This document shows positions 1 through 64,000 of a stretch of 64,000 bases of DNA, piece after piece. Position 1 is the first letter of the stretch; each line of letters begins with the position of its first letter. The translations under genes were made by a program, and so were the position numbers. Under the pieces are notes generated by a model that worked only from the letters and a program-made list of their open reading frames with translations, had not been told where the DNA came from and did no database searches. The DNA is taken from NCBI GenBank assembly GCA_036250195.1, contig JAVHZZ010000003.1:337910375-337974374 (forward strand). Direction: 5' to 3'. The stretch is from Mixophyes australis (lineage: Eukaryota; Chordata; Amphibia; Anura; Limnodynastidae).

Positions 1-913
1 GAAGTTCCAATATTATAATGGAATGAAAATTTACGTTGCATTACTATTTTAATAAAATTATTTTTCGAGGCTACTTTTTATTTAAGAATATAATAAATAA
101 CTGAAAAAATAATTCTGATTTGGGTCATGTGAGGCCGTCACAAACGTTATATAGATTTGGATCTTTACTATTGCAACTGCGCAATGAAGCTTAGCTTGGA
201 ATCCCAGCCTGGGATCGGCACGTGCAGCCAGAGTCAACTTTGTATCGAGCTATTGCAGAGATTACAAAGACAGCAGATATTTTTCATTGTGTCGGCCTCA
301 GTTTGAGTGTGCTTCATCAGATCTTCACCTAATGCTGGCTGGGTTTGATGTGTTTTATAAAAAGGTTTTTATTTCATTAATATTTTTTATATATTGTGGC
401 CCTATGTCCTTTCATTTAAACATAATGTATTTCCTTTCATTGTATAAAATTAGTAAAAAAATATATTTAAGCTGCAGTCTCAAATAATAATATATACACA
501 TAATGCAAGTTCAATAAATAATGATACCTTTTATTTACTCTTTAGTTAAAATTACTGTGATTGTTAAAATTGTTGTTAATAATCGATTTTCCCATCAATG
601 TATTCTTGGTCGAGGTCCATTATGTATTTCTAGAAATACATAATGGACGTCGCTATAGTACTGTAGAAATTTGCTACAATACGCTATAACAGTTTGCAAC
701 TAAAATGCAGAATACAGCATCACAATAATAATAAGTTATTATTATCAAATGCAAATGTACGAATAGCCAACCTATGGCAAAAGCTGGATTCAGCATTTAT
801 TTGTAGATGTTCATTTTTCCCAACGTGGGGTATTTTTAATTAAGTTTTAATTTCAGGAATATTACCCCTACCAGCATGGAAAAAAAAGCATAAATCAGTT
901 TCGCATTATTATT
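1..913. other. AT-rich intergenic sequence, no gene seen
   Basis: No convincing coding sequence on either strand. Part of it may be the degraded 5' portion of the hAT element that becomes recognisable from about 914. The only clear structure is a short perfect palindrome at 615-648. Confidence 0.5.
615..648. repeat. 34-bp perfect palindrome
   Basis: The sequence reads the same on both strands with no loop; its centre is TTTCTAGAAA. It may be the core of a short foldback element or a hairpin-prone site. No function is inferred. Confidence 0.8.
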
Positions 914-2629
914 CGGTATGTGCCTAAAGGTGTTATCTGTGAGCGACTACCTTCAGTTGTGCCAAGTAATGATGGTGCAGGACAGGGACTTTTTGATCTA
1001 TTGACAAACTTTACAGCATCTTAAAACTGATCCCAAAATTGATCCCAAAAAAATGTTCATCTGATAGTACAGATGGAGCTGCAAGCTACCATGGCCAGTA
1101 TAATGGTTTACACAGTAAAATTACTGATGTGACTGATCAGAATGTTCATATTTGGTGCTATGCCCATGTCTTGAATTTGGTTATAACTGAAACAACAAAA
1201 TGCTGTGTGCCTGCAGTTTTTTTTTCAAGGTGCTCCAGAAATTAGCAACTTAGGTGAAAACATCATGCAATACAATGGCTGTATGAATAGAAGTTGTTGG
1301 AAAACATCTAGGACAAGAAAAATGGAACGATTAAAGCTAATTGGTGAGACAAGATGGTCAGGAAAATCCAATGCAGCAACAACTATATTTGAAACTACAG
1401 CCCCGTTATCAAGTTATTTACAGACAAGTGGTTTAGCACGGCAGCACGGTGGCTTAGTGGTTAGCACTTATGCCTCACAGCACCGGTCTTATCTGTGTGG
1501 AGTTTGTATGTTCTTCCCGTGTTTGCGTGGGTTTCCTCCAGGTGTTCCAGTTTCCTCCCAAACTCCAAAAGCATACTAGTAGTTTAATTGGCTACTATTA
1601 AATTGACCTTAGTTTCTCTCAGTGTGTGTATGTTAGGGAATTTAGACTGTAAGCTCCAATTGGGCAGAGACTGATGTGAGTGAGTTCTCTGTACAGCACT
1701 GCGGAATTAGTGGCGCTATATAAATAGCTGATGATGAGATGTTTACTGCGTGGAGTTTAGTAGATTCAGCTACCACAAAGTTGAAGGAACAGACAAGAAC
1801 ATTTGATAACGTTCATAGAAAGGCATTGGAATTTGTAAATAAATGTAATGACATGATTTCACAGTGGAATATGGATGAAAATCGAACATTGGAAATGGAC
1901 TCTTTGGAAACAACATTGTCAGTTAAGAGGCAGCCGAAGAAGAGAAGACTGGCAGATGATCTTATAGATGATGAAGGAAATTTCTCAGATCCTCTAGCTG
2001 ATTTTCGAGTAAATGTGTTTAACCTAATAATGGACCACATTGTCCAGTCACTAGATTCACGCTTTGTAAAACACAAAAAGTTGTATAAAGATTTATCCTG
2101 CTTGGACCCAGCAAAGTTTAAAACTACTGCAGAGAAGGTCCTTGAAGATGAAGCATTGAAAGGTATTATTACTCTGTCTCCGCAAATCAGCAAAAATCAA
2201 GCAATATTGGAATTGTTTTCTTTTGTTTTGTCGAACTTTGATGTATTAAAGCTATTGCTTAATGATGGTGAGAATATGGATTCCAGTTGCAACTACTGTA
2301 ATATTTGTAACACTTGTCCATCGTGTGTACTAAAAATTCTGGCATCCAACAGACTTCATGACCAGACATATGATAACCTCTCTGAACTTTATAAAATCAC
2401 CTGCACACTATTAGTTACTCAAGTCCAATATGAGAGGACATTTTCAAAGCTAAAGATCATAAAGACAAGGCTAAGAAATTCACTGTCTGAGGAGAACTTG
2501 GAATCATACATGATGCTGTCCATTGAAAAGGAATTGTTAGATGAATTGGATGCAGAAGCAATTATTGACAGATTCGCACGATCATCTAGTGAATTCAAAC
2601 GATTGCTCTTAATACAGTGGATGGCATGA
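914..2629 (+). pseudogene. hAT-superfamily transposase relic (ZMYM1-like lineage), split by a SINE
   Basis: Relic of a cut-and-paste DNA transposase. Reading + strand frames from about 914 gives a degraded stretch (RYVPKGVICERLP) and then, at 1039-1245, the hAT catalytic-core signature DGAASYHGQYNGL and HIWCYAHVLNLVI. The frame shifts around 1205-1245 and continues to about 1439, where a SINE interrupts it. Reading resumes at 1739 and stays open for 296 codons to 2629. This second part ends with the hAT C-terminal dimerisation region, with short motifs QYERTFSKLKIIKTRLRN and MLSIEKELL. The N-terminal zinc-finger part is missing, and stops and shifts precede 1039. Known for the family: RNase-H-fold core and C-terminal dimerisation domain. 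It is dead as a transposase, although the last 296 codons remain open. Confidence 0.85.
1440..1738 (+). mobile_element. tRNA-headed SINE, near full length, inside hAT relic
   Basis: Starts GGCAGCACGGTGGCTTAGTGG, which contains an RNA polymerase III A-box-like TGGCTTAGTGG. It continues through the family body (GTGTGGAGTTTGTATG, GGTTTCCTCC) and the 3' segment (GCGGAATTAGTGGCGCTATA), ending in a short GAT repeat. It separates two in-order halves of a hAT transposase, so it inserted after that element. The B-box region is partly deleted here. The microsatellite-like tail suggests mobilisation by an RTE-type LINE; that is inference. Confidence 0.85.
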
Positions 2630-2639
2630 AATATGCTTT

Positions 2640-3690
2640 TAAACTACCTGTTAATGTGTAAAATGTTCAGTACAAGCAAACTATCTAAAAATATCTGCAG
2701 TTTATTTAAAATAAAAAAATAAAAAATTAAATTATAACAATCTGTATTTACATTTAGTATCTACTGTATAATGCCAGTAACATATACAATATATGTACAT
2801 TGTAATTACTAAAAAATATACATTTATTTAGCAAAAATTGTAATTGTACCGTTTTCAGTTCAGCACATTTTTTTTATTCAGAGGAAGGGGGGACTCGCGG
2901 GAGGGGGCGGGGATCACTACCACTGGGGGGGATCACAGGGGAGGTGGCACTGCTGCAAGAGGGGGGGTCGCGGGTGTCATGCATGCCAACGGTGGGGGCG
3001 GGAAGCAGTGTGACTTGCTATCGAGATATCACGTGTCACAGTGCTCCCTCCTCCGGATAGTAGGACTGCTCTGCTGGGGGTGCATTTAAAGGAGCTGCAT
3101 GTATGTTTAAAGTAAGTTGCCAATTTGATATTCTACTCCTCTCCTCTGGGTTTAAACCCATTTCACTGGAATATAATTATTAATTTATTTTAATGTAAAA
3201 TTAATTTTGCAGCAACAAAATAAATTGAGAGAAACATAATCACACACATAATCACATTTTGTCCTTCAAATTATTAGGGATTTTTACATAATGGATTTAG
3301 AGTAGCTAGGGTATTACACAAAATAGATTTTGTCCAAGGCTTATCTAAATCAATCTTAGCAACCAATTAAAAACTAAGCTCAACAAGAGTTTCCAGTGTC
3401 ATATCCATTTACATGCGTTTTCTATGGGGAACAAGTTCCCTCTTTTTTCTGCTTGCCTAATTTTTTGCATAAAGACACGTAAAAAATAGTTCCTTTCAAT
3501 TGGGTGATTCTTAGGGCACAGTTATTGGACCTTTTGGTCAGTGCCCGTAGTGTGCCAGTATGCCGGTATGACATACCAGTACTTATCACTTTCCCAATCT
3601 GCAGGTACAAAGTTTCTCCTGAATCTGGAGCCCTAACAATGTTTGTTTTTAGTGTGAGACGAGGGGGAAGGCGGGTTTAGTACTTTCAGT
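2640..3690. other. intergenic; GC-rich patch, no gene seen
   Basis: No supported gene. The 2877-3080 stretch is unusually G-rich (runs of 5-7 G, CGCGGG motifs) compared with the AT-rich flanks and may be part of an unrecognised repeat. The remainder is plain AT-rich sequence. Confidence 0.5.
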
Positions 3691-3794
3691 TAGGTTGATT
3701 GGCTGCTATTAAATTGCCCTTAGTCTCTCTCGGTCTGTGTGTGTGTGTATGTTGGGGGATTTAGATTGTAAGCTCCAATGGGGCAGGGACTGAT
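3691..3794 (+). mobile_element. SINE 3' fragment
   Basis: Matches the 3' half of the tRNA-headed SINE (TTGATTGGCTGCTATTAAATTG, then the AAGCTCCAATGGGGCAGGGA block). It is truncated where a minus-strand copy of the same family begins, giving a tail-to-tail pair. Confidence 0.75.
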
Positions 3795-3937
3795 CATCAT
3801 CAGCAGCAGCAGCTATTTATATAGCGCCACTAATTCCGCAGCGCTGTACAGAGAACTCACATCAATTCCTGCCCCATTGGAGCTTACAGTCTAAATTCCC
3901 TAACATATACACACACAGACAGAGAGATAGAGAGAGA
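3795..3937 (-). mobile_element. SINE 3' fragment, opposite orientation
   Basis: Begins with the reverse complement of the GAT tail (CATCATCAGCAGCAGCAG), followed by TATATAGCGCCACTAATTCC and the reverse complement of the AAGCTCCAATGGGGCAGG block. It shares a junction with the plus copy to its left. Confidence 0.75.
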
Positions 3938-3963
3938 CCTCTCAGTGCAGCCAGACCCTAACC

Positions 3964-4119
3964 CAGTGGATTCCAAACTTGTTTAGTTCAAGGCACCCTT
4001 AGGGTCTCCAAAAAATGTTCAAGGCACCCCTAAGCCAAAATAATTACCAAGTAGTCCCCCACCTTGCTTATCACTGGCCCTGGCCGAGGCACCCCTGTGA
4101 GATCTCCAAGGCACCCCAG
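3964..4119 (-). mobile_element. short hAT-like MITE, truncated copy
   Basis: Starts CAGTGGATTCCAAACTTG and carries repeated GGCACCCC-type segments. It matches, in reverse orientation, the complete element at 29994-30180. The far terminal inverted repeat is missing (it ends near GGCACCCCAG), so this copy is truncated by roughly 20 bp. Confidence 0.7.
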
Positions 4120-4176
4120 CCTAAGTCCAAATATGCAATTCTTTGGAAATAATAGAGGGACAGTTATACCTGTATC

Positions 4177-6381
4177 TCATACAATAACCACCACCTTACG
4201 ACCAAAAGCACCCAACCACAGGGCAACTGCAGAGCAGGTGCCAGGAGGTAGCAGAAGAGTCTTCACATTAGGGCAAACGGAGTCAGTCCTGGCTCCCATC
4301 TGGAAGAGCCTACGAGGGGAATAATATACTCTATGCAAAATATAAAGCTGAATCTTCCAGTACCTAGTACATGAGGTGGCCTCTTTCTCGCTACCCAACA
4401 TACAACACCAATACTCTTCATCCAGAGGTATCAGATCCACCTCCAACCCAACTCTTAGTTGCCCCAAGTCATCAGCAGCGATAACAAAGAGATAACACAT
4501 TAGCCTATAACAAAGAGATAGTTTTGACAGAACCCATCTGTCTAAGAAGGAGCTTAAGAGTGGCTGGGCTGAACTGAATAGTAAGGCCCCCAAACTAGGA
4601 GATAACGGTGTGCAACTGCAAGTAGCTATAAAGTAAGCAGTTTGGGAGGGGAAAATCCAACTGCAGCTGTGCAAAGGATCTCAGGGTGAGTAAAGAGGCG
4701 TCTCAGATTAATCAAGATGAATGTCCCTGGCATAAAACCAGTGCTAAGGTGCATAGCCAGGAATTTAGCCAGTATTTTAACATCCGTTGTTTAAAGAGAA
4801 AAAGTCCAATAGGACTCAGGCAGCAATGGATTGTTGCCTGGCTTGGAAAAAAAACCTACTATCAAAGCCTCTGACGTGGATGGCATTAGAGAGGTCACCA
4901 CCAAAAGACTATTAAAGGTAGTTAGAAGCGTGGGGATAAAAAAGTCATCAATTATTTTTTTTTATACAACTTCACTGGCAACCCATCCACACCTGGTGAC
5001 TTGTTACAGGGGAATGACGAGATCCAGCTCCTCCACCTTAAAGGGGGCCTCAAGACACTGAAAGGAGTCAGAAGGGGGTGAATATCTTGCCCCAGAGCCG
5101 TACAAATTGCTATAATAATTACGGAAAATGTCAGCAATCTGCTCACTTTGGAAATAGGTGGCAGGTGGCACCCTGACAATCTAAATGGCAGAGATGGTAG
5201 TATGTTGCAGTTCCATCCTAGCCAAGTAAGCAATAAGACTACCACTCTTGTCTCTTTTGTCAGCCCATGCTTTTTGAGCATGGAGCCAGTGTAGGCGATT
5301 GAAGGTTGCAAGAGTGTAAAGGTTAGTTCGCTGAAGATCACGAAAGGCTTGCTCCAACCTAGTCTCTTCCTCCCTGTAAAATGGCTTGCATCCCACCACT
5401 TGTTGGATCAGGGTACCCCTAAGGAAAGCCTTGAAGGCATCCCAAAGGAGAGGGGGATGGACTTTGTTTACATTTGTACCAAAGAAACCTTACCAATCCA
5501 CCACCAAATCACTCCCCATACCCATGAGGGTAAGCCAGAATGGGTTGAATTTCCAGAATCTGATTCCGGTCCGCGGGGTAAGTGCGACAACAAGTAGTAT
5601 AGGTGAGTGGTCAGAGGTGGCCCTAGGGAGATAGCTCACCTCTCCAACCAGGAGTGTCTGCCTTTGTGAAACTAAAGCAAGGTCAATTCGGGAGAATGTG
5701 TGGTGTGACATAGAATGACAGGAGCAATGCTGAAGATGTGAAAATTGTACCCTCCAGACTTCCACCAACCCCAGGTCCATCACCAACTTAGCAAATGGGG
5801 AAGGGCCCTGGTCAACCAGCAAAGGTATCTCCCTCCACCTATCAAAGCCAGCATCCATAACGTTATTGAAATCTCCCATACACAATAGCGGAGCATGTGT
5901 GGAGAGAACTATGAATTTGTCTGGCTTCTTAAGCACTTCAGAATTGAAAGGTGGAGGGACATAGATGGCTAAAAGTGTAATGGGAGAATTATCCACCAGG
6001 AAACTGAGAAATACGTAACAGCCATAGGGTTCTAGCTGTACCTGCTCCAAGACAAAATGCAAATTTTTCTTACAAGTACTGATATCCCCCAAAAGTTGGT
6101 GAATGCACAGTGTGATAAGTCCATCATACCCAGGGCTTCTCAAGAGCCAGGATTCAGCTTACCATAAGATGAGTATCAACCAGGCACACTATGTCAGAGT
6201 TATATTTTTTAATCTGAATTAGAAACAGAGACCTTTTTACACAATCATTAAGGCCCTTCACATTCCAATAGAGCAGACGGAGCCCCCCCGCCCCTCCCCT
6301 ATTCACAGTCATCAGAGAGGGAACAAAAATAAATCCTACAGGTAATCCCGACCAGTCACCCCCAACCAAATAGAAGAACAT
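4177..6381 (-). pseudogene. L1-superfamily LINE ORF2 relic (endonuclease, partial RT, C-terminus)
   Basis: Minus-strand remains of the endonuclease/reverse-transcriptase protein of an L1-type LINE. In protein order: the start of the AP endonuclease at 6381-6154 (LLYWNVKGLNDCVKRSLF), then a 217-codon piece at 6143-5490 with GDFNNVMDAGFDRW, SRIDLALVS and SDHSPI (endonuclease active-site blocks). A connector follows at about 5399-5181, then the RT entry motif NKSPGVDGLP near 5000. A KILAKFLAMHL-like RT piece lies near 4765. Most of the RT palm, including the YxDD box, is missing between there and a C-terminal block at about 4480-4180 (KIQLYILHRVYYSP). Several frameshifts and an internal deletion make it inactive. 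The assignment to L1 rests on motif order and the upstream ORF1 relic. Confidence 0.8.
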
Positions 6382-7066
6382 AGAACGTTAAAGTACAAGG
6401 AGATAAAAGGACTTTAGTTCAGGGCAATATAATTCCCAACAGGACACATGAGTAATCCTGCACGTGTAAGGCAAAACATACACCCTAATCCAAACATAGC
6501 ATAGAGCTAGTTCCAACCACTAATTCCTGGTCACAAATATGAGAGTATGAACACAGAGACCAACAATATTGTACCACATATATATGATTAAAAAAGAAAT
6601 AAAACATACAGAAATAAACATCAGGAAAATAAAACTTATCATCAATTATATCACAAAATAAAGAATAAGAAGAGAAATATATCCAATAAAAGATACTGAG
6701 ACATTACATAACATCCTAACCCCTAAGAAATCCGACCCCCTCCCCATAACCCTAAAAAAAACCACTGGTATAACCACAGCCCTAACAGTCCCAACCAAGA
6801 ACTAACTGAGGGCTACCTACCACCAGCTTGTAGCAAGGAACTCTCCCAAAATATAGCCTCTACACATTACATAATGGACAAAAAAGGGAAATTTACGATA
6901 CATATTATTTCAGCCTAGAAAAGAAGACGTAAATTAACAGTGTGAAGACCGAACAACCATAACAAAAGATTCTCTATCTCGCCTAGGCCCCACTCGCTGC
7001 CTGCTGTCCAGCCAATCCACCATTTCCCTGGGTGTGGAAAAATTGGGAATGACCATCCACCATTAC

Positions 7067-7865
7067 TCAAAGTCGTACAGGGAACAACACTGCATAGGGG
7101 AGTTGTAAGTCCTGAAGAGTCTGTTTTATTTGAGTAAATTGGGCCCAACTCTTCTGGACCTCAATCGCTAAGTCAGGAAAAACTGATACTGTATGATTTT
7201 CATATTTGAGGGGCCCTTGTGTCCTGGCAAGTCGAAGAACAGTGTCCCAGTCTCTATAGTGGAGCAGTTTAGCTATAAATGTACGAGTCAAAGTCCCCGG
7301 CTGAGATGGAATGTGATTTCAAACCCAAATTGAGGGATAATGACTTCCTTCCCAAATACTTGTATAAGCCAAGGCTCCAAAAATGTTTCGGAGTAAGAAC
7401 CCTCTGCTCACTCAAGCAGACCCTCAAAGCGAATATTATTTTGTCTAAGTTGTCCCTCCAAGTCGGACATTTTTTGTTTACACATATTGACATGAGTTGC
7501 CAACTCTACAAACTCGCCTTTCATGGGGGTAACATCTTCTATTGCAGATATGTGGTGCACAGCCTCACTGACCCGTTCCCTCAATTTTTGCAGATCTTGC
7601 CAGATAAGGAGAAGTCAGACTACACCTCTCCAATCTGGTCAGTGACCTGCTTCTTAGAGGAACTTGTAGCATGGAGAACCTGCTGAATGGAGTTAAAGTA
7701 CTCAGTAGGCAAAGAAGATGTGTCAATTGAGGCTGTAGATGACTTTGTAGAGCCATGAGCGTTCGCAGAGTTCAGAACAGAGGTGTAGGCATATTTTTCC
7801 AGCTTTGCAGCCACAGAGACAGCATTGGTTGTGCCCATGGAGGCAGTTGTAAATATAGCCCCCAA
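7067..7865 (-). pseudogene. L1 ORF1 (RNA-binding protein) relic
   Basis: Upstream of the ORF2 relic on the same strand. The piece at 7291-7067 contains TRTFIAKLLHYRDWDTVLR and a KYENHTVSVFPDLA-like stretch, which resemble the C-terminal nucleic-acid-binding domain of L1 ORF1 proteins. The piece at 7865-7620 is a serine/threonine- and alanine-rich N-terminal part, and 7493-7269 bridges them in another frame. The known role of the family is to coat LINE RNA as a trimer. Frames are broken, so no product is expected. The element's 5' region probably extends to about 8275. Confidence 0.7.
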
Positions 7866-8275
7866 GGAAATGTTAGGTGCACAAACATCCAGGAGTCAGC
7901 CAGGCAATTCTCAAGCCCAGACAAATGGAGATTGGAGCAAGTCTCTGCACCAAGTGCTTACTGAAGGTGAGGGCAGTATGAATAAATGAAGGCCCACTGG
8001 AGAGACAGAGGAAATATCCCACAGCTCCACAAGCTGGCAGGTATAAGGAATATGCAGGATCCTTATGGTGGAACACATAAGCCAACAGATAATATTCACA
8101 CAATCCACTTGCAGTTGTGGGGGACCATCTCTGGGCGGTGGTGGTACCCCTCAATACAGCACAGCTTGAGAGCCCAAATGTCCAGCACAATGGGGGGGAG
8201 ACAAGTGGGTAATAGACAGTCTGCCTGCCCAAGATGTCATGATCAGGGCATGGGCCAAACGCTAGCATCTGATAT

Positions 8276-10118
8276 TTTTTAATGACTTACCCAACCTATA
8301 TAAAATAGTCTCTGTCTGACACTGGTTGCCAGATCATTGTTGTTTTGGTCCTGGCACACAAAAGAGTCTTTCTTCTATCTGTTGTTCCCAATATTCTAGT
8401 TCTTGCTTCCCTCTGCCATCTGAGACTTATTTTGCATGATCACATTTCTAAACTTGATTGCCTGACCCTACTCTGTTGATTATACTGACTCTGGCTTTTT
8501 AACTTGTTCTGATCAGATGCTGGGTTGTCTAGTCATGGATCTGGCTCATCCCTACATGTGAAAGGAAAAATGACTGTCGCACCAGATAAGTATATTTCAA
8601 AATAAGTCGAACATTGACTCCTTATTATTGTATATATGACATTTTAAGGAGATGTTACCAGAATACACAAAGTAATATATGTAGAAGAACAGAATAAGTG
8701 TGTATATAATACTGGTGCACCAGTATTATATACACACTTCTTCTGTTCTTCTACAATCATCCCTACATGTGTTGCACTTCTGCAGCTACGTCACTCTCCC
8801 CTTACTGTACTGTACTCTGCCCAGCCTTGGCTTCTAAAAGCTGTGGTTACTTTACAATAATGCAAGATGGTTTTATTACCCTAATTTGAAGATGAATATG
8901 TAATTTGTTACTCTTATAGTATGACTTCCATGTACTATACATTATACTAGCAATCTGTCTATAAAGGGATTGGTCTAATGGGTCTTATGACCTGTTACTC
9001 CAGCTACTCTGCAGGGGCTCCTTCTGACAACGGTCACGCTAAGTCTCTGCTCTCACAAACTGATGGCTCCTATATCCCCTGAGCTGCTCTGAAAGTCCTG
9101 CATTTCTATACTGTTCTATATGGTGAACATGCCATATAGAACACATAAAAAGATAAGTATGATATGTAAAAATTACTATATATAAGCAAACCTTATTTAT
9201 CTGCCAAGTGGGTAAGATCTGGGGTATTTTACTCTTTATGTGGAGATATCCTCATTTACTGCCCAAAATAAAACCCTTATAAAATGGATACTGTTATAAT
9301 TTAATTACAGACATATGTAATGGCAAAGTGATTAAGATGTATATAAGGACAGTTGTCTTCTATAAGATCCAGAGACAACCATTTGAATGTTACTAATACT
9401 GCTGAACTTACACACAAGGTATAATACTACAATACATGAATAAAAAAATACATAAATAAAAAATTATAAACAAACAAGTAATATTAACATTGTCTTCTAT
9501 GTCAAATCAATGACAATACTTAAGGCTCTATTGAAACTTTATTTTATCATAATCATTTAAGTTTGTTTTACTGTGAATTATTTACCAACACATTCTTTGA
9601 AGGGTGTCAAAAATACACTGACATCTGCTAGTAAAAGTGATGTTAAAGTCACTTGCAGCAAAACAGATGAGCCTCTCTGCAGACATGTCCAGGCAATGGA
9701 CAGACCAATGCCAGGGGTCATTTATTTTTGGCTGCCACTGTCTCCAAGTGCTGCAGGAAGCTGTGAGCAGTCCATGTGACAGGCCCCAAGATGTTCTATT
9801 CATGTTAGGTTATGTTGTATTCAACGAACACCTCTGTAAAACTTATTTTCCAGTCAATTACAAGTCTACTTTTGTCCTAAAATAATGAACATTTCAAAAT
9901 ATGTTAAAATGAATGGGACCTTAAAGGTCCTTTTATTTGTTTAGGTTTTATATACAATTGTATATAATGTTACAATACAAATGTTTAGAGCTCTGAAATT
10001 ATAATGGTAACAGTGACATGTTTATTGTTTCCTAGGCCTTTGTATAAACAGTTTATATCAAACACCTCATCCTAGAGACACAAAATTCCTCCAACACTAA
10101 ACAAAATGTCAAGACTAA
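8276..10118. other. intergenic, no gene seen
   Basis: No coding region can be supported on either strand. The only clear structure is the long palindrome at 8681-8754. Confidence 0.5.
8681..8754. repeat. 74-bp near-perfect palindrome
   Basis: Two 37-base arms meet at GGTGCACC with no loop. I find one mismatched pair (AGAATAAGTG on the left against CACTTCTTCT on the right). The outer ends are GTAGAAGAAC and GTTCTTCTAC. It would form an almost fully paired cruciform or hairpin. Confidence 0.85.
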
Positions 10119-10280
10119 GGGGTAAATGTAGCAAGCTGCGGGTTTGAAAAAGTGTAGATGTTGCCTATAGCAACCAAGCAGATTCTAGTTATCATTGATT
10201 TTGTACATTCCACAAAATGATAACTAGAACCTGATTGGTTCATATAGGCAACATCTACACTTCTTCAAACCTTCTACACT
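10119..10280. mobile_element. foldback MITE (CCAATCAGATTCTA-type family)
   Basis: Inverted arms: left GTGTAGATGTTGCCTATAG, right CTATAGGCAACATC-like followed by TACACTT. The inner arms carry an AACCAAGCAGATTCTAG / CTAGAACCTGATTGGTT pair. Related copies lie at 43613-43783 and 59855-60034. Non-autonomous, with no coding capacity. Confidence 0.75.
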
Positions 10281-10374
10281 TCTACAGTCTTCATATATGT
10301 GAAACTTATGTATAATATAAACACAGAGATATAAATGTCAAAAATACACGTTTTTCAGTATACACCTGTCACCA

Positions 10375-10515
10375 GGGGAGAGCTGGCAAATTTTAGCCCG
10401 GGGGCAAGGCTCTACTAAGCAGCTTATTTTAATGGGAACAAAATAACGGTGGCACAATGACACAACCCAAGATAGCTGACTATGGGACTGGCCCGGGAGG
10501 CAAGTGCCCCCCTAA
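10375..10515. repeat. dispersed repeat, copy 1
   Basis: Contains GAGCTGGCAAATTTTAGCCC, CAAGGCTCTACTAAGCAGC and AAGATAGCTGACTATGGG, matching in order the segment at 28180-28325. Terminal repeats were not recognised, so the class is unknown. Confidence 0.7.
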
Positions 10516-10723
10516 TTTTTTTAAATTCTCTAAGGAGGACTCTAAGCACTAATATTGAGGTGAAAGGATCCCTTCTATGCTACCTGGGGTATGTTGGGAG
10601 AGATTTATATTAGTAGGCATCTTATTTAAAAGGCTGAAAGAGCTGGAAGTGAAGGCTTGTGAGTAACAGAGCCCAACAAATTCACCTCTTTAGTTTATAC
10701 CTTTATATTCGGTGTACGGTGGG

Positions 10724-10929
10724 CAGGGGCGGGCTGGGCCGGGGGGGGCATCGGTCCCCCGGGCCGCTCAGAGTGTCCGCTGTTCGGACCGGCCGCCCTC
10801 CCCCCCGTGGATGCAATATTACCTCAATATTGCATCCACGGACATGCGATGCGGCCGCGTCTGCGCACAGGCGACCGCATCACATGACACGCGATGCCCC
10901 CCGGGCTGCATGATGCCAGCCCGCGCCTG
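10724..10929. mobile_element. 206-bp hAT MITE with perfect 8-bp target duplication
   Basis: Termini CAGGGGCGGGCTGGGC and (reverse strand) CAGGCGCGGGCTGG form inverted repeats. The 8 bases ACGGTGGG directly precede (10716-10723) and follow (10930-10937) the element, as expected for hAT insertion. The middle holds a perfect 14-bp stem hairpin (GTGGATGCAATATT, loop ACCTC, AATATTGCATCCAC). It is very GC-rich relative to its flanks and has no coding capacity. Confidence 0.88.
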
Positions 10930-11132
10930 ACGGTGGGGCCAGTTCAATATTACATTAATACACTTTTCTCTAAGATTCCATATTATACTTACTGTAGCAT
11001 ATCTACAGAAGAACCTTTGTCCAATCACTGGCTACTTGGTAGTGCTACTAGCAAGGACTGTGATGGGAATTTAGAGAATTACTTGTTAGTGGTGACAAAC
11101 CATATACTTCATGGTTATTTCTAACAGGGAGG

Positions 11133-12196
11133 TGTGACAGGATGGACCACCTATGCCACCCTGTATGTTTTATCGCTGGGGACTGGTTGGGCTTGCCTTG
11201 CCACCGTCCCTTTTCTTTATCCCAAATGCACCCTCTAACCGCAGTAGGAGGAGCTTAAGCTACTTCCACAACTGGACTCCTTTGCGACATCCAGAACCGC
11301 GTCCTTCTGGGTAAATGTCGCTGCTAGTGTACCCTCTCACTGGGCACCTGGGCTAGTACCCCTAACCTCTTCCTGTAGATCAGGGTTGCTGTGGATGGTT
11401 CCTCCCTGGCCTATCACCTGGCCAGAGCTGGTGGGTAGTGGGCAGAGCGGTGGTACTAGACGCTGGGTCGAAATCTCAGAACAGCCGGATAACGAATTAG
11501 TCTTGGGTCTAATCTGCAGGTCACAGGCATTACAGCAGAGAAGTAGTCGTCAAACAGGCTTTTGAAGCAAATGATGTTTATAAGCTCAAGTGTCCTAATA
11601 AGGACAGTTCCCACTAGCATATTGTACTAGTGATCAGAAGACTACTAGTGTATTGTACTAGTGATCAGAAGGTCAAATGGAACAATAATGTAATACATGG
11701 TCAAACAGACCACTTTTTATACAGATTTACACAGATACCCTGGAGGTAATCCAGCCTTCTGCCACTCTAGCCAATCCAGGTGCTTCATGCAGCCTGTGCA
11801 TACCTCTATTTCTATTGAATATTCACCATCAGGATATAACATTTCTATAATCCTGATTGAACTTGCAAAATTCACATTCATCTGTGATCACTTGCATCCT
11901 GAGTCTTACAAACCTAGGGAGGGTACCAGCAAGTCAAATGACCTCCTCCTGTTCTTTCAGGCTAGACAAACTTGTTGGTCACTTCACATGAAAAGACTTA
12001 ATTAACATGAGATAACCTGTCTCCAGACAGTTGCAAGACCCAAACATGACATCTGTCTCTAAAGTCAATACATTTCCGTGCCAAACACATACCAATATAG
12101 AAAGATAAGTACATTTGCAATGATATACATTGGCGCACCGCACTAATAATTAAAATGTATTTATACAACAAGTTATTTATAAGTGATCCAGCCACA
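11133..12196. mobile_element. solo LTR, 1,064 bp, 5-bp target duplication
   Basis: Starts TGTGACAGGATGG and ends GCCACA, i.e. TG...CA with short inverted ends. It is flanked on both sides by GGAGG (11128-11132 and 12197-12201). No retroviral coding sequence is adjacent, so this is a solo LTR left by recombination between two LTRs. It contains an internal near-duplicate of ATTGTACTAGTGATCAGAAG (about 11620-11672). A 5-bp duplication fits Gypsy-type elements or some ERVs; class and orientation are not settled. Confidence 0.82.
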
Positions 12197-13279
12197 GGAG
12201 GGATTGAAGAATATTCCTATTTTTATGTGTTACCTGTTTGTAGCTATAGATTTAGTTCCAGTTGATTTCACATTTGTGAGGGTTGTAGCTTTTTTTATTC
12301 CAATATACTCTGAAAAATACTGTGTGAGATTCCCAAGAGCAGGCACTGAAATTATCTAAAATTAATTCATAAGTGAAGGAACCTGAACCTCAGCACCATC
12401 TTGTGGAAATTTCACAGAGCCAGAAGAAAGTTACGTCAAACTAACAGAGGACATATATATCTACAGGCAGAGTGCAAATATCTACAACTTAAAGGATAAT
12501 TCCACTCAAAACGGAATATTCAGTCTTAGATGGAATATTATGAAATCTGATCACAAGAGACCTGTTGAAGTCTGAGATTCACATAATCGAGCAAGTTCTT
12601 GGCACTGTTCAGCCCTCTCCAGCTCACTCCTGCTGACAATGTGTTTATTTGTGGACAACAAGCTGTCTGTAGGAAAAAACAGCAGTATTGCTTGTAATGA
12701 TGATGAGTTATGCCCAAGGCGTATCTTAGAAACATCTTACAAAGCAATTTATCTTATTTTCTATATAATTTTCATGAATTCAACATGTTTTTTGTATGAT
12801 TATAATATTCTTGGACAATTAGAAATACTTGTCTAATATAAGCTGATAGGGAATATTGATGTATAAGGTTTGTTTAAAATCCTCAAAGAAAACTATTTCT
12901 TTGTTGATCCAAAATAGAAAAAAAATACATTTTGTATTTGTTATAGTTACTGTCTGATTACCTGCTGGCATTTTTATTTACTGTACTGTAATATTTTCCT
13001 TCACGGTTGTAGGACCTGCATTAAAAATTGGTGCTGCGGCTACAGGCAATAGATGACAAGAATAAACTATAGCTCCCAATCTCATCTGTACAATTCCAAT
13101 CAGGACTGCAACTACTGTGCAATCCTAGGTAGACATAGATACAAGGCTGCAAAGAAAGAATATAAGAATAACAGCATCAACTAACATAACTTTGCCTCAC
13201 AGACCTCACAACGAGAGTAATTTCTTAACCACAAAATATAAGGATGCGCATGGCCTTTGCTTTAGTAGGTGAAACTAAG
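12197..13279. other. intergenic, no gene seen
   Basis: AT-rich, with no supported coding region or recognised repeat. Confidence 0.5.
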
Positions 13280-13605
13280 TACGGTGGCTTAGTGGTTAGC
13301 GCTTATGCCTCACAGCACTGGGCTCAAGAGTTTGATTCCTGACCATGGCCTTATCTGTGTGGACTTTGTATGTTCTCGTGTGTTTGTGTGGGTTTCCTCC
13401 GGGTGCTCTGGTTTCCTCCCACACTCCAAAACATACTGGTAGGTTAATTGGCTGCTATTAATTTGAACTTAGTCTCACTCAGTTTGTGTGTATGTTGGGG
13501 AATTTAGACTGTAAGCTCCAATGGGGCAGGGACTGATGTGAATGAGTTCTCTGTACAGCGCTGCGGAATTAGTGGTGCTTTATAAATAGCTGATGATGAT
13601 GATGA
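13280..13605 (+). mobile_element. tRNA-headed SINE, near full length
   Basis: A-box-like TGGCTTAGTGG, B-box-like GAGTTTGATTCCTGACC, body with GGTTTCCTCCGGGTGCTC, 3' segment GCGGAATTAGTGGTGCTTTA and a GATGATGATGATG tail. Confidence 0.88.
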
Positions 13606-13711
13606 ACTGTGCTTTTCTCTGCATGGTGCTTACATAGAAGGACAATTACATCACACTTTTTAGGCTGGCTCCATATAATTGCAATGTGCCTACTTTTTGC
13701 AGGTACACAGT

Positions 13712-15237
13712 CAGGGCCTGATTAAGGGTTCTGGCCGCCCTAGGCTAATACGGCCGCAGCGCCGCCCCCCCCCCCCCTCCTCCGAATATATAGGTGTATA
13801 GGAACACTCCTGAATATGAATGTTCAGGTGTATTCTCCAGCATTCAAATTTAGACAGATTGTGCCATTGTCTCTTACCTGTCCTTGCTCTTCTCTCTTGC
13901 AACTTTGTTATCCTCTCGTTGGCTTCTGGAAAGTTGGCGTCCTTTTTTGAAAATGCAAAAATGTATTATAATGCAAACCCTGAATGATTAGGCCCTTTAG
14001 TTAAAACAAAACACTCCATTATGGCCAGCTAAAAGTACCCCATTGGACAGGCATATATAAGCAATATCTGAATATTTGTTGTCAATCAAATACAAACCTC
14101 TACCAGCCCCATCTCACTAATATTTAGTATTCTAGTGATTGCTGAGACCACCCATGTGACCACCACACAATCATGAGATTCTGCCCCCCAAAGCTGCTCT
14201 ATTTTTTAAAAAGCCCCTGCAGCCATTTTCCTTAACCACAACCCCCCCCCGCACAGCCATTTTCCTTAACCCCTGCTGCAGCCATTTTCTTTACCTCCCA
14301 CCCTGCATCCATCCCCCTTGCAGCTATTTTCCTTACCTCCACTCTGCTAGGTAGCTATCCCCCCCCCCCCCCCGTCACATCAAAACTTCCCCAGTCACAT
14401 ATATCAGCCCCCCTCCTCTGCCCTCCTTCATACATATCAACCTCTCTACCTCCCTATAGATTTTCATGGCAGCCCCCCCCTCCCACCCTATAGATTTGTA
14501 TGACAGTCCCCCTCTCCCTCCCTATACATATGCATGACAGTCCCCCCCTCTCCCTCCCTATACATATGCAGGGTATTTCCCCCCCCCCTCCCTATAGATA
14601 TGCAGGGTAGTCGTCCCCCCTCCCTATAGATATGCAGGGTAGTTCCCCCCCTCCCTATAGATATGCAAGGTAGTTCCCCCCCCCCCTTCCTATAGATATG
14701 CAGGGCAGTTCCCCCTCCCTATAGATATGCAGGGCAGTTCTCCCCCTCCCTATAGATATGCAGGGCAGTTCCCCCCCCTCCCTATAGATATGCAGGGCAG
14801 TTCCCCCCCCTCCCTATAGATATGCAGGGCAGTTCCCCCCTTCACTTACCTGTAGTTGTGCCAGCGTCGCTCCTCTCCTCAGATCAGCAGATAGGAAGTG
14901 AAGACGTCCTGCTTTCTGTCTGCTGCACAGCAACAGGCAGCCTGGCGATTGGCTGTGTGTTGCTAACCACTGACCACCAATGCTTTTGATCGTCGAGCCC
15001 TCCACCCCCCTGCGGCGATCCCCCCCGCGCGGCGATCCCCAGCGGTGACCCCCCCCCCCTCCCCCACCCCGAAAAAAAAAATGAATGAAGAAAAAAAAAA
15101 AAAATGAAAAAAATAAAATGTAAAAAAAAAAATAATTTTAAAAAAAAAAAAAAAAAAAAATACCCACAGTGCAGCGCCCCCCGGGACCCAGCGCCCCAGG
15201 CTGCAGCCTGGTCAGCCTAGTGGTTGATCAGGCCCTG
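13712..15237. mobile_element. 1.5-kb non-autonomous hAT-like element carrying a minisatellite
   Basis: Ends CAGGGCCTGATTAAGG and (reverse strand) CAGGGCCTGATCAACC form inverted repeats. The flanking octamers are TACACAGT (13704-13711) and TACACACT (15238-15245), matching at 7 of 8 bases, as in hAT insertions. The interior has no transposase. It is dominated by C-tracts, a 12-unit minisatellite (14452-14842) and a run of A-tracts at about 15069-15162. It has probably been inflated by replication slippage. Confidence 0.8.
14452..14842. repeat. minisatellite, about 12 units of 29-37 bp
   Basis: Each unit reads roughly CCCTATAGATATGCAGGG followed by AGTT and a C-tract. Unit length varies mainly through the C-tract. 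The leftmost units are diverged (TATAGATTTTCATGGCAG); the rightmost are nearly identical. It lies wholly inside the hAT-like element. Confidence 0.9.
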
Positions 15238-15710
15238 TACACACTTCTGTGTCACCTTAGGATCATTACTACAATAATAACAACTTTAAAAAATTTCCCT
15301 AAAATACTGTTTATTCAAGTCTTATTTGTGTTTTAACTTAATCATCAATGAGGGGACACATGAATGACATATCTGCATAGTTATGTATTTAATAAATGGG
15401 TATTTGTGCACTTATGAATGATCTTAACCGCACAAAATGCACCTTGCTGACACAAAAGCCATTCAATTGGAAGTATAGGGTGACTCACAATTACTGGCAC
15501 CTTCTGATCACTAATTAGCCCCATACTCCACCCATGTGTCAATTTGTGCACCGATTTATTCCATGGAAGATTGGGTCATCTGTAGTTCTATGTAAAAAAA
15601 AATACTTTCTGTTTTCTTTCCTATAGTTTCTGTTCCTGTGCCTGGATTTGTGAAAAGTCCACCCGAAGACCGCAAGGGCAAACCAAGAATTTCTAGAGGG
15701 AGGTTGATTT

Positions 15711-15974
15711 CATCATCATCATCATCATCGGCTATTTATACAGCACCACTAATTCCGCAGTACTGTGCAAACTGAATTCACTCACATCAGTTCCTGCCCC
15801 AATGGAGCTTACAGTCTAATTTGTAGTGTGGGAGGAAACTGGAGCACTCGGAAGAAACCCACGCAAACACAGGGAGAACATACAAACTCCTCACAGATAA
15901 GGCCATGTTCGGAATTGAACTTATGACTCCAGTGCTGTGAGGCAGAACTGCTAACCACTAAGCCACCGCATTGG
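15711..15974 (-). mobile_element. tRNA-headed SINE, minus strand
   Basis: Begins with the reverse-complement tail CATCATCATCATCATCATC, then CACCACTAATTCCGCAG, and ends with CTAACCACTAAGCCACCGCA, the complement of the A-box head. An internal part is shortened. Confidence 0.85.
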
Positions 15975-16722
15975 CCACGATATCTAAGCAAAGCAAATAA
16001 AATTTAAATGAAAACTTGCTGAGTCAAATTGTTTAACTGTAAATAATAAGTGCTGCTTACATATCAAGTCTTGTTTATACACACAGTATAAGATAATTAT
16101 CTAATAACAACTGGTAATTAATATTAGTGACCACTTATAGAAGCAGCTACTGAGGATTAGTCAAACCTCCAACCATGTACAGGAGGGAAACCGTGAAACA
16201 GACATATCTGTAACGTGGCTCCCACCCAGGCGCACCACACCCGAGAGGGAGCCATGTGATTGGCCCCTGCCAGCTGTCACAGTGTGAAAGCGGAACACCG
16301 TCGGAACAGGAAACAAGCGGTGTTATCTCATTCATAGAACCAAAGCTCATTTTATAGCAGTGCAAATCTCAAACATGGAGCCGTTCATAGTGCTACAACG
16401 CTACGTAAAAATCTACACGCAGAATATACAGAGCAAGGGGGCATGGGAAATGCACCTGTCCATGTATAACAGTTGCTGAAGATTACACAACAGATATTGT
16501 GCGTTATATAAATAAATGATGATGATGTTCTCTATTTGGCCAGGAGCTCTGCCTACGCTTTGGAAGAGATCTATGAAGCCTTATGGAGAAGGACAGATAA
16601 GCTCATTTGTTTATATCTTAGAAGGCATCATAGGCAACGGCACAGCTGAAACAAGTGCAGACAGCAACCAAATTCCACTTCCTGGCTTATTAGTTGGGAG
16701 TTCTTGCTGCAGGTAATAAATT
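15975..16722. other. intergenic, unclassified
   Basis: No gene supported. 16150-16530 has a different base composition and ends in a TATATAAATAAATGATGATGATG tail near 16506-16528. That tail could be the end of another SINE or LINE, but the body was not recognised. Confidence 0.4.
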
Positions 16723-17055
16723 GGGGCCTGATTCATTAAGGATCTTAACTTGAGAAACTTCTTATTTCAGTCTCCTGGACAAAACCATGTTACAATGCAA
16801 GGGGTGCAAATTAGTATTCTGCTTTGCACATAAGTTAAATACTGACTGTTTCATGTAGCACACATATATCAACTTTAAATTTCAGTGTTCAAATAAGCCA
16901 TCAAGTATTTGTGTGCTACATGAAAAAAACAGTCAGTATTTAACTTATGTGCAAAACAGAATACTAATTTGCACCCCTTGCATTGTAACATGGTTTTGTC
17001 CAGGAGACTGAAATAAGAAGTTTCTCAAGTTAAGATCTTTAATGAATCAGGCCCC
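16723..17055. mobile_element. foldback MITE with about 145-bp arms
   Basis: Left end GGGGCCTGATTCATTAAG, right end its complement CTTTAATGAATCAGGCCCC. Inner blocks GTTACAATGCAAGGGGTGCA and CATAAGTTAAATACTGACTG recur inverted in the right arm. Arms are almost identical, so the copy is young or has been kept alike by gene conversion. A related, older copy lies at 27533-27843. The target duplication is unclear. Confidence 0.85.
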
Positions 17056-18511
17056 TAGATTTCTTAAAAGTGTTATACTAAGTGATGATATATAAGGATA
17101 ATAATAATTAAAAAAGTGTATATTTTTGGCAATATTTAGCACCTGGAAGGAAAAAATACTGCATCTCTGACCAATTTTCTTTTTCTCCTGTGTTATTTTT
17201 CTTTTTTGGCAGATTGAGGTATTTTGTCTTTCCATTCTCTTTTGATACACTTGGAGCTGTAACTATGAAAAGGCCACTGTTGTTATTAATGTGATACTTG
17301 TGAATGACAAAAAGGTTACATACGTCAATGGAAAGAGGCATAGATATAAAACATTTTGACATTTTAGCTGTGGGATTTTCAATGGGCAGCTGGCTGAGCA
17401 AAGAAAATGTAAATAGTTGTCTATTTTTACAATTTCTGAGAAAGCCTCTCAGTCTCGGTCCAAGCAATACAACACACAATGATATAAAAGATATCATGCT
17501 AATGTACTCCTGTCACTTGCAGCGAATGTAGTTTTACAGCTTGAGTAGGATAGACGTTTCATCAGAGCTTTAACCCTCAGGACTAGTTCACACCTATCTG
17601 CTTTTATTGCGCTTTGTACATGTTTATAAATACATGAAAAGTCCATTAAAATACAACAGTCATTTAATGGTGCCAATCCCACCAATGCATTCCACAATTT
17701 TAACTTTAAAAGATTACAGTATGCACTATTTCTCAGCATGCTACCAATACAATAGATCATACTGGTAAAAGAACAATACATGAAAAATGCAAGACTTAAA
17801 TTAGTCTAAAGCACATATTACTGTAGCTTACATACATTTGTATCCATGTTTCACAGCACGTGTGCATGAACACATGACATAAATGGCACATCTATAGAAA
17901 CATGTCATTTAAAATACACCAAGAGATGCATGACACACACACATACAGAACTATACTTTATGTAAGTAAATACTTATGAAAATGGTAAAGGAAAAAAAGT
18001 ATCAACAAGTTGCTTTGTATTGAACAGCATGGTGTTCTATTTATAAATGTACAAGGTTCAAGAACTGTTTAGTAATAGCAATATTTATAAAATGTCTGTT
18101 ACATGTAGAGAACAATGTATACTCTTTAATGAGACAAAACATAATATACACGTCTCTTACAACATGTATCTCTTGTATTTTAATTGAAACCCCCAGCATT
18201 ATTCAGTAACCTACCACTGTCATGCCCCCTGACATCATTTTCCAAGAGTAAAACAATATCCAACATGTTAAGCCCTGAAGGTTAACTTCTTCAACTCTTA
18301 AAAGCAGAGTTACATATAATATATATGTATAATATGTATGCATTGCACAGTACAGTAGCAAGTCTTTTTTTATTATTAAATGTACTACAAAGGAAGATAA
18401 TTAGATTAATTTTATATAGTACAAATGTAACAAAAGCTGTGAATGTTTCTTTAAATGCAAAAGAGTACACAGCTTTTATAATTATTTGTATGCGAATAAA
18501 GTTATATAAAT

Positions 18512-18514
<3 letters not shown>
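17056..18514. other. intergenic, no gene seen
   Basis: AT-rich, no supported coding region. Short open frames here have no recognisable motif. Confidence 0.5.

Positions 18515-18558
<44 letters not shown>
18515..18558. repeat. (TA)22 microsatellite
   Basis: Uninterrupted TA dinucleotide run. Confidence 0.95.
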
Positions 18559-18559
<1 letters not shown>

Positions 18560-18849
18560 TGTTATGCTCATCTTTTCGCTACCAATAAATATTGTCCGCT
18601 GCGACCGTTGTGGTTCCAACGCACATAGGTTTTTAGGTTTTACTTGTTAGTAAGTATATTAAAAAGCAAAGTTTGGTAAGCATAAGCATGCGCCTGTCAG
18701 CACTGACACAAGCTTCTGTGAGAACGTTCTGGGGTTCAAAAATCAGAGCGCAACAATTTATACACTATACAGTTGTAAAAGTAGTTACATCACAGAGATA
18801 TAACAGTTACAGTTGTAAGCTCTTCATTCATAGGTCAAAGGTTCTTGCA

Positions 18850-20990
18850 CTCTGAGGTACTCAACGTGGCATTGGTGAATTCCTCTGGTCATTGTTCTTC
18901 AAACTGCCAGGTGTCCTTTCCTCTTGAGATCTGGGTCAGTTGGAAAGAAAGAGAAGGCATAGCTCTTAAACCTGGGATCAAACACAGATGCCAAAATGGA
19001 ATGATCCGATTTCAAGATGTTGATAACTCTTGGATACTGGCGAAGCGAATAAAGTACTTAATCTACAAGTCCTACATAATTAGCGAAATTGCTTAGTTTC
19101 ATTTCCTCCTTCAATTTCTTTTGCTGCTTTTCAAAAAGTCTAATTAGGGGAATCACTTGACTCAAGCTAACAGTGTCTGCACTCTCTTCACAGGTGACTA
19201 CTTCGAGTGGCTTCAGCACTTTGCACAACATGGAAAGTATTCTCCACTGCGCTGCCTAAAGTACATTCCCCCTAAATTCTACTCTTCTTGCAGCTGCTGC
19301 ATTCTCCTACATGCTGTTGCAGAATCCCGAAAATGACCCTATCTATTTCGGGACACAGACAGCATCTCCTGCATGTCATTGTCATTTTTTAAAAAGTTCT
19401 GTACCACCAAGTTGATTGTGTGAGCAAAACAGGAAATGTGATGGAATTTCCCCCACTGTAATGCTCTAACAATATTGGTACATGGCGTTATCAGAAATTA
19501 CATATCCTCAGGAGAGTCCAAGCAGGATAAATCATGTTGCAATGACATCCTTTAGTTTTTCAAACAGATTGTCAGCGGTATTACCTCTGACCTGCGCCTT
19601 GTCTCGTCTCTGATAACCACCTATCACTCCCGCCTTCAAGACTTCTCCCCACTTATGGAATTCCCTACCACGCTCAATCAGACTTTCCCACAGCCTTCAA
19701 ATCTTTAGATGCTCTTTGAAAACCCATCTCTTTTTTAGAGGTGACCTTATCCTTGATAACACTATTCACACTAATGCACCCACACAACTATCCCAATCTC
19801 CACTATGAGCCACACTTACTCCTCTTGTTTCAGCTGTGCCCTCTTCCCTTTAGGATGTAAGCTCTCTAATGTGCAGGGTCCTCCGTACCCTTTGTTTTCA
19901 TGTCTCCATTCATTGTGTCTCCCTTGTCTGTTCTTGTTTTACGTATGTCTTGTTTTATGTATGTGCTTGTCTTCCCTAGTGTACGGAGCTTTGGAGCCTT
20001 ACAAATATACAATAATAATAATATGTCTCATAGTGAAGCAGATGATACACAGAGTAGCCTGCCTCTGACAAATGTGATGTTCTTGGGTACATGCTGTTGC
20101 TGTCCCTGCTGGTGAAGGCGAATGACCAACCCAGTGGGCTGTCACAATGATATAATCTTTAGTTTGCCCAGTTCCGCTTGTCCACACATCTGTGGTTAAG
20201 TGTACAGTGGGTAGAATGGCATTTTGTAGCCCAATAATTACATTTTTACGAACCTTCTGGTCAAGGTTAGTAATAGCTTGTCTAGCAAAATGGTGTCGTG
20301 ATGGAATTTGTTAACGGGGACAGAAGACCTCAACTAACTGTCTAAAACCAGCTGCCTTAATAGTGGATATTGGTCGCAGATCTAATACTAGCATAGTTGC
20401 CATGGCGCCTGTGATCCGCTTTGTGACTGGGTGACAGCTGTCATACTTGCGCCTTCTTGCAAAGGATTGTTTAACAGTCAATTGTTGAAAACTACTAGTA
20501 GTCTTCTTCTTGGTCTGCTTCTGGGTTGAAGATCCACCCCCAGCAGCAAGAGCAGCAGCAGTAGCCCTAACGCTCAAGGATTCTTCTGAGGAGTCCTGGA
20601 TAGGGGAAGAGTCATTTTGCCTTAGAAACTTGGATGCAGGACTAACTCCCATCACTTGTGAGGATATTGATGATGAAGGTGTTGGGGGTGTAGATTGCAG
20701 GTGCTGGAATATAGCTGAGAGAAGGGAGGTAGCTGATGCTGGACTGCTAGTTGTTATTTTTTAGCATAGGTTTCTGATTTTCACAAAAGCTTTCCATGAA
20801 CTCGCTTCAAATGGCGTAACATGGATGAGATTCGTAGATGGTTAAGGTCCCTACCTCTACTGACTGTGGCTTTACAATGCTACAAATGGCTAGACAACTG
20901 TTGTCAGGATTTGGGTAAAAATAATTCCACACATAAGAGGTGGATTTTTTGGTCTTATGCCCAGACATGACAATGGTCTTCTTCTTATCA
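18850..20990 (-). pseudogene. hAT transposase relic (Ac/ZBED type) with BED finger, invaded by a LINE
   Basis: Minus-strand relic, read from 20970 downwards. It starts MSGHKTKKSTSYVWNYF followed by a BED-finger cysteine pair (CLAIC) and, after a frameshift, HLKRVH. A 114-codon open piece at 20655-20311 ends with KRITGAMATMLVLDLRPIS and GFRQLVEVF. Next come TTDVWTSGTGQTKDYIIVTAHW (20190-20120, across a frame break), then SDNATNIVRAL, CFAHTINLVVQNF (about 19480-19400), and finally ASVFDPRFKSYAF near 18980. This is the domain order of Ac-like hAT transposases: BED finger, then RNase-H fold. A foreign LINE 3' end splits it at about 19585-20024. Multiple stops make it non-functional. Confidence 0.85.
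19585..20024 (+). mobile_element. LINE 3' end (L2/Rex/CR1-like), nested in hAT relic
   Basis: The + strand translation has the C-terminal LINE signature WNSLPR/HAIRLSHS...FRCSLKTHLF, roughly 19655-19735 with small disruptions. A 3' untranslated part follows and ends in an AATAATAATA tail near 20010-20022. The surrounding minus-strand hAT sequence resumes immediately afterwards, so this is a nested insertion. Only the last part of the LINE is present. Confidence 0.7.
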
Positions 20991-22473
20991 CTTACAAGAA
21001 CTGCTGCAGTCTTTGTTTGAAAGTGTATGAAAATAATATTGTGACCTCTGAGGTGGTCAAAATTGACTGCAAATGACTTGAAATTAGTGCTATAGAGGTT
21101 AATAATAATATAGAGGGGGGGGGGGAAGCGAAATTATGTGCTCTTAGCAAAAAAAAAAAAAAAGGGATTTTAGAAAAAAATAGGGAACCAAAACACATAA
21201 GAGCGGTTTTGCCAAGCAAAAATACGAAGTTAATACAGATCCAAAACCAAAACCAGAACACGGGGGTCAGTGAACATGTCTACTTCCAAAGTAATAATAA
21301 CTTAATATGTTGTGTTTCACAGAGCTTATAATCACTTTATGCTGTATGCATCCTCATTATAACTACTTGAATTCTCCTCCAAAGGAAAATGTATCGAACT
21401 TGTGGCCCTTGCCTTGTGTAATTTCTTTGTTACAGCCACTACTTGCTTAAAGTTCTTAAATGTCCTACATGACACAGCAGAATGTATTGTCTGTCATCGT
21501 CCAAGTTCTATTCACAGACTATAAATTCTGCAAAATGCAAATTTGGAAATACAGTGTCAATGGCTTTCCATGGAATGGTGAAGCAGAGTGGAACTTGAAG
21601 ATTGTATCACCATAACTTCAACTCATATGAAGTATTGCTGCAATTTAATCTCTATTGCTTAGATCATACAAAATTAGCATAGAACACTTTTCATTAGGAC
21701 CGCATTATACCTATGTTTAATGATGCTCCTGTGCCATGTAGAGCCTGCCAGTGCATGCGTGTGCTAACATTTCTATCCCGTACTTACATGCTGCACAAAT
21801 CTCCTCCTTCCGAGTGCTCCTCACTAAAATAAGTCACTCAGATTTTATGCCCTTCATACTGTTGGCTAGGGGTGAGTACTTCACCTGGAGTCTGAGGATA
21901 GCATGGTTATATGTTGGTGGTATGAGGCTATTTAAAGGATTGACATGGTGCTATATATGATGGTGGCATAGAACAGCATGTGGTGTTGGCAAAGAGCTGT
22001 ATATAGTCTTGTAATGGAGCTATTTATAGAGTGTAGAGTATATGTAAAGATTTGGCATATCACTATGCAGTCATGTAGTCTAGAGAATATTAGCATGTCT
22101 TGCATTATAAGCTCTCAAGTGCATATGGATATGGGTATATAGTATTTAGATTTTATCCAGAATGGAACAGTCCTACTTTTTACACAAATACATTAATATC
22201 TTCTCTAAGTAATTCTGTTTCTATACACCCGTATATGGTTCTATATATGTGGGTAAATGCAGAGTTACCTCTATTGCTCTGTGCATATAATGTAGTTCTG
22301 TATTTGAATTTGCTATTGTTACGATTTCAAGTGAATTCAGGACATGGCAATAGCAGCAGAAAAACCAATTGTCCTTATTTAGGCAAAATATGTGAAGAAG
22401 GATTGAGTTTGTGAAATATGCAGATTTCAGGTAGCAGAATAAACAGGTATACTCCAATAACACAAATGTGATC
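20991..22473. other. intergenic, no gene seen
   Basis: Contains G and A homopolymer runs around 21114-21175. No coding region supported. Confidence 0.5.
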
Positions 22474-22665
22474 AGGTGTGATGAATGGCAGGAATAGTCC
22501 ACAGAAGCAACAGGTTCCAAACAATTACAAATACAATTTAAATGCAGGGACAAGTGTATTGAAGATGAACAGGTGTGATGAATGGCAGGAATAGTCCACA
22601 GAAGCAACAGGTTCCAATCAATCACAAATACAGTTTTAATGCAGGAGTAAGTATTTTTAGTTACC
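22474..22665. repeat. tandem duplication, 2 x 96 bp
   Basis: CAGGTGTGATGAATGGCAGG begins both at 22474 and at 22570, and the two 96-bp units match closely through GGTTCCAA and the ATTACAAATACA / ATCACAAATACA block. The neighbouring 22670-23050 sequence is purine-rich and resembles LTR or leader sequence of a Gypsy-type element, but I found no boundaries for it. Confidence 0.75.
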
Positions 22666-23083
22666 CAATTGCCAGGAGGCACGAGGCTCCAGACTAAGGA
22701 GGAAGGAATCAGGATTCCAGATTGCTAGAGGCACCAGGCAGTCCAGGGAAGCAGACAGACTAGCTGAGTCCAGTAGCCAGGCAGAGGTCAGGGCAACAAG
22801 ACTGGAACAGGGATAAACAAGACACAAACAGCAGTCAGATATAGATGATGCACTGCACAGAACACAGATTGAGGCAGGTACATGAAGCTGTGAGACAGGT
22901 GCTATACTAATCAGGTAAGGAGATTAACTCCTACAGGCAAGGTATAAAGTTCAGGGGCAAAACAAGGTACAAAATCGAGGTACTGCAGCCACACACAAAT
23001 ACAGGCAGCATCCTAAGTTATATTATGAACAACTGTGCATTGACACTTCTGTTGTTCCTTATGCTGGTCATATTTAATGATAC

Positions 23084-23816
23084 TGTCACACGCTGCTCAT
23101 TTGGCTTCCACAGACAAAGACTGAGACACTCACAGGTGTCTCATTAACAGACTTCAAACCTCCAAGTTCTGATCTGCACAGGTGCAGACTGATTACCTGT
23201 CTACTTCTAATTAGATTCCTATTGGCTCCTGCGTTGGCTCCAGACTTGAAAAGGCACTTCCTTTCTTTCCTCTGGGCCTGTTGATCATGTTACCAGTCTG
23301 ATTAGGTTCCTACCTACTCTGTGAGCTCTCACCTGGATCGTCAGTGCCTTGCTGTGTTGCTGTTAAAGACCATACAGATCAAACTACAACTGTCTCTGCT
23401 GTATACTACTCCACAGACTATTCAGCTCATGCTGCAACTATCTCTGCTGTATGACACTCCACAGGTCGTATCATCAAGCTGATTGTGTTGCTGTTAAAGA
23501 CCATACAGATCAAACTGCAACTGTCTCTGCTGTGTACTATTCCACAGACTATTCAGCTCATGCTGCAACTATCTCAGCTGTATGACACTCCACAGGTCGT
23601 ATCATCAAGCTGCTTGTTGTTCTTTTCTCTGGCTGAACTGTTCATGTATTATTGAAAGCATTAAGGCATTATTTGGTTCCTGATTACTGCCGCATCTATT
23701 TGAACCTCAGGCTATCATTACCACTTACCAGTGTATTACCATATTCTCACTCCCCGAGGATCTGTTCCCACAACATCTATGAACAGATCCAGAGTCCAAA
23801 ATACCAAACCGTGACA
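23084..23816. mobile_element. solo LTR, 733 bp, 5-bp target duplication
   Basis: Starts TGTCACACGCTGC and ends AAACCGTGACA, so the ends are the inverted pair TGTCAC/GTGACA. It is flanked by GATAC on both sides (23079-23083 and 23817-23821). It contains a tandem duplication with a 131-bp period (23354-23615). No internal retroelement genes adjoin it, hence a solo LTR. The 5-bp duplication and TGTCAC ends fit a Gypsy-type element; I cannot confirm this without a search. Confidence 0.85.
23354..23615. repeat. 131-bp tandem duplication within the solo LTR
   Basis: GTGTTGCTGTTAAAGACCAT starts at 23354 and 23485. Both units run through TATTCAGCTCATGCTGCAAC to CAGGTCGTATCATCAAGCTG with few differences. 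Within each unit there is also a looser half-length repeat (CTCTGCTGTAT...CTCCACAG). Confidence 0.9.
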
Positions 23817-23821
23817 GATAC

Positions 23822-25436
23822 ATTTTCTATATCTGTGGAGCTTCTCAGTGCTACTGTTGTAACATATGAATATAGGTTTGAGTTTCTATTTTAATGCATG
23901 CAAATCAAATCACCTTCAGTTCATTCTCCCCAGTAACGAGGATGAGATATTTGCACTCATCTCACCCTACAACCTGCCCCCTCCACCCTGTTCTATACCA
24001 TAAGTCTCCTATACTTCTCCCCCGCATTCCCTTTACAATGCAGCGCCGCTTTAAATTTAAGCGCTGAAGAGGCTGAACACACCGGAGATGAAGAATTCGG
24101 AGATTCATACATTTACCCCCTGGTAGAGTAAGCTGACTTTTTACAAAGTGTAAGGGATCTTCAAACCAGTCAAGATAAGGCAGTCCATAGTCGACAAGGA
24201 TTCATACTTTAAAATTTTCGTTATCATATTTCTTTTGTCAATTGCAGAATATTCTTAAAAAAAATTCCACAATTCTTTTTTTTTATTTAACAGTATGATT
24301 CACATCAGTCAAGCTTGCAGTATTTTGAATATTGAAGCTTTAATTATAGATATACTTTAATGCACCTACTCTTCTACATTCGCTGGACAATGCTAGCAGC
24401 AGGGACAGCATTCCACTGTTAAGGGATAACAGATACCTCAATTAACTGTGCTCTGTCAATCAAGATGATAGGAGGATACTTTTTTTGACTTATGGCTTTC
24501 CCACTAACTTTCAGTCAAGTCATGGGGCAAGTACTTAAACTTATACAGCCCCCACTTTCTGTTTTAGCTACAATATATCAACGTATTTACTATGTTTAAC
24601 TTGTCTGCTCTGTCCACTGCCTCTATCCTTTTTAACTGGTATGTCACATGGAACTGGAAGTGTGCAAATAATACCTGTCTGCCCTCCGGAGAGATTTTGA
24701 AAAGGAGATAATGACCTGTTGGAGGACAGCTAAGGAAAATGACCAGATGAATGTTTAAAAGGTACTTAACTTGCTATTAAAAAAAAAATCTATGTGGGAT
24801 TGCTTCTTTAATCATGTGTGATAAACCTTTCACAATACAAAATGTTAAGGCTATGGTCTAGTGTAGAGGGTGTACTTAGCATGTACAGAGAGATTGCATA
24901 AACTATGTCAAACATATGTATTCCTTGTGATAACACACAATTAAGTAAAATTATTTCTGAGATTATAATACGTCATCTCTCATGTTCATGTCTTGTATTC
25001 CCAAAACCATTAATTTTGCTAGTTTGCAATCTACCAACTTCCTTTCAGCCCTATTGTCTAATGACCCTATAAGCACAAATCCTTTAGTTAAGAAACATTG
25101 CTTAATGCGTAACCCCTCCAGCCACTCGTTTTCCAAACTCAGCAGTGCATTTTCTTCTTGTCCATTAGCGGCTAATGTGTAAGATCCAATTAAGGCTTCA
25201 AGAAATAAGGCAACAATTAGTGACTAGAGCAGACAGATACTTTATGCTTCGTAGTAACACAATGATTAATAATTAGTATAAATCATCAGCCTACATTACA
25301 TAAATGGAATCAATACACAAGAAATGGGCAATTTGTAATACGATCTATTTAAAAATAAAGAAAACTGAAAATTAGTGAAAAGCTGGCAGTAGTAAAAGAG
25401 ATGTATTTGAGCTGTTTGATCATCTAGTTTATGCTT
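23822..25436. other. intergenic, no gene seen
   Basis: No supported coding region or recognised repeat. Confidence 0.5.

Positions 25437-25478
<42 letters not shown>
25437..25478. repeat. TA-rich microsatellite
   Basis: Mostly TA dinucleotides with one CA interruption, followed by an ACACACATATACACACATATAC stretch. Confidence 0.9.
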
Positions 25479-25479
<1 letters not shown>

Positions 25480-25980
25480 CACACACATATACACACATAT
25501 ACAAGTGTTATTTGAGTTATATAGTTCAGAGACCCCCCCTTCATGTGGAATGAAAGTTTATTCTCCAGAAGGATGAATCCACCTAGAAATGATTCTGAAG
25601 TTAGTTTATATTGTGTTATTGTAAACATTGGCTTGGTTAGGTAAATAATATTAGCAGTTTCCTCTGCATAGGCCGACATTGAAATAGAATCAGTTGGTTT
25701 ATCAAATAATTGCATATCTCTTTGCACGTTAAACCAAAAAGCTTTAATTGCTTCCAGCAGCTCTTCTTTATTTTCAGGCTGAGCAATCTCTAATTAGAAC
25801 ATGTTAAAATCAGGCACAGTATAATAAAAATGGAAAAAACATATAAACAATTATTAGGAATAAGAACTCAAGAATAACAAATCAGTACATCTACATTGTA
25901 CTGCTGCTCTTTCAAAGTGGGCTTGATTTATAGGGCGTCGAATCAAGGGGTGGGGTACAGAATAATGATGATGATTATTC

Positions 25981-26289
25981 CGACAAGTCTTACCCCGACG
26001 TCTTCACACCGAAGGGCTCCTTCCTGACGAGGCTCCAGGATGACTGATGTGCCAAGCGACTGGAAGCAATCGCGATGAATGAAGAAGCCGACACGACTTG
26101 ATGACGTCACTGCCAACCGCGACGCCCGCATACTTACATTACCCCCTTAACAGCACCGATTACAGCGTCACGGTTGGCAGTGACGTCATCAAGTCACTCC
26201 GGCTTCTTCATTCATCGCGATTGCTTCCAGTCACCTGGATACTCGTCGGGAAGGAGCCCTTTAGTGTGAAGACGTCGGGGTAAGTCTTG
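25981..26289. mobile_element. foldback element with about 140-bp arms
   Basis: Left arm CCCCGACGTCTTCACACCG to GATGACGTCACTGCCAACCG, right arm its complement (GGTTGGCAGTGACGTCATC to GTGAAGACGTCGGGG). Arms are GC- and CpG-rich compared with the flanks and contain a TGACGTCA CRE-like octamer in each arm. A separate perfect 12-bp hairpin (GGTAGTCAGCAT / ATGCTGACTACC) follows at about 26295-26322. No coding capacity. Confidence 0.8.
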
Positions 26290-26322
26290 CCAGGGTAGTC
26301 AGCATCAATATGCTGACTACCA

Positions 26323-27532
26323 CCGGAATCAGGATACTGTATTAGTATACTACAAGATTGATGTATTCAGAGAAAAGATATGACACTTATCGTTATCAAC
26401 TTTATGACGATAACTGTCATTGAAATACATATAAAAACGAAATATTTAGAAATAAATTGCATTTTGAGAAAACTTAGCCCCCTCAACCTCATCCCCCTGA
26501 AAGCATGACCAGCACCAAGAATACCATCGGGGAATCAGGCATACACAAATATTCACCTTTCATCCCTACAGGGCAAACCGGCCTCGTGCTGAATAGCACT
26601 GGTGCTATCCCCTCCTATGTGGTGCAGTGTAATGTGTCAAAAGACAGTTACAAATTACTTAAGCTTGTGGAACTAGAAGTCCCAGCAAGCCCTTGCAGTC
26701 ATGGAACATGGAGTTCCACAAAACTAAGTAATAGAAAATAAACAAACAGACTGACTTCAAATGCCATTTATTAAAAATAAAAACTCCCCAAGCCCTCGCT
26801 GAACATTTTATTACACAGTTCAATCCAAAGGTAATCTTCTTCCTGTAGTAGTCCTAGGGGATGTTCATCCAAAGCTAAGTAAAATAATAAACCAGAGAGA
26901 TGAATACAACTGCTCCTCATGGAGCCTTGTCGCTATATAACATAGAAGGGAATGGTACTTTAATATTGTCTTATGTTATGTTTATGACACATCCATATGC
27001 CAGAATCCATACACCAGTACAAGACTGTGGCACTACATGTCACACCACACAAACAGTTAACATGAAATACATATATTAGGATGTTCTTAATGTCTATACT
27101 CTACATGCTTTTTACGCCTCTATCCTCCCCCCTTTCCACCCTTCAAATTGTAGGATGTCAAAAAGTGTGATCTGTGTTTGAACCTGAATTGCATGCACTT
27201 GCGTTCACCTGCGTAAAGTCCGTTTGTGAGCCTACGTAGAGCAATTTCACACAAAATATGGCACGCAACGAAACTTACGTCTAAGGACGAATCAGGCCCA
27301 AAATATTTAAGCTGGAAAATAATACATTGAAAGAATGGATGCACGCTAAATAATCATTATCAGAGCATCAGCTGATTGTCTCTATAGAAATATCTTTTGT
27401 ACACACGTTAAATAACAAAATCCAGATCCGAAATATAACCTGTTTATACTAAATTTACTGTAAAAATTCATATGACCACAAAATCTTTTTACATTGATAA
27501 CAGCAAGTCGAAATCACATTGTAACACTCACA
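26323..27532. other. intergenic, no gene seen
   Basis: No supported coding region; short open frames lack recognisable motifs. Confidence 0.5.
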
Positions 27533-27843
27533 GGGCCTGAGTCATTAATGGGAGAAAAGCAAAAAAAGGAGTAAATTGCTCCTGGACAAAGCATGTTACA
27601 ATGCAGGGGTGCAAATTAGTTTATTATTTTGCATGTAAGGAAAATACTGGCTTTTTCATGTAGCACACAAATACACGATATCTTTATTTTACACTGAAGT
27701 TTAAAGTTGATCTATACCATGCCCTACCCCAACTGTAAATCTGTCCCCAGATTTTAAATTTATCTCCCCCTCCAATGCAATATGGTTTTGCCAAGGTGCA
27801 AATTTACTCCTGTTTGCTTTGCTCTCCTTAATGACTCAGGCCC
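27533..27843. mobile_element. foldback MITE, older copy of the 16723 family
   Basis: Ends GGGCCTGAGTCATTAATGG and CCTTAATGACTCAGGCCC. The left arm shares GTTACAATGCAGGGGTGCAAATTAG and TTTTTCATGTAGCACACAAAT-type blocks with 16723-17055. Its two arms are much less alike than in that copy. Confidence 0.75.
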
Positions 27844-28179
27844 ACACTGTGCATTCTCCAATAGAATAAACCACAGCAAGTGTAGTAAAACAGATCTTAT
27901 CCTGTTCAGCTTGGTCAGAACTCTGTTATCACTTTTTAACTTGTTGCATTCTGCTGTTTGTGTTAGATCACTATTTAGATAAATGCTGATGCTGTGTTCA
28001 TCTCTAGGTCTACATCACGTGCAGGTATTATGTTCCTTTTGTGTGTTCAAAATGGAAGCACCCCCAAAATAAATGCACTTGCTTATAATCTGTCACAACA
28101 TATTCTATATTACTGCTTTAACAAGACTTTACATTTATCCATTAGGCTATGTACTTAATAGATAAAATGAGTGCCAAGA

Positions 28180-28325
28180 CCAGGCGAGGGCTGGCAAATT
28201 TCAGCCCGGGGGGCAAGACTCGACTCAGCAGCCTATTTTAAAGGAAACATATGCAGGTGGTCCAGTAACCCAGCCAAAGATAGCTCACTATGGGGCCGGC
28301 CCAGTGGACAGATGCCCATGACCAC
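28180..28325. repeat. dispersed repeat, copy 2
   Basis: Matches 10375-10515: GGCTGGCAAATTTCAGCCC, CAAGACTCGACTCAGCAGC, AAGATAGCTCACTATGGGG. Class unknown. Confidence 0.7.
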
Positions 28326-28916
28326 CACAAGATGGATACAGCTACAACGGCTCTCTGCAAAGAGAGATCACTGATCTGTACATGCACAGACATACTCACT
28401 AGGACAATGTTGTTGATGCTGCAGACTGCATCTGAGGTAAATTGTTCTATAGCAACCAAACATTAGCTTCCATTGACCAATATGCAATAAATCGATCAAC
28501 GTTACTTTCTGATTGATTACCAATGGCTTAAGGCACATTTACACTTAGTAAACAAAATCAATGGGTGCTTTAAGCGTCACTGTTTTTTTTCTAGACACCG
28601 CCAAGGTATACTTTGTGGTTCTTGCTTTGATATAAATCCACCTTATAAACTGAAAAATCTTTGCTAAGGGCAGGGAATTACTACTTTTTCATCTTGTCTT
28701 CCAGGAGGTCCAGGGGCATGTGGGCGTGTGGGGGCAGGGCTCAGAGAATCGCATCACTAAGCCCCGCCCCCTAAAGGAGGAAACTCACTATTTTGCCTTA
28801 TGTCAGCAGGGGGCGGGGCCCCGATGATGCATTCATCACTAAGCCCCACCCCTTCCATTTAACTTTCCAAACTGGCCAGGATCCTGGAGGATGCCCTGCT
28901 CTCCCGGACTTCCGGG

Positions 28917-29007
28917 AGAGCAGGGACTGATGTGAGCGAGTTTTCTGTACAGCGCTGCGGAACAAGTGGCGCTATATAAATAAATGGTGATGATGATGAT
29001 GATGATG
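28917..29007 (+). mobile_element. SINE 3' tail
   Basis: GCAGGGACTGATGTGAGCGAG, GTACAGCGCTGCGGAACAAG and a GATGATGATGATGATGATG tail; the 5' part is absent. The preceding 28700-28860 holds a GC-rich repeat with AAGCCCCGCCCC / AAGCCCCACCCC motifs. Confidence 0.8.
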
Positions 29008-29848
29008 TATTCAGAGTTGGATATCCGTCCAGATCTGAATGAATAGCAGATGTGTCCGCTTGACAACAGACACACCTCTCAGACACTTATGTCTAACTTG
29101 CGAACATGTACAAAAACCATTTATTTTATATGTTACAAATGCAATTGCTATGAAGCATCATTTACATTTGAATTAACTATCTAATATAGCAGGAACAACT
29201 TCCTTACATGTGTACAAAAAAAATATTTTTTTTGGGGTGTTCGTCATTATCAACATCATCTGCTACTAAAACCTCCTGACCACCCACAAATAAAACCTCT
29301 TTTTCAGCAGCATCAGAGACTGCGTCCCAGTCTGAATCCAAATGCAAATGCAAGTCCCGACCACGCCCATACTGCACATTGCCTAGGTTAGAACAGCCCT
29401 TCTCTCCCGTCATGACTTTTTCAGGAGCCGTAAGTGCCAAAAAGTCTAATTAGCCACAGCTGCATACATTCCCCTTATGATCATGCACAGGGGCCCCTGG
29501 GAACACATTTTTTTCACAGTTCACTATGGTAAGTATATCGGTAGTCCTAGTTCTAGAGACGGCTTCAGGGTGACCCTGTGAAGCCTACCATCTTGTTTTG
29601 CATTGAAAATGCATTGTGATCCATGGGACAGTAGGGTAGTCTGACAGCTCATAACTCGGCCACCTCACCTCAGGGCCCCAAATTCTTATCACAGGTCCCT
29701 CTGGTCTCCAAATACATGTGTGCTAAGTTTGGTGCCCATTGCCCTAAAGAAAACACTGGTGAGGGTACAGGTAAGTATAATTTCTAATCATTTAATTCCC
29801 TGCATGCTAAGGACAAGTGGAACTTGTCATTAGCACTTTTGAAGTATA
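29008..29848. other. intergenic, no gene seen
   Basis: No supported gene. An acidic minus-strand open frame of 78 codons at 29204-29440 has no recognisable motif. Confidence 0.45.
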
Positions 29849-30375
29849 TCATCATCATCATGTTATTTATATAGCACCACTAATTCCGCAGAGCTGTACA
29901 GAGAACTCATTCACATCAGTCCCTGCCCCATTGGAGCTTACAGTCTAAATTCCCTAATATACACACACAGACAGAGAGAGAAAGAGACAAGGGCAGTGGT
30001 TCCCAAACTGTGTGCCACGGCTCCCTGGGGTGCCACTGCGATCTCACAGGGGTGCCGCGGCCAGGGCCGGTGGTAAGCAAGGCAGGGGACTACTTGGTAA
30101 TTATTTTGGCATAGGGGTGCCTTGAATAAATTATTGAGATCCTAGGGGTGCCTCGAACTGAGAAAGTTTGGGATCCACTGGACTATGGTCAATGTTGATA
30201 GCAGTCAATTAACCTACGAGTATGTTTTTGGAGTGTGGGAGGAAACCAGAGCACCGGAGTAAACCCACGCAAACACAGGGAGAACATACAAACTCCACAC
30301 AGATAAGGCCATGGTCGGGAATTGAAGAACTCATGACCCCAGTGCTGTGAGGCAGAAGTGCTAACCTCTAGGCCA
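29849..30375 (-). mobile_element. tRNA-headed SINE, minus strand, split by a MITE
   Basis: Begins CATCATCATCATGTTATTTA, continues CACTAATTCCGCAGAGC, is interrupted at 29994-30180, resumes with GACTATGGTCAATG and AATTAACCTACGAGTATG, and ends at the complement of the head (GTGCTAACCTCTAGGCC). Confidence 0.85.
29994..30180 (+). mobile_element. 187-bp hAT-like MITE inserted in a SINE
   Basis: Terminal inverted repeats CAGTGGTTCCCAAACT and AGTTTGGGATCCACTG match at 15 of 16. Flanking octamers GACAAGGG and GACTATGG match at 6 of 8, consistent with an aged 8-bp hAT duplication. Another, truncated copy lies at 3964-4119. Confidence 0.85.
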
Positions 30376-31274
30376 GGTATATGTACAGACTCAACCCCAG
30401 CACGGCCCTAGAGCTGCATGGAGCCCTCTGAGGTCTGACCTCTGTAGAAGGAATAGCCTCACCCAAGCAAACTACTTATACAATACATATGAAGAGTCAG
30501 GAATAATGATGCCCGTACAAAGAAGGACAGCCTTTAAAGTAGTTGGTGCAGGCATCATGGTCAAACATGTGTAACATTTTAGGAGTAAAAGATTTTTACA
30601 TAATACATGCACGATGCTTATACTGTAATAATAACCTGTAAGTATTATTAGTTCATGCATTAGTGGTCTGATCTAATGAGGATGATGGTAGTTTAGAACT
30701 TATAAGGAGGATGCTTGTGGTTTTTTTATATGAATAATTGAGAGGTCGAGGTAATGGAGTGAGGGTACATGTCAGCAAATGTACACAGAGTTTTTGAGGG
30801 TACTGGGCCATGTGGAAATACAACACAAAATTGCTTCTGCCAGTGTACAGTATACTAATTAGTGCCAATGAGCTGATTTCACTAGTTATTCCAATAGATG
30901 ATTTATGTGATCATATAAATACATACGGCCTGTATACTGCAAAAGGCACATTAGTACATGATGAGTTCATACATCTACATTATCGGGCACACTGGCCATC
31001 TGGAACTTCAACAAAAGCCAAAAAGCTGCTTCCTTATCACATACAATGGACATATTTACACCAAGTCCTGCTGATGGCCAATGATTTATCCCTGGCTCAA
31101 TTAAAGCCACTTAAAACAGGAACGTATTTGAGGAAAGGCATACATAGGAAAACATAGTCTTTGTGCTGCATGTAATTCCAATGTAGCCCTAATGATTGGC
31201 ATTGGCCCCATCACAATTTAACAAAATAATTGTCATTCTATAAAAGCATTAATGTAAGGTGGGATATGTTTTGC
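30376..31274. other. intergenic, no gene seen
   Basis: A 115-codon + strand open frame at 30810-31157 has no recognisable domain and I do not call it a gene. Confidence 0.45.
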
Positions 31275-31690
31275 TTAAGCTAGGTACACACTACATGGTT
31301 TTCGTTCAATAATCGGCTCAATCAGCCGACATACGACCGTTTGTTCAAAAGTCAGGTCAGTGTGTGTAGTGACACGATGGTCGAAAGTCGGCCGAAATGG
31401 ACGATTGTCGCCTCATTTGGTTGGTCGTACCGTTTAATATTTTCATTTCCGTTGTGTAGTGTGTATAAACTTCTGACCGATCCACAACAGTGAGTACGAA
31501 ATTACAATCATTGCTCACGACAACATGGCTGTAAAAAGTCGCTAAAGGGACGTCCGCTCTTCCCTTTATCGTCCTAAACAAGGCTAGTGTGTATGCAGTC
31601 CATGGACCGAGCGATCGGACCATCGATCGCATGTAAAATCGCTCGGCATAAAAAGCTGGTGGAAATTTCTGTAGTGTGTACCCAGCTTTA
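31275..31690. mobile_element. MITE with GTACACACTAC-type inverted ends
   Basis: Left end TTAAGCTAGGTACACACTAC, right end GTAGTGTGTACCCAGCTTTA. The ends pair over about 18 bases, and TTAA/TTTA at the outer edges could be a decayed TTAA target duplication (piggyBac- or Kolobok-like; inference). The interior has short CGATCG-rich palindromic pieces and no coding capacity. Confidence 0.75.
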
Positions 31691-32330
31691 GAGGGTCTGT
31701 GTCAAATAGCCAATAACAATTGAGATTTCTTATAAAACAGTGTAGTTTCATGGCTTTATAGACCTTCACTAACTGAGAGAAGGGGGGTGGGGTAGGTCCA
31801 AAAGAAGCTGGGAGGTATACAGAAATAAACCCTAATAACCAAACATCCTTGATAATAAGGAATCTTGAGAAAAAGAAAGGTATCTCTGTGATAACTTACG
31901 TACAAGACATACGCACACCCTCAAATATGTTCTTATTGACATAAATAACTTGTGTGACCAGCTTAGCCTTACTCATCAAGGCCATAAAGAGACATAAAGC
32001 AGATGCACTGTAGTCAGACACGTCACTCATGTCTCCACAAGGGAGGAGGAGCGTGGACACTGCCTTGTTCTCTGCACACAGCCCCGGGGAAGGAGGACGC
32101 ATGTTTTGCTTTGTAATTCTTGAGCAACTTTATTCAGTATCTGACAGCAGGTGTCTGCCCACAAGATGCCTATTATTTGGGTTGTGGGGTATATGCCTAT
32201 CGTCTGCTGCCTGTAGCACCATCACGTACATAAAATCTCAATAAATCAGCGTGTTCGGCCTCACTAGGTTCTAGCTATTGTGCATTCTGCTACGTGCAAT
32301 AAATGAGATATTGCAGTGAAATCCACACGT
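31691..32330. other. TMX4 upstream flank, no gene seen
   Basis: AT-balanced sequence without recognised repeats or coding regions; distal upstream elements of TMX4 could lie here but none is identifiable. Confidence 0.4.
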
Positions 32331-32481
32331 CCATGTATGTGGCACCCTGCCTGCCCCTGTGCCAGCTCGCCCACCCCGCGCTGCTAGAACAGATTACCCG
32401 CCAGTTTGTTGTCACAGGGCGTCGGTGCAGGGGTTAATGAGCGCTCACTTCCTGATCTCTTAAGGTTTACACCCTGTCATC
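32331..32481 (+). promoter_or_regulatory. TMX4: probable TMX4 5' UTR / proximal promoter
   Basis: GC- and CpG-rich sequence begins around 32340 and continues through exon 1, contrasting with AT-rich flanks, as in CpG-island promoters of housekeeping genes. No TATA box is evident close to the start codon. The transcription start site cannot be placed from sequence alone. Confidence 0.5.
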
Positions 32482-32720
32482 ATGGTGGGTTCCCGGAGAA
32501 CAGCAGCTGCCGAGCCCAGTAGGCTTCTACCTAGCAGCCGGGTGCTGCTGGCTCGGTCTCCGGGCGGCGTGGGGGCAGCAGCCGCGGTGTGCCTGGTAGC
32601 GGCGGCCGTGCTGGGCTTTATGCCCGGGCTGTGCAGAGCGGCCCAGGGAGACGGCACAGTCAGCACTGTCACCTCCAGCAACTGGTCGGTGATCTTAGAG
32701 GGGCAGTGGATGGTTAAATT
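32482..32720 (+). CDS. TMX4: TMX4 coding exon 1
   Basis: ATG at 32482 is the first in the GC-rich block and opens a 79-codon frame (plus two bases) that ends at the donor AAATT|GTGAGT. Encodes a basic N-terminal region, an Ala/Val/Leu-rich signal segment with a likely cleavage near CRAA (about residues 51-54), and the thioredoxin fold start (TSSNWSVILEGQWMVK). The 28-residue stretch before the hydrophobic core is long for a signal peptide. Confidence 0.92.
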
Positions 32721-35700
32721 GTGAGTATACCCTTCTGTGCCTGGGATCAGATACTGGGCTGTGCTGTACACCTACTGGAAGTACATTGTAATTGGATAAT
32801 CATGCCACAGTACATGGCTTTTGTGTTATAATGAAGCTCCAGCTGCTTATATTACTAGTTATTCAGTGTAACATGCATATTATAATTATTCACATGGTGC
32901 ACCGTTCATCATAACAAGCTTACACAATTATAATATAGTTATCTGTTTAAGTTATAGTTTGTAATGCCTCAAGTGACTAGGGGATCAATTAAAACCATCA
33001 TAAATGTTTGTGGACATCACATTACACCGTGTTCTGCCCAGCACCTATTGCCCGGTTGCTGCCCCCGGGTGCTTTTACTTGCCACCCGGCTTTTCGAGCC
33101 CAACAGAGTCATATTATAATAGAATAAATTTAATAATGTTGCTCCTAGTTTAACAGGCAATATGTGAGAGCTACAGCCAGCAGTGTGTGTTAGACCACTG
33201 ACCACCAGCCTGACCAGTCCTGGCAGGTGTGGGCAATAACATTCAACATTTTTGATTATTATTCCAACGTATTGCAACTGCCCCCACCCGGCTACTTCTT
33301 AATGCCACCTGGCTGCCAAAATGTTCTTGGGACAACACTTTTACATTATTTCCCTGTACAGTGTACATAAAGGTACTCTGGGTCTATTTACCAAAGGGAC
33401 AAAATATTGGAGTTTTTGCAGTATTTAGGGCTTCTGCTTGTTTTTAAGCCCCCTTCTAGTGATAACTATCACTGGTGGTAGCCATCGCTTTGCTCCTTTG
33501 TTGCATGGGGAAGCCTATTTACCAAGGACGATGGCGGTACAAGTACAATAACAGGCACTTCCATGGCCACAGTATTTATTCTTTCCTGGCATGTGGTTGG
33601 CACAGACCGCTACAGTGTAGTATGTTGTTATATGTCTGAGGCTTATAGTAGGCGTTCTGTAGTCTATGAACTACCCTACAAGACCCCTATTTGTTTTAAA
33701 ATATTTTAAGCAAAATAAAATAGTCTTATCTTTTAAGCATGTCGTTGTTAGATCTGAAAATCTGACCCAAGTCTGCCTGTGGTGTCAAGTATATCTGGAA
33801 GCGCTTCAATCAGCTGGAGAGAATTGACACAGACCAAGTTCTGTATACAAGGAATATTCTCTAGTTTATTGATACAAAGATACAGGTTTTTATAGGCTAC
33901 TGAATAAATGAATCCTACGTCATATGCATACAATAGTTTATACCACTAGTTTATGAGAAGCGCTACTGATTAACTTTCTCACGTATTCTTGAGGTGTTTA
34001 CTTTTCTCCCCCTTCTAAGGACAGATGAGCCTATTGTTTCTTATCTCAAGGGGAGTTGGAGATATTCTATGTGTAACACCATGGATACAGCTCCCATCCT
34101 ACCAGCTGGATATGAAGCTCATTATTGTTTTCATAACTGGTTACATTCTTCAGGTGTTCTCTATTAATTCAACTTCAAGGCCATAGGCTCACGTATTACA
34201 AAACTGCAAGTTAACAGAAAAATGAATAATCTCTTCTAGCAAATAATATTTCTATGCAAGTTACAATAAAATGGCTGAACAAAGGCCTTATGAGGCCTTA
34301 ACAAAAAATCATATTTAACATTTCCCATCTTTTATTCAATTTTCGCCCCTTTCTCCTCCTACCTACCTAATCCTATCTATAGAATCACATTCTTCATAAG
34401 CAGGTACGTATACACATGTAGAAGGCCACATGCATAGAGTTGGTCCCCTTAGGAATCTGTCAACTCATCCCCCACTAATAAGCCTGTGATCCTCCCTGTT
34501 CTAACTTGATTTATGAGGAGATGCATTTTGGCAAATGTCCATGTCTAGAAAAGATGGTTTCTTAGAAGACGGCTTCTTAGTAGGTAGTTAATGAGTCTAT
34601 AGTAGTTCTGCAGGCCTTGCATGTCCTTTGTTCAGTTGTCAATAATTTCTTGTTGCAGACTGTGCATTTCTTTGGTTTGTCTGCTGACCATTGTTCATAG
34701 AGTTCACTGTTTGTCTCAGGCATTAGTCTTTTAAAAATTTCTGTGATCATTACAGGTTCAGGAAGCTCATTCTTTTTCCTGCAGGAGCAACAATCAAGTG
34801 TCAGTAATTTCTTAGTCAGCCATATAGCAATTTTCACTACCACATATATGACTAGCAGAAGAACCATACATTTTGCAATTATTGATAATATACCGGATAT
34901 CCATCCCCCTAATCCATTAAACCAATTAGCAGGATTAAGCCAGGAGAACCAGGTTTCTGACAACCATGGTTCCTCTTTATGTTGTTCTGCAAAGTCCCTT
35001 TTTAGTCTCCTGACTTCATTGAGGTGATCTTCTATAGCTAAATTTACCTCATAAGTTTGGTTTACATAATTGCAACATGCTTCCTTGGCAATCATACACA
35101 TACCTCCTTCTCTGGCTGTGAGGTAGTCTAATACTAATCTGTGGGCCTGAACCTCCTTTGTGATCATTTTCATTTCTTTTACCATTAATCTGAAGGTCAC
35201 ATCATATTGATCCGTTACCTTATCAATAAGGCTGGCCAGATCTATTATGTATGAAAAAGCTTTCTTTATACAGCATCTGTTTACCCAGGGGAGGTTGATT
35301 AGTTTAGGGTCTGATTTTTTTGATGGAGACAGGGAACGTTTTATTACACTATGTTCTCTTAAATCTTGTGCATTGTAATATTCAGGGAGCATTTCATCTA
35401 CATAATATGTACTTGGTAATATTCTTCCCAATGTACAGTTACCATATCCACCATATGGTAGCCACTTATATGCTCTTCTTCCACATAGGTAATATATATC
35501 AGATGGGAGAACATAGGGTATATCAAACACCAGGTGGCTTATGGCCCTCAATATATCATGTGTTTTAGTCATATTGGGAGTTATTACAGTCATGTTACCC
35601 TTGCAGTCTGATTGATTCATCCAGTCTGGATAGGAGCGCTGTATCCAGACTCCCAGTAAAGGTATACTGTTATTCCTACAGGTATGAACGGAGACTGGAG

Positions 35701-38700
35701 GTATTCTCCCTTTATCAGGGTTTGTATTATCTGTAAATATTAGGCTGGCTGCTTGACAGGGAGCCATCCCTAGGTTATAATTATTATGCTTTATTGTGAT
35801 GTTTTTGCCTTTCTGAGTAGCTTGCATAGTGGAGGATTCCGATATAGGATGTATAGTTATACAAAAGTCAACTTTCTTGGCAAACAGGGTAGTTAGTATT
35901 GGTACTGGGAGAGTGACATATTTACTTTGGGTCACCTTGCTTCCCCCAGTTAGATTTAAATCTGCCGCTTCCCCAAGTGTGAGGGGAACAGCTACCCAAT
36001 TCATGGTTTTAGCTGACAGTGGGGGATATGTGCAAACCCAACAATTTGTAAGATTTAATGTTTTGGCTGCTGTATAATGCATTTGAACAAAAGCATTATC
36101 CCATGGTTCATTAAGAGTCTCGTGTAATTCTCTCCTTGTTCTGAAAGTCAAGTTTGATTTCAGGTCACTATATCTGAAATCTTTTCCATGTTTTATGGAC
36201 AAACCAACAGCATAGACTATACCCATGACACTTATCAACATCAGTAGTAGTCCAGTTATTATTATGCATTTTGGTTTTACAATACATTTTTCTTTACACA
36301 TTTTTACTTGTCAGAATCTGACTCCCCTTGTAAGAAGATCTTGCAATGCGATGCGTGGATCCAGGTATCCTTCCCTTCTAGTTTCACAGACGTGGGAGTT
36401 GTCAACAAAACCTGGTATGGACCCTCGTATCGGGGTTCAAGACTTTTCCTGACGTATTTCCTTATGACCACCCAGTCTCCAGGCTGCAAAGAATGCGTGT
36501 CAGTGTCAAGATTGGGATCTGGAATAGAGGAAAATACCTGTCCGTGTATCTTGGTTAATTGCTTTTGTAACAGAGTTACATAGTTTAATAAATCTCCATG
36601 ATAATGTTGCAGTTGTTGTGGAAAATAGCATCCCGTTCTATAGGGGCAACCAAACAATATCTCATAGGGTGTTAACCCTGTGCCTTTCCTGGGTGTGTTT
36701 CTGACAGAATGTAGAGCTATGGGCAGGCATGATATCCAGGGCAGCCCTGTTTCAGCCATTATTTTCTGGATTTTTAGTTTCAGAGTACCATTAAGCCTCT
36801 CTACACATCCTGAGCTCTGGGGGCGATAGGGGGTGTGGAGAGCAGAGGTAATTCCCATGTCCCTCAGTCTTTGTTGAAACTCTTCTCCTGTAAAGTGTGT
36901 ACCTCTATCACTTTCTATCACTTCTGGAACTCCATATCTGCACACTATTTCTTCTGTTATTTTCTTTGCCACTGTTTTAGCATTTGCTTTTCTGCATAGC
37001 CACGCCTCCACCCACCGACTGAAAAGGTCCACACACACAAGTACATTTTCATACCCTGAGCATTTGGGAAGGTGAATAAAATCTATCTGAATCCTTTGAA
37101 AAGGATACAATGTCTGAGGGGTGCATTTCTGTGGAGTTGGGACAGACTTACCCGGGTTGTTTTGTGCGCAGATTAAGCATCCTGACACTATTGCCTGCGC
37201 TGCTTGGGCAAACCCCGGGGCTATCCAGTATTTATTTGTTAGTGCTACCATAGCATCCTTCCCCAGGTGCACTTTACCATGTACTATATTGGCCATAATC
37301 GTGTAAAGTGCTTTTGGCAGACATAATTGCTGACCTTTACACCATTCTCCTTGCACTTTTAGTGCACCTAGTCTAGCCCAAGCTCTTTTCTCATTCTCTG
37401 TTGCTTGCTTTTGCATAGCTTGGAGTATGGTTCGGTCAAATTTGGGATCTGGGACTACCACGTAGGCAACTTCCCCTTCTGGGATTGGCGTTACAGCAGC
37501 TTCTCGAGCGGCTTGGTCTACCAGTCTATTTCCCTCTGCTTCGGGCGTTGTTTCCTTGGTGTGTGCTTTAACCTTAATAACTGACAGTTTGGCAGGCATC
37601 TGAAAGGCAGTAAACAATTCTCTTATGTGGTTTGCATGTTTTATGGGTCTGCCCGATGACCCCATAAAGTTTCTGCTTTTCCATATTGGACCATAATCAT
37701 GAGCTATACCATAGGCATAGCGTGAGTCTGTGTAAATGTTGACTTTTTGCCCTTCAGCATATATACAGGCCATTGTCAATGCTTTTAACTCAGCTTCCTG
37801 TGCTGACATATAGCTTGGGAGTGATCTCTGAATCAATATGTATTTCTGTGTAGTGACAGCACAACCTGTATATGGTGTGCCGTCTATGTAGTAGCGTGAG
37901 CCATCTACATATAGATCTATGTCAGCATCAGGGAGTGGTGTATCATGTATGTTTGTTAGGCCCAAAGCCTCTAATTGCATGAGTTCAATGCAATCATGAT
38001 CAGAAAAAAAGTTTTGTTTGCATAATTTTTCAGTTTCTGTTTCTGCTGTGACTTCTTCTAACCCTTCAGGCTCATTTTTACTATCTGGTTCCATTTCCCC
38101 ATCTTTTAAATCTTGCGGAAATAATGTAGCAGGATTTAAAACTGTGCATCTTTTTAAAGTAACATTGCTGGGGGTCAAAAGAGCTACTTCGTATCGGGTT
38201 AGTCGAGCAGCTGACAAATGTTTTGTCTGTGCTTGGTTCAGAATTTCAGTGACAGCATGCGGGACCATCAGTGTTACTGGATGGCCTAAAACAATATCTG
38301 TACTTTTCTCCAATATTATTGCTGCAGCTGCAACCGCTTTTATGCATGTTGGTGCAGCCTTAATAACATGGTCTAGCTGAGCAGAGTAATATGCCAATGG
38401 TTTCTGCTTATGTGCATGTTCCTGTGTCAGTACTCCATTTGCGTGTGCATTAGTTTCATGGCAGAACAGTGTAAAGGGCTTGTCATAATTTGGTAGAGCC
38501 AGCGCAGGAGCTGTTAGTATGTCTTGTTTTAACGTTTGGAACATATGTACTTGTTCCTGTGTGAGTTGTATAGGTCCTTGTTGCATGGGCCCCTTCAAGA
38601 CTTCATACAATACTTGTAGTTTGCTGGATGCAGCGGAAATCCAGTCTCTGCAGTAAGTCAATAAGCCCAAGAAAGCCCTGAGCTCCTTGTAGGTATGTGG

Positions 38701-41700
38701 TACCTGCACTTTTTGTATGGCTTCCTTTCTCTGTTCTGTTAAATGTCTGGCCTGATGTGAAATGCAATGGCCTAAAAATTCAACTTTCCTTTGTACTGCC
38801 TGTAATTTTTCTTTTGATGCTTTGCAGTTTTTTTTGCACAGAAACTGCAAGAGTGAGACAGTGTCTTGTTCACATGTTTCTTGTGTGTTTGCACATAACA
38901 GCAGATCGTCAACATACTGTATGACCACAGAAGAGGAATTAATTGGCAACCAGTCTTTTAGAATCAGGGCCATGGCTTCAGAGTATTCACTAGGACTGGT
39001 TGCCCCTCCCTGTGGTAATCTGGTCCAAGTGTACTGTTTATCCTGGTAAGTAAATGCAAAAAGTTCTTGGCTTTCTTCAGTAATGGGTACTGAAAAAAAT
39101 GCATTTGCTAAGTCTATTACTGTAAACCATTCTGATGTAGGAGGTATTTGATTTAGTAGCGTGTGAGGGTTAGGAACTATTGGTGTATTGATCATTATTC
39201 GCTTGTTAACTTCCCTCAGATCGTGTATCATTCTAAACGACGGCGTACCGTCTGAATTTGGGGACCTCTTCATTATGGGATAGAGTGGAGAATTCCAGCT
39301 TGATCTACATTCACGTAAGACTCCTGCCCCAAGGTAGTCTTTGACCTGGTAACCTATTGCAGTTGTCTGATCAGGTCTTAAGGGGTACTGTTTAGTCTTT
39401 ACTGGCTGTGCCCCTGGTTTCAGTTTAATTTGTACAGCTTGTACAGGCATAAGGCCTACATCCATCTTTCCCTTTGCCCATAGTTCTGGGTTTACCTGGG
39501 CAAAGAGATAATCTAGATTTACATAAAAACACCAAGTAGGTTCTGAGTTGCTGACATTGACATTAAGAAGGAACTGGGCAGTGTCAAAAGCTATGAGTCC
39601 CATTTTACTGGGACTCACTGTCAACTCCACCTGCCCATCTTTGTATTGTATTGTGGCATTAAGGGCTGACAAAAGATCTGCTCCCAATAGATTCATGGGG
39701 CAGCTGTCTGACACTAAAAATTGTGTGTCTATCGTTTGATTGTCATCTAATTCTATAGTTAGAGGTTTGGTTTTGTGTAGTAATTGTATTCTCCCATCTA
39801 GTCCTGTTGCAGGCACTGTTTCAGGGGAAATAAATGACTGTGGTAAGAGTTTAGTTTGCAAGACTGAAGTGGCAGCCCCAGAATCTATCAATGCAGTTGT
39901 CTCAGTTAGTCCCCTTATTTTAAGAGGTATTGTACATTGGGAACCGGAGGATACAGTTAGGCTGGGTAGTATGTGATTCTGGGGGCCGTTTTCCTATGCT
40001 GTCTTTGGTTTGTACTCAACTCGTGGCGCCCCTGTATTTGGACAGTCCCTTTTTAGGTGGCCTTTTTGTAAGCAATGAAAACACAACCCCTTCTTCATAC
40101 ACTCCTGAGATCTCTGTGTCATTTTAATACTGCTTATTTCTGGAGTCTTCTGTTTAGGCATGGGACACTTGAATGACTTTTCAGGGTGCTGCATAACATA
40201 TACATGTTGTAGTGGTTTCTTTTTGTCCTGCCTGTCTTTGCTATCTTCTTCTATGGCTTTAAGGACAGTCAGAAGCACATCTGGTGCTAGTGTGGAATAC
40301 TCTGGTCTGCTGACTTTGAGTGTTTTTAAGATGTCAGGACTTAAACCTCCCAAAAAGGCATTTCTGAATACTCGTACGTCTCTGGCATCCACAAACCCAT
40401 ACCCATAGTCCTCATGCCTCTGTCTGCACTCTGTGTAATATTCAGTTACAGATTGCCCCTTCCCTTGAGGGGTATCTTGGGAGGGCATGTCTCTTATTTT
40501 TCCCTCACAATATGCTTGACACTTAGCTGTCCATTGTTGCCCACTCAAGGCTTCCTTTTTTCTAGCGTCAGTTGGCATAACTATTGCTGCACCATCTATC
40601 ATGGCAGCAGTTTGGGCTATTTGATTGGCAGCATAATTCCCTACTGTTACCTTGGTCATTTGATCTAAGTCTAACCAGGTAGCATTATAAAATATCTGCA
40701 GGTGGTTCATGTATCGATAGAAACCCATTGGATTCTTATCTATATTTGGCACATCTCTGGCCAATGACATTTGATCTGTTGGGGACCAGGGTTTGTACCA
40801 ATTTACTACACGGTCTTCTATTGCTGGGGGGATGTTATTTGGTCCAGCTACCCTCCCCGGAGTTGTCTGATTATAGACAGGATAAAGTCCCATTATTGGT
40901 TCTGCGGGCTGAATTTCAGCAGATATGCCATCATGAGACAGGGGTGGAGCAGTAGGTTCGATTTTGAGCTCTAATTTGTTCATTCTACATGAGGGACATT
41001 CTGTATCCCTCCATAAGTGTATTTGAGGGCATCTGCACTTCCAAGTGTGTTTCTTTTTCATTAGCACTATTTTCCCTGCGTTCTCTGCATGCCCCCTTAA
41101 ATCTTCTCTCGGTCCCTCGGGTGATTGGTTGTCATAACAAGATCTACATGATGTGGTCCAGTGTGCACCACATGCAACACAGACCTGGTCCCCTGCTGAA
41201 TTACCATACCCACAATTATATCTTGGACAGCGCCATTTACGCTGTCTTTTCATGCTACCTGCATATAATTGGCAGGCATCAGTGTCACAGGATAAACCCA
41301 AATTTAAAGCGGTCATATTCTCTTCTAATTCTTGTGTCTCTTGTTCTAGCAAAATTTGTTCTGAAACTTTCAGCCAGTTCAGCAGTTTACCTTCTAGTTT
41401 ATGTTTCTTTACATAATCATTGTAGGATTTATATATGTGTTGTATCTTGATGGGATCCAATGTCCCTTCTCTACCTATTCCAGCTTTTTTGAATAAATCG
41501 CCCATGCCTTCTATTCCCCCGTTTCCTAAGATTCTGCGCATTATGTCCACGGGGGAATTGCTGTCATCTGTCTGTTTGCTATCACTATTACCCATAGTGA
41601 CAGCAGTCTGTTGAGTCCAAATAGGGATTCCTATCTAGTTTCTGTGGGTTGTCCTTGTAATGGACGTCCCGTTCTGTGGACTCCTGAAGCAATATATCTG

Positions 41701-44700
41701 TGGACTAATCTGTAGATTGTCCTCTCAAAAGAGTTTCTCTGACAGTATCTGGGATGAAGGCACTAGTGATTCTCTCAAAAATTGGACAAATAAGTGGTTT
41801 TTTCTTACTTATATTTTTTGGTATGGTCTGTAATATGTCTACCCAAAGTTCTCCTTTTCTTGTTTTGATATAGGTCACATCTGTATGAGTGCCTATTATA
41901 GCAATATAATTGGCTGAACTATAACCAGAGTAATATATGTCACCTCTGCTACCAAAACTGTCTATGACCGTCAATAAATTGGGACTTAAAAAACAACTGG
42001 TCTTCTGTAATATGAGTAGTCCTGTGCACTGATTACACTGATAGAGACCAACAAATTGTGACATGTATAGATGTTCAAAGCAGTAACTTTCTGATTCCCT
42101 TATGTGCTTTCTAACAGATGTATATTACACCCAAAATAACCAAAACAATCAAAATAGAACTTCTATGTTCGTCTGCTTTGTTAGTGTTTAGATATTGGGA
42201 AACTAACTGTCAACAAATGATTGTTCAGACAAAGACAACCCTCCGGCCTCTGGCGCCCGTTTCACGAGTACCAACGAGAAAACGCGGAGGACCCTGACCA
42301 GACACAGTGGGCGACTTTATCAACACTTCTACCGTGTTTTATTAGCCGTCACTTAATTCAACCCTGTATGAGCTAGGAAGTCTTAAGACGTAACCCAGTT
42401 ATCACAGTTCGCGGTAGACAAGGGCAAGCCTCAGCAGCAACCACGAAGTGAGGTCTTATGATCAACGTCTTATTTGACTTTCTATCCTTTATACATCATA
42501 CAATAGGCACAAACACATGCACTCAAAATTCATTCATCTTTCAAGAATCTAATCAACAATACAATTACAGTAAACAAATTGGGTTAGTACTGTATTATAT
42601 TAATCAGATGATACTTGAGACTCACAAATTCGCGTGTCAGGTGCCTCAGACAGACATGAGGTGACCCAGACTAGGAAGACCAACGAGTAGAAATCTACTC
42701 ACCATGGATTTGTTGGGGTTCAAGGTCCTGGGAAACCTCCGTTGTCTGTCTTGTAGCCTGCTGGACAGCGAATCTCGGTGGCGACCTCCAAGTTGTTAGA
42801 TCTGAAAATCTGACCCAAGTCTGCCTGTGGTGTCAAGTATATCTGGAAGCGCTTCAATCAGCTGGAGAGAATTGACACAGACCAAGTTCTGTATACAAGG
42901 AATATTCTCTAGTTTATTGATACAAAGATACAGGTTTTTATAGGCTACTGAATAAATGAATCCTACGTCATATGCATACAATAGTTTATACCACTAGTTT
43001 ATGAGAAGCGCTACTGATTAACTTTCTCACGTATTCTTGAGGTGTTTACTTTTCTCCCCCTTCTAAGGACAGATGAGCCTATTGTTTCTTATCTCAAGGG
43101 GAGTTGGAGATATTCTATGTGTAACACCATGGATACAGCTCCCATCCTACCAGCTGGATATGAAGCTCATTATTGTTTTCATAACTGGTTACATTCTTCA
43201 GGTGTTCTCTATTAATTCAACTTCAAGGCCATAGGCTCACGTATTACAAAACTGCAAGTTAACAGAAAAATGAATAATCTCTTCTAGCAAATAATATTTC
43301 TATGCAAGTTACAATAAAATGGCTGAACAAAGGCCTTATGAGGCCTTAACAAAAAATCATATTTAACATCGTTTACCGTTGCAAAAATGTGTGCGCTACT
43401 GATAACGGATATTTTAGCAGCATGTTGGTTTCAAGCCATATACAACATCACTGCATCATGTATGTTAGAAGTAGAAACAGTAAGTCACTAGTAGCAATGC
43501 AAAGTGTGTATTACTTGGTGGAGGCTGGAAAGTTTATTATTTACAGTTTCCAGCCTTATAATCAAAGTGTGTAAATTGTCTTATCCGCAGAAATGGAAAC
43601 TAAAACAGACAATGGGGCAGAGTCTAATCAAACCGTCTAAAAAGGAAATGTGGAACTGTTGTCCATAGCAACCAATCAGATTCTATATTTAATTTATCTA
43701 GATAAAGATGGCTAGAGTCGGATTGGTTGCTATGAGCAGCACCTCCACTTTTCCTTATTCGGAGGTTTGATGAGTCTACCCCAGCGTCTCTTTTGGTATG
43801 TCATTGTTTGTTCATATATCTACCTTCTTGCTGCTAGTTGATGATGCCGTGACAGCACACACTATTTCAGCACCCATTGTCTGAATATACTATACTACAA
43901 GCGTACCATACTTATCCACCTATATAATTAAAATTATGATTGCATGGAAAATTCATGTGTATCTTTATGTTCCCAGAAACTTCTGTGTTCCATATATTAG
44001 TACAAATCACACAGAACAATCCACTTCTGTATCCTTATTGTCCCTCATTTGGAGACAATGACGATGGAGATGTTTTGTGGCCTTGATCAGGTGTTTTCAG
44101 AAAATGGACTTCTGATGTGTGATAGGACTTGTAGCCTTCCGAGCCTTTGTGTGCTCCGTAAGTTCCTGATAAACAGAATCTGAAGTCAGGTTACCATACA
44201 CCAACAAATATATTTAAAGCACACCTTTTCACTCGCTAAAAAAATAAATAAAAAGCTACTACATATTTTGATAGACAACATGGTCATAAACTACACATAG
44301 GTATAACATACATAATTAAACAAATCTGTACTTTTTGCTTCTATAACATTGAACCAATGAAGGTTGTATGTATTGTATGAATAAGTATTGGGTATACAGG
44401 AAGCACGTCTGCAAAGTGTTCCAGCCCTCTATTGCACTAATGTGCTCTCACTCTCTCTATCTTGAGTATTGAGACTCCTGAGAAAGCTGACTGCCAAAAT
44501 GTAAGAACTTCTCTGTCCATTCCAAATTTTATTATACTGTAATGCTAGTCCATTGTCATGAGGCAGTGTTGCAAACAAGAGCTTTTCTTTGGCAAACAAA
44601 TAATAAGTTTGTGTTTTAAATAATGGCGCAGCCTATATCCTGTTGGGGAGATCTGTAAAACATAACCGTTTGCTGGGTGTTGATAGGTTTACAGCAGATT

Positions 44701-47700
44701 TAAGGAACAATACAGTAACTTATTTGATTTTTTTCCCATTCTATTCTCTATTATGACAAGGGACAGCCTACTTTGTACAACATAGTGGGCCTCATTTAGA
44801 GTAAGTAAGCCCAGCTAAATGGTGTATGTTGTGCTGCAGGGGTTTGGTTGGGAGGAGACGTGTCCTAGCTGAACTTGAAGTGACAGTGTAAATATAAAGC
44901 TATCCAGTATTTGTGTGCTACACGCTGAAGCAGGCGGTATTTTTCCCTGCCTGCAAACCAAATTGAATTTGCACCCCTCACATTGCAAAATGATTTATCC
45001 TGGTGCACAATTACACCCTTTATTTGGATTTGCACCTAACTCTACATAAGGCCCAATGGCTCTTAGGTCCGAAATGAACTATTGCTGAATGATAGCTTTA
45101 TTAATGATTTGTAGGCATGAATTTACCATATCACTATTATAAGCCAAAGTAGATGAAAATATTTTAAAATATAGAGCCTGACATTTTCAACTGATAGACA
45201 TTGTGAAGGAGATGCACAAACTGCTACCTACATGTTAATATACTGCTATAAAATAAACTCCTATTCACCTTTGTAAATCTGATTTGCGCTAGCGTTCCTC
45301 AATGACACTTTTTTTTTTTACTGGATGAATAGGATATTCTGAAACACTGGTGTGACCCCAGCATAATCAGATATATGTACATGTACTGAATGACTGACTG
45401 GTTTATTGTGAACATCTACCTAATAATGACTTACTCCCCCATTTACCCTCAGATCAGCATTAATTAATCAGGGTATAGAATGAAGGAGGCTCCCGCTGAA
45501 TTGGGCTAACATCCGTTTGATTAGTCTGACTCATATTACACCTGCGGCTCCTTCCTCTTACAGAGATTGGAAGGGGAGTGAATTGGCAGATAAGTATAGG
45601 TGATGTACAGTAAGTGTGTTCATGTAAATCCAACAGACCTGGACTTGTTTTTTCCCTAGGGAATCCAGTCCCATCCTAAGCATGCTAGGGCTATGTGACC
45701 TCATAACGGGGGGGGGGGGGGGGGATCCCATGAAGCACGTTTTCCTGTTATAGTTCAGCAGCATAGTCTGTCATAGCCTAGTTCTGGTTGCAACTTTTTG
45801 TGGCCCCCAATCTAGGGTATAAATACTGGTGCTTATATCAGTTTGGAGGGGGGGGAAGGGGCATCTCATTTTTAGCAGCAAGATTCTACTCTTAAATCTC
45901 TTAAAACGCTTAAATACTTCAGACACATTTAACATACTATACTGAACTGCTCATATGCTAACAATATATGCGTAAATGTGTCTTTTATGCCTACGTTTTG
46001 GGTGCATATGCTTTTAAAATCAGCCCCAAGGTATGGAAAGAGATGCAGAGATGCTGGACCATGTGGGTTAAAATTTTGACTCCATTGTGATTCACAGTGG
46101 TTGCAAATTACCTGGTGGAAGACGCTTACTGAGAATATCTTCAATGTACTTCTTACCGCAGATGTTGGATTGGCATGAGATTTGATGACTTCAGGGAAGA
46201 TATAGACTGGGCAGGCTACCGCATGAAGCCAAGTGGTGACTTTCCTGGCTTTGTGGCATGTATGTAGCGTCCCCTTTCTGGGTAAAGCCATTTGTAGATG
46301 GGTGCACTGCTGTCATGGAGAAACGCAGCTGATTGGCAGCACTGTTTAGATGGTGACATCCAACAGAATGGATCTATGTACTTTGCCCATTTTTGCTATA
46401 TCTTGTCCTCCCATCAACGTGAAGCAGCAGGAACCGGGATTTGTCAAATCCGGCAGTGTGTGTCCAGTTCTCCAGTGTATCTATGTGCAGTGTCTCTTAG
46501 CAAACTGAAACCTCATGCTCTTGTTTTTCACTAAGTGTGGAGCTCTGTTAGGTCATCATCTCCATACCCTATCTGTATCGAGTAGTACATTCTGATATAG
46601 CTCTTGTAGGACCACTGTACTCAGCAGTTTGTTGTCTGAGTGTAACCTGCCTGTTCATTTGTGTTTCTGTATCCAGACTGCCTTTTCCTGGATGTTAATT
46701 GGGTGGTGATATCTTTCCAATTCTCCTATGACACTTGTGCTTTTGAAACCCTGGCAGTGTTGCTGTTCAGGACACACGCTGGTGCACCTTGCACCCACTA
46801 CCAAATGTTGTTCCAAAGTTGCTTTAACTGTTTATATTGCACATTCTGAAATGCACAGTCGATCCATGGGTACCTGCCTGCCTACTTTAAATTGCTTTGC
46901 CTGCACACATAATACTGTCACTGATTGAGCTGTCAAAAAGGAGGTTACCAAGTTAACTCTCTCAGTGTGCTTTAGGCTCTGTACGAGGACTGTATTGCAG
47001 TAAATTATGTGTAGGAGAAGAATAGTTTTAGCATTTAAATTTTTGTTGCTCTTCGGTGGGATATTTTTTATTGAAATAAAATAAACATTGTTTTCATGGC
47101 CAAAAAACACAGTAAAGCTTTTACAAAGCTTGCTTATGTATTGTGAAATACAATGGGTGCATTTTGCCTGAGCAAGGTAATGTGCCTATAAGATCTACAT
47201 GTGTGCATTGGTCACTTCCTACTTCTGTTCCATCAGTCATATTGAAAGTACTATAAAGTGCATTATTTATTAGTTGTTGACGGTAGAAACCCCTCTTGGA
47301 TGTGAGGACCACCTCTTGTTACAACTTGCTCATATTGATTGTTAGAATTGTAAGACAGACTCATGTTTAGTAACATAATCTGCTAGGCATCTTGTTTGCT
47401 AAGTAATAAACTTGCCACGGGGATCATCAGTGCTTTCTCCGCCTCATTAGTGGTCATAGCATCTATTTCCTGAAGCAGAAGTCAGACTCTGTAGGAAATT
47501 ATTGCTTTTGGTTTTGTTCCAGTTTATGAAGCTTTTTCAGCTGAGAAGAGCAATAGTTGTGGTTTAACTGAAATCATCATTCTAATCCCCTTTCAGAGGC
47601 TTACCCTCTTTATCTTGCATCTACCTGAACTTTATGTGCAATGTTAATTCATAATATTTTTGTCTTGACATTTCAGAGACATAATCAAAATCGGTGCTTA

Positions 47701-50700
47701 TTATGAGCAGAAAATAGATTATAATACATCGTGAACTTGATTTCATTCTGCATTCACCAGGATTAATATTTAAGATTTATTTTTTTTAATCCTAACTGTA
47801 CATCAGTAATGTATTCTCGCAACAGAAATCCAAAAGGAATATGAAAGGTCAAACTACCACTTAAACATATAGTGTATATGTATGTATATATATATATATA
47901 TATCATTTATTAGTGGTAATCAGAAGATACTCACAGGGCATTTTAAAGCACTATTAATCCTTCAAATTATAAATTAACTATAGAGCTGGACAATTATATA
48001 TTTAGGTGAATGAATGATCTCGCACTATAACAGTTACAAAACTGCCGCCAGTCAGATTGTAGATTAGTTTTCTTGTACAGTTTAAAAATATGTAAGAAAA
48101 TGTCTGATTGGTTGCTAGGGAGAGCATCACCTTTTTTACACACTTACCTGTAGAGCAGTTTTGATACTCACCCAATGTGTGTTTAGTTAAGTGTATCTCC
48201 TATATAGTTATGCTAACTAACTCAATCAGCATGACAGAGTGATCTCCAGCCCTGTCCTGGTCAACACTCACCTCTGTTCACGAAACAATCACTGACCTGA
48301 TGTCAGCTGGTCCTTTTGTGGCAGGGCTGAAATGCAGTGAAAATGTTGTTTTTGGGATAAAGTTAATTGTCATGTCAAAGAGGGACTTTAAAATTAATTG
48401 TAATTCATCTGATCAATCTTCATGACATTCTGAAGTATATGCAAATTACCATAATAAGAACTGAGGCAGCTGACTTTGTGAAAAATAATATTTGTGTCAC
48501 TCTCAAAACATTTGGCCATGGCTGTAACATATAAACAAAGTGTATGTATTATGGGAAAGATGAGATGAAAGTAAATGTATATTCTAAACTTCGGGTGTGT
48601 GTAAATTTAGAAAATCCCTACCAGAAAAGACCCACACGGTATCAATTAATAGCCCAGAGAGCCGTAAAAGATCCCACAGGAGCCACTAGAGGACCATCGT
48701 GTGTGTGTGTGTTAGATGTTGTGGAAGTTTATTGGGTGGTGTTTGGGAAGTATATTTCCTGTCTCTATTTCCATCATTCATTGTAGAATGGATTTTTTAA
48801 AATCTTGAAAATATTGTTAGATCAATACCAAAATGTCAATTACATAAGCCTATACAAAGAAAGAAAGTTGGTGGGATGAGTATGAGCTGAACAAAGGTTT
48901 TGGAGAAGTTCCAACACTGTTCTGCAAGGCAATGAAATGATGGAGGTTTACAAAAATATATAAAAAGAAAAATATAATATTTAGAAATGACTGTTTTAAT
49001 GATGAGATCACCCACATAACGTTGTAATGCAACGGTCTTGTACACATATGTAATACAGACATTTGAATTACTGTATGGTTAAATTGAAGTTACTGTAGTT
49101 GAGATATGTGCCACATTCCTACAGCCAGCATCTTATATGTATGTGAACTAATTGTAAAACAGCCATATAGCACATACATATCAGTGTTAAACCGCTACCA
49201 TGGCAACACTATCACAATTTAAAAGAGAGAGAAGGGTTATGATTATTTGGTGTTGATACATGTATGAGGAATAATGGATGATGGGTAAGAAGTAAGACAA
49301 TGTGGCTATTTTTAGAAAATACTTCATCCCAATATTTTCATTTTTTTTTATTTTTATAGATTTACTAAACATATTGTCACATCCACATATGAACGATAGT
49401 GGGTACTTCTTTTTAGAAGTTCTGTTCTAATATGTTTAATATCTGTTATGATCTTATTCTTTCCTATGTTATTATACAATCAATAACATCCCGTGAGGCC
49501 AATTTGTGCATATGATCTGAAATGCTACATTGGCAGAATTTCATTTACAAACTAAATTTTTATTATACTATTTATGTGTTTGTAAAAAGATAAATAACCA
49601 AAAAAATATTTGCCAATGTCAGGATGCCTTGTCTATGTGGCTGTCACTTTATTGTACTGCTCCTGCAGTCTGCCATCTGGTCTATAGGTTGAGCCAGACT
49701 GCTTGATGCTCCAGGTCTGGTGAAATTGTTGGATTGATGGTTCCTTCTGTGTTTTTTCTGTCCCTTCTGGAAGATCAGTGCCTTGCATTGTCTACTGCTG
49801 ACTTCTTGGCCTTATCTTCAGTATCCTGTTAACTCCTTCTAGTGTGACTACACTTCATCCTGTTTATTAGACTTTCCCATGGTATCTTGTGTTTGGAGTG
49901 CCTGGACTCTGCCTGCCTTGCCCAGACTTTCCCAACCTCTATCATGTTTAGTATCCTGTGTCTCTTTCTGGCACCCTGTTCCCCAACCTTCATTGTGTAT
50001 CTGTTGTCATTGTTCTTCAGCATTGTACCCTGCACTTTGTTAGCTGCTTCATTATTCATAGTTGTATATGTCCACTGTTATGTTCTCTTCCATAGTTATT
50101 AAACATTTATTCACCTGTAGTTTAGTGCTGGGTTGACTGGTGTGTTTGCCCAAACCTGGGGTTCTGCGCAAATTATTTTTTATATGATGAAGCATATACA
50201 GTATACAGCTATACTAATAAAGGAGATATGGATAGCCTAGGACATTGGATGAAAGGTTACCTTTTTATGCATACCGGCCATCATTTAGAGTAGAACATGT
50301 CAGTTTTTGTGGTGTATTAAAATGCGCCCATATAAAAGTATGTGCATATGTTAGACTCCATATCTTAGGGGCCTGGTTAGGTGGAACGGGTGCAGGCACT
50401 GGTAAGTTGAGTGTAGTAAGGGTGTGTTCATGTAAATGTAGAATGCTCCCCTGAAGTTCAGACATAATTACACTTGAAACATATCCCCAAATAAGCCTCT
50501 TAAGAGTGGTATCTTTTGCAGGTACAGTGCAGTGCAGAGATGATGATGAAACTTGCAGCTCTATCCTGCCACTTCTGACTGCTTGTGTATTGATCTCTCC
50601 AGCTGATAGTTCTTACTTCATTAACATCGCAGATATATTATAGCGAGATGCAGCTGTCTATTTGCATTACTTATTTGTCATTTCTATTTGGACTACTGCA

Positions 50701-53700
50701 GAAATAAGTTTCCCGCTGGATTTCTAAAGGGGTAAACATCAGTGGCGAGGTGTTTGCTTTTCACTATATTTAATATGGAAAATGCAACTTTTGTAATTAT
50801 TAAAACTATTTTTTGTTGTCTACAAAATATAGTGTAGAAATAGACTTTTGCATTTTCTACTAGCACTGTCAATCTGCATTTCTACACTATTATAAAGCCC
50901 AAGTAGGCATATTTGTACGTCTGCTGTTATGGAGTTGTATTCATCTTGAGATAAGCCCGACTGAACATCCAGTACACGTAAATACACTCTTATGCATAGA
51001 TTTGGCGTACAAAATGCCTCCAACCCTAAATGAAGCGCACAATGTGAATTTTTAAAGCATTGGAACCATCAATGGTACAATGTTTCAGTGGTTATGCAAT
51101 GAACCATTAAGGTTGTGTTTGTGGTTCATACTTTTGGAGAGTAAAGTTCTGTAGAGAAACTGTATTCCAGACACATTGTGAACTAAATGCGTTAACTGCA
51201 TACAAACACAGCACCTTACTTTGCAGAACAATAACCTTCCATGTCTGATTGTAATGCTGTGTTCTTGTAATAAATGTCTTGCTTGAAGCTACTTTTGAGT
51301 ATGATTAAGGTTCGGCTGTGATGTGGAAATTGAAGTACATTGTTTTCTTTTCTCTGTCCTTTTTTTTTTTCAGTGTAAAGTAGCACAAATTGTTTTATCT
51401 AAGATGTTCATTCATAATCCAAAGAGCAGATTGAAAAGACGTTGGAGCCTTAGGAGACATTTAATTATTCTGTGCATGTGGACCATAAAAGCATCACAAC
51501 AAAATAAATCTGACTTGCTAAGCTTGTTGTTTGTATTTTGCTAACAGATTTAATGTATGAGGCTCAACAAGTACGCAGACATAAAATGTAAGATAATGCC
51601 GTCATTGTTTTTGTGACCTCTTTACAAGGAGGATTGCTTTGCAACAACAAAATCTTTATTGATAAGTCTCAGAAGACCACACTAGGCTACTTTTTTTTAT
51701 TTTTCTTACGATTTCTTCAGTTTGTCAAAATTTAATTTTAAAACACCTTTTATAATGGGAATAATCAAGATCACAATGACATCATGAAAATCTTTGCGTC
51801 TAGCTCCAATGCACCTACTTCATGACAGCAGAATGCCCAGTAATTTGCCAGATTGCTAAGAATATTTTGCACATGCATTTTGTGGATGGAGTCATAAAGT
51901 TATATACTTGTCATTGAACATTTGGCTGTTCTCCTCATTGGATTGAACTTTTTACTGTTCTCCAAGTTTTAAATATTACAGGAAAGTGGAGGGGGAGTTG
52001 GAGACTTCTTATTTTAGGTCCTACGTAATTCTGTAGTTTGTAATTACATTGATTGATTTGCAGCGTTAGTGGCAAGCCTTCGGGTTGTGAAGGTACTTAC
52101 AGTTTGTTCTTCACTGACACTTTAGTAAGTGCCCCTTCCATCCTCTTCTGTCCCACCACCACTGCTCCACTCTTTTATTTGCCGGCAATATTGCACGCGG
52201 ACATCACTGCAATGTCCGACTGCACACATTGCTGGCAATTATGGTGGGAATCTCAGCTCATTCTATTGCGCAATTCTAATGGGGTGCGCAGAAGAAATGA
52301 GCAGAGATTCCTGCCATAACATTGGCACAAGGTGTCTCCGCGGATGTTTGGAAACGCCTTGCGCCAAATTGAATCTCCCCCTTAGGTTGCGTTCTCACTG
52401 GTGTTAAAATTATGCGTTTAACATTAATTTTTAAGCAAATTAAGTGCTTGTAAATGGATGTGAAAATAAAAATCTTTCTACCAAATTAGGTTGTATACAT
52501 TTGAGCTGTGCATCCGCTTCCTGTTTAATAATTACTGATAAACTCCGTGGTATCAGGACCCTAGGGGGGATCCCAGGGAGACTTCCCCAGATTATTTGGA
52601 GTATATCCTAGGCTCCACTACAGATGCAGTTAGTGGGGGTGATGAGACACTAAGGGCTACAATAACAGAGAAGTGAATTAAGTAAGTCCCGGGTGGCAAA
52701 GCTATTGGAACATTGCTGTAGTGCCAAAAAAGAGTGTGGGGGAACCTCCAATGCTTGTTGGGGCTTTAGTGTTTGGTACCAATTACCCAGTTTATTCATT
52801 CAGAGGTGCCTCCATTACATTGGAGATGAGCGACTGTATATAAATCGTAAAAAAGAACAACAAATGATCATATATATGTGCACATAGTGGTGACCGAGGA
52901 GGGAGGGGAGGTTAAGATCACAATCCCTCTCCCCTGTCCTCTAGGACCCTCTTACCTGTTGCGTAGCACTCTGTCCTCCACTTGGTCCTATCCACTGACA
53001 CTATCTCCTCTGCCATGTTTAAAATAAAAACAAGAAAACCAAATATGGTGCATTTATGGTGACTTAGATACAGTAGTATGTATATGTTTGGCTCTATCCT
53101 GCCTATATTGTAATTCAAAAATAAATTGCATACTATCTCAATCTATATAGACTTGTACTACTAGAAAAATAATCTATATATTGGTTAGATCTAGTTTTCT
53201 TCGATGTATAATTTTATTTTCATTTTTTTAATTCCAGCTATGCCCCCTGGTGTCCAGCATGTCAGCAGTTTCAGTCCGAGTGGGAGAGTTTTGCAAAACA
53301 AGGTCCTGTCCTCAATATTAATGTTGCTAAAGTGGATGTCACTGAAGAACCAGGTACAGTTATAGAGGAAGTGTTTGATCTGCTCACATAGGAGTAAATC
53401 TTGATAGATGGTACAATTTTCTTTAGTTGTTCAATTTATTGAACAATGTATTGTGTTTCTGGTCAGCAGCAGAATACATTTTTTAACGCAAATGTACTTC
53501 TTTACAATATAATGGTTAGCACTTCTGCCTCACAGCGCTGGGGTCATGAGTTCGATTCCCAACCATGGTCTTATCTGTGTGGAGTTTGTATGCTCTCCCT
53601 GTGTTTGCGTGGATTTCCTCCTGGTGCTCCTGTTTCCTCCCACACTCCAAAAACATACTAGTAGGTTAATTGGCTGCTATCAGATTGACCCTAGTCTGTG

Positions 53701-54777
53701 TGTCTGTCTGTCTGTGTATGTTAGAGAATTTAGACTGTAAGCTCCAATGGGGCAGACCTGATGAGTGAGTTCTCTGTACAGCGCTGGGGAATTAGTGGCG
53801 CTATATACATAGCTGATGATGATAGTGCCACCGTATTATTACTCAGTGCTTTCCAAAGAATCTTGAGTCATTCAAATCGGTCCCTACCACATGGGAGCTT
53901 ACAGTCTCGTTTTGTACGGACATGCACTAGGATCCAATACGTTAGCAGCCAGTTAACCTATGAATATGTTTTTGGACAGTGTGAGGAAACTGGAGCACCT
54001 ACGCAAACATGGGGTGAACATGCAACCTTCTCACAGATTTAAGCCCTGATTAGAATGAAACCCAAGGCCCCAGCAACGTGTCACAGCAATGCTAACCACT
54101 CTGCCGTCCTTAACCCTTCAGTCATTGGGGTGCTTTGCTTGATCAGACCGGTTGTAGCATTTTTTTTTTTTCAGGTGACTGTCAAATATACATTGAGGCA
54201 GTGTGAAAGAACCTATATACAAATATAAGCCTGCTGTGGTCAGTAGGCATACGGTTAATATCTGGTGTTAATACATAGAAAAGTGATGTCATACAAAGGA
54301 ACCAATCAGATTCCATCATTTTTCTAGCACAGTTTAGAGAGTGGCGATAAACGTCTGATTGATTGCTATGTATTGTAACACCATTGTCCACATAACGATT
54401 GAGCTTATTTAATAATCTTTTGTTTTATATTTATGACATTCCATGAACTCTCTCAAATATTCTGATTGTAGAGTTAATCTAATATAACCAGCGGACTTCC
54501 AGTTTCCATAGCAGCAATTCCTTTAAGAGAATTAGTGATTTTATTTGAAAAATTATTATCTATAAAAGCATATTTCAGTCAAACACTCGGCGGTCTAACA
54601 TTTAAAAAAAAAAGATCTTACCGTGGATGAAATATAACATACATTAATGTTAATTGATTTGACTGTATTGCTATATGAATCTTATGTTGCACGTTCAGGA
54701 GAGTCGATATCTTATGCATAGAAATGTTGATTATTCAAACATCAAATAGGGAAAATGCACTTTGTGTTGCTTATTGA

Positions 54778-54814
<37 letters not shown>

Positions 54815-57800
54815 TTTGGCATGTCCTTTGTAGTTGTATAATACAATCTGCATCTTGGGGGAAGATGCTTTATCATCATGGTTTTCTGTTATAAGCGTGT
54901 TACGCTAGGATATCATGTCATGTTAGTGAGACACATGTGTACCATTTTGGAATTGCAATTTTCATGCATTCAGCAGGACTCCTGTCAAAACCATTTCATC
55001 CTACTAAAGTGCTTATGTGCTTTTTATATTCATGTCATGCATTTAGCCAGACTATTGATGTCCACGAAGTTCTGCTGAATGAGCGAATAGTAGATTAAAG
55101 TCGCACATGCCCCTGGCTGGGGTCTGGCACAAGCCCACCAATTTTCATTCAATATATATACTTTGTTGTATATAGTGACACCTGTACATAAGTCTCTATA
55201 TTAACCAAAGTTCATAAATCTAACTTCTTATATCATCAGGGTATCAAATTGATTTATGTCTCAAAATACTTCTGCTGAGAAAATTATAGATTTTTTTAAT
55301 TTGTCTTTTTATATACTATACCATTTAAATGGGTGGCCAATATTGGACTCTAGGGGGTAAAGGTATTAAACAGTGCTTGGGGCTCTGGTGATCCATCTCT
55401 GGGGTTTGTTGGTCTTGGGGAAACCATTAGGCACGAGATTACCTTTCACCTGCCACCCAATGCGGTAGTCCAAAATCAGGAGATATGCTAAAGCACTGGT
55501 CCTGCTTCTCATGGTTATGAAAGGGCATCTTCACAGATTGATGACTTGTAAACCAAATATCTAACCACAGCTGGTACTTTCTATGTAACACAGGCAAGTC
55601 TGCTGCCCTGCGATGCCAAAATTATGTTTGAGGAAACTGGTCCAGCTGGTTATTCAGGATTCATGTACTGTGCCAAAGTGGCTTCTACAGCTGAACACAG
55701 AAGGCGATAGCTATGTCCCTTCAGCTCTTGGGTTCCACCAGTCATACAGCGTTCCATAACAATGTCAGTTTGACTGGTGTATGTGTCAGAATACATTATA
55801 TTTCTATAATAAATATCATTCATCCATTGAGTCCTGGTGACTGAGTATGAAGACAGTGGAGAGGTCTTAGGTGGTCCCTATGTACATCTGAGGTCTATGG
55901 AGAAATCTTTTCACTTTAACAGAATATTGTTCTTTATTTAGGATTTGTCTTTTTTAATACTGTGTAATAGTTTTAAATGTATACACACAACATATCATTT
56001 AATAAAAAAAATACAGTATGGAATAATGGCAAACATAAATAAACAAAAAGACTGCACCAAACTGTTTTGCCTTTTCATCTTTAGACGTTCATGAGTCCCG
56101 AGGTTTGACCCATATCCGCTAGAACCATTTATCTTTAAAAGCTTGTACTGCGTAGCTCACAACAGACATGCCCAGTTGTATCACCCTGCAGGCTCTGAGA
56201 GCTTGTGGACTGGGACAGACGGCAACGAACTATAAGAACGGTCCAGGATCTGTCCTCCACTGATCGTGTAAGGTGGCATGGGTGTTCCTAAATGAGAACA
56301 TTACTGTGCCATTGTTTGCTCCTCATCACCATGATGAACAGGATGACATAGTTTGGGAGAATTGTTCCCAAAAATCCAGTGACCTCTCTCATTCAGCGAT
56401 AACATAAAGTCCACACCCTCTCGGAAGGGACCTATATGGAATCTATTTAACAGTACGTCCATTAGCAATTGAATTTCCTCTTACTTATATTTGCAGTAGA
56501 CTATTCTCGTGAGGCTCACCAGAGGTGTGGATAGTAATGACATGTAGAAACCCTTAACAATTAGTGTTACGCCAATTCTCTTTATCTTTTTCACATACAG
56601 AGTACTTCTGCAAAACGGTTACCTGCCCATTAAAAGCACTTAAAGGATTTTTAATGGCAGGCAAAACCATTTTATGTTGCAATAGCTGTTAAAAACAAGG
56701 AGTGCATTTATACAGATTAGTGAAATCCGTTAACAGCTCTGTCGCCATCGTATTTTTCCAATGCCTTAAATGCTTCTTCTTACCTATTATTGGCAGGATA
56801 TAACTGCTTTTTAATTGTTGTTTTTAATATTTATAACCGAGTTGTTTTTCCCTGTCTTGTCTGACTGCAAGTAAGATTTATTTAAGATATCGAATTGGGT
56901 TTAAATCATAATTTTAATTTCTATAAAGTTATTTATTGGCAACAATGTTTAGAATTTTGCAGTATTTTCTATGAAAAGCTTTTATTAATAATTACTAATA
57001 CTATCCTTCCAATTTACCTCCCCACTTGGGATGTTGTCCAAATTTGTGAGTACTCTGCATTTACATTGCTTAGAAGTTCTTGAGGAATTCCTTATCGCCT
57101 CCATAACTTGCAGTACACTGATCCCTGCAATAAACTTGCATATTGCCAAAGTATATAACAAAAAAGGTTGCAAATACTGATTTAAACTTTATATATTTTG
57201 TCCAGTAGAGTTGTTAATCTGCATTTATTGGGTATGAGCAGATGTTGAAACAGATGGGGTTACAAACCGAATGTTGGCCATTGTGAGCCCAGATAACTCT
57301 TTATCAGTACAGTAAAGGTGTCTTTGTTAGGTGTGCCTGGATAGTCTCTTGTCAGACTGTAGTAACAGATCGCCCCAATTAAAACTAGTAATTAAACTAG
57401 TAACGGTCCGGCACACGTTCCGGCGGATGCTGACCACTGCTATATACAGTAGTGCTCTGTGAGATTGTTGTTAGGATTTAGGGATTGAGGTGCTGTTGAA
57501 GTTAGGCAAAGACTGAAAGAGGAACACAGCAGAAATTCCTGAAATAGGAAGAAGAAATGAAGTAAGTTGCGTGTACATTAAATACACAGAAGATTATATA
57601 ATGTTAAAGGAACATCACATTGCCCAATCAATTTGGCCCAAACATTGCATTAGCTGATTTTCATTGTTGAAGATGTATTTCCTTTAATACATGGCATTCT
57701 AATGGGTAGGTCATACAACTATGCATTTCCTTTATAAGCAACTAAATGAAAATACATAATGGGCCTCAGTAGAAAATATGCATGATAAAAGGCATAAATA

Positions 57801-60800
57801 CATCACTCCTATTTCTGAATCACTATCAGTTTAGGGCCATTCCTTCTTTAAATTTAGACGTTCCTTTTATTTCCTAAAGCTCAGCTTGTTCTGTCCTCAT
57901 TTATTTACTAATTGAATTATGAGGATGAAAGTTGAACAGTTTAATGTTTTAATACATTGGTGGTAGTAGTTCGCTTAAATTAACGCTATGCCATTTAACA
58001 TACTCTCCAGTGGTCTTGATTTATCGAGACGGTACTAATTCTATGACCGCTGGGTCTATTGACAGATATGTCCAGCTCAAAGTGCTGAGCCGATCGGAAT
58101 GTGGATATAATAACTTATATATATATATATATATCTGCACTCTCCAAACACATAATTAATGCTATATCAAGTAATGTTCTATATTAAAAACAGGGAATGT
58201 TAGTTCCACATATTGCAATATATGTATAGGCTGACCAACTGACGCCAAAGTCTTCCCATTCTGGTCAGTACTAACATGATCAAATGCTATGCTATTTATC
58301 TGGGCTTTAGGCTTACCTGCACACAGCTTTTAAAGGCAAGTCTTTCCCTAGCAATAGCAGCAATGGGAGACCTGGGACTCACCTGACACAAGTTGGAATT
58401 AATTAATGTAAAGAATGGGGTGCAAGAGTCATGGGACTTACGTTGTATAAACAAAAACAGACATAGGTCCTCTGCACTCACCATGTACAGACTGGGGTGC
58501 ATAAAGTAAGTGGTTGATATTACCTAATACAGATCAGTGTTTATCAGGTGACAACTGAATGATGTATTCTATCTTTCTATCTGCTCCTCCATTGAAATAA
58601 CATGCGCAATTTTGCTTATCTTTGTTAGGACTGAGTGGCCGATTCTTTGTGACAACACTTCCAACGATATTCCAGTAAGTTTATAATTCTGTATATTACA
58701 ATCTGCCTGTGCACAAAGATACAGTACATTTCTCAGTACGTCTTTAGTAGTGAATATTGTATGTCTGACCTCTTCAGTGATCTGTGTCATTCATGTACTT
58801 ATTAACCTTACTTTTATATTCACTTTCAAATTTGGCAGCACACCGATACTATTATATCTTCTTTAAAACATATGGTCAAAATGTATTACTTTGAGAGATC
58901 CTTATTTATCTGCATATTTACCAACATGATCAAACTTCATTCTCTATTCTGCAGTGACTTAAATAAAATTCCACAACCATTCACTTCAGTGACAAAGGTG
59001 TGATAATGATTTGGATAATTAGTGCAGCATTTGGCTACTGAATCTTCACAGTGTATGGTGGTGTAAGATGATCTAACTGCGGGGCTGAGGGATAATGTCA
59101 TGTATAACTACTGATTACCTGTTTCCCATGTGTCAGACCCTCTCACTAATGAGTGGCGTCCACCGCAGTGATCCAACACTGCGCTTGTCCAGTATAATAA
59201 AGGATCAATCACTCCCATAGTAACACAATGGAGTGAAGAAAAACCCTCATGGTGCTTTCTATAGCTATTGTCTGAGACATTGTTAGTATGGGCAGCACAG
59301 TGGCCTAGTGGTTAGCACTTCTGCCTCAGCACTGGGGTCATGAGTTCAATTCCCGACCATGGCCTTATCTGTGTGGAGTTTGTATGTTTTCCCTGTATTT
59401 GCGTGGTTTTCCTCCGGGTGCCCCGGTTTCCTCCCACACTCCAGAGACAAAATTGACCCTAGTGTGTGTGTGTCTATGTTGGGGAATTTAGACTGTAAGC
59501 TCGAATTGGGCTGATGTGAATGAGTTCTCTGTACAGCGCTGCGGAATTAGTGGTGCTATTTAAATAACTGATGATGATGACAGTGACACTACTTATTTGA
59601 CAATATTAACTACCTTTAGAAGTAGCTCTTGCACGTAATGTCTGTGGCTGTTGCATAGTTCTATCCTAAGTGCCAAACTAGAGATGTGTAGTCACTACCT
59701 CATTTTGCAGCCATTTTGCAATCGCTGTATTAGAAATTCCAGCTACGTTTATTTTACACAACTTTTGCTTCTTTTTTTTTTTTTTGAGACCTTCCTATTC
59801 CACCTGTCATTGTGGATTACAATTTTTTATGATGCAGTACCCTATAAAAGGCTAAAGGCTAGATTTACTAAACTGCGGGTTCGGAAAAGTGGAGATGTTG
59901 CCTATAGGAACCAATCAGATTCTAGCTTTCATTTATTTAGTACATTCTACAAAATGACAGCTAGAGTCTGATTGGTTGCTATAGGCAACATCTCCACTTT
60001 TCCAAACCCGCAGTTTAGTAAATATACCCCTAGCTGTTTGTTCAGAAATACTCACTTTTAATTCTTTCTCTGGTGTCCCCTGGCACTAGGCTTTAAAGGG
60101 GACAATAGAAAATATCATTGTAAAAGTGTATTTCTAATGTTAACATGCAGATTTCTAGACAGTTCCACTTTGATGTTTCAAAGACACCAGTATAAGATTA
60201 TGAGGTGAATTTGTTGACTTTTCCACGGAAAGAATAAATATAATGATTTGGAGTAAACTTAACAGAAAGACTTGCGTATCTATTCTACACATTTTTATAT
60301 AATTGGTTATAACAAATAATATTTCAGTATAAAAGCATAGCCATAATATGTGTTATATTATACATTTTAAAGCAATAATGAACCGTTTGGATCAGTATTT
60401 TTCATTTATGGATATTTAACGGTATAATACATTTAGTGTCCGTTTAATTTTTTACATTTTTTGGTTCAGTTTTCAACCTTCTGTGTTTCCTAGTGCCCAG
60501 GATGGGGTGTTTCGGCGTTATCATGGGTCAAGAATGGTAGAAGACCTTCACACGTTTGTTTTGGAGAAGAAATGGAAAGTTATAGAGCCGTTGTCTGGAT
60601 GGAAATCGCCTTCTTCTATCTTGTAAGCAATGATTACATTTATTTACGTCACCATCGGTGAACAATGATGAGTATTTACAGTAATAATATGGGTTTTATA
60701 AACAACTGTTCCTTCTACGTGATTTATTCCCTGTAACAATAACTCTAGAAGCCACCTGACAGCAGCATTAACGTAATTCACTTGTACCTGTTAAACCCCT

Positions 60801-63800
60801 TATAGGAAAAACACATTATAATAAAACCCTTTATCTTGTGTAATCCCAAATTGCTCTAAAATAGTTCTGAGTGCTTCGTTTCTAGATGGTAAAGCTTGAG
60901 AATTTTATATATGTTAAGGCAAAAGCCCAGTTTCCCAGCCTTTTTATATCCGTACTGCCAGAACTGTGTACGTGGGCAGCACGGTAGCCTAGTGGTTAGC
61001 ACTTCTGCCTTACAGCACTAGGGTCATGAGTTCAATTCCCGACCATGGTCTTATCTGTGTGGAGTTTGTATGTTCTCCCTGTGTTTGCGTGGGTTTCCTC
61101 CGGGTGCTCCGGTTTTCTCCCACACTCCAAAAACATACTAGTAGGTTAATTGGCTGCTATCAAATTGACCCTAGTCTGTGTGTCTGTCTGTCTGAGTGTG
61201 TATGTTAGGAAATTTAGACTGTAAACTTCAATGGGGCAGGGACTGATGTGAGTGAGTTCTCTGTACAGCGCTGCGGAATTAGTGGCGCTATATAAAATAA
61301 ATGGTGATGATGATATGTCGCAAAGCATTCGTATTAACACATGAACATTATCGTACATCACTAAGGCAGAAAGACAATGTTGAGTAGCATACACATCTCA
61401 GAGGTATAATTATTAGACACCGAGATCTGTATTGTTTTGTGCTGCATGTGATATACCCAACTCTGAAACTTTATTTAGCTTGATTTCAGTGGTCACACTT
61501 ATTACATGCCCTTATCATCTGCTTCATATCAATCCCACCCGTTATACACTGAGGGCTATAGTTAAACTGGAGATAGTTGGTGTTCTATTTCAGCATCCAC
61601 AGATGATTGTTATTATAGTGATTGGAGTATTCTTGACCATCAGTAGTAAAAGGACTGTACCTAATTCCAATATGCATTCTTCTAGCTGTGTGCTACCATA
61701 ATTTGGTGGCTTGCAGAGGATTATGGGAGTTGTGGTTCACTTACATGCAGAGATACACATTTCAGATTTTGCTGTGAGTTATATTTCATCAATATATCTT
61801 CACTTTCTTTTAGCCTTCAGGCCTTCATGTTTTATCCGTTTCTGAAAATAGCAATCAGTTTTTTAAAATGAAATACTGCTTCTGCAGGAAATGCTTGTAA
61901 GAGAGGTCCATGCCAACTGTATTCTGATCCAAATATATGCAGGACGCATACAGCTATTGTGGGATATATTTGCTAAACACTATTAATAAGTGATCTGTTT
62001 TAGGCTACGTGCACACGGACGTCATTGATCTGTCTTCCCTAAGTCACAATGTTTGATATGTGAAAACAGAACAGAGCATAGATGTCATTAATCTATGCAC
62101 AAACGCCAGTAAAGTGCAGACGGAACGGTAGAATGCGGGTGACAATGCAGGGACTAGGGAAAAATCAGGCATATTCTACTTTTCCTAGGCCCCTTCTGTC
62201 ATTCTTTGGTAAGATGACTATGTACAATGTACACTGTCTCTTATTACAGAGCCTTCACCTGCCAAAGAGCAGAATGGAGGGGAGAGGAACTAAATGACTC
62301 TAATGTAGTAACGTGACTTAAGGCTTGTGCACATTGAATATGTAATCATACATTTCCAGCCAAATGAATGAGACACACTCATCCCAGAGTCGGGCACCAG
62401 TTAGCAGCGAGCGTTGGGCACAACTCAGCCGTCAGCATTTGAACATGTGTGTACCCAATACTGGGTGTGTAACAGTTCCTTAATTCCTTATGTTATTTTT
62501 AACTTCCACTCTTCAATGTTTGATCAAGTAAATGTAGATATTTGTCAATGACTATAGCAAAGTATTTTACTAATCTTAATTCTTGATTTTTCTTTCTGCG
62601 CTAAGGGATTGTACATTTCTCTGTGGCAGTTTAGTTTTACATAGTTTTACTTATTGGCGCTCTGTGGATCCAGCAGGTTCCCCCGATGATTTTAGCATAG
62701 AGAGCATCTCCTGCCCGAATGGGCAGCATGGTGGCTTAGTGGTTAGCACTTCTGCCTTACAACACTGGGCAGAAGTTCCCGACCATGGCCTTATCTGTGT
62801 GGAGTTTGTAGGTTCTCCCTGTGATTGCGTGGGTTTCCTCCGGGTGCTCCGGATTCCTCCCACACTCAAAAAACATACTGGTAGGTAAATTGGCTGCTGT
62901 CAAATTGACCTTAGTCTCTCTCGGTCTGGGTGTGTGTGTTAGGGAATTTAGACTGTAAGCTCCAGTGGTGCAGGGACTGATGTGAGTGAGTTCTCTGTAC
63001 AGCGCTGTGGAAGTAATGGCGCTATATAAATAGCTGGAGATGATGATGATGATGAATGGTACTTCTTTATCTTTGTTAATGTCCCGTTCCAGTGAATTTC
63101 TCATTTGCTTGAATGGACGTTCATGTGGGAGGGGCTTTGACAACTCAAACAATCTCCACTCAACAGAAGTAAGAATCTCTTTCTCGAAATGCCAGATGCA
63201 CTGGGGTAGCCACCAAATCCACTGAACTCTAATAAATAACTAGTCTTTTTATTTTATTTTATGTCACCTAATTCTACCCAAAATTACATTTTCTGTTTTA
63301 GGGGAGATTTAGCCTTTAACTCTTTAGTGTCTTATTTATTTTAAGTTTATAATATTTCAATGTATTATTGTACAATGAATGTGTCTCTATAACCCTGTTG
63401 ATAAATCTGCTAAGAAATAAGTTTATACGTTTGAAACCTCCTAGGTCTTTTCGTATGTAAACCACACAAATTACTTTGCAATATTTAGTTACTGCATAAT
63501 GGATTTAGTAATCATTTCAAATTGACTTGTTGCTGAACATCTTAATTAAATCCGTTTCTTTATCCTTAAGATTCAGTCCTGTCAAATAATCATAATGGGA
63601 AGAGCATGTAGATTCAATCTAAACAAATACATTTGTTTTATTCTGTTTATTCTGTTTATTCTGTATGTCTCCCAGCCACTGACTCTGCCTTACAAACCTC
63701 TCTCTCTCTGCCAGGCTGTTGTAATTGTAAATCATAACTATAGATTGTGTATTGTGTTACTCTCTAATGCTGGACCTTATCTATTCATGTTTTAGGATGT

Positions 63801-63841
63801 CGGGAATGGCGGGTCTGTTTCACCTATCAGGATGGATTCGG
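32482..63841 (+). CDS. TMX4: TMX4, ER thioredoxin-related transmembrane protein 4 (5' five exons; 3' end beyond window)
   Basis: Encodes a type I ER membrane oxidoreductase of the protein disulfide isomerase family. The exons join in frame to 192 codons (239, 116, 46, 129 and 46 bp; all introns GT-AG; phases 2, 1, 2, 2, 0). The product has a signal peptide (hydrophobic segment about residues 29-50), a thioredoxin domain with active site WCPAC (Cys85, Cys88), a cis-proline (Pro130 in TTLPTIF), and the start of the linker towards the membrane segment. TMX4 is preferred to TMX1 because of LSGRFFVTTLP, LEKKW, EPLSGWKSP and MSGMAGLF. The known mammalian TMX4 site is CPSC; here it is CPAC, as in TMX1. 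The transmembrane helix and acidic tail must lie to the right. Intron 1 is about 20.5 kb, nearly half of it a provirus. Confidence 0.92.
32721..33741 (+). other. TMX4 intron 1, part left of the provirus
   Basis: Noncoding. Contains an unclassified repeat-like segment (about 33040-33330, with CACCCGGC motifs near both ends) and no other feature I can support. Confidence 0.6.
33742..33745. repeat. provirus target-site duplication, left
   Basis: TCGT directly before the left LTR, repeated at 43369-43372. Four-base duplications are typical of gammaretroviral integrases. Confidence 0.9.
33746..34320 (-). repeat. provirus 3' LTR
   Basis: TG...CA ends (TGTTAGATCTG / TTTAACA on the + strand). On the minus strand it has TATAAAAA (33887-33894) and AATAAA (33865-33870) about 20 bases later. 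The poly(A) signal therefore sits at or just before the expected transcription start, which implies a short R region. A GT-rich stretch follows. Confidence 0.95.
34321..34333 (-). promoter_or_regulatory. polypurine tract
   Basis: Reads AAAAGATGGGAAA on the coding strand, directly abutting the 3' LTR; all purine except one T. This is the expected position for the plus-strand DNA primer of reverse transcription. Confidence 0.75.
34577..36301 (-). CDS. env: retroviral envelope glycoprotein (gamma-like), intact 574 codons
   Basis: Surface/transmembrane glycoprotein for entry, made from a spliced RNA. The hydrophobic signal segment is at about residues 13-33. Surface-subunit CXXC is CWVC (87-90). 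In the transmembrane subunit, LDYLTAREGGMC leads into CX6CC (402-410); the pairing of CXXC with CX6CC is known from gamma-type Envs with a covalent SU-TM bond. A membrane anchor lies at about 471-497, then a cysteine cluster (CCSC) and an approximately 70-residue tail ending in CX2C-X11-CX2C (546-564). The boundary near 319-322 reads VIKR, not RX(K/R)R, and no typical hydrophobic fusion peptide follows; a CC pair occurs at 343-344. The start codon is two bases after the pol stop, in another frame, whereas gammaretroviral env usually overlaps pol. An in-frame stop lies just upstream, so this start is sound. Confidence 0.93.
   Translation of the reverse strand: MCKEKCIVKPKCIIITGLLLMLISVMGIVYAVGLSIKHGKDFRYSDLKSNLTFRTRRELHETLNEPWDNAFVQMHYTAAKTLNLTNCWVCTYPPLSAKTMNWVAVPLTLGEAADLNLTGGSKVTQSKYVTLPVPILTTLFAKKVDFCITIHPISESSTMQATQKGKNITIKHNNYNLGMAPCQAASLIFTDNTNPDKGRIPPVSVHTCRNNSIPLLGVWIQRSYPDWMNQSDCKGNMTVITPNMTKTHDILRAISHLVFDIPYVLPSDIYYLCGRRAYKWLPYGGYGNCTLGRILPSTYYVDEMLPEYYNAQDLREHSVIKRSLSPSKKSDPKLINLPWVNRCCIKKAFSYIIDLASLIDKVTDQYDVTFRLMVKEMKMITKEVQAHRLVLDYLTAREGGMCMIAKEACCNYVNQTYEVNLAIEDHLNEVRRLKRDFAEQHKEEPWLSETWFSWLNPANWFNGLGGWISGILSIIAKCMVLLLVIYVVVKIAIWLTKKLLTLDCCSCRKKNELPEPVMITEIFKRLMPETNSELYEQWSADKPKKCTVCNKKLLTTEQRTCKACRTTIDSLTTY
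36304..39993 (-). CDS. pol: retroviral protease, reverse transcriptase/RNase H and integrase (Pro-Pol)
   Basis: Open from the codon after the gag amber stop to TAA at 36304; the first in-frame ATG is at 39891, and residue numbers here count from it. Protease: IDSGA, with the active-site Asp at 3. RT: Asp260 in VIDLANAFF, LPQGG (293-297), YVDD (326-329). RNase H: Asp663, Glu701, Asp722 and Asp792, all present. Integrase: zinc motif His871, His875, Cys905, Cys908; catalytic Asp937, Asp995 and Glu1031 (the last two separated by 35 residues); GPY motif at 1157-1159 near the C-terminus. All catalytic residues are intact. An acidic linker (about 596-625) joins RT and RNase H. It is likely made as a Gag-Pol fusion by amber suppression, as in gammaretroviruses. 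Confidence 0.95.
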   Translation of the reverse strand, partial: ENGPQNHILPSLTVSSGSQCTIPLKIRGLTETTALIDSGAATSVLQTKLLPQSFISPETVPATGLDGRIQLLHKTKPLTIELDDNQTIDTQFLVSDSCPMNLLGADLLSALNATIQYKDGQVELTVSPSKMGLIAFDTAQFLLNVNVSNSEPTWCFYVNLDYLFAQVNPELWAKGKMDVGLMPVQAVQIKLKPGAQPVKTKQYPLRPDQTTAIGYQVKDYLGAGVLRECRSSWNSPLYPIMKRSPNSDGTPSFRMIHDLREVNKRIMINTPIVPNPHTLLNQIPPTSEWFTVIDLANAFFSVPITEESQELFAFTYQDKQYTWTRLPQGGATSPSEYSEAMALILKDWLPINSSSVVIQYVDDLLLCANTQETCEQDTVSLLQFLCKKNCKASKEKLQAVQRKVEFLGHCISHQARHLTEQRKEAIQKVQVPHTYKELRAFLGLLTYCRDWISAASSKLQVLYEVLKGPMQQGPIQLTQEQVHMFQTLKQDILTAPALALPNYDKPFTLFCHETNAHANGVLTQEHAHKQKPLAYYSAQLDHVIKAAPTCIKAVAAAAIILEKSTDIVLGHPVTLMVPHAVTEILNQAQTKHLSAARLTRYEVALLTPSNVTLKRCTVLNPATLFPQDLKDGEMEPDSKNEPEGLEEVTAETETEKLCKQNFFSDHDCIELMQLEALGLTNIHDTPLPDADIDLYVDGSRYYIDGTPYTGCAVTTQKYILIQRSLPSYMSAQEAELKALTMACIYAEGQKVNIYTDSRYAYGIAHDYGPIWKSRNFMGSSGRPIKHANHIRELFTAFQMPAKLSVIKVKAHTKETTPEAEGNRLVDQAAREAAVTPIPEGEVAYVVVPDPKFDRTILQAMQKQATENEKRAWARLGALKVQGEWCKGQQLCLPKALYTIMANIVHGKVHLGKDAMVALTNKYWIAPGFAQAAQAIVSGCLICAQNNPGKSVPTPQKCTPQTLYPFQRIQIDFIHLPKCSGYENVLVCVDLFSRWVEAWLCRKANAKTVAKKITEEIVCRYGVPEVIESDRGTHFTGEEFQQRLRDMGITSALHTPYRPQSSGCVERLNGTLKLKIQKIMAETGLPWISCLPIALHSVRNTPRKGTGLTPYEILFGCPYRTGCYFPQQLQHYHGDLLNYVTLLQKQLTKIHGQVFSSIPDPNLDTDTHSLQPGDWVVIRKYVRKSLEPRYEGPYQVLLTTPTSVKLEGKDTWIHASHCKIFLQGESDSDK
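39994..39996 (-). promoter_or_regulatory. amber codon between gag and pol (probable readthrough site)
   Basis: A single TAG ends gag; the same frame is open on both sides and pol's protease follows about 35 codons later. In murine leukemia virus and relatives this arrangement works by suppression, helped by a downstream pseudoknot. I have not modelled the RNA structure here. Confidence 0.8.
39994..41595 (-). CDS. gag: retroviral Gag polyprotein with added zinc fingers, intact 533 codons
   Basis: Structural polyprotein. It begins MGNSDSK, giving a glycine at position 2 suited to N-myristoylation. Matrix-like helical region about 15-95. Residues 121-142 (W121-X-C123-X4-C128-X3-N132-X6-C139-X2-C142) fit the RanBP2/NZF zinc-finger signature exactly. 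A C150/C153 pair follows, then a second finger-like block (W185, C187, C189, C200, C203) with the same C-X10-C-X2-C spacing but lacking the Asn. PTAPP at 214-218 is a late-domain motif for ESCRT recruitment. The capsid-like region is about 260-450. One nucleocapsid CCHC knuckle (C505, C508, H513, C518) ends the protein. The NZF block is not part of any Gag architecture I know; the rest is ordinary. Confidence 0.93.
   Translation of the reverse strand: MGNSDSKQTDDSNSPVDIMRRILGNGGIEGMGDLFKKAGIGREGTLDPIKIQHIYKSYNDYVKKHKLEGKLLNWLKVSEQILLEQETQELEENMTALNLGLSCDTDACQLYAGSMKRQRKWRCPRYNCGYGNSAGDQVCVACGAHWTTSCRSCYDNQSPEGPREDLRGHAENAGKIVLMKKKHTWKCRCPQIHLWRDTECPSCRMNKLELKIEPTAPPLSHDGISAEIQPAEPIMGLYPVYNQTTPGRVAGPNNIPPAIEDRVVNWYKPWSPTDQMSLARDVPNIDKNPMGFYRYMNHLQIFYNATWLDLDQMTKVTVGNYAANQIAQTAAMIDGAAIVMPTDARKKEALSGQQWTAKCQAYCEGKIRDMPSQDTPQGKGQSVTEYYTECRQRHEDYGYGFVDARDVRVFRNAFLGGLSPDILKTLKVSRPEYSTLAPDVLLTVLKAIEEDSKDRQDKKKPLQHVYVMQHPEKSFKCPMPKQKTPEISSIKMTQRSQECMKKGLCFHCLQKGHLKRDCPNTGAPRVEYKPKTA
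41705..42064 (-). CDS. small leader reading frame upstream of gag (119 codons), function unknown
   Basis: Lies between the primer binding site and gag, in a different frame from gag, ending about 110 bases before the gag ATG. The protein has one CXXC (C10, C13), a hydrophobic middle and a basic KTRK / KKK pair, with no recognised domain. A position ahead of gag is known for the orfC accessory gene of walleye dermal sarcoma virus, which is of about the same length; I claim only positional resemblance. It could instead be a chance open frame in a 1.2-kb leader or an N-terminal exon. Confidence 0.45.
   Translation of the reverse strand: MSQFVGLYQCNQCTGLLILQKTSCFLSPNLLTVIDSFGSRGDIYYSGYSSANYIAIIGTHTDVTYIKTRKGELWVDILQTIPKNISKKKPLICPIFERITSAFIPDTVRETLLRGQSTD
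42702..42703 (-). other. candidate major splice donor in the leader
   Basis: Minus-strand CCATG|GTGAGTAG, about 70 bases downstream of the primer binding site, is a strong 5' splice-site match and suits a donor for env (and possibly leader-frame) subgenomic RNAs. No acceptor was assigned. Confidence 0.45.
42772..42790 (-). promoter_or_regulatory. primer binding site, best fit tRNA-Gln
   Basis: On the coding strand, 3 bases (ACT) after the 5' LTR comes TGGAGGTCGCCACCGAGAT. The complement of the vertebrate tRNA-Gln 3' end reads TGGAGGTCCCACCGAGAT, so the match is complete apart from one extra G. Threonine and proline tRNAs fit less well. Confidence 0.7.
42794..43368 (-). repeat. provirus 5' LTR
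   Basis: 575 bp, apparently identical to 33746-34320. TATAAAAA at 42935-42942 and AATAAA at 42913-42918 on the minus strand. It drives transcription leftwards, opposite to TMX4. Confidence 0.95.
43369..43372. repeat. provirus target-site duplication, right
   Basis: TCGT immediately after the right LTR, matching 33742-33745. Confidence 0.9.
43613..43783. mobile_element. foldback MITE (CAACCAATCAGATTCTA family)
   Basis: Ends GGGGCAGAGTCTAATCAAAC and GTTTGATGAGTCTACCCC; inner arms GCAACCAATCAGATTCTA / AGTCGGATTGGTTGCTAT. Related to 10119-10280 and 59855-60034. Confidence 0.75.
44787..45054. mobile_element. MITE with GGGCCTYAT-type inverted ends
   Basis: Left GGGCCTCATTTAGAGTAAG, right CTAACTCTACATAAGGCCC. 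An internal AATTTGCACCCCTCACATTG block resembles the inner arms of the 16723 and 27533 elements, so it may be a distant member of that family. Confidence 0.65.
53238..53353 (+). CDS. TMX4: TMX4 coding exon 2 (active site)
   Basis: Acceptor TTTTTTAATTCCAG|CTATGCC and donor AACCAG|GTACAG. Completes Phe80 and encodes YAPWCPACQQF (redox cysteines 85 and 88) through NINVAKVDVTEEP. Confidence 0.95.
53511..53823 (+). mobile_element. tRNA-headed SINE, head slightly truncated
   Basis: Starts within the head (ATGGTTAGCACTTCTGCC), has a clear B-box-like GAGTTCGATTCCC, the full body, and ends GCTGATGATGATAG. Confidence 0.88.
53826..54110 (-). mobile_element. diverged SINE copy, minus strand
   Basis: Complement of the same SINE (GGGAGCTTACAGTCT, TATGTTTTTGGACAGTGTGAG, ending GCTAACCACTCTGCCGTCCT) but with many more substitutions than its neighbour. 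It forms a tail-to-tail pair with 53511-53823. Confidence 0.75.
54780..54813. repeat. (TTA)n microsatellite
   Basis: About eleven ATT/TTA trinucleotide units. Confidence 0.9.
58629..58674 (+). CDS. TMX4: TMX4 coding exon 3
   Basis: 46 bp between TTTGTTAG and GTAAGT. Encodes GLSGRFFVTTLPTIF with the cis-proline; the split codon at the end becomes His134. Confidence 0.93.
59291..59580 (+). mobile_element. tRNA-headed SINE
   Basis: Head GGCAGCACAGTGGCCTAGTGG, B-box-like GAGTTCAATTCCCGACC, 3' end GCGGAATTAGTGGTGCTA with an ATGATGATGA tail; about 40 bp missing around the ACATACTAGTAGG segment. Confidence 0.88.
59855..60034. mobile_element. foldback MITE, best-preserved copy of its family
   Basis: Arms of about 70 bp pair almost perfectly: TTTACTAAACTGCGGGTT with AACCCGCAGTTTAGTAAA, and GTGGAGATGTTGCCTATAG with CTATAGGCAACATCTCCAC. 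Inner CCAATCAGATTCTAGC pairs with GCTAGAGTCTGATTGG. Confidence 0.88.
60494..60622 (+). CDS. TMX4: TMX4 coding exon 4
   Basis: Acceptor GTGTTTCCTAG, donor ATCTT|GTAAGC. Encodes AQDGVFRRYHGSR, LEKKWKVIEP and LSGWKSPSSI, the C-terminal part of the thioredoxin domain. Confidence 0.95.
60973..61314 (+). mobile_element. tRNA-headed SINE, full length
   Basis: GGGCAGCACGGTAGCCTAGTGG head, GAGTTCAATTCCCGACC, complete body, GCGGAATTAGTGGCGCTATA and a GGTGATGATGATA tail. Useful as the reference copy for this window. Confidence 0.92.
62721..63054 (+). mobile_element. tRNA-headed SINE
   Basis: Head GGGCAGCATGGTGGCTTAGTGG; the B-box region is damaged (GCAGAAGTTCCCGACC). The rest is complete, with a GATGATGATGATGATGA tail. 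Confidence 0.88.
63796..63841 (+). CDS. TMX4: TMX4 coding exon 5
   Basis: 46 bp between CATGTTTTAG and GTAAGA. Encodes LMSGMAGLFHLSGWIR, the luminal juxtamembrane segment. The transmembrane exon is not in the window. Confidence 0.9.
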
Positions 63842-64000
63842 GTAAGAAATACCTCCTGTTTGTAAGAAAATAATCATATTTTCTGCATTGATTCAAAGTG
63901 AACTGAAAATGTGCCTTGCATTTGGAGAAAAACACTTTATAGAACTTAGCAATATCTAGGGGACATTCATCCCTATGTCATAGACTTTGTCTCTGCAAGC
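63842..64000 (+). other. TMX4 intron 5, start
   Basis: Begins at a GTAAGA donor; the window ends inside it. The transmembrane and tail exons must lie beyond. Confidence 0.85.

Follow-up and report, generated by a model that had tools for sequence, protein, structure and literature searches.

A putative zinc-ribbon module between matrix and capsid in an amphibian endogenous retroviral Gag, RanBP2-like in one clade

Introduction

Why should a retroviral Gag carry, between its matrix (MA) and capsid (CA) regions, a cysteine-rich block that resembles the RanBP2/NZF zinc fingers of cellular proteins? Accounts of retroviral Gag usually place zinc in the nucleocapsid knuckles only. The block considered here belongs to a provirus in a 64,000-nucleotide stretch of the genome of the frog Mixophyes australis, the whole of which we analysed and call the window. 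An earlier note on this DNA had proposed that the block consists of two RanBP2-type fingers, which might link Gag to ubiquitin-dependent budding or provide a second RNA-binding module.

Results

The provirus

The Gag is encoded by a provirus with the following parts.

33746..34320, minus strand: 3' LTR, 575 bp, identical to the 5' LTR in a comparison of the LTR pair
34577..36301, minus strand: env open reading frame (ORF), 574 aa, gamma-type (TLV_coat; PF00429, E 8.3e-9)
36304..39993, minus strand: pol (protease, RT, RNase H, integrase), in the same frame as gag, after the gag stop codon TAG
39994..41595, minus strand: gag ORF, 533 aa, intact, N-terminus MGNSDSK
42794..43368, minus strand: 5' LTR, 575 bp, from the same comparison

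The two LTRs show 0 differences over 575 bp, and a 4-bp target-site duplication, TCGT, flanks the provirus at 33742-33745 and 43369-43372. Among solved structures, those nearest to pol are p80 reverse transcriptases, which we take to be those of MLV or XMRV, followed by the MMLV-type RT; the integrase has an MLV-type C-domain. A single CCHC knuckle, a gamma-type RT, the integrase C-domain and Env were all found, as in class I (gamma/epsilon-like) retroviruses; the single CCHC is described as a class I trait in the part of the source available (PMC2577118). Because of the affinity of pol, the MLV-type integrase C-domain and the TLV_coat env, we assign the provirus to this class, of which it is a young endogenous member. 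Eight genomic places, the window's included, carry gag segments that are 99-100% identical and have a 546-aa open frame. Given the identical LTRs, the open gag, pol and env, and these eight near-identical gag places, the provirus family has therefore been recently active.

The 5' LTR is separated from gag by a leader of 1.2 kb. This contains a 119-aa ORF at 41705-42064 (minus strand), in a different frame from gag, and the sole Pfam match of the ORF is at chance level (E 0.21). Elsewhere in the window are a hAT-transposase dimerisation domain (PF05699, E 7.5e-8) in an ORF at 1739-2629 (plus strand), an endonuclease/exonuclease/phosphatase match (PF03372, 24.8 bits, cut-off 24.5) in an ORF at 5490-6143 (minus strand), a domain that occurs in LINE elements, and a tandem array at 14449-14840 with about 12 copies of a 31-32-base unit.

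The cysteine block

Within Gag, the block and the motifs that follow it are arranged as listed here.

41170..41235, minus strand: putative zinc site 1, RanBP2-like (W121, C123, C128, N132, C139, C142)
41137..41148, minus strand: intermediate CxxC pair (C150/C153)
40987..41043, minus strand: putative zinc site 2, not of the RanBP2 type (W185-x-C187-x-C189-x3-H193-x-W195-x4-C200-x2-C203)
40945..40956, minus strand: PTAP late-domain motif, residues 214-217
40036..40086, minus strand: single CCHC nucleocapsid knuckle, residues 504-520 (PF00098, 19.7 bits, cut-off 20.8)

The block had been located correctly (W121 begins at 41235 and C203 ends at 40987), and W-x-C-x4-C-x3-N-x6-C-x2-C is indeed present at Gag residues 121-142, as are the second group of residues at 185-203 (W185, C187, C189, C200, C203) and the CxxC pair C150/C153 between the two. 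Both groups had been read as RanBP2 fingers; the first fits this description, but the second is a different Cys/His/Trp motif. We rejected a RanBP2 finger at 185-203, where Asn is absent from the expected place and no family match was obtained.

The signature that we tested, W-x-C-x(2,4)-C-x3-N-x6-C-x2-C, is the RanBP2 consensus given in the accessible part of a published account (PMC6384913), to which we added the last Cys. Gag has a single instance, at residue 121, which is also the only one in all six frames of the window. Shuffles of Gag as a whole reproduced it in 0 of 200,000 trials, and shuffles of the Cys-rich stretch 103-205 in 8 of 200,000. Basic residues flank both sites (KRQRKWRC and KKKHTWKCR) and are mostly retained in relatives.

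Relatives in the same genome

We sought relatives of the block in the frog's own genome (3.13 Gb) with Gag residues 106-232. This yielded 49 matching rows, a single copy being split over two rows in some cases. Eight rows, the window's own included, are at 99-100% identity, one is at 91%, one at 87%, and the others are at 32-81%. It had been allowed that the block might be a local corruption absent from all related Gags. On the contrary, it recurs in these 49 rows, its Cys, Trp and Asn being kept at 49-52% identity, the level at which the blocks of L019-L024 match that of the window, and it is therefore no local corruption.

Conservation was counted as the rows with the residue over the rows with a letter at that position, in 23 distinct sequences representing 30 loci, again with the window's own. 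At site 1, the counts are 14/17 for W121, 19/20 for C123, 18/19 for C128, 18/20 for N132, and 17/21 each for C139 and C142, the weakest-kept positions. The intermediate pair is kept at 19/21 (C150) and 18/21 (C153), and site 2 at 14/16 (C187), 14/15 (C189), 15/17 (H193), 15/16 (C200) and 15/16 (C203). Between the window and six relatives of about 50% identity, dN is 0.36-0.40; three of these pairs give a dS of 1.98-2.26, whereas the other three are saturated. dN is lower than dS in all 15 pairs among these six relatives. The close pair of the window and L017 (dN 0.041, dS 0.053) lies barely below neutral.

Two relatives with distant capsids, L037 and L095, have W-x-C-x2-C-x3-N-x6-C-x2-C exactly, with Trp and Asn present and C-x2-C replacing C-x4-C, which is the other spacing permitted by the RanBP2 consensus; a search of the same genome with L095 gave 12 rows. 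Two decayed copies inside the window's clade differ: the module is deleted in L053, and L106 has no ribbon in three frames. Just after the block, PTAPPPSYEG or PSAPPPSYG occupies the late-domain site of some relatives. The placement of a RanBP2-like finger between MA and PTAP/CA, put forward in the earlier note, is thus borne out, and it is conserved in related Gags.

A plain zinc ribbon in other Gag lineages

A capsid search of the same genome gave 572 candidates, of which 150 were scored, with identities down to 24%. From these rows, we picked 40 loci, mostly for long open frames and lineage spread, a non-random sample that includes many near-copies. CxxC-x8..11-CxxC lies in the Gag frame of 33 of the 40 and in another frame in L094; one of the four ribbon Cys is absent from L072, L073, L107 and L108, and L098, like L106, has no such ribbon in three frames.

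In a capsid tree of 34 rows, rooted at its midpoint only, the window, the relatives of about 50% identity and L037, L095, L098 and L106 form one clade with a support of 100/98. Three of the 40 chosen loci (L095, L098 and L106) are thus in the window's clade, and the other 37 represent six lineages, 24 of these loci being on the tree and the remainder placed by sequence. The capsids of the six lineages are 24-33% identical to that of the window. Five of them mostly have C-x2-C-x2-C-[IV]-P-x5-C-P-x-C, although the third Cys of the ribbon is missing from L094; in the sixth (L091, L093), the form is C-x2-C-x9-C-x2-C. This plain ribbon lies between MA-like and CA-like regions, and shuffling of six representatives reproduced the motif in 1 to 32 of 20,000 trials. 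Two CxxC-type knuckles about 10 residues apart, the arrangement of a zinc ribbon/DZR, were found, the first knuckle being C-x4-C in the window. In L069 and L094, a second CxC...CxC motif follows the ribbon, immediately before the YPV of the presumed CA start.

Register between the lineages

In an hhalign comparison, the window's clade (15 rows) matched eight RanBP2-type fingers of the host with P 2.5e-5, the Trp, the Asn and four Cys being in register. Against nine segments from the other lineages (L091 excluded), it gave P 2.8e-4, or 4.5e-5 with another column setting, with five Cys in register (C123, C128, C139, C142 and C153); C150 was not aligned, and C153 pairs with a Cys that the other lineages conserve. 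With 200 column shuffles per comparison, the best shuffled scores were 19.3 and 26.6, against observed scores of 27.6 and 32.4, respectively; 0 of 200 shuffles reached the score observed with the host fingers. The profile of the other lineages gave no hhalign match to the host RanBP2-type fingers. We also considered homology of site 2 between clades and rejected it: the motifs in L069 and L094 look like the window's site 2 by eye, but P is 0.055, which is within the shuffles.

An unforced MAFFT alignment of 15 Gags has C128 invariant and C139, C142 and C153 at 90% or more; over whole Gags, C123 lies outside the common columns. At position 131 of this alignment, the window has Gly and nearly all the others have Cys, a residue that is also present in 16 of 20 rows of the window's own clade. 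Because the clade rows and nearly all the other aligned Gags agree in this way, the Cys was probably lost from the window's form and retained in its family.

Family profiles and structure models

In the comparison with zf-RanBP called for in the earlier note, PF00641 covers residues 119-145 with E 0.0052, but at 16.4 bits it is below the cut-off of 27. It reaches 19.4 bits on an 88-residue fragment and 21.9 bits on L095, against the same cut-off of 27, and it matches a single stretch of Gag only, the second block being unmatched. No Pfam zinc family exceeded its cut-off among the sequences scanned, the nearest being PF13248 on L095 (25.6 bits, cut-off 27); PF12773 gave 25.1 bits on the same locus (cut-off 27.3). 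The other Gag lineages score weakly against the zinc-ribbon families PF12773, PF13240, PF13248 and PF18912. For Gag_p12, Gag_MA and Gag_p30, no match is listed at E up to 10, with filters that discard most weak matches.

A RanBP2 finger folds as two hairpins around one zinc. AlphaFold2, run with shallow alignments, gave a mean pLDDT of 37.9 for the window's clade and 54.0 for the other lineages; the former model has three strands over site 1, with every residue below 70. A PDB sequence search with the block found nothing significant (one LIM protein at E 2.8), protein searches of a 5.8-billion-sequence set with Gag 1-280 and the queries A1 and A2 returned no match, and a viral contig set scanned with A1 and a pol stretch contained no relative.

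Discussion

How might this block have arisen, and what might it do? We consider, with moderate confidence, that it is an old zinc-ribbon module of the Gag MA-CA linker that has become RanBP2-like in one well-supported clade. At the level of sequence, its presence, position and conservation are established, as is its likeness both between clades and to RanBP2-type fingers of the host; the module is predicted to bind zinc. We regard it as old because a plain ribbon is also present there in six further Gag lineages of this genome. Since that ribbon lies at the same place, the resemblance to RanBP2 is probably the form that an older Gag module takes in a single clade, rather than the mark of an isolated insertion. 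The ancestral MA-CA linker would have carried a zinc ribbon, which has the plain form in the six other lineages. In the window's clade, the first ribbon would either have acquired the RanBP2 form, with its Trp and Asn, or have retained it; after this ribbon come the CxxC pair and a second, clade-specific Cys/His/Trp site.

The module might instead be an RNA- or membrane-binding element, its basic residues adding nucleic-acid affinity beside the single CCHC knuckle. The basic flanks, largely retained in relatives, are consistent with this, and several RanBP2-type fingers bind ssRNA through D4, N14, an aromatic residue at 17, R19, R20 and N24, according to the part of the source available (PMC6384913). 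By our own mapping of the residues given there, however, the window Gag has 0 of the six, and of the nine further viral rows in the comparison, L037 alone has one of them. All six are likewise missing from the RanBP2-like finger of the host, which is presumably a protein binder. The same partial source reports no RNA binding by ZRANB1-B, a protein segment without the two Arg (PMC6384913). A second RNA-binding module in the known RanBP2 form, as once suggested for this Gag, is thus not what its residues indicate, and we consider the RNA- or membrane-binding explanation unlikely.

We give still less weight to the capture of a host RanBP2/NZF finger by the ancestor of the clade, the captured finger acting as a ubiquitin reader through which Gag would be linked to ubiquitin-dependent budding. 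The exact signature, the occurrence of both canonical spacings in one clade, the profile match to host fingers, and PTAP and, in relatives, PPSY-like motifs directly after the block would all suit such a reader. The Thr-Phe pair of NZF fingers is located after the second Cys, and their last hydrophobic position has a role in ubiquitin binding. In the Gags, Tyr stands in for the Phe, and the residue at the last hydrophobic position is Ala in the window and Ile in relatives, which also speaks for a reader. Yet the pair is Gly-Tyr in the window and Gln-Tyr in the relatives compared, so that the Thr is absent; ubiquitin-binding NZFs need the Thr-Phe pair, as stated in the accessible part of the source (PMC11555115), and this argues against a ubiquitin link in the known NZF form. 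Moreover, the plain ribbon of the other lineages, which is without Trp and Asn, aligns in register with the block, and its third Cys is shared by 16 of 20 clade rows; capture is therefore unnecessary. As for chance cysteines in a fast-evolving linker without a zinc site, the low Pfam scores and poor AlphaFold2 models would be expected, but the conservation, the alternate canonical spacing and the shuffle controls make this highly improbable.

Returning to the old linker module, we propose that it may be a small, folded, zinc-stabilised protein-docking patch beside PTAP/PPxY-like late motifs, because the six ssRNA residues and the ubiquitin-binding Thr are absent. Such a patch could have a part in assembly, in budding or in early steps after entry; it would not be a GGU-type RNA reader. 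The MA-CA linker is the place of p12 in gammaretroviruses, and the p12 of MLV tethers incoming capsids to chromatin; RYBP offers a comparison for a RanBP2-like reader of a host protein. A bolder reading, to which we attach little probability, is that many class I retroviruses, forming a large group, would possess a zinc ribbon between MA and CA as a standing domain, no less regular than their CCHC knuckle. In one clade, the ribbon might then have turned into a RanBP2/RYBP-like reader, whose target would be a host protein such as ubiquitin, ubiquitinated histone or Ran and whose use would lie in budding or in the tethering of incoming capsids to chromatin.

The block resembles several known systems, each with differences. 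It shares with the RanBP2/NZF finger (PF00641) the signature in both spacings and a profile similarity to host members, but it scores below the Pfam cut-off, lacks the ssRNA residues and ubiquitin Thr named in the available parts of the sources, and adjoins more Cys pairs, with an extra Cys before the Asn in 16 of 20 clade rows. It is like the double zinc ribbon families (PF12773, PF13240, PF13248, PF18912) in having CxxC-x10-CxxC plus a following Cys; however, the scanned Gags are below their cut-offs, and site 2 has CxC after a long spacer. In position and late-domain motifs, and with gamma-type pol and env alongside, it recalls gammaretroviral p12, from which it differs in being cysteine-rich and in having no Gag_p12 match listed at E up to 10.

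Among described frog endogenous retroviruses, the portions of the literature available to us mention XtERV-S, a class III element with a PSAP late motif and without a Cys-His box, a 'zinc-finger double domain' in about 40% of SnRV elements and a zinc knuckle in about 20% of XEN1 elements (PMC8278194, PMC4131045). These are likewise endogenous retroviral Gags, XtERV-S also having a late motif, but in those portions, compared by description only, no MA-CA zinc ribbon or RanBP2 finger is named (PMC8278194, PMC4131045). In the open-access literature searched, no title or opening of an abstract places a zinc ribbon or a RanBP2 finger between MA and CA. The module thus appears, provisionally, to be undescribed.

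If several lineages do conserve a zinc ribbon next to their late domains, it would be a further domain of Gag, and it would offer a handle, simple to test, on the use that these viruses make of host proteins. The case also serves as a warning that what matches the RanBP2 signature can be an older viral module in the version of a single clade.
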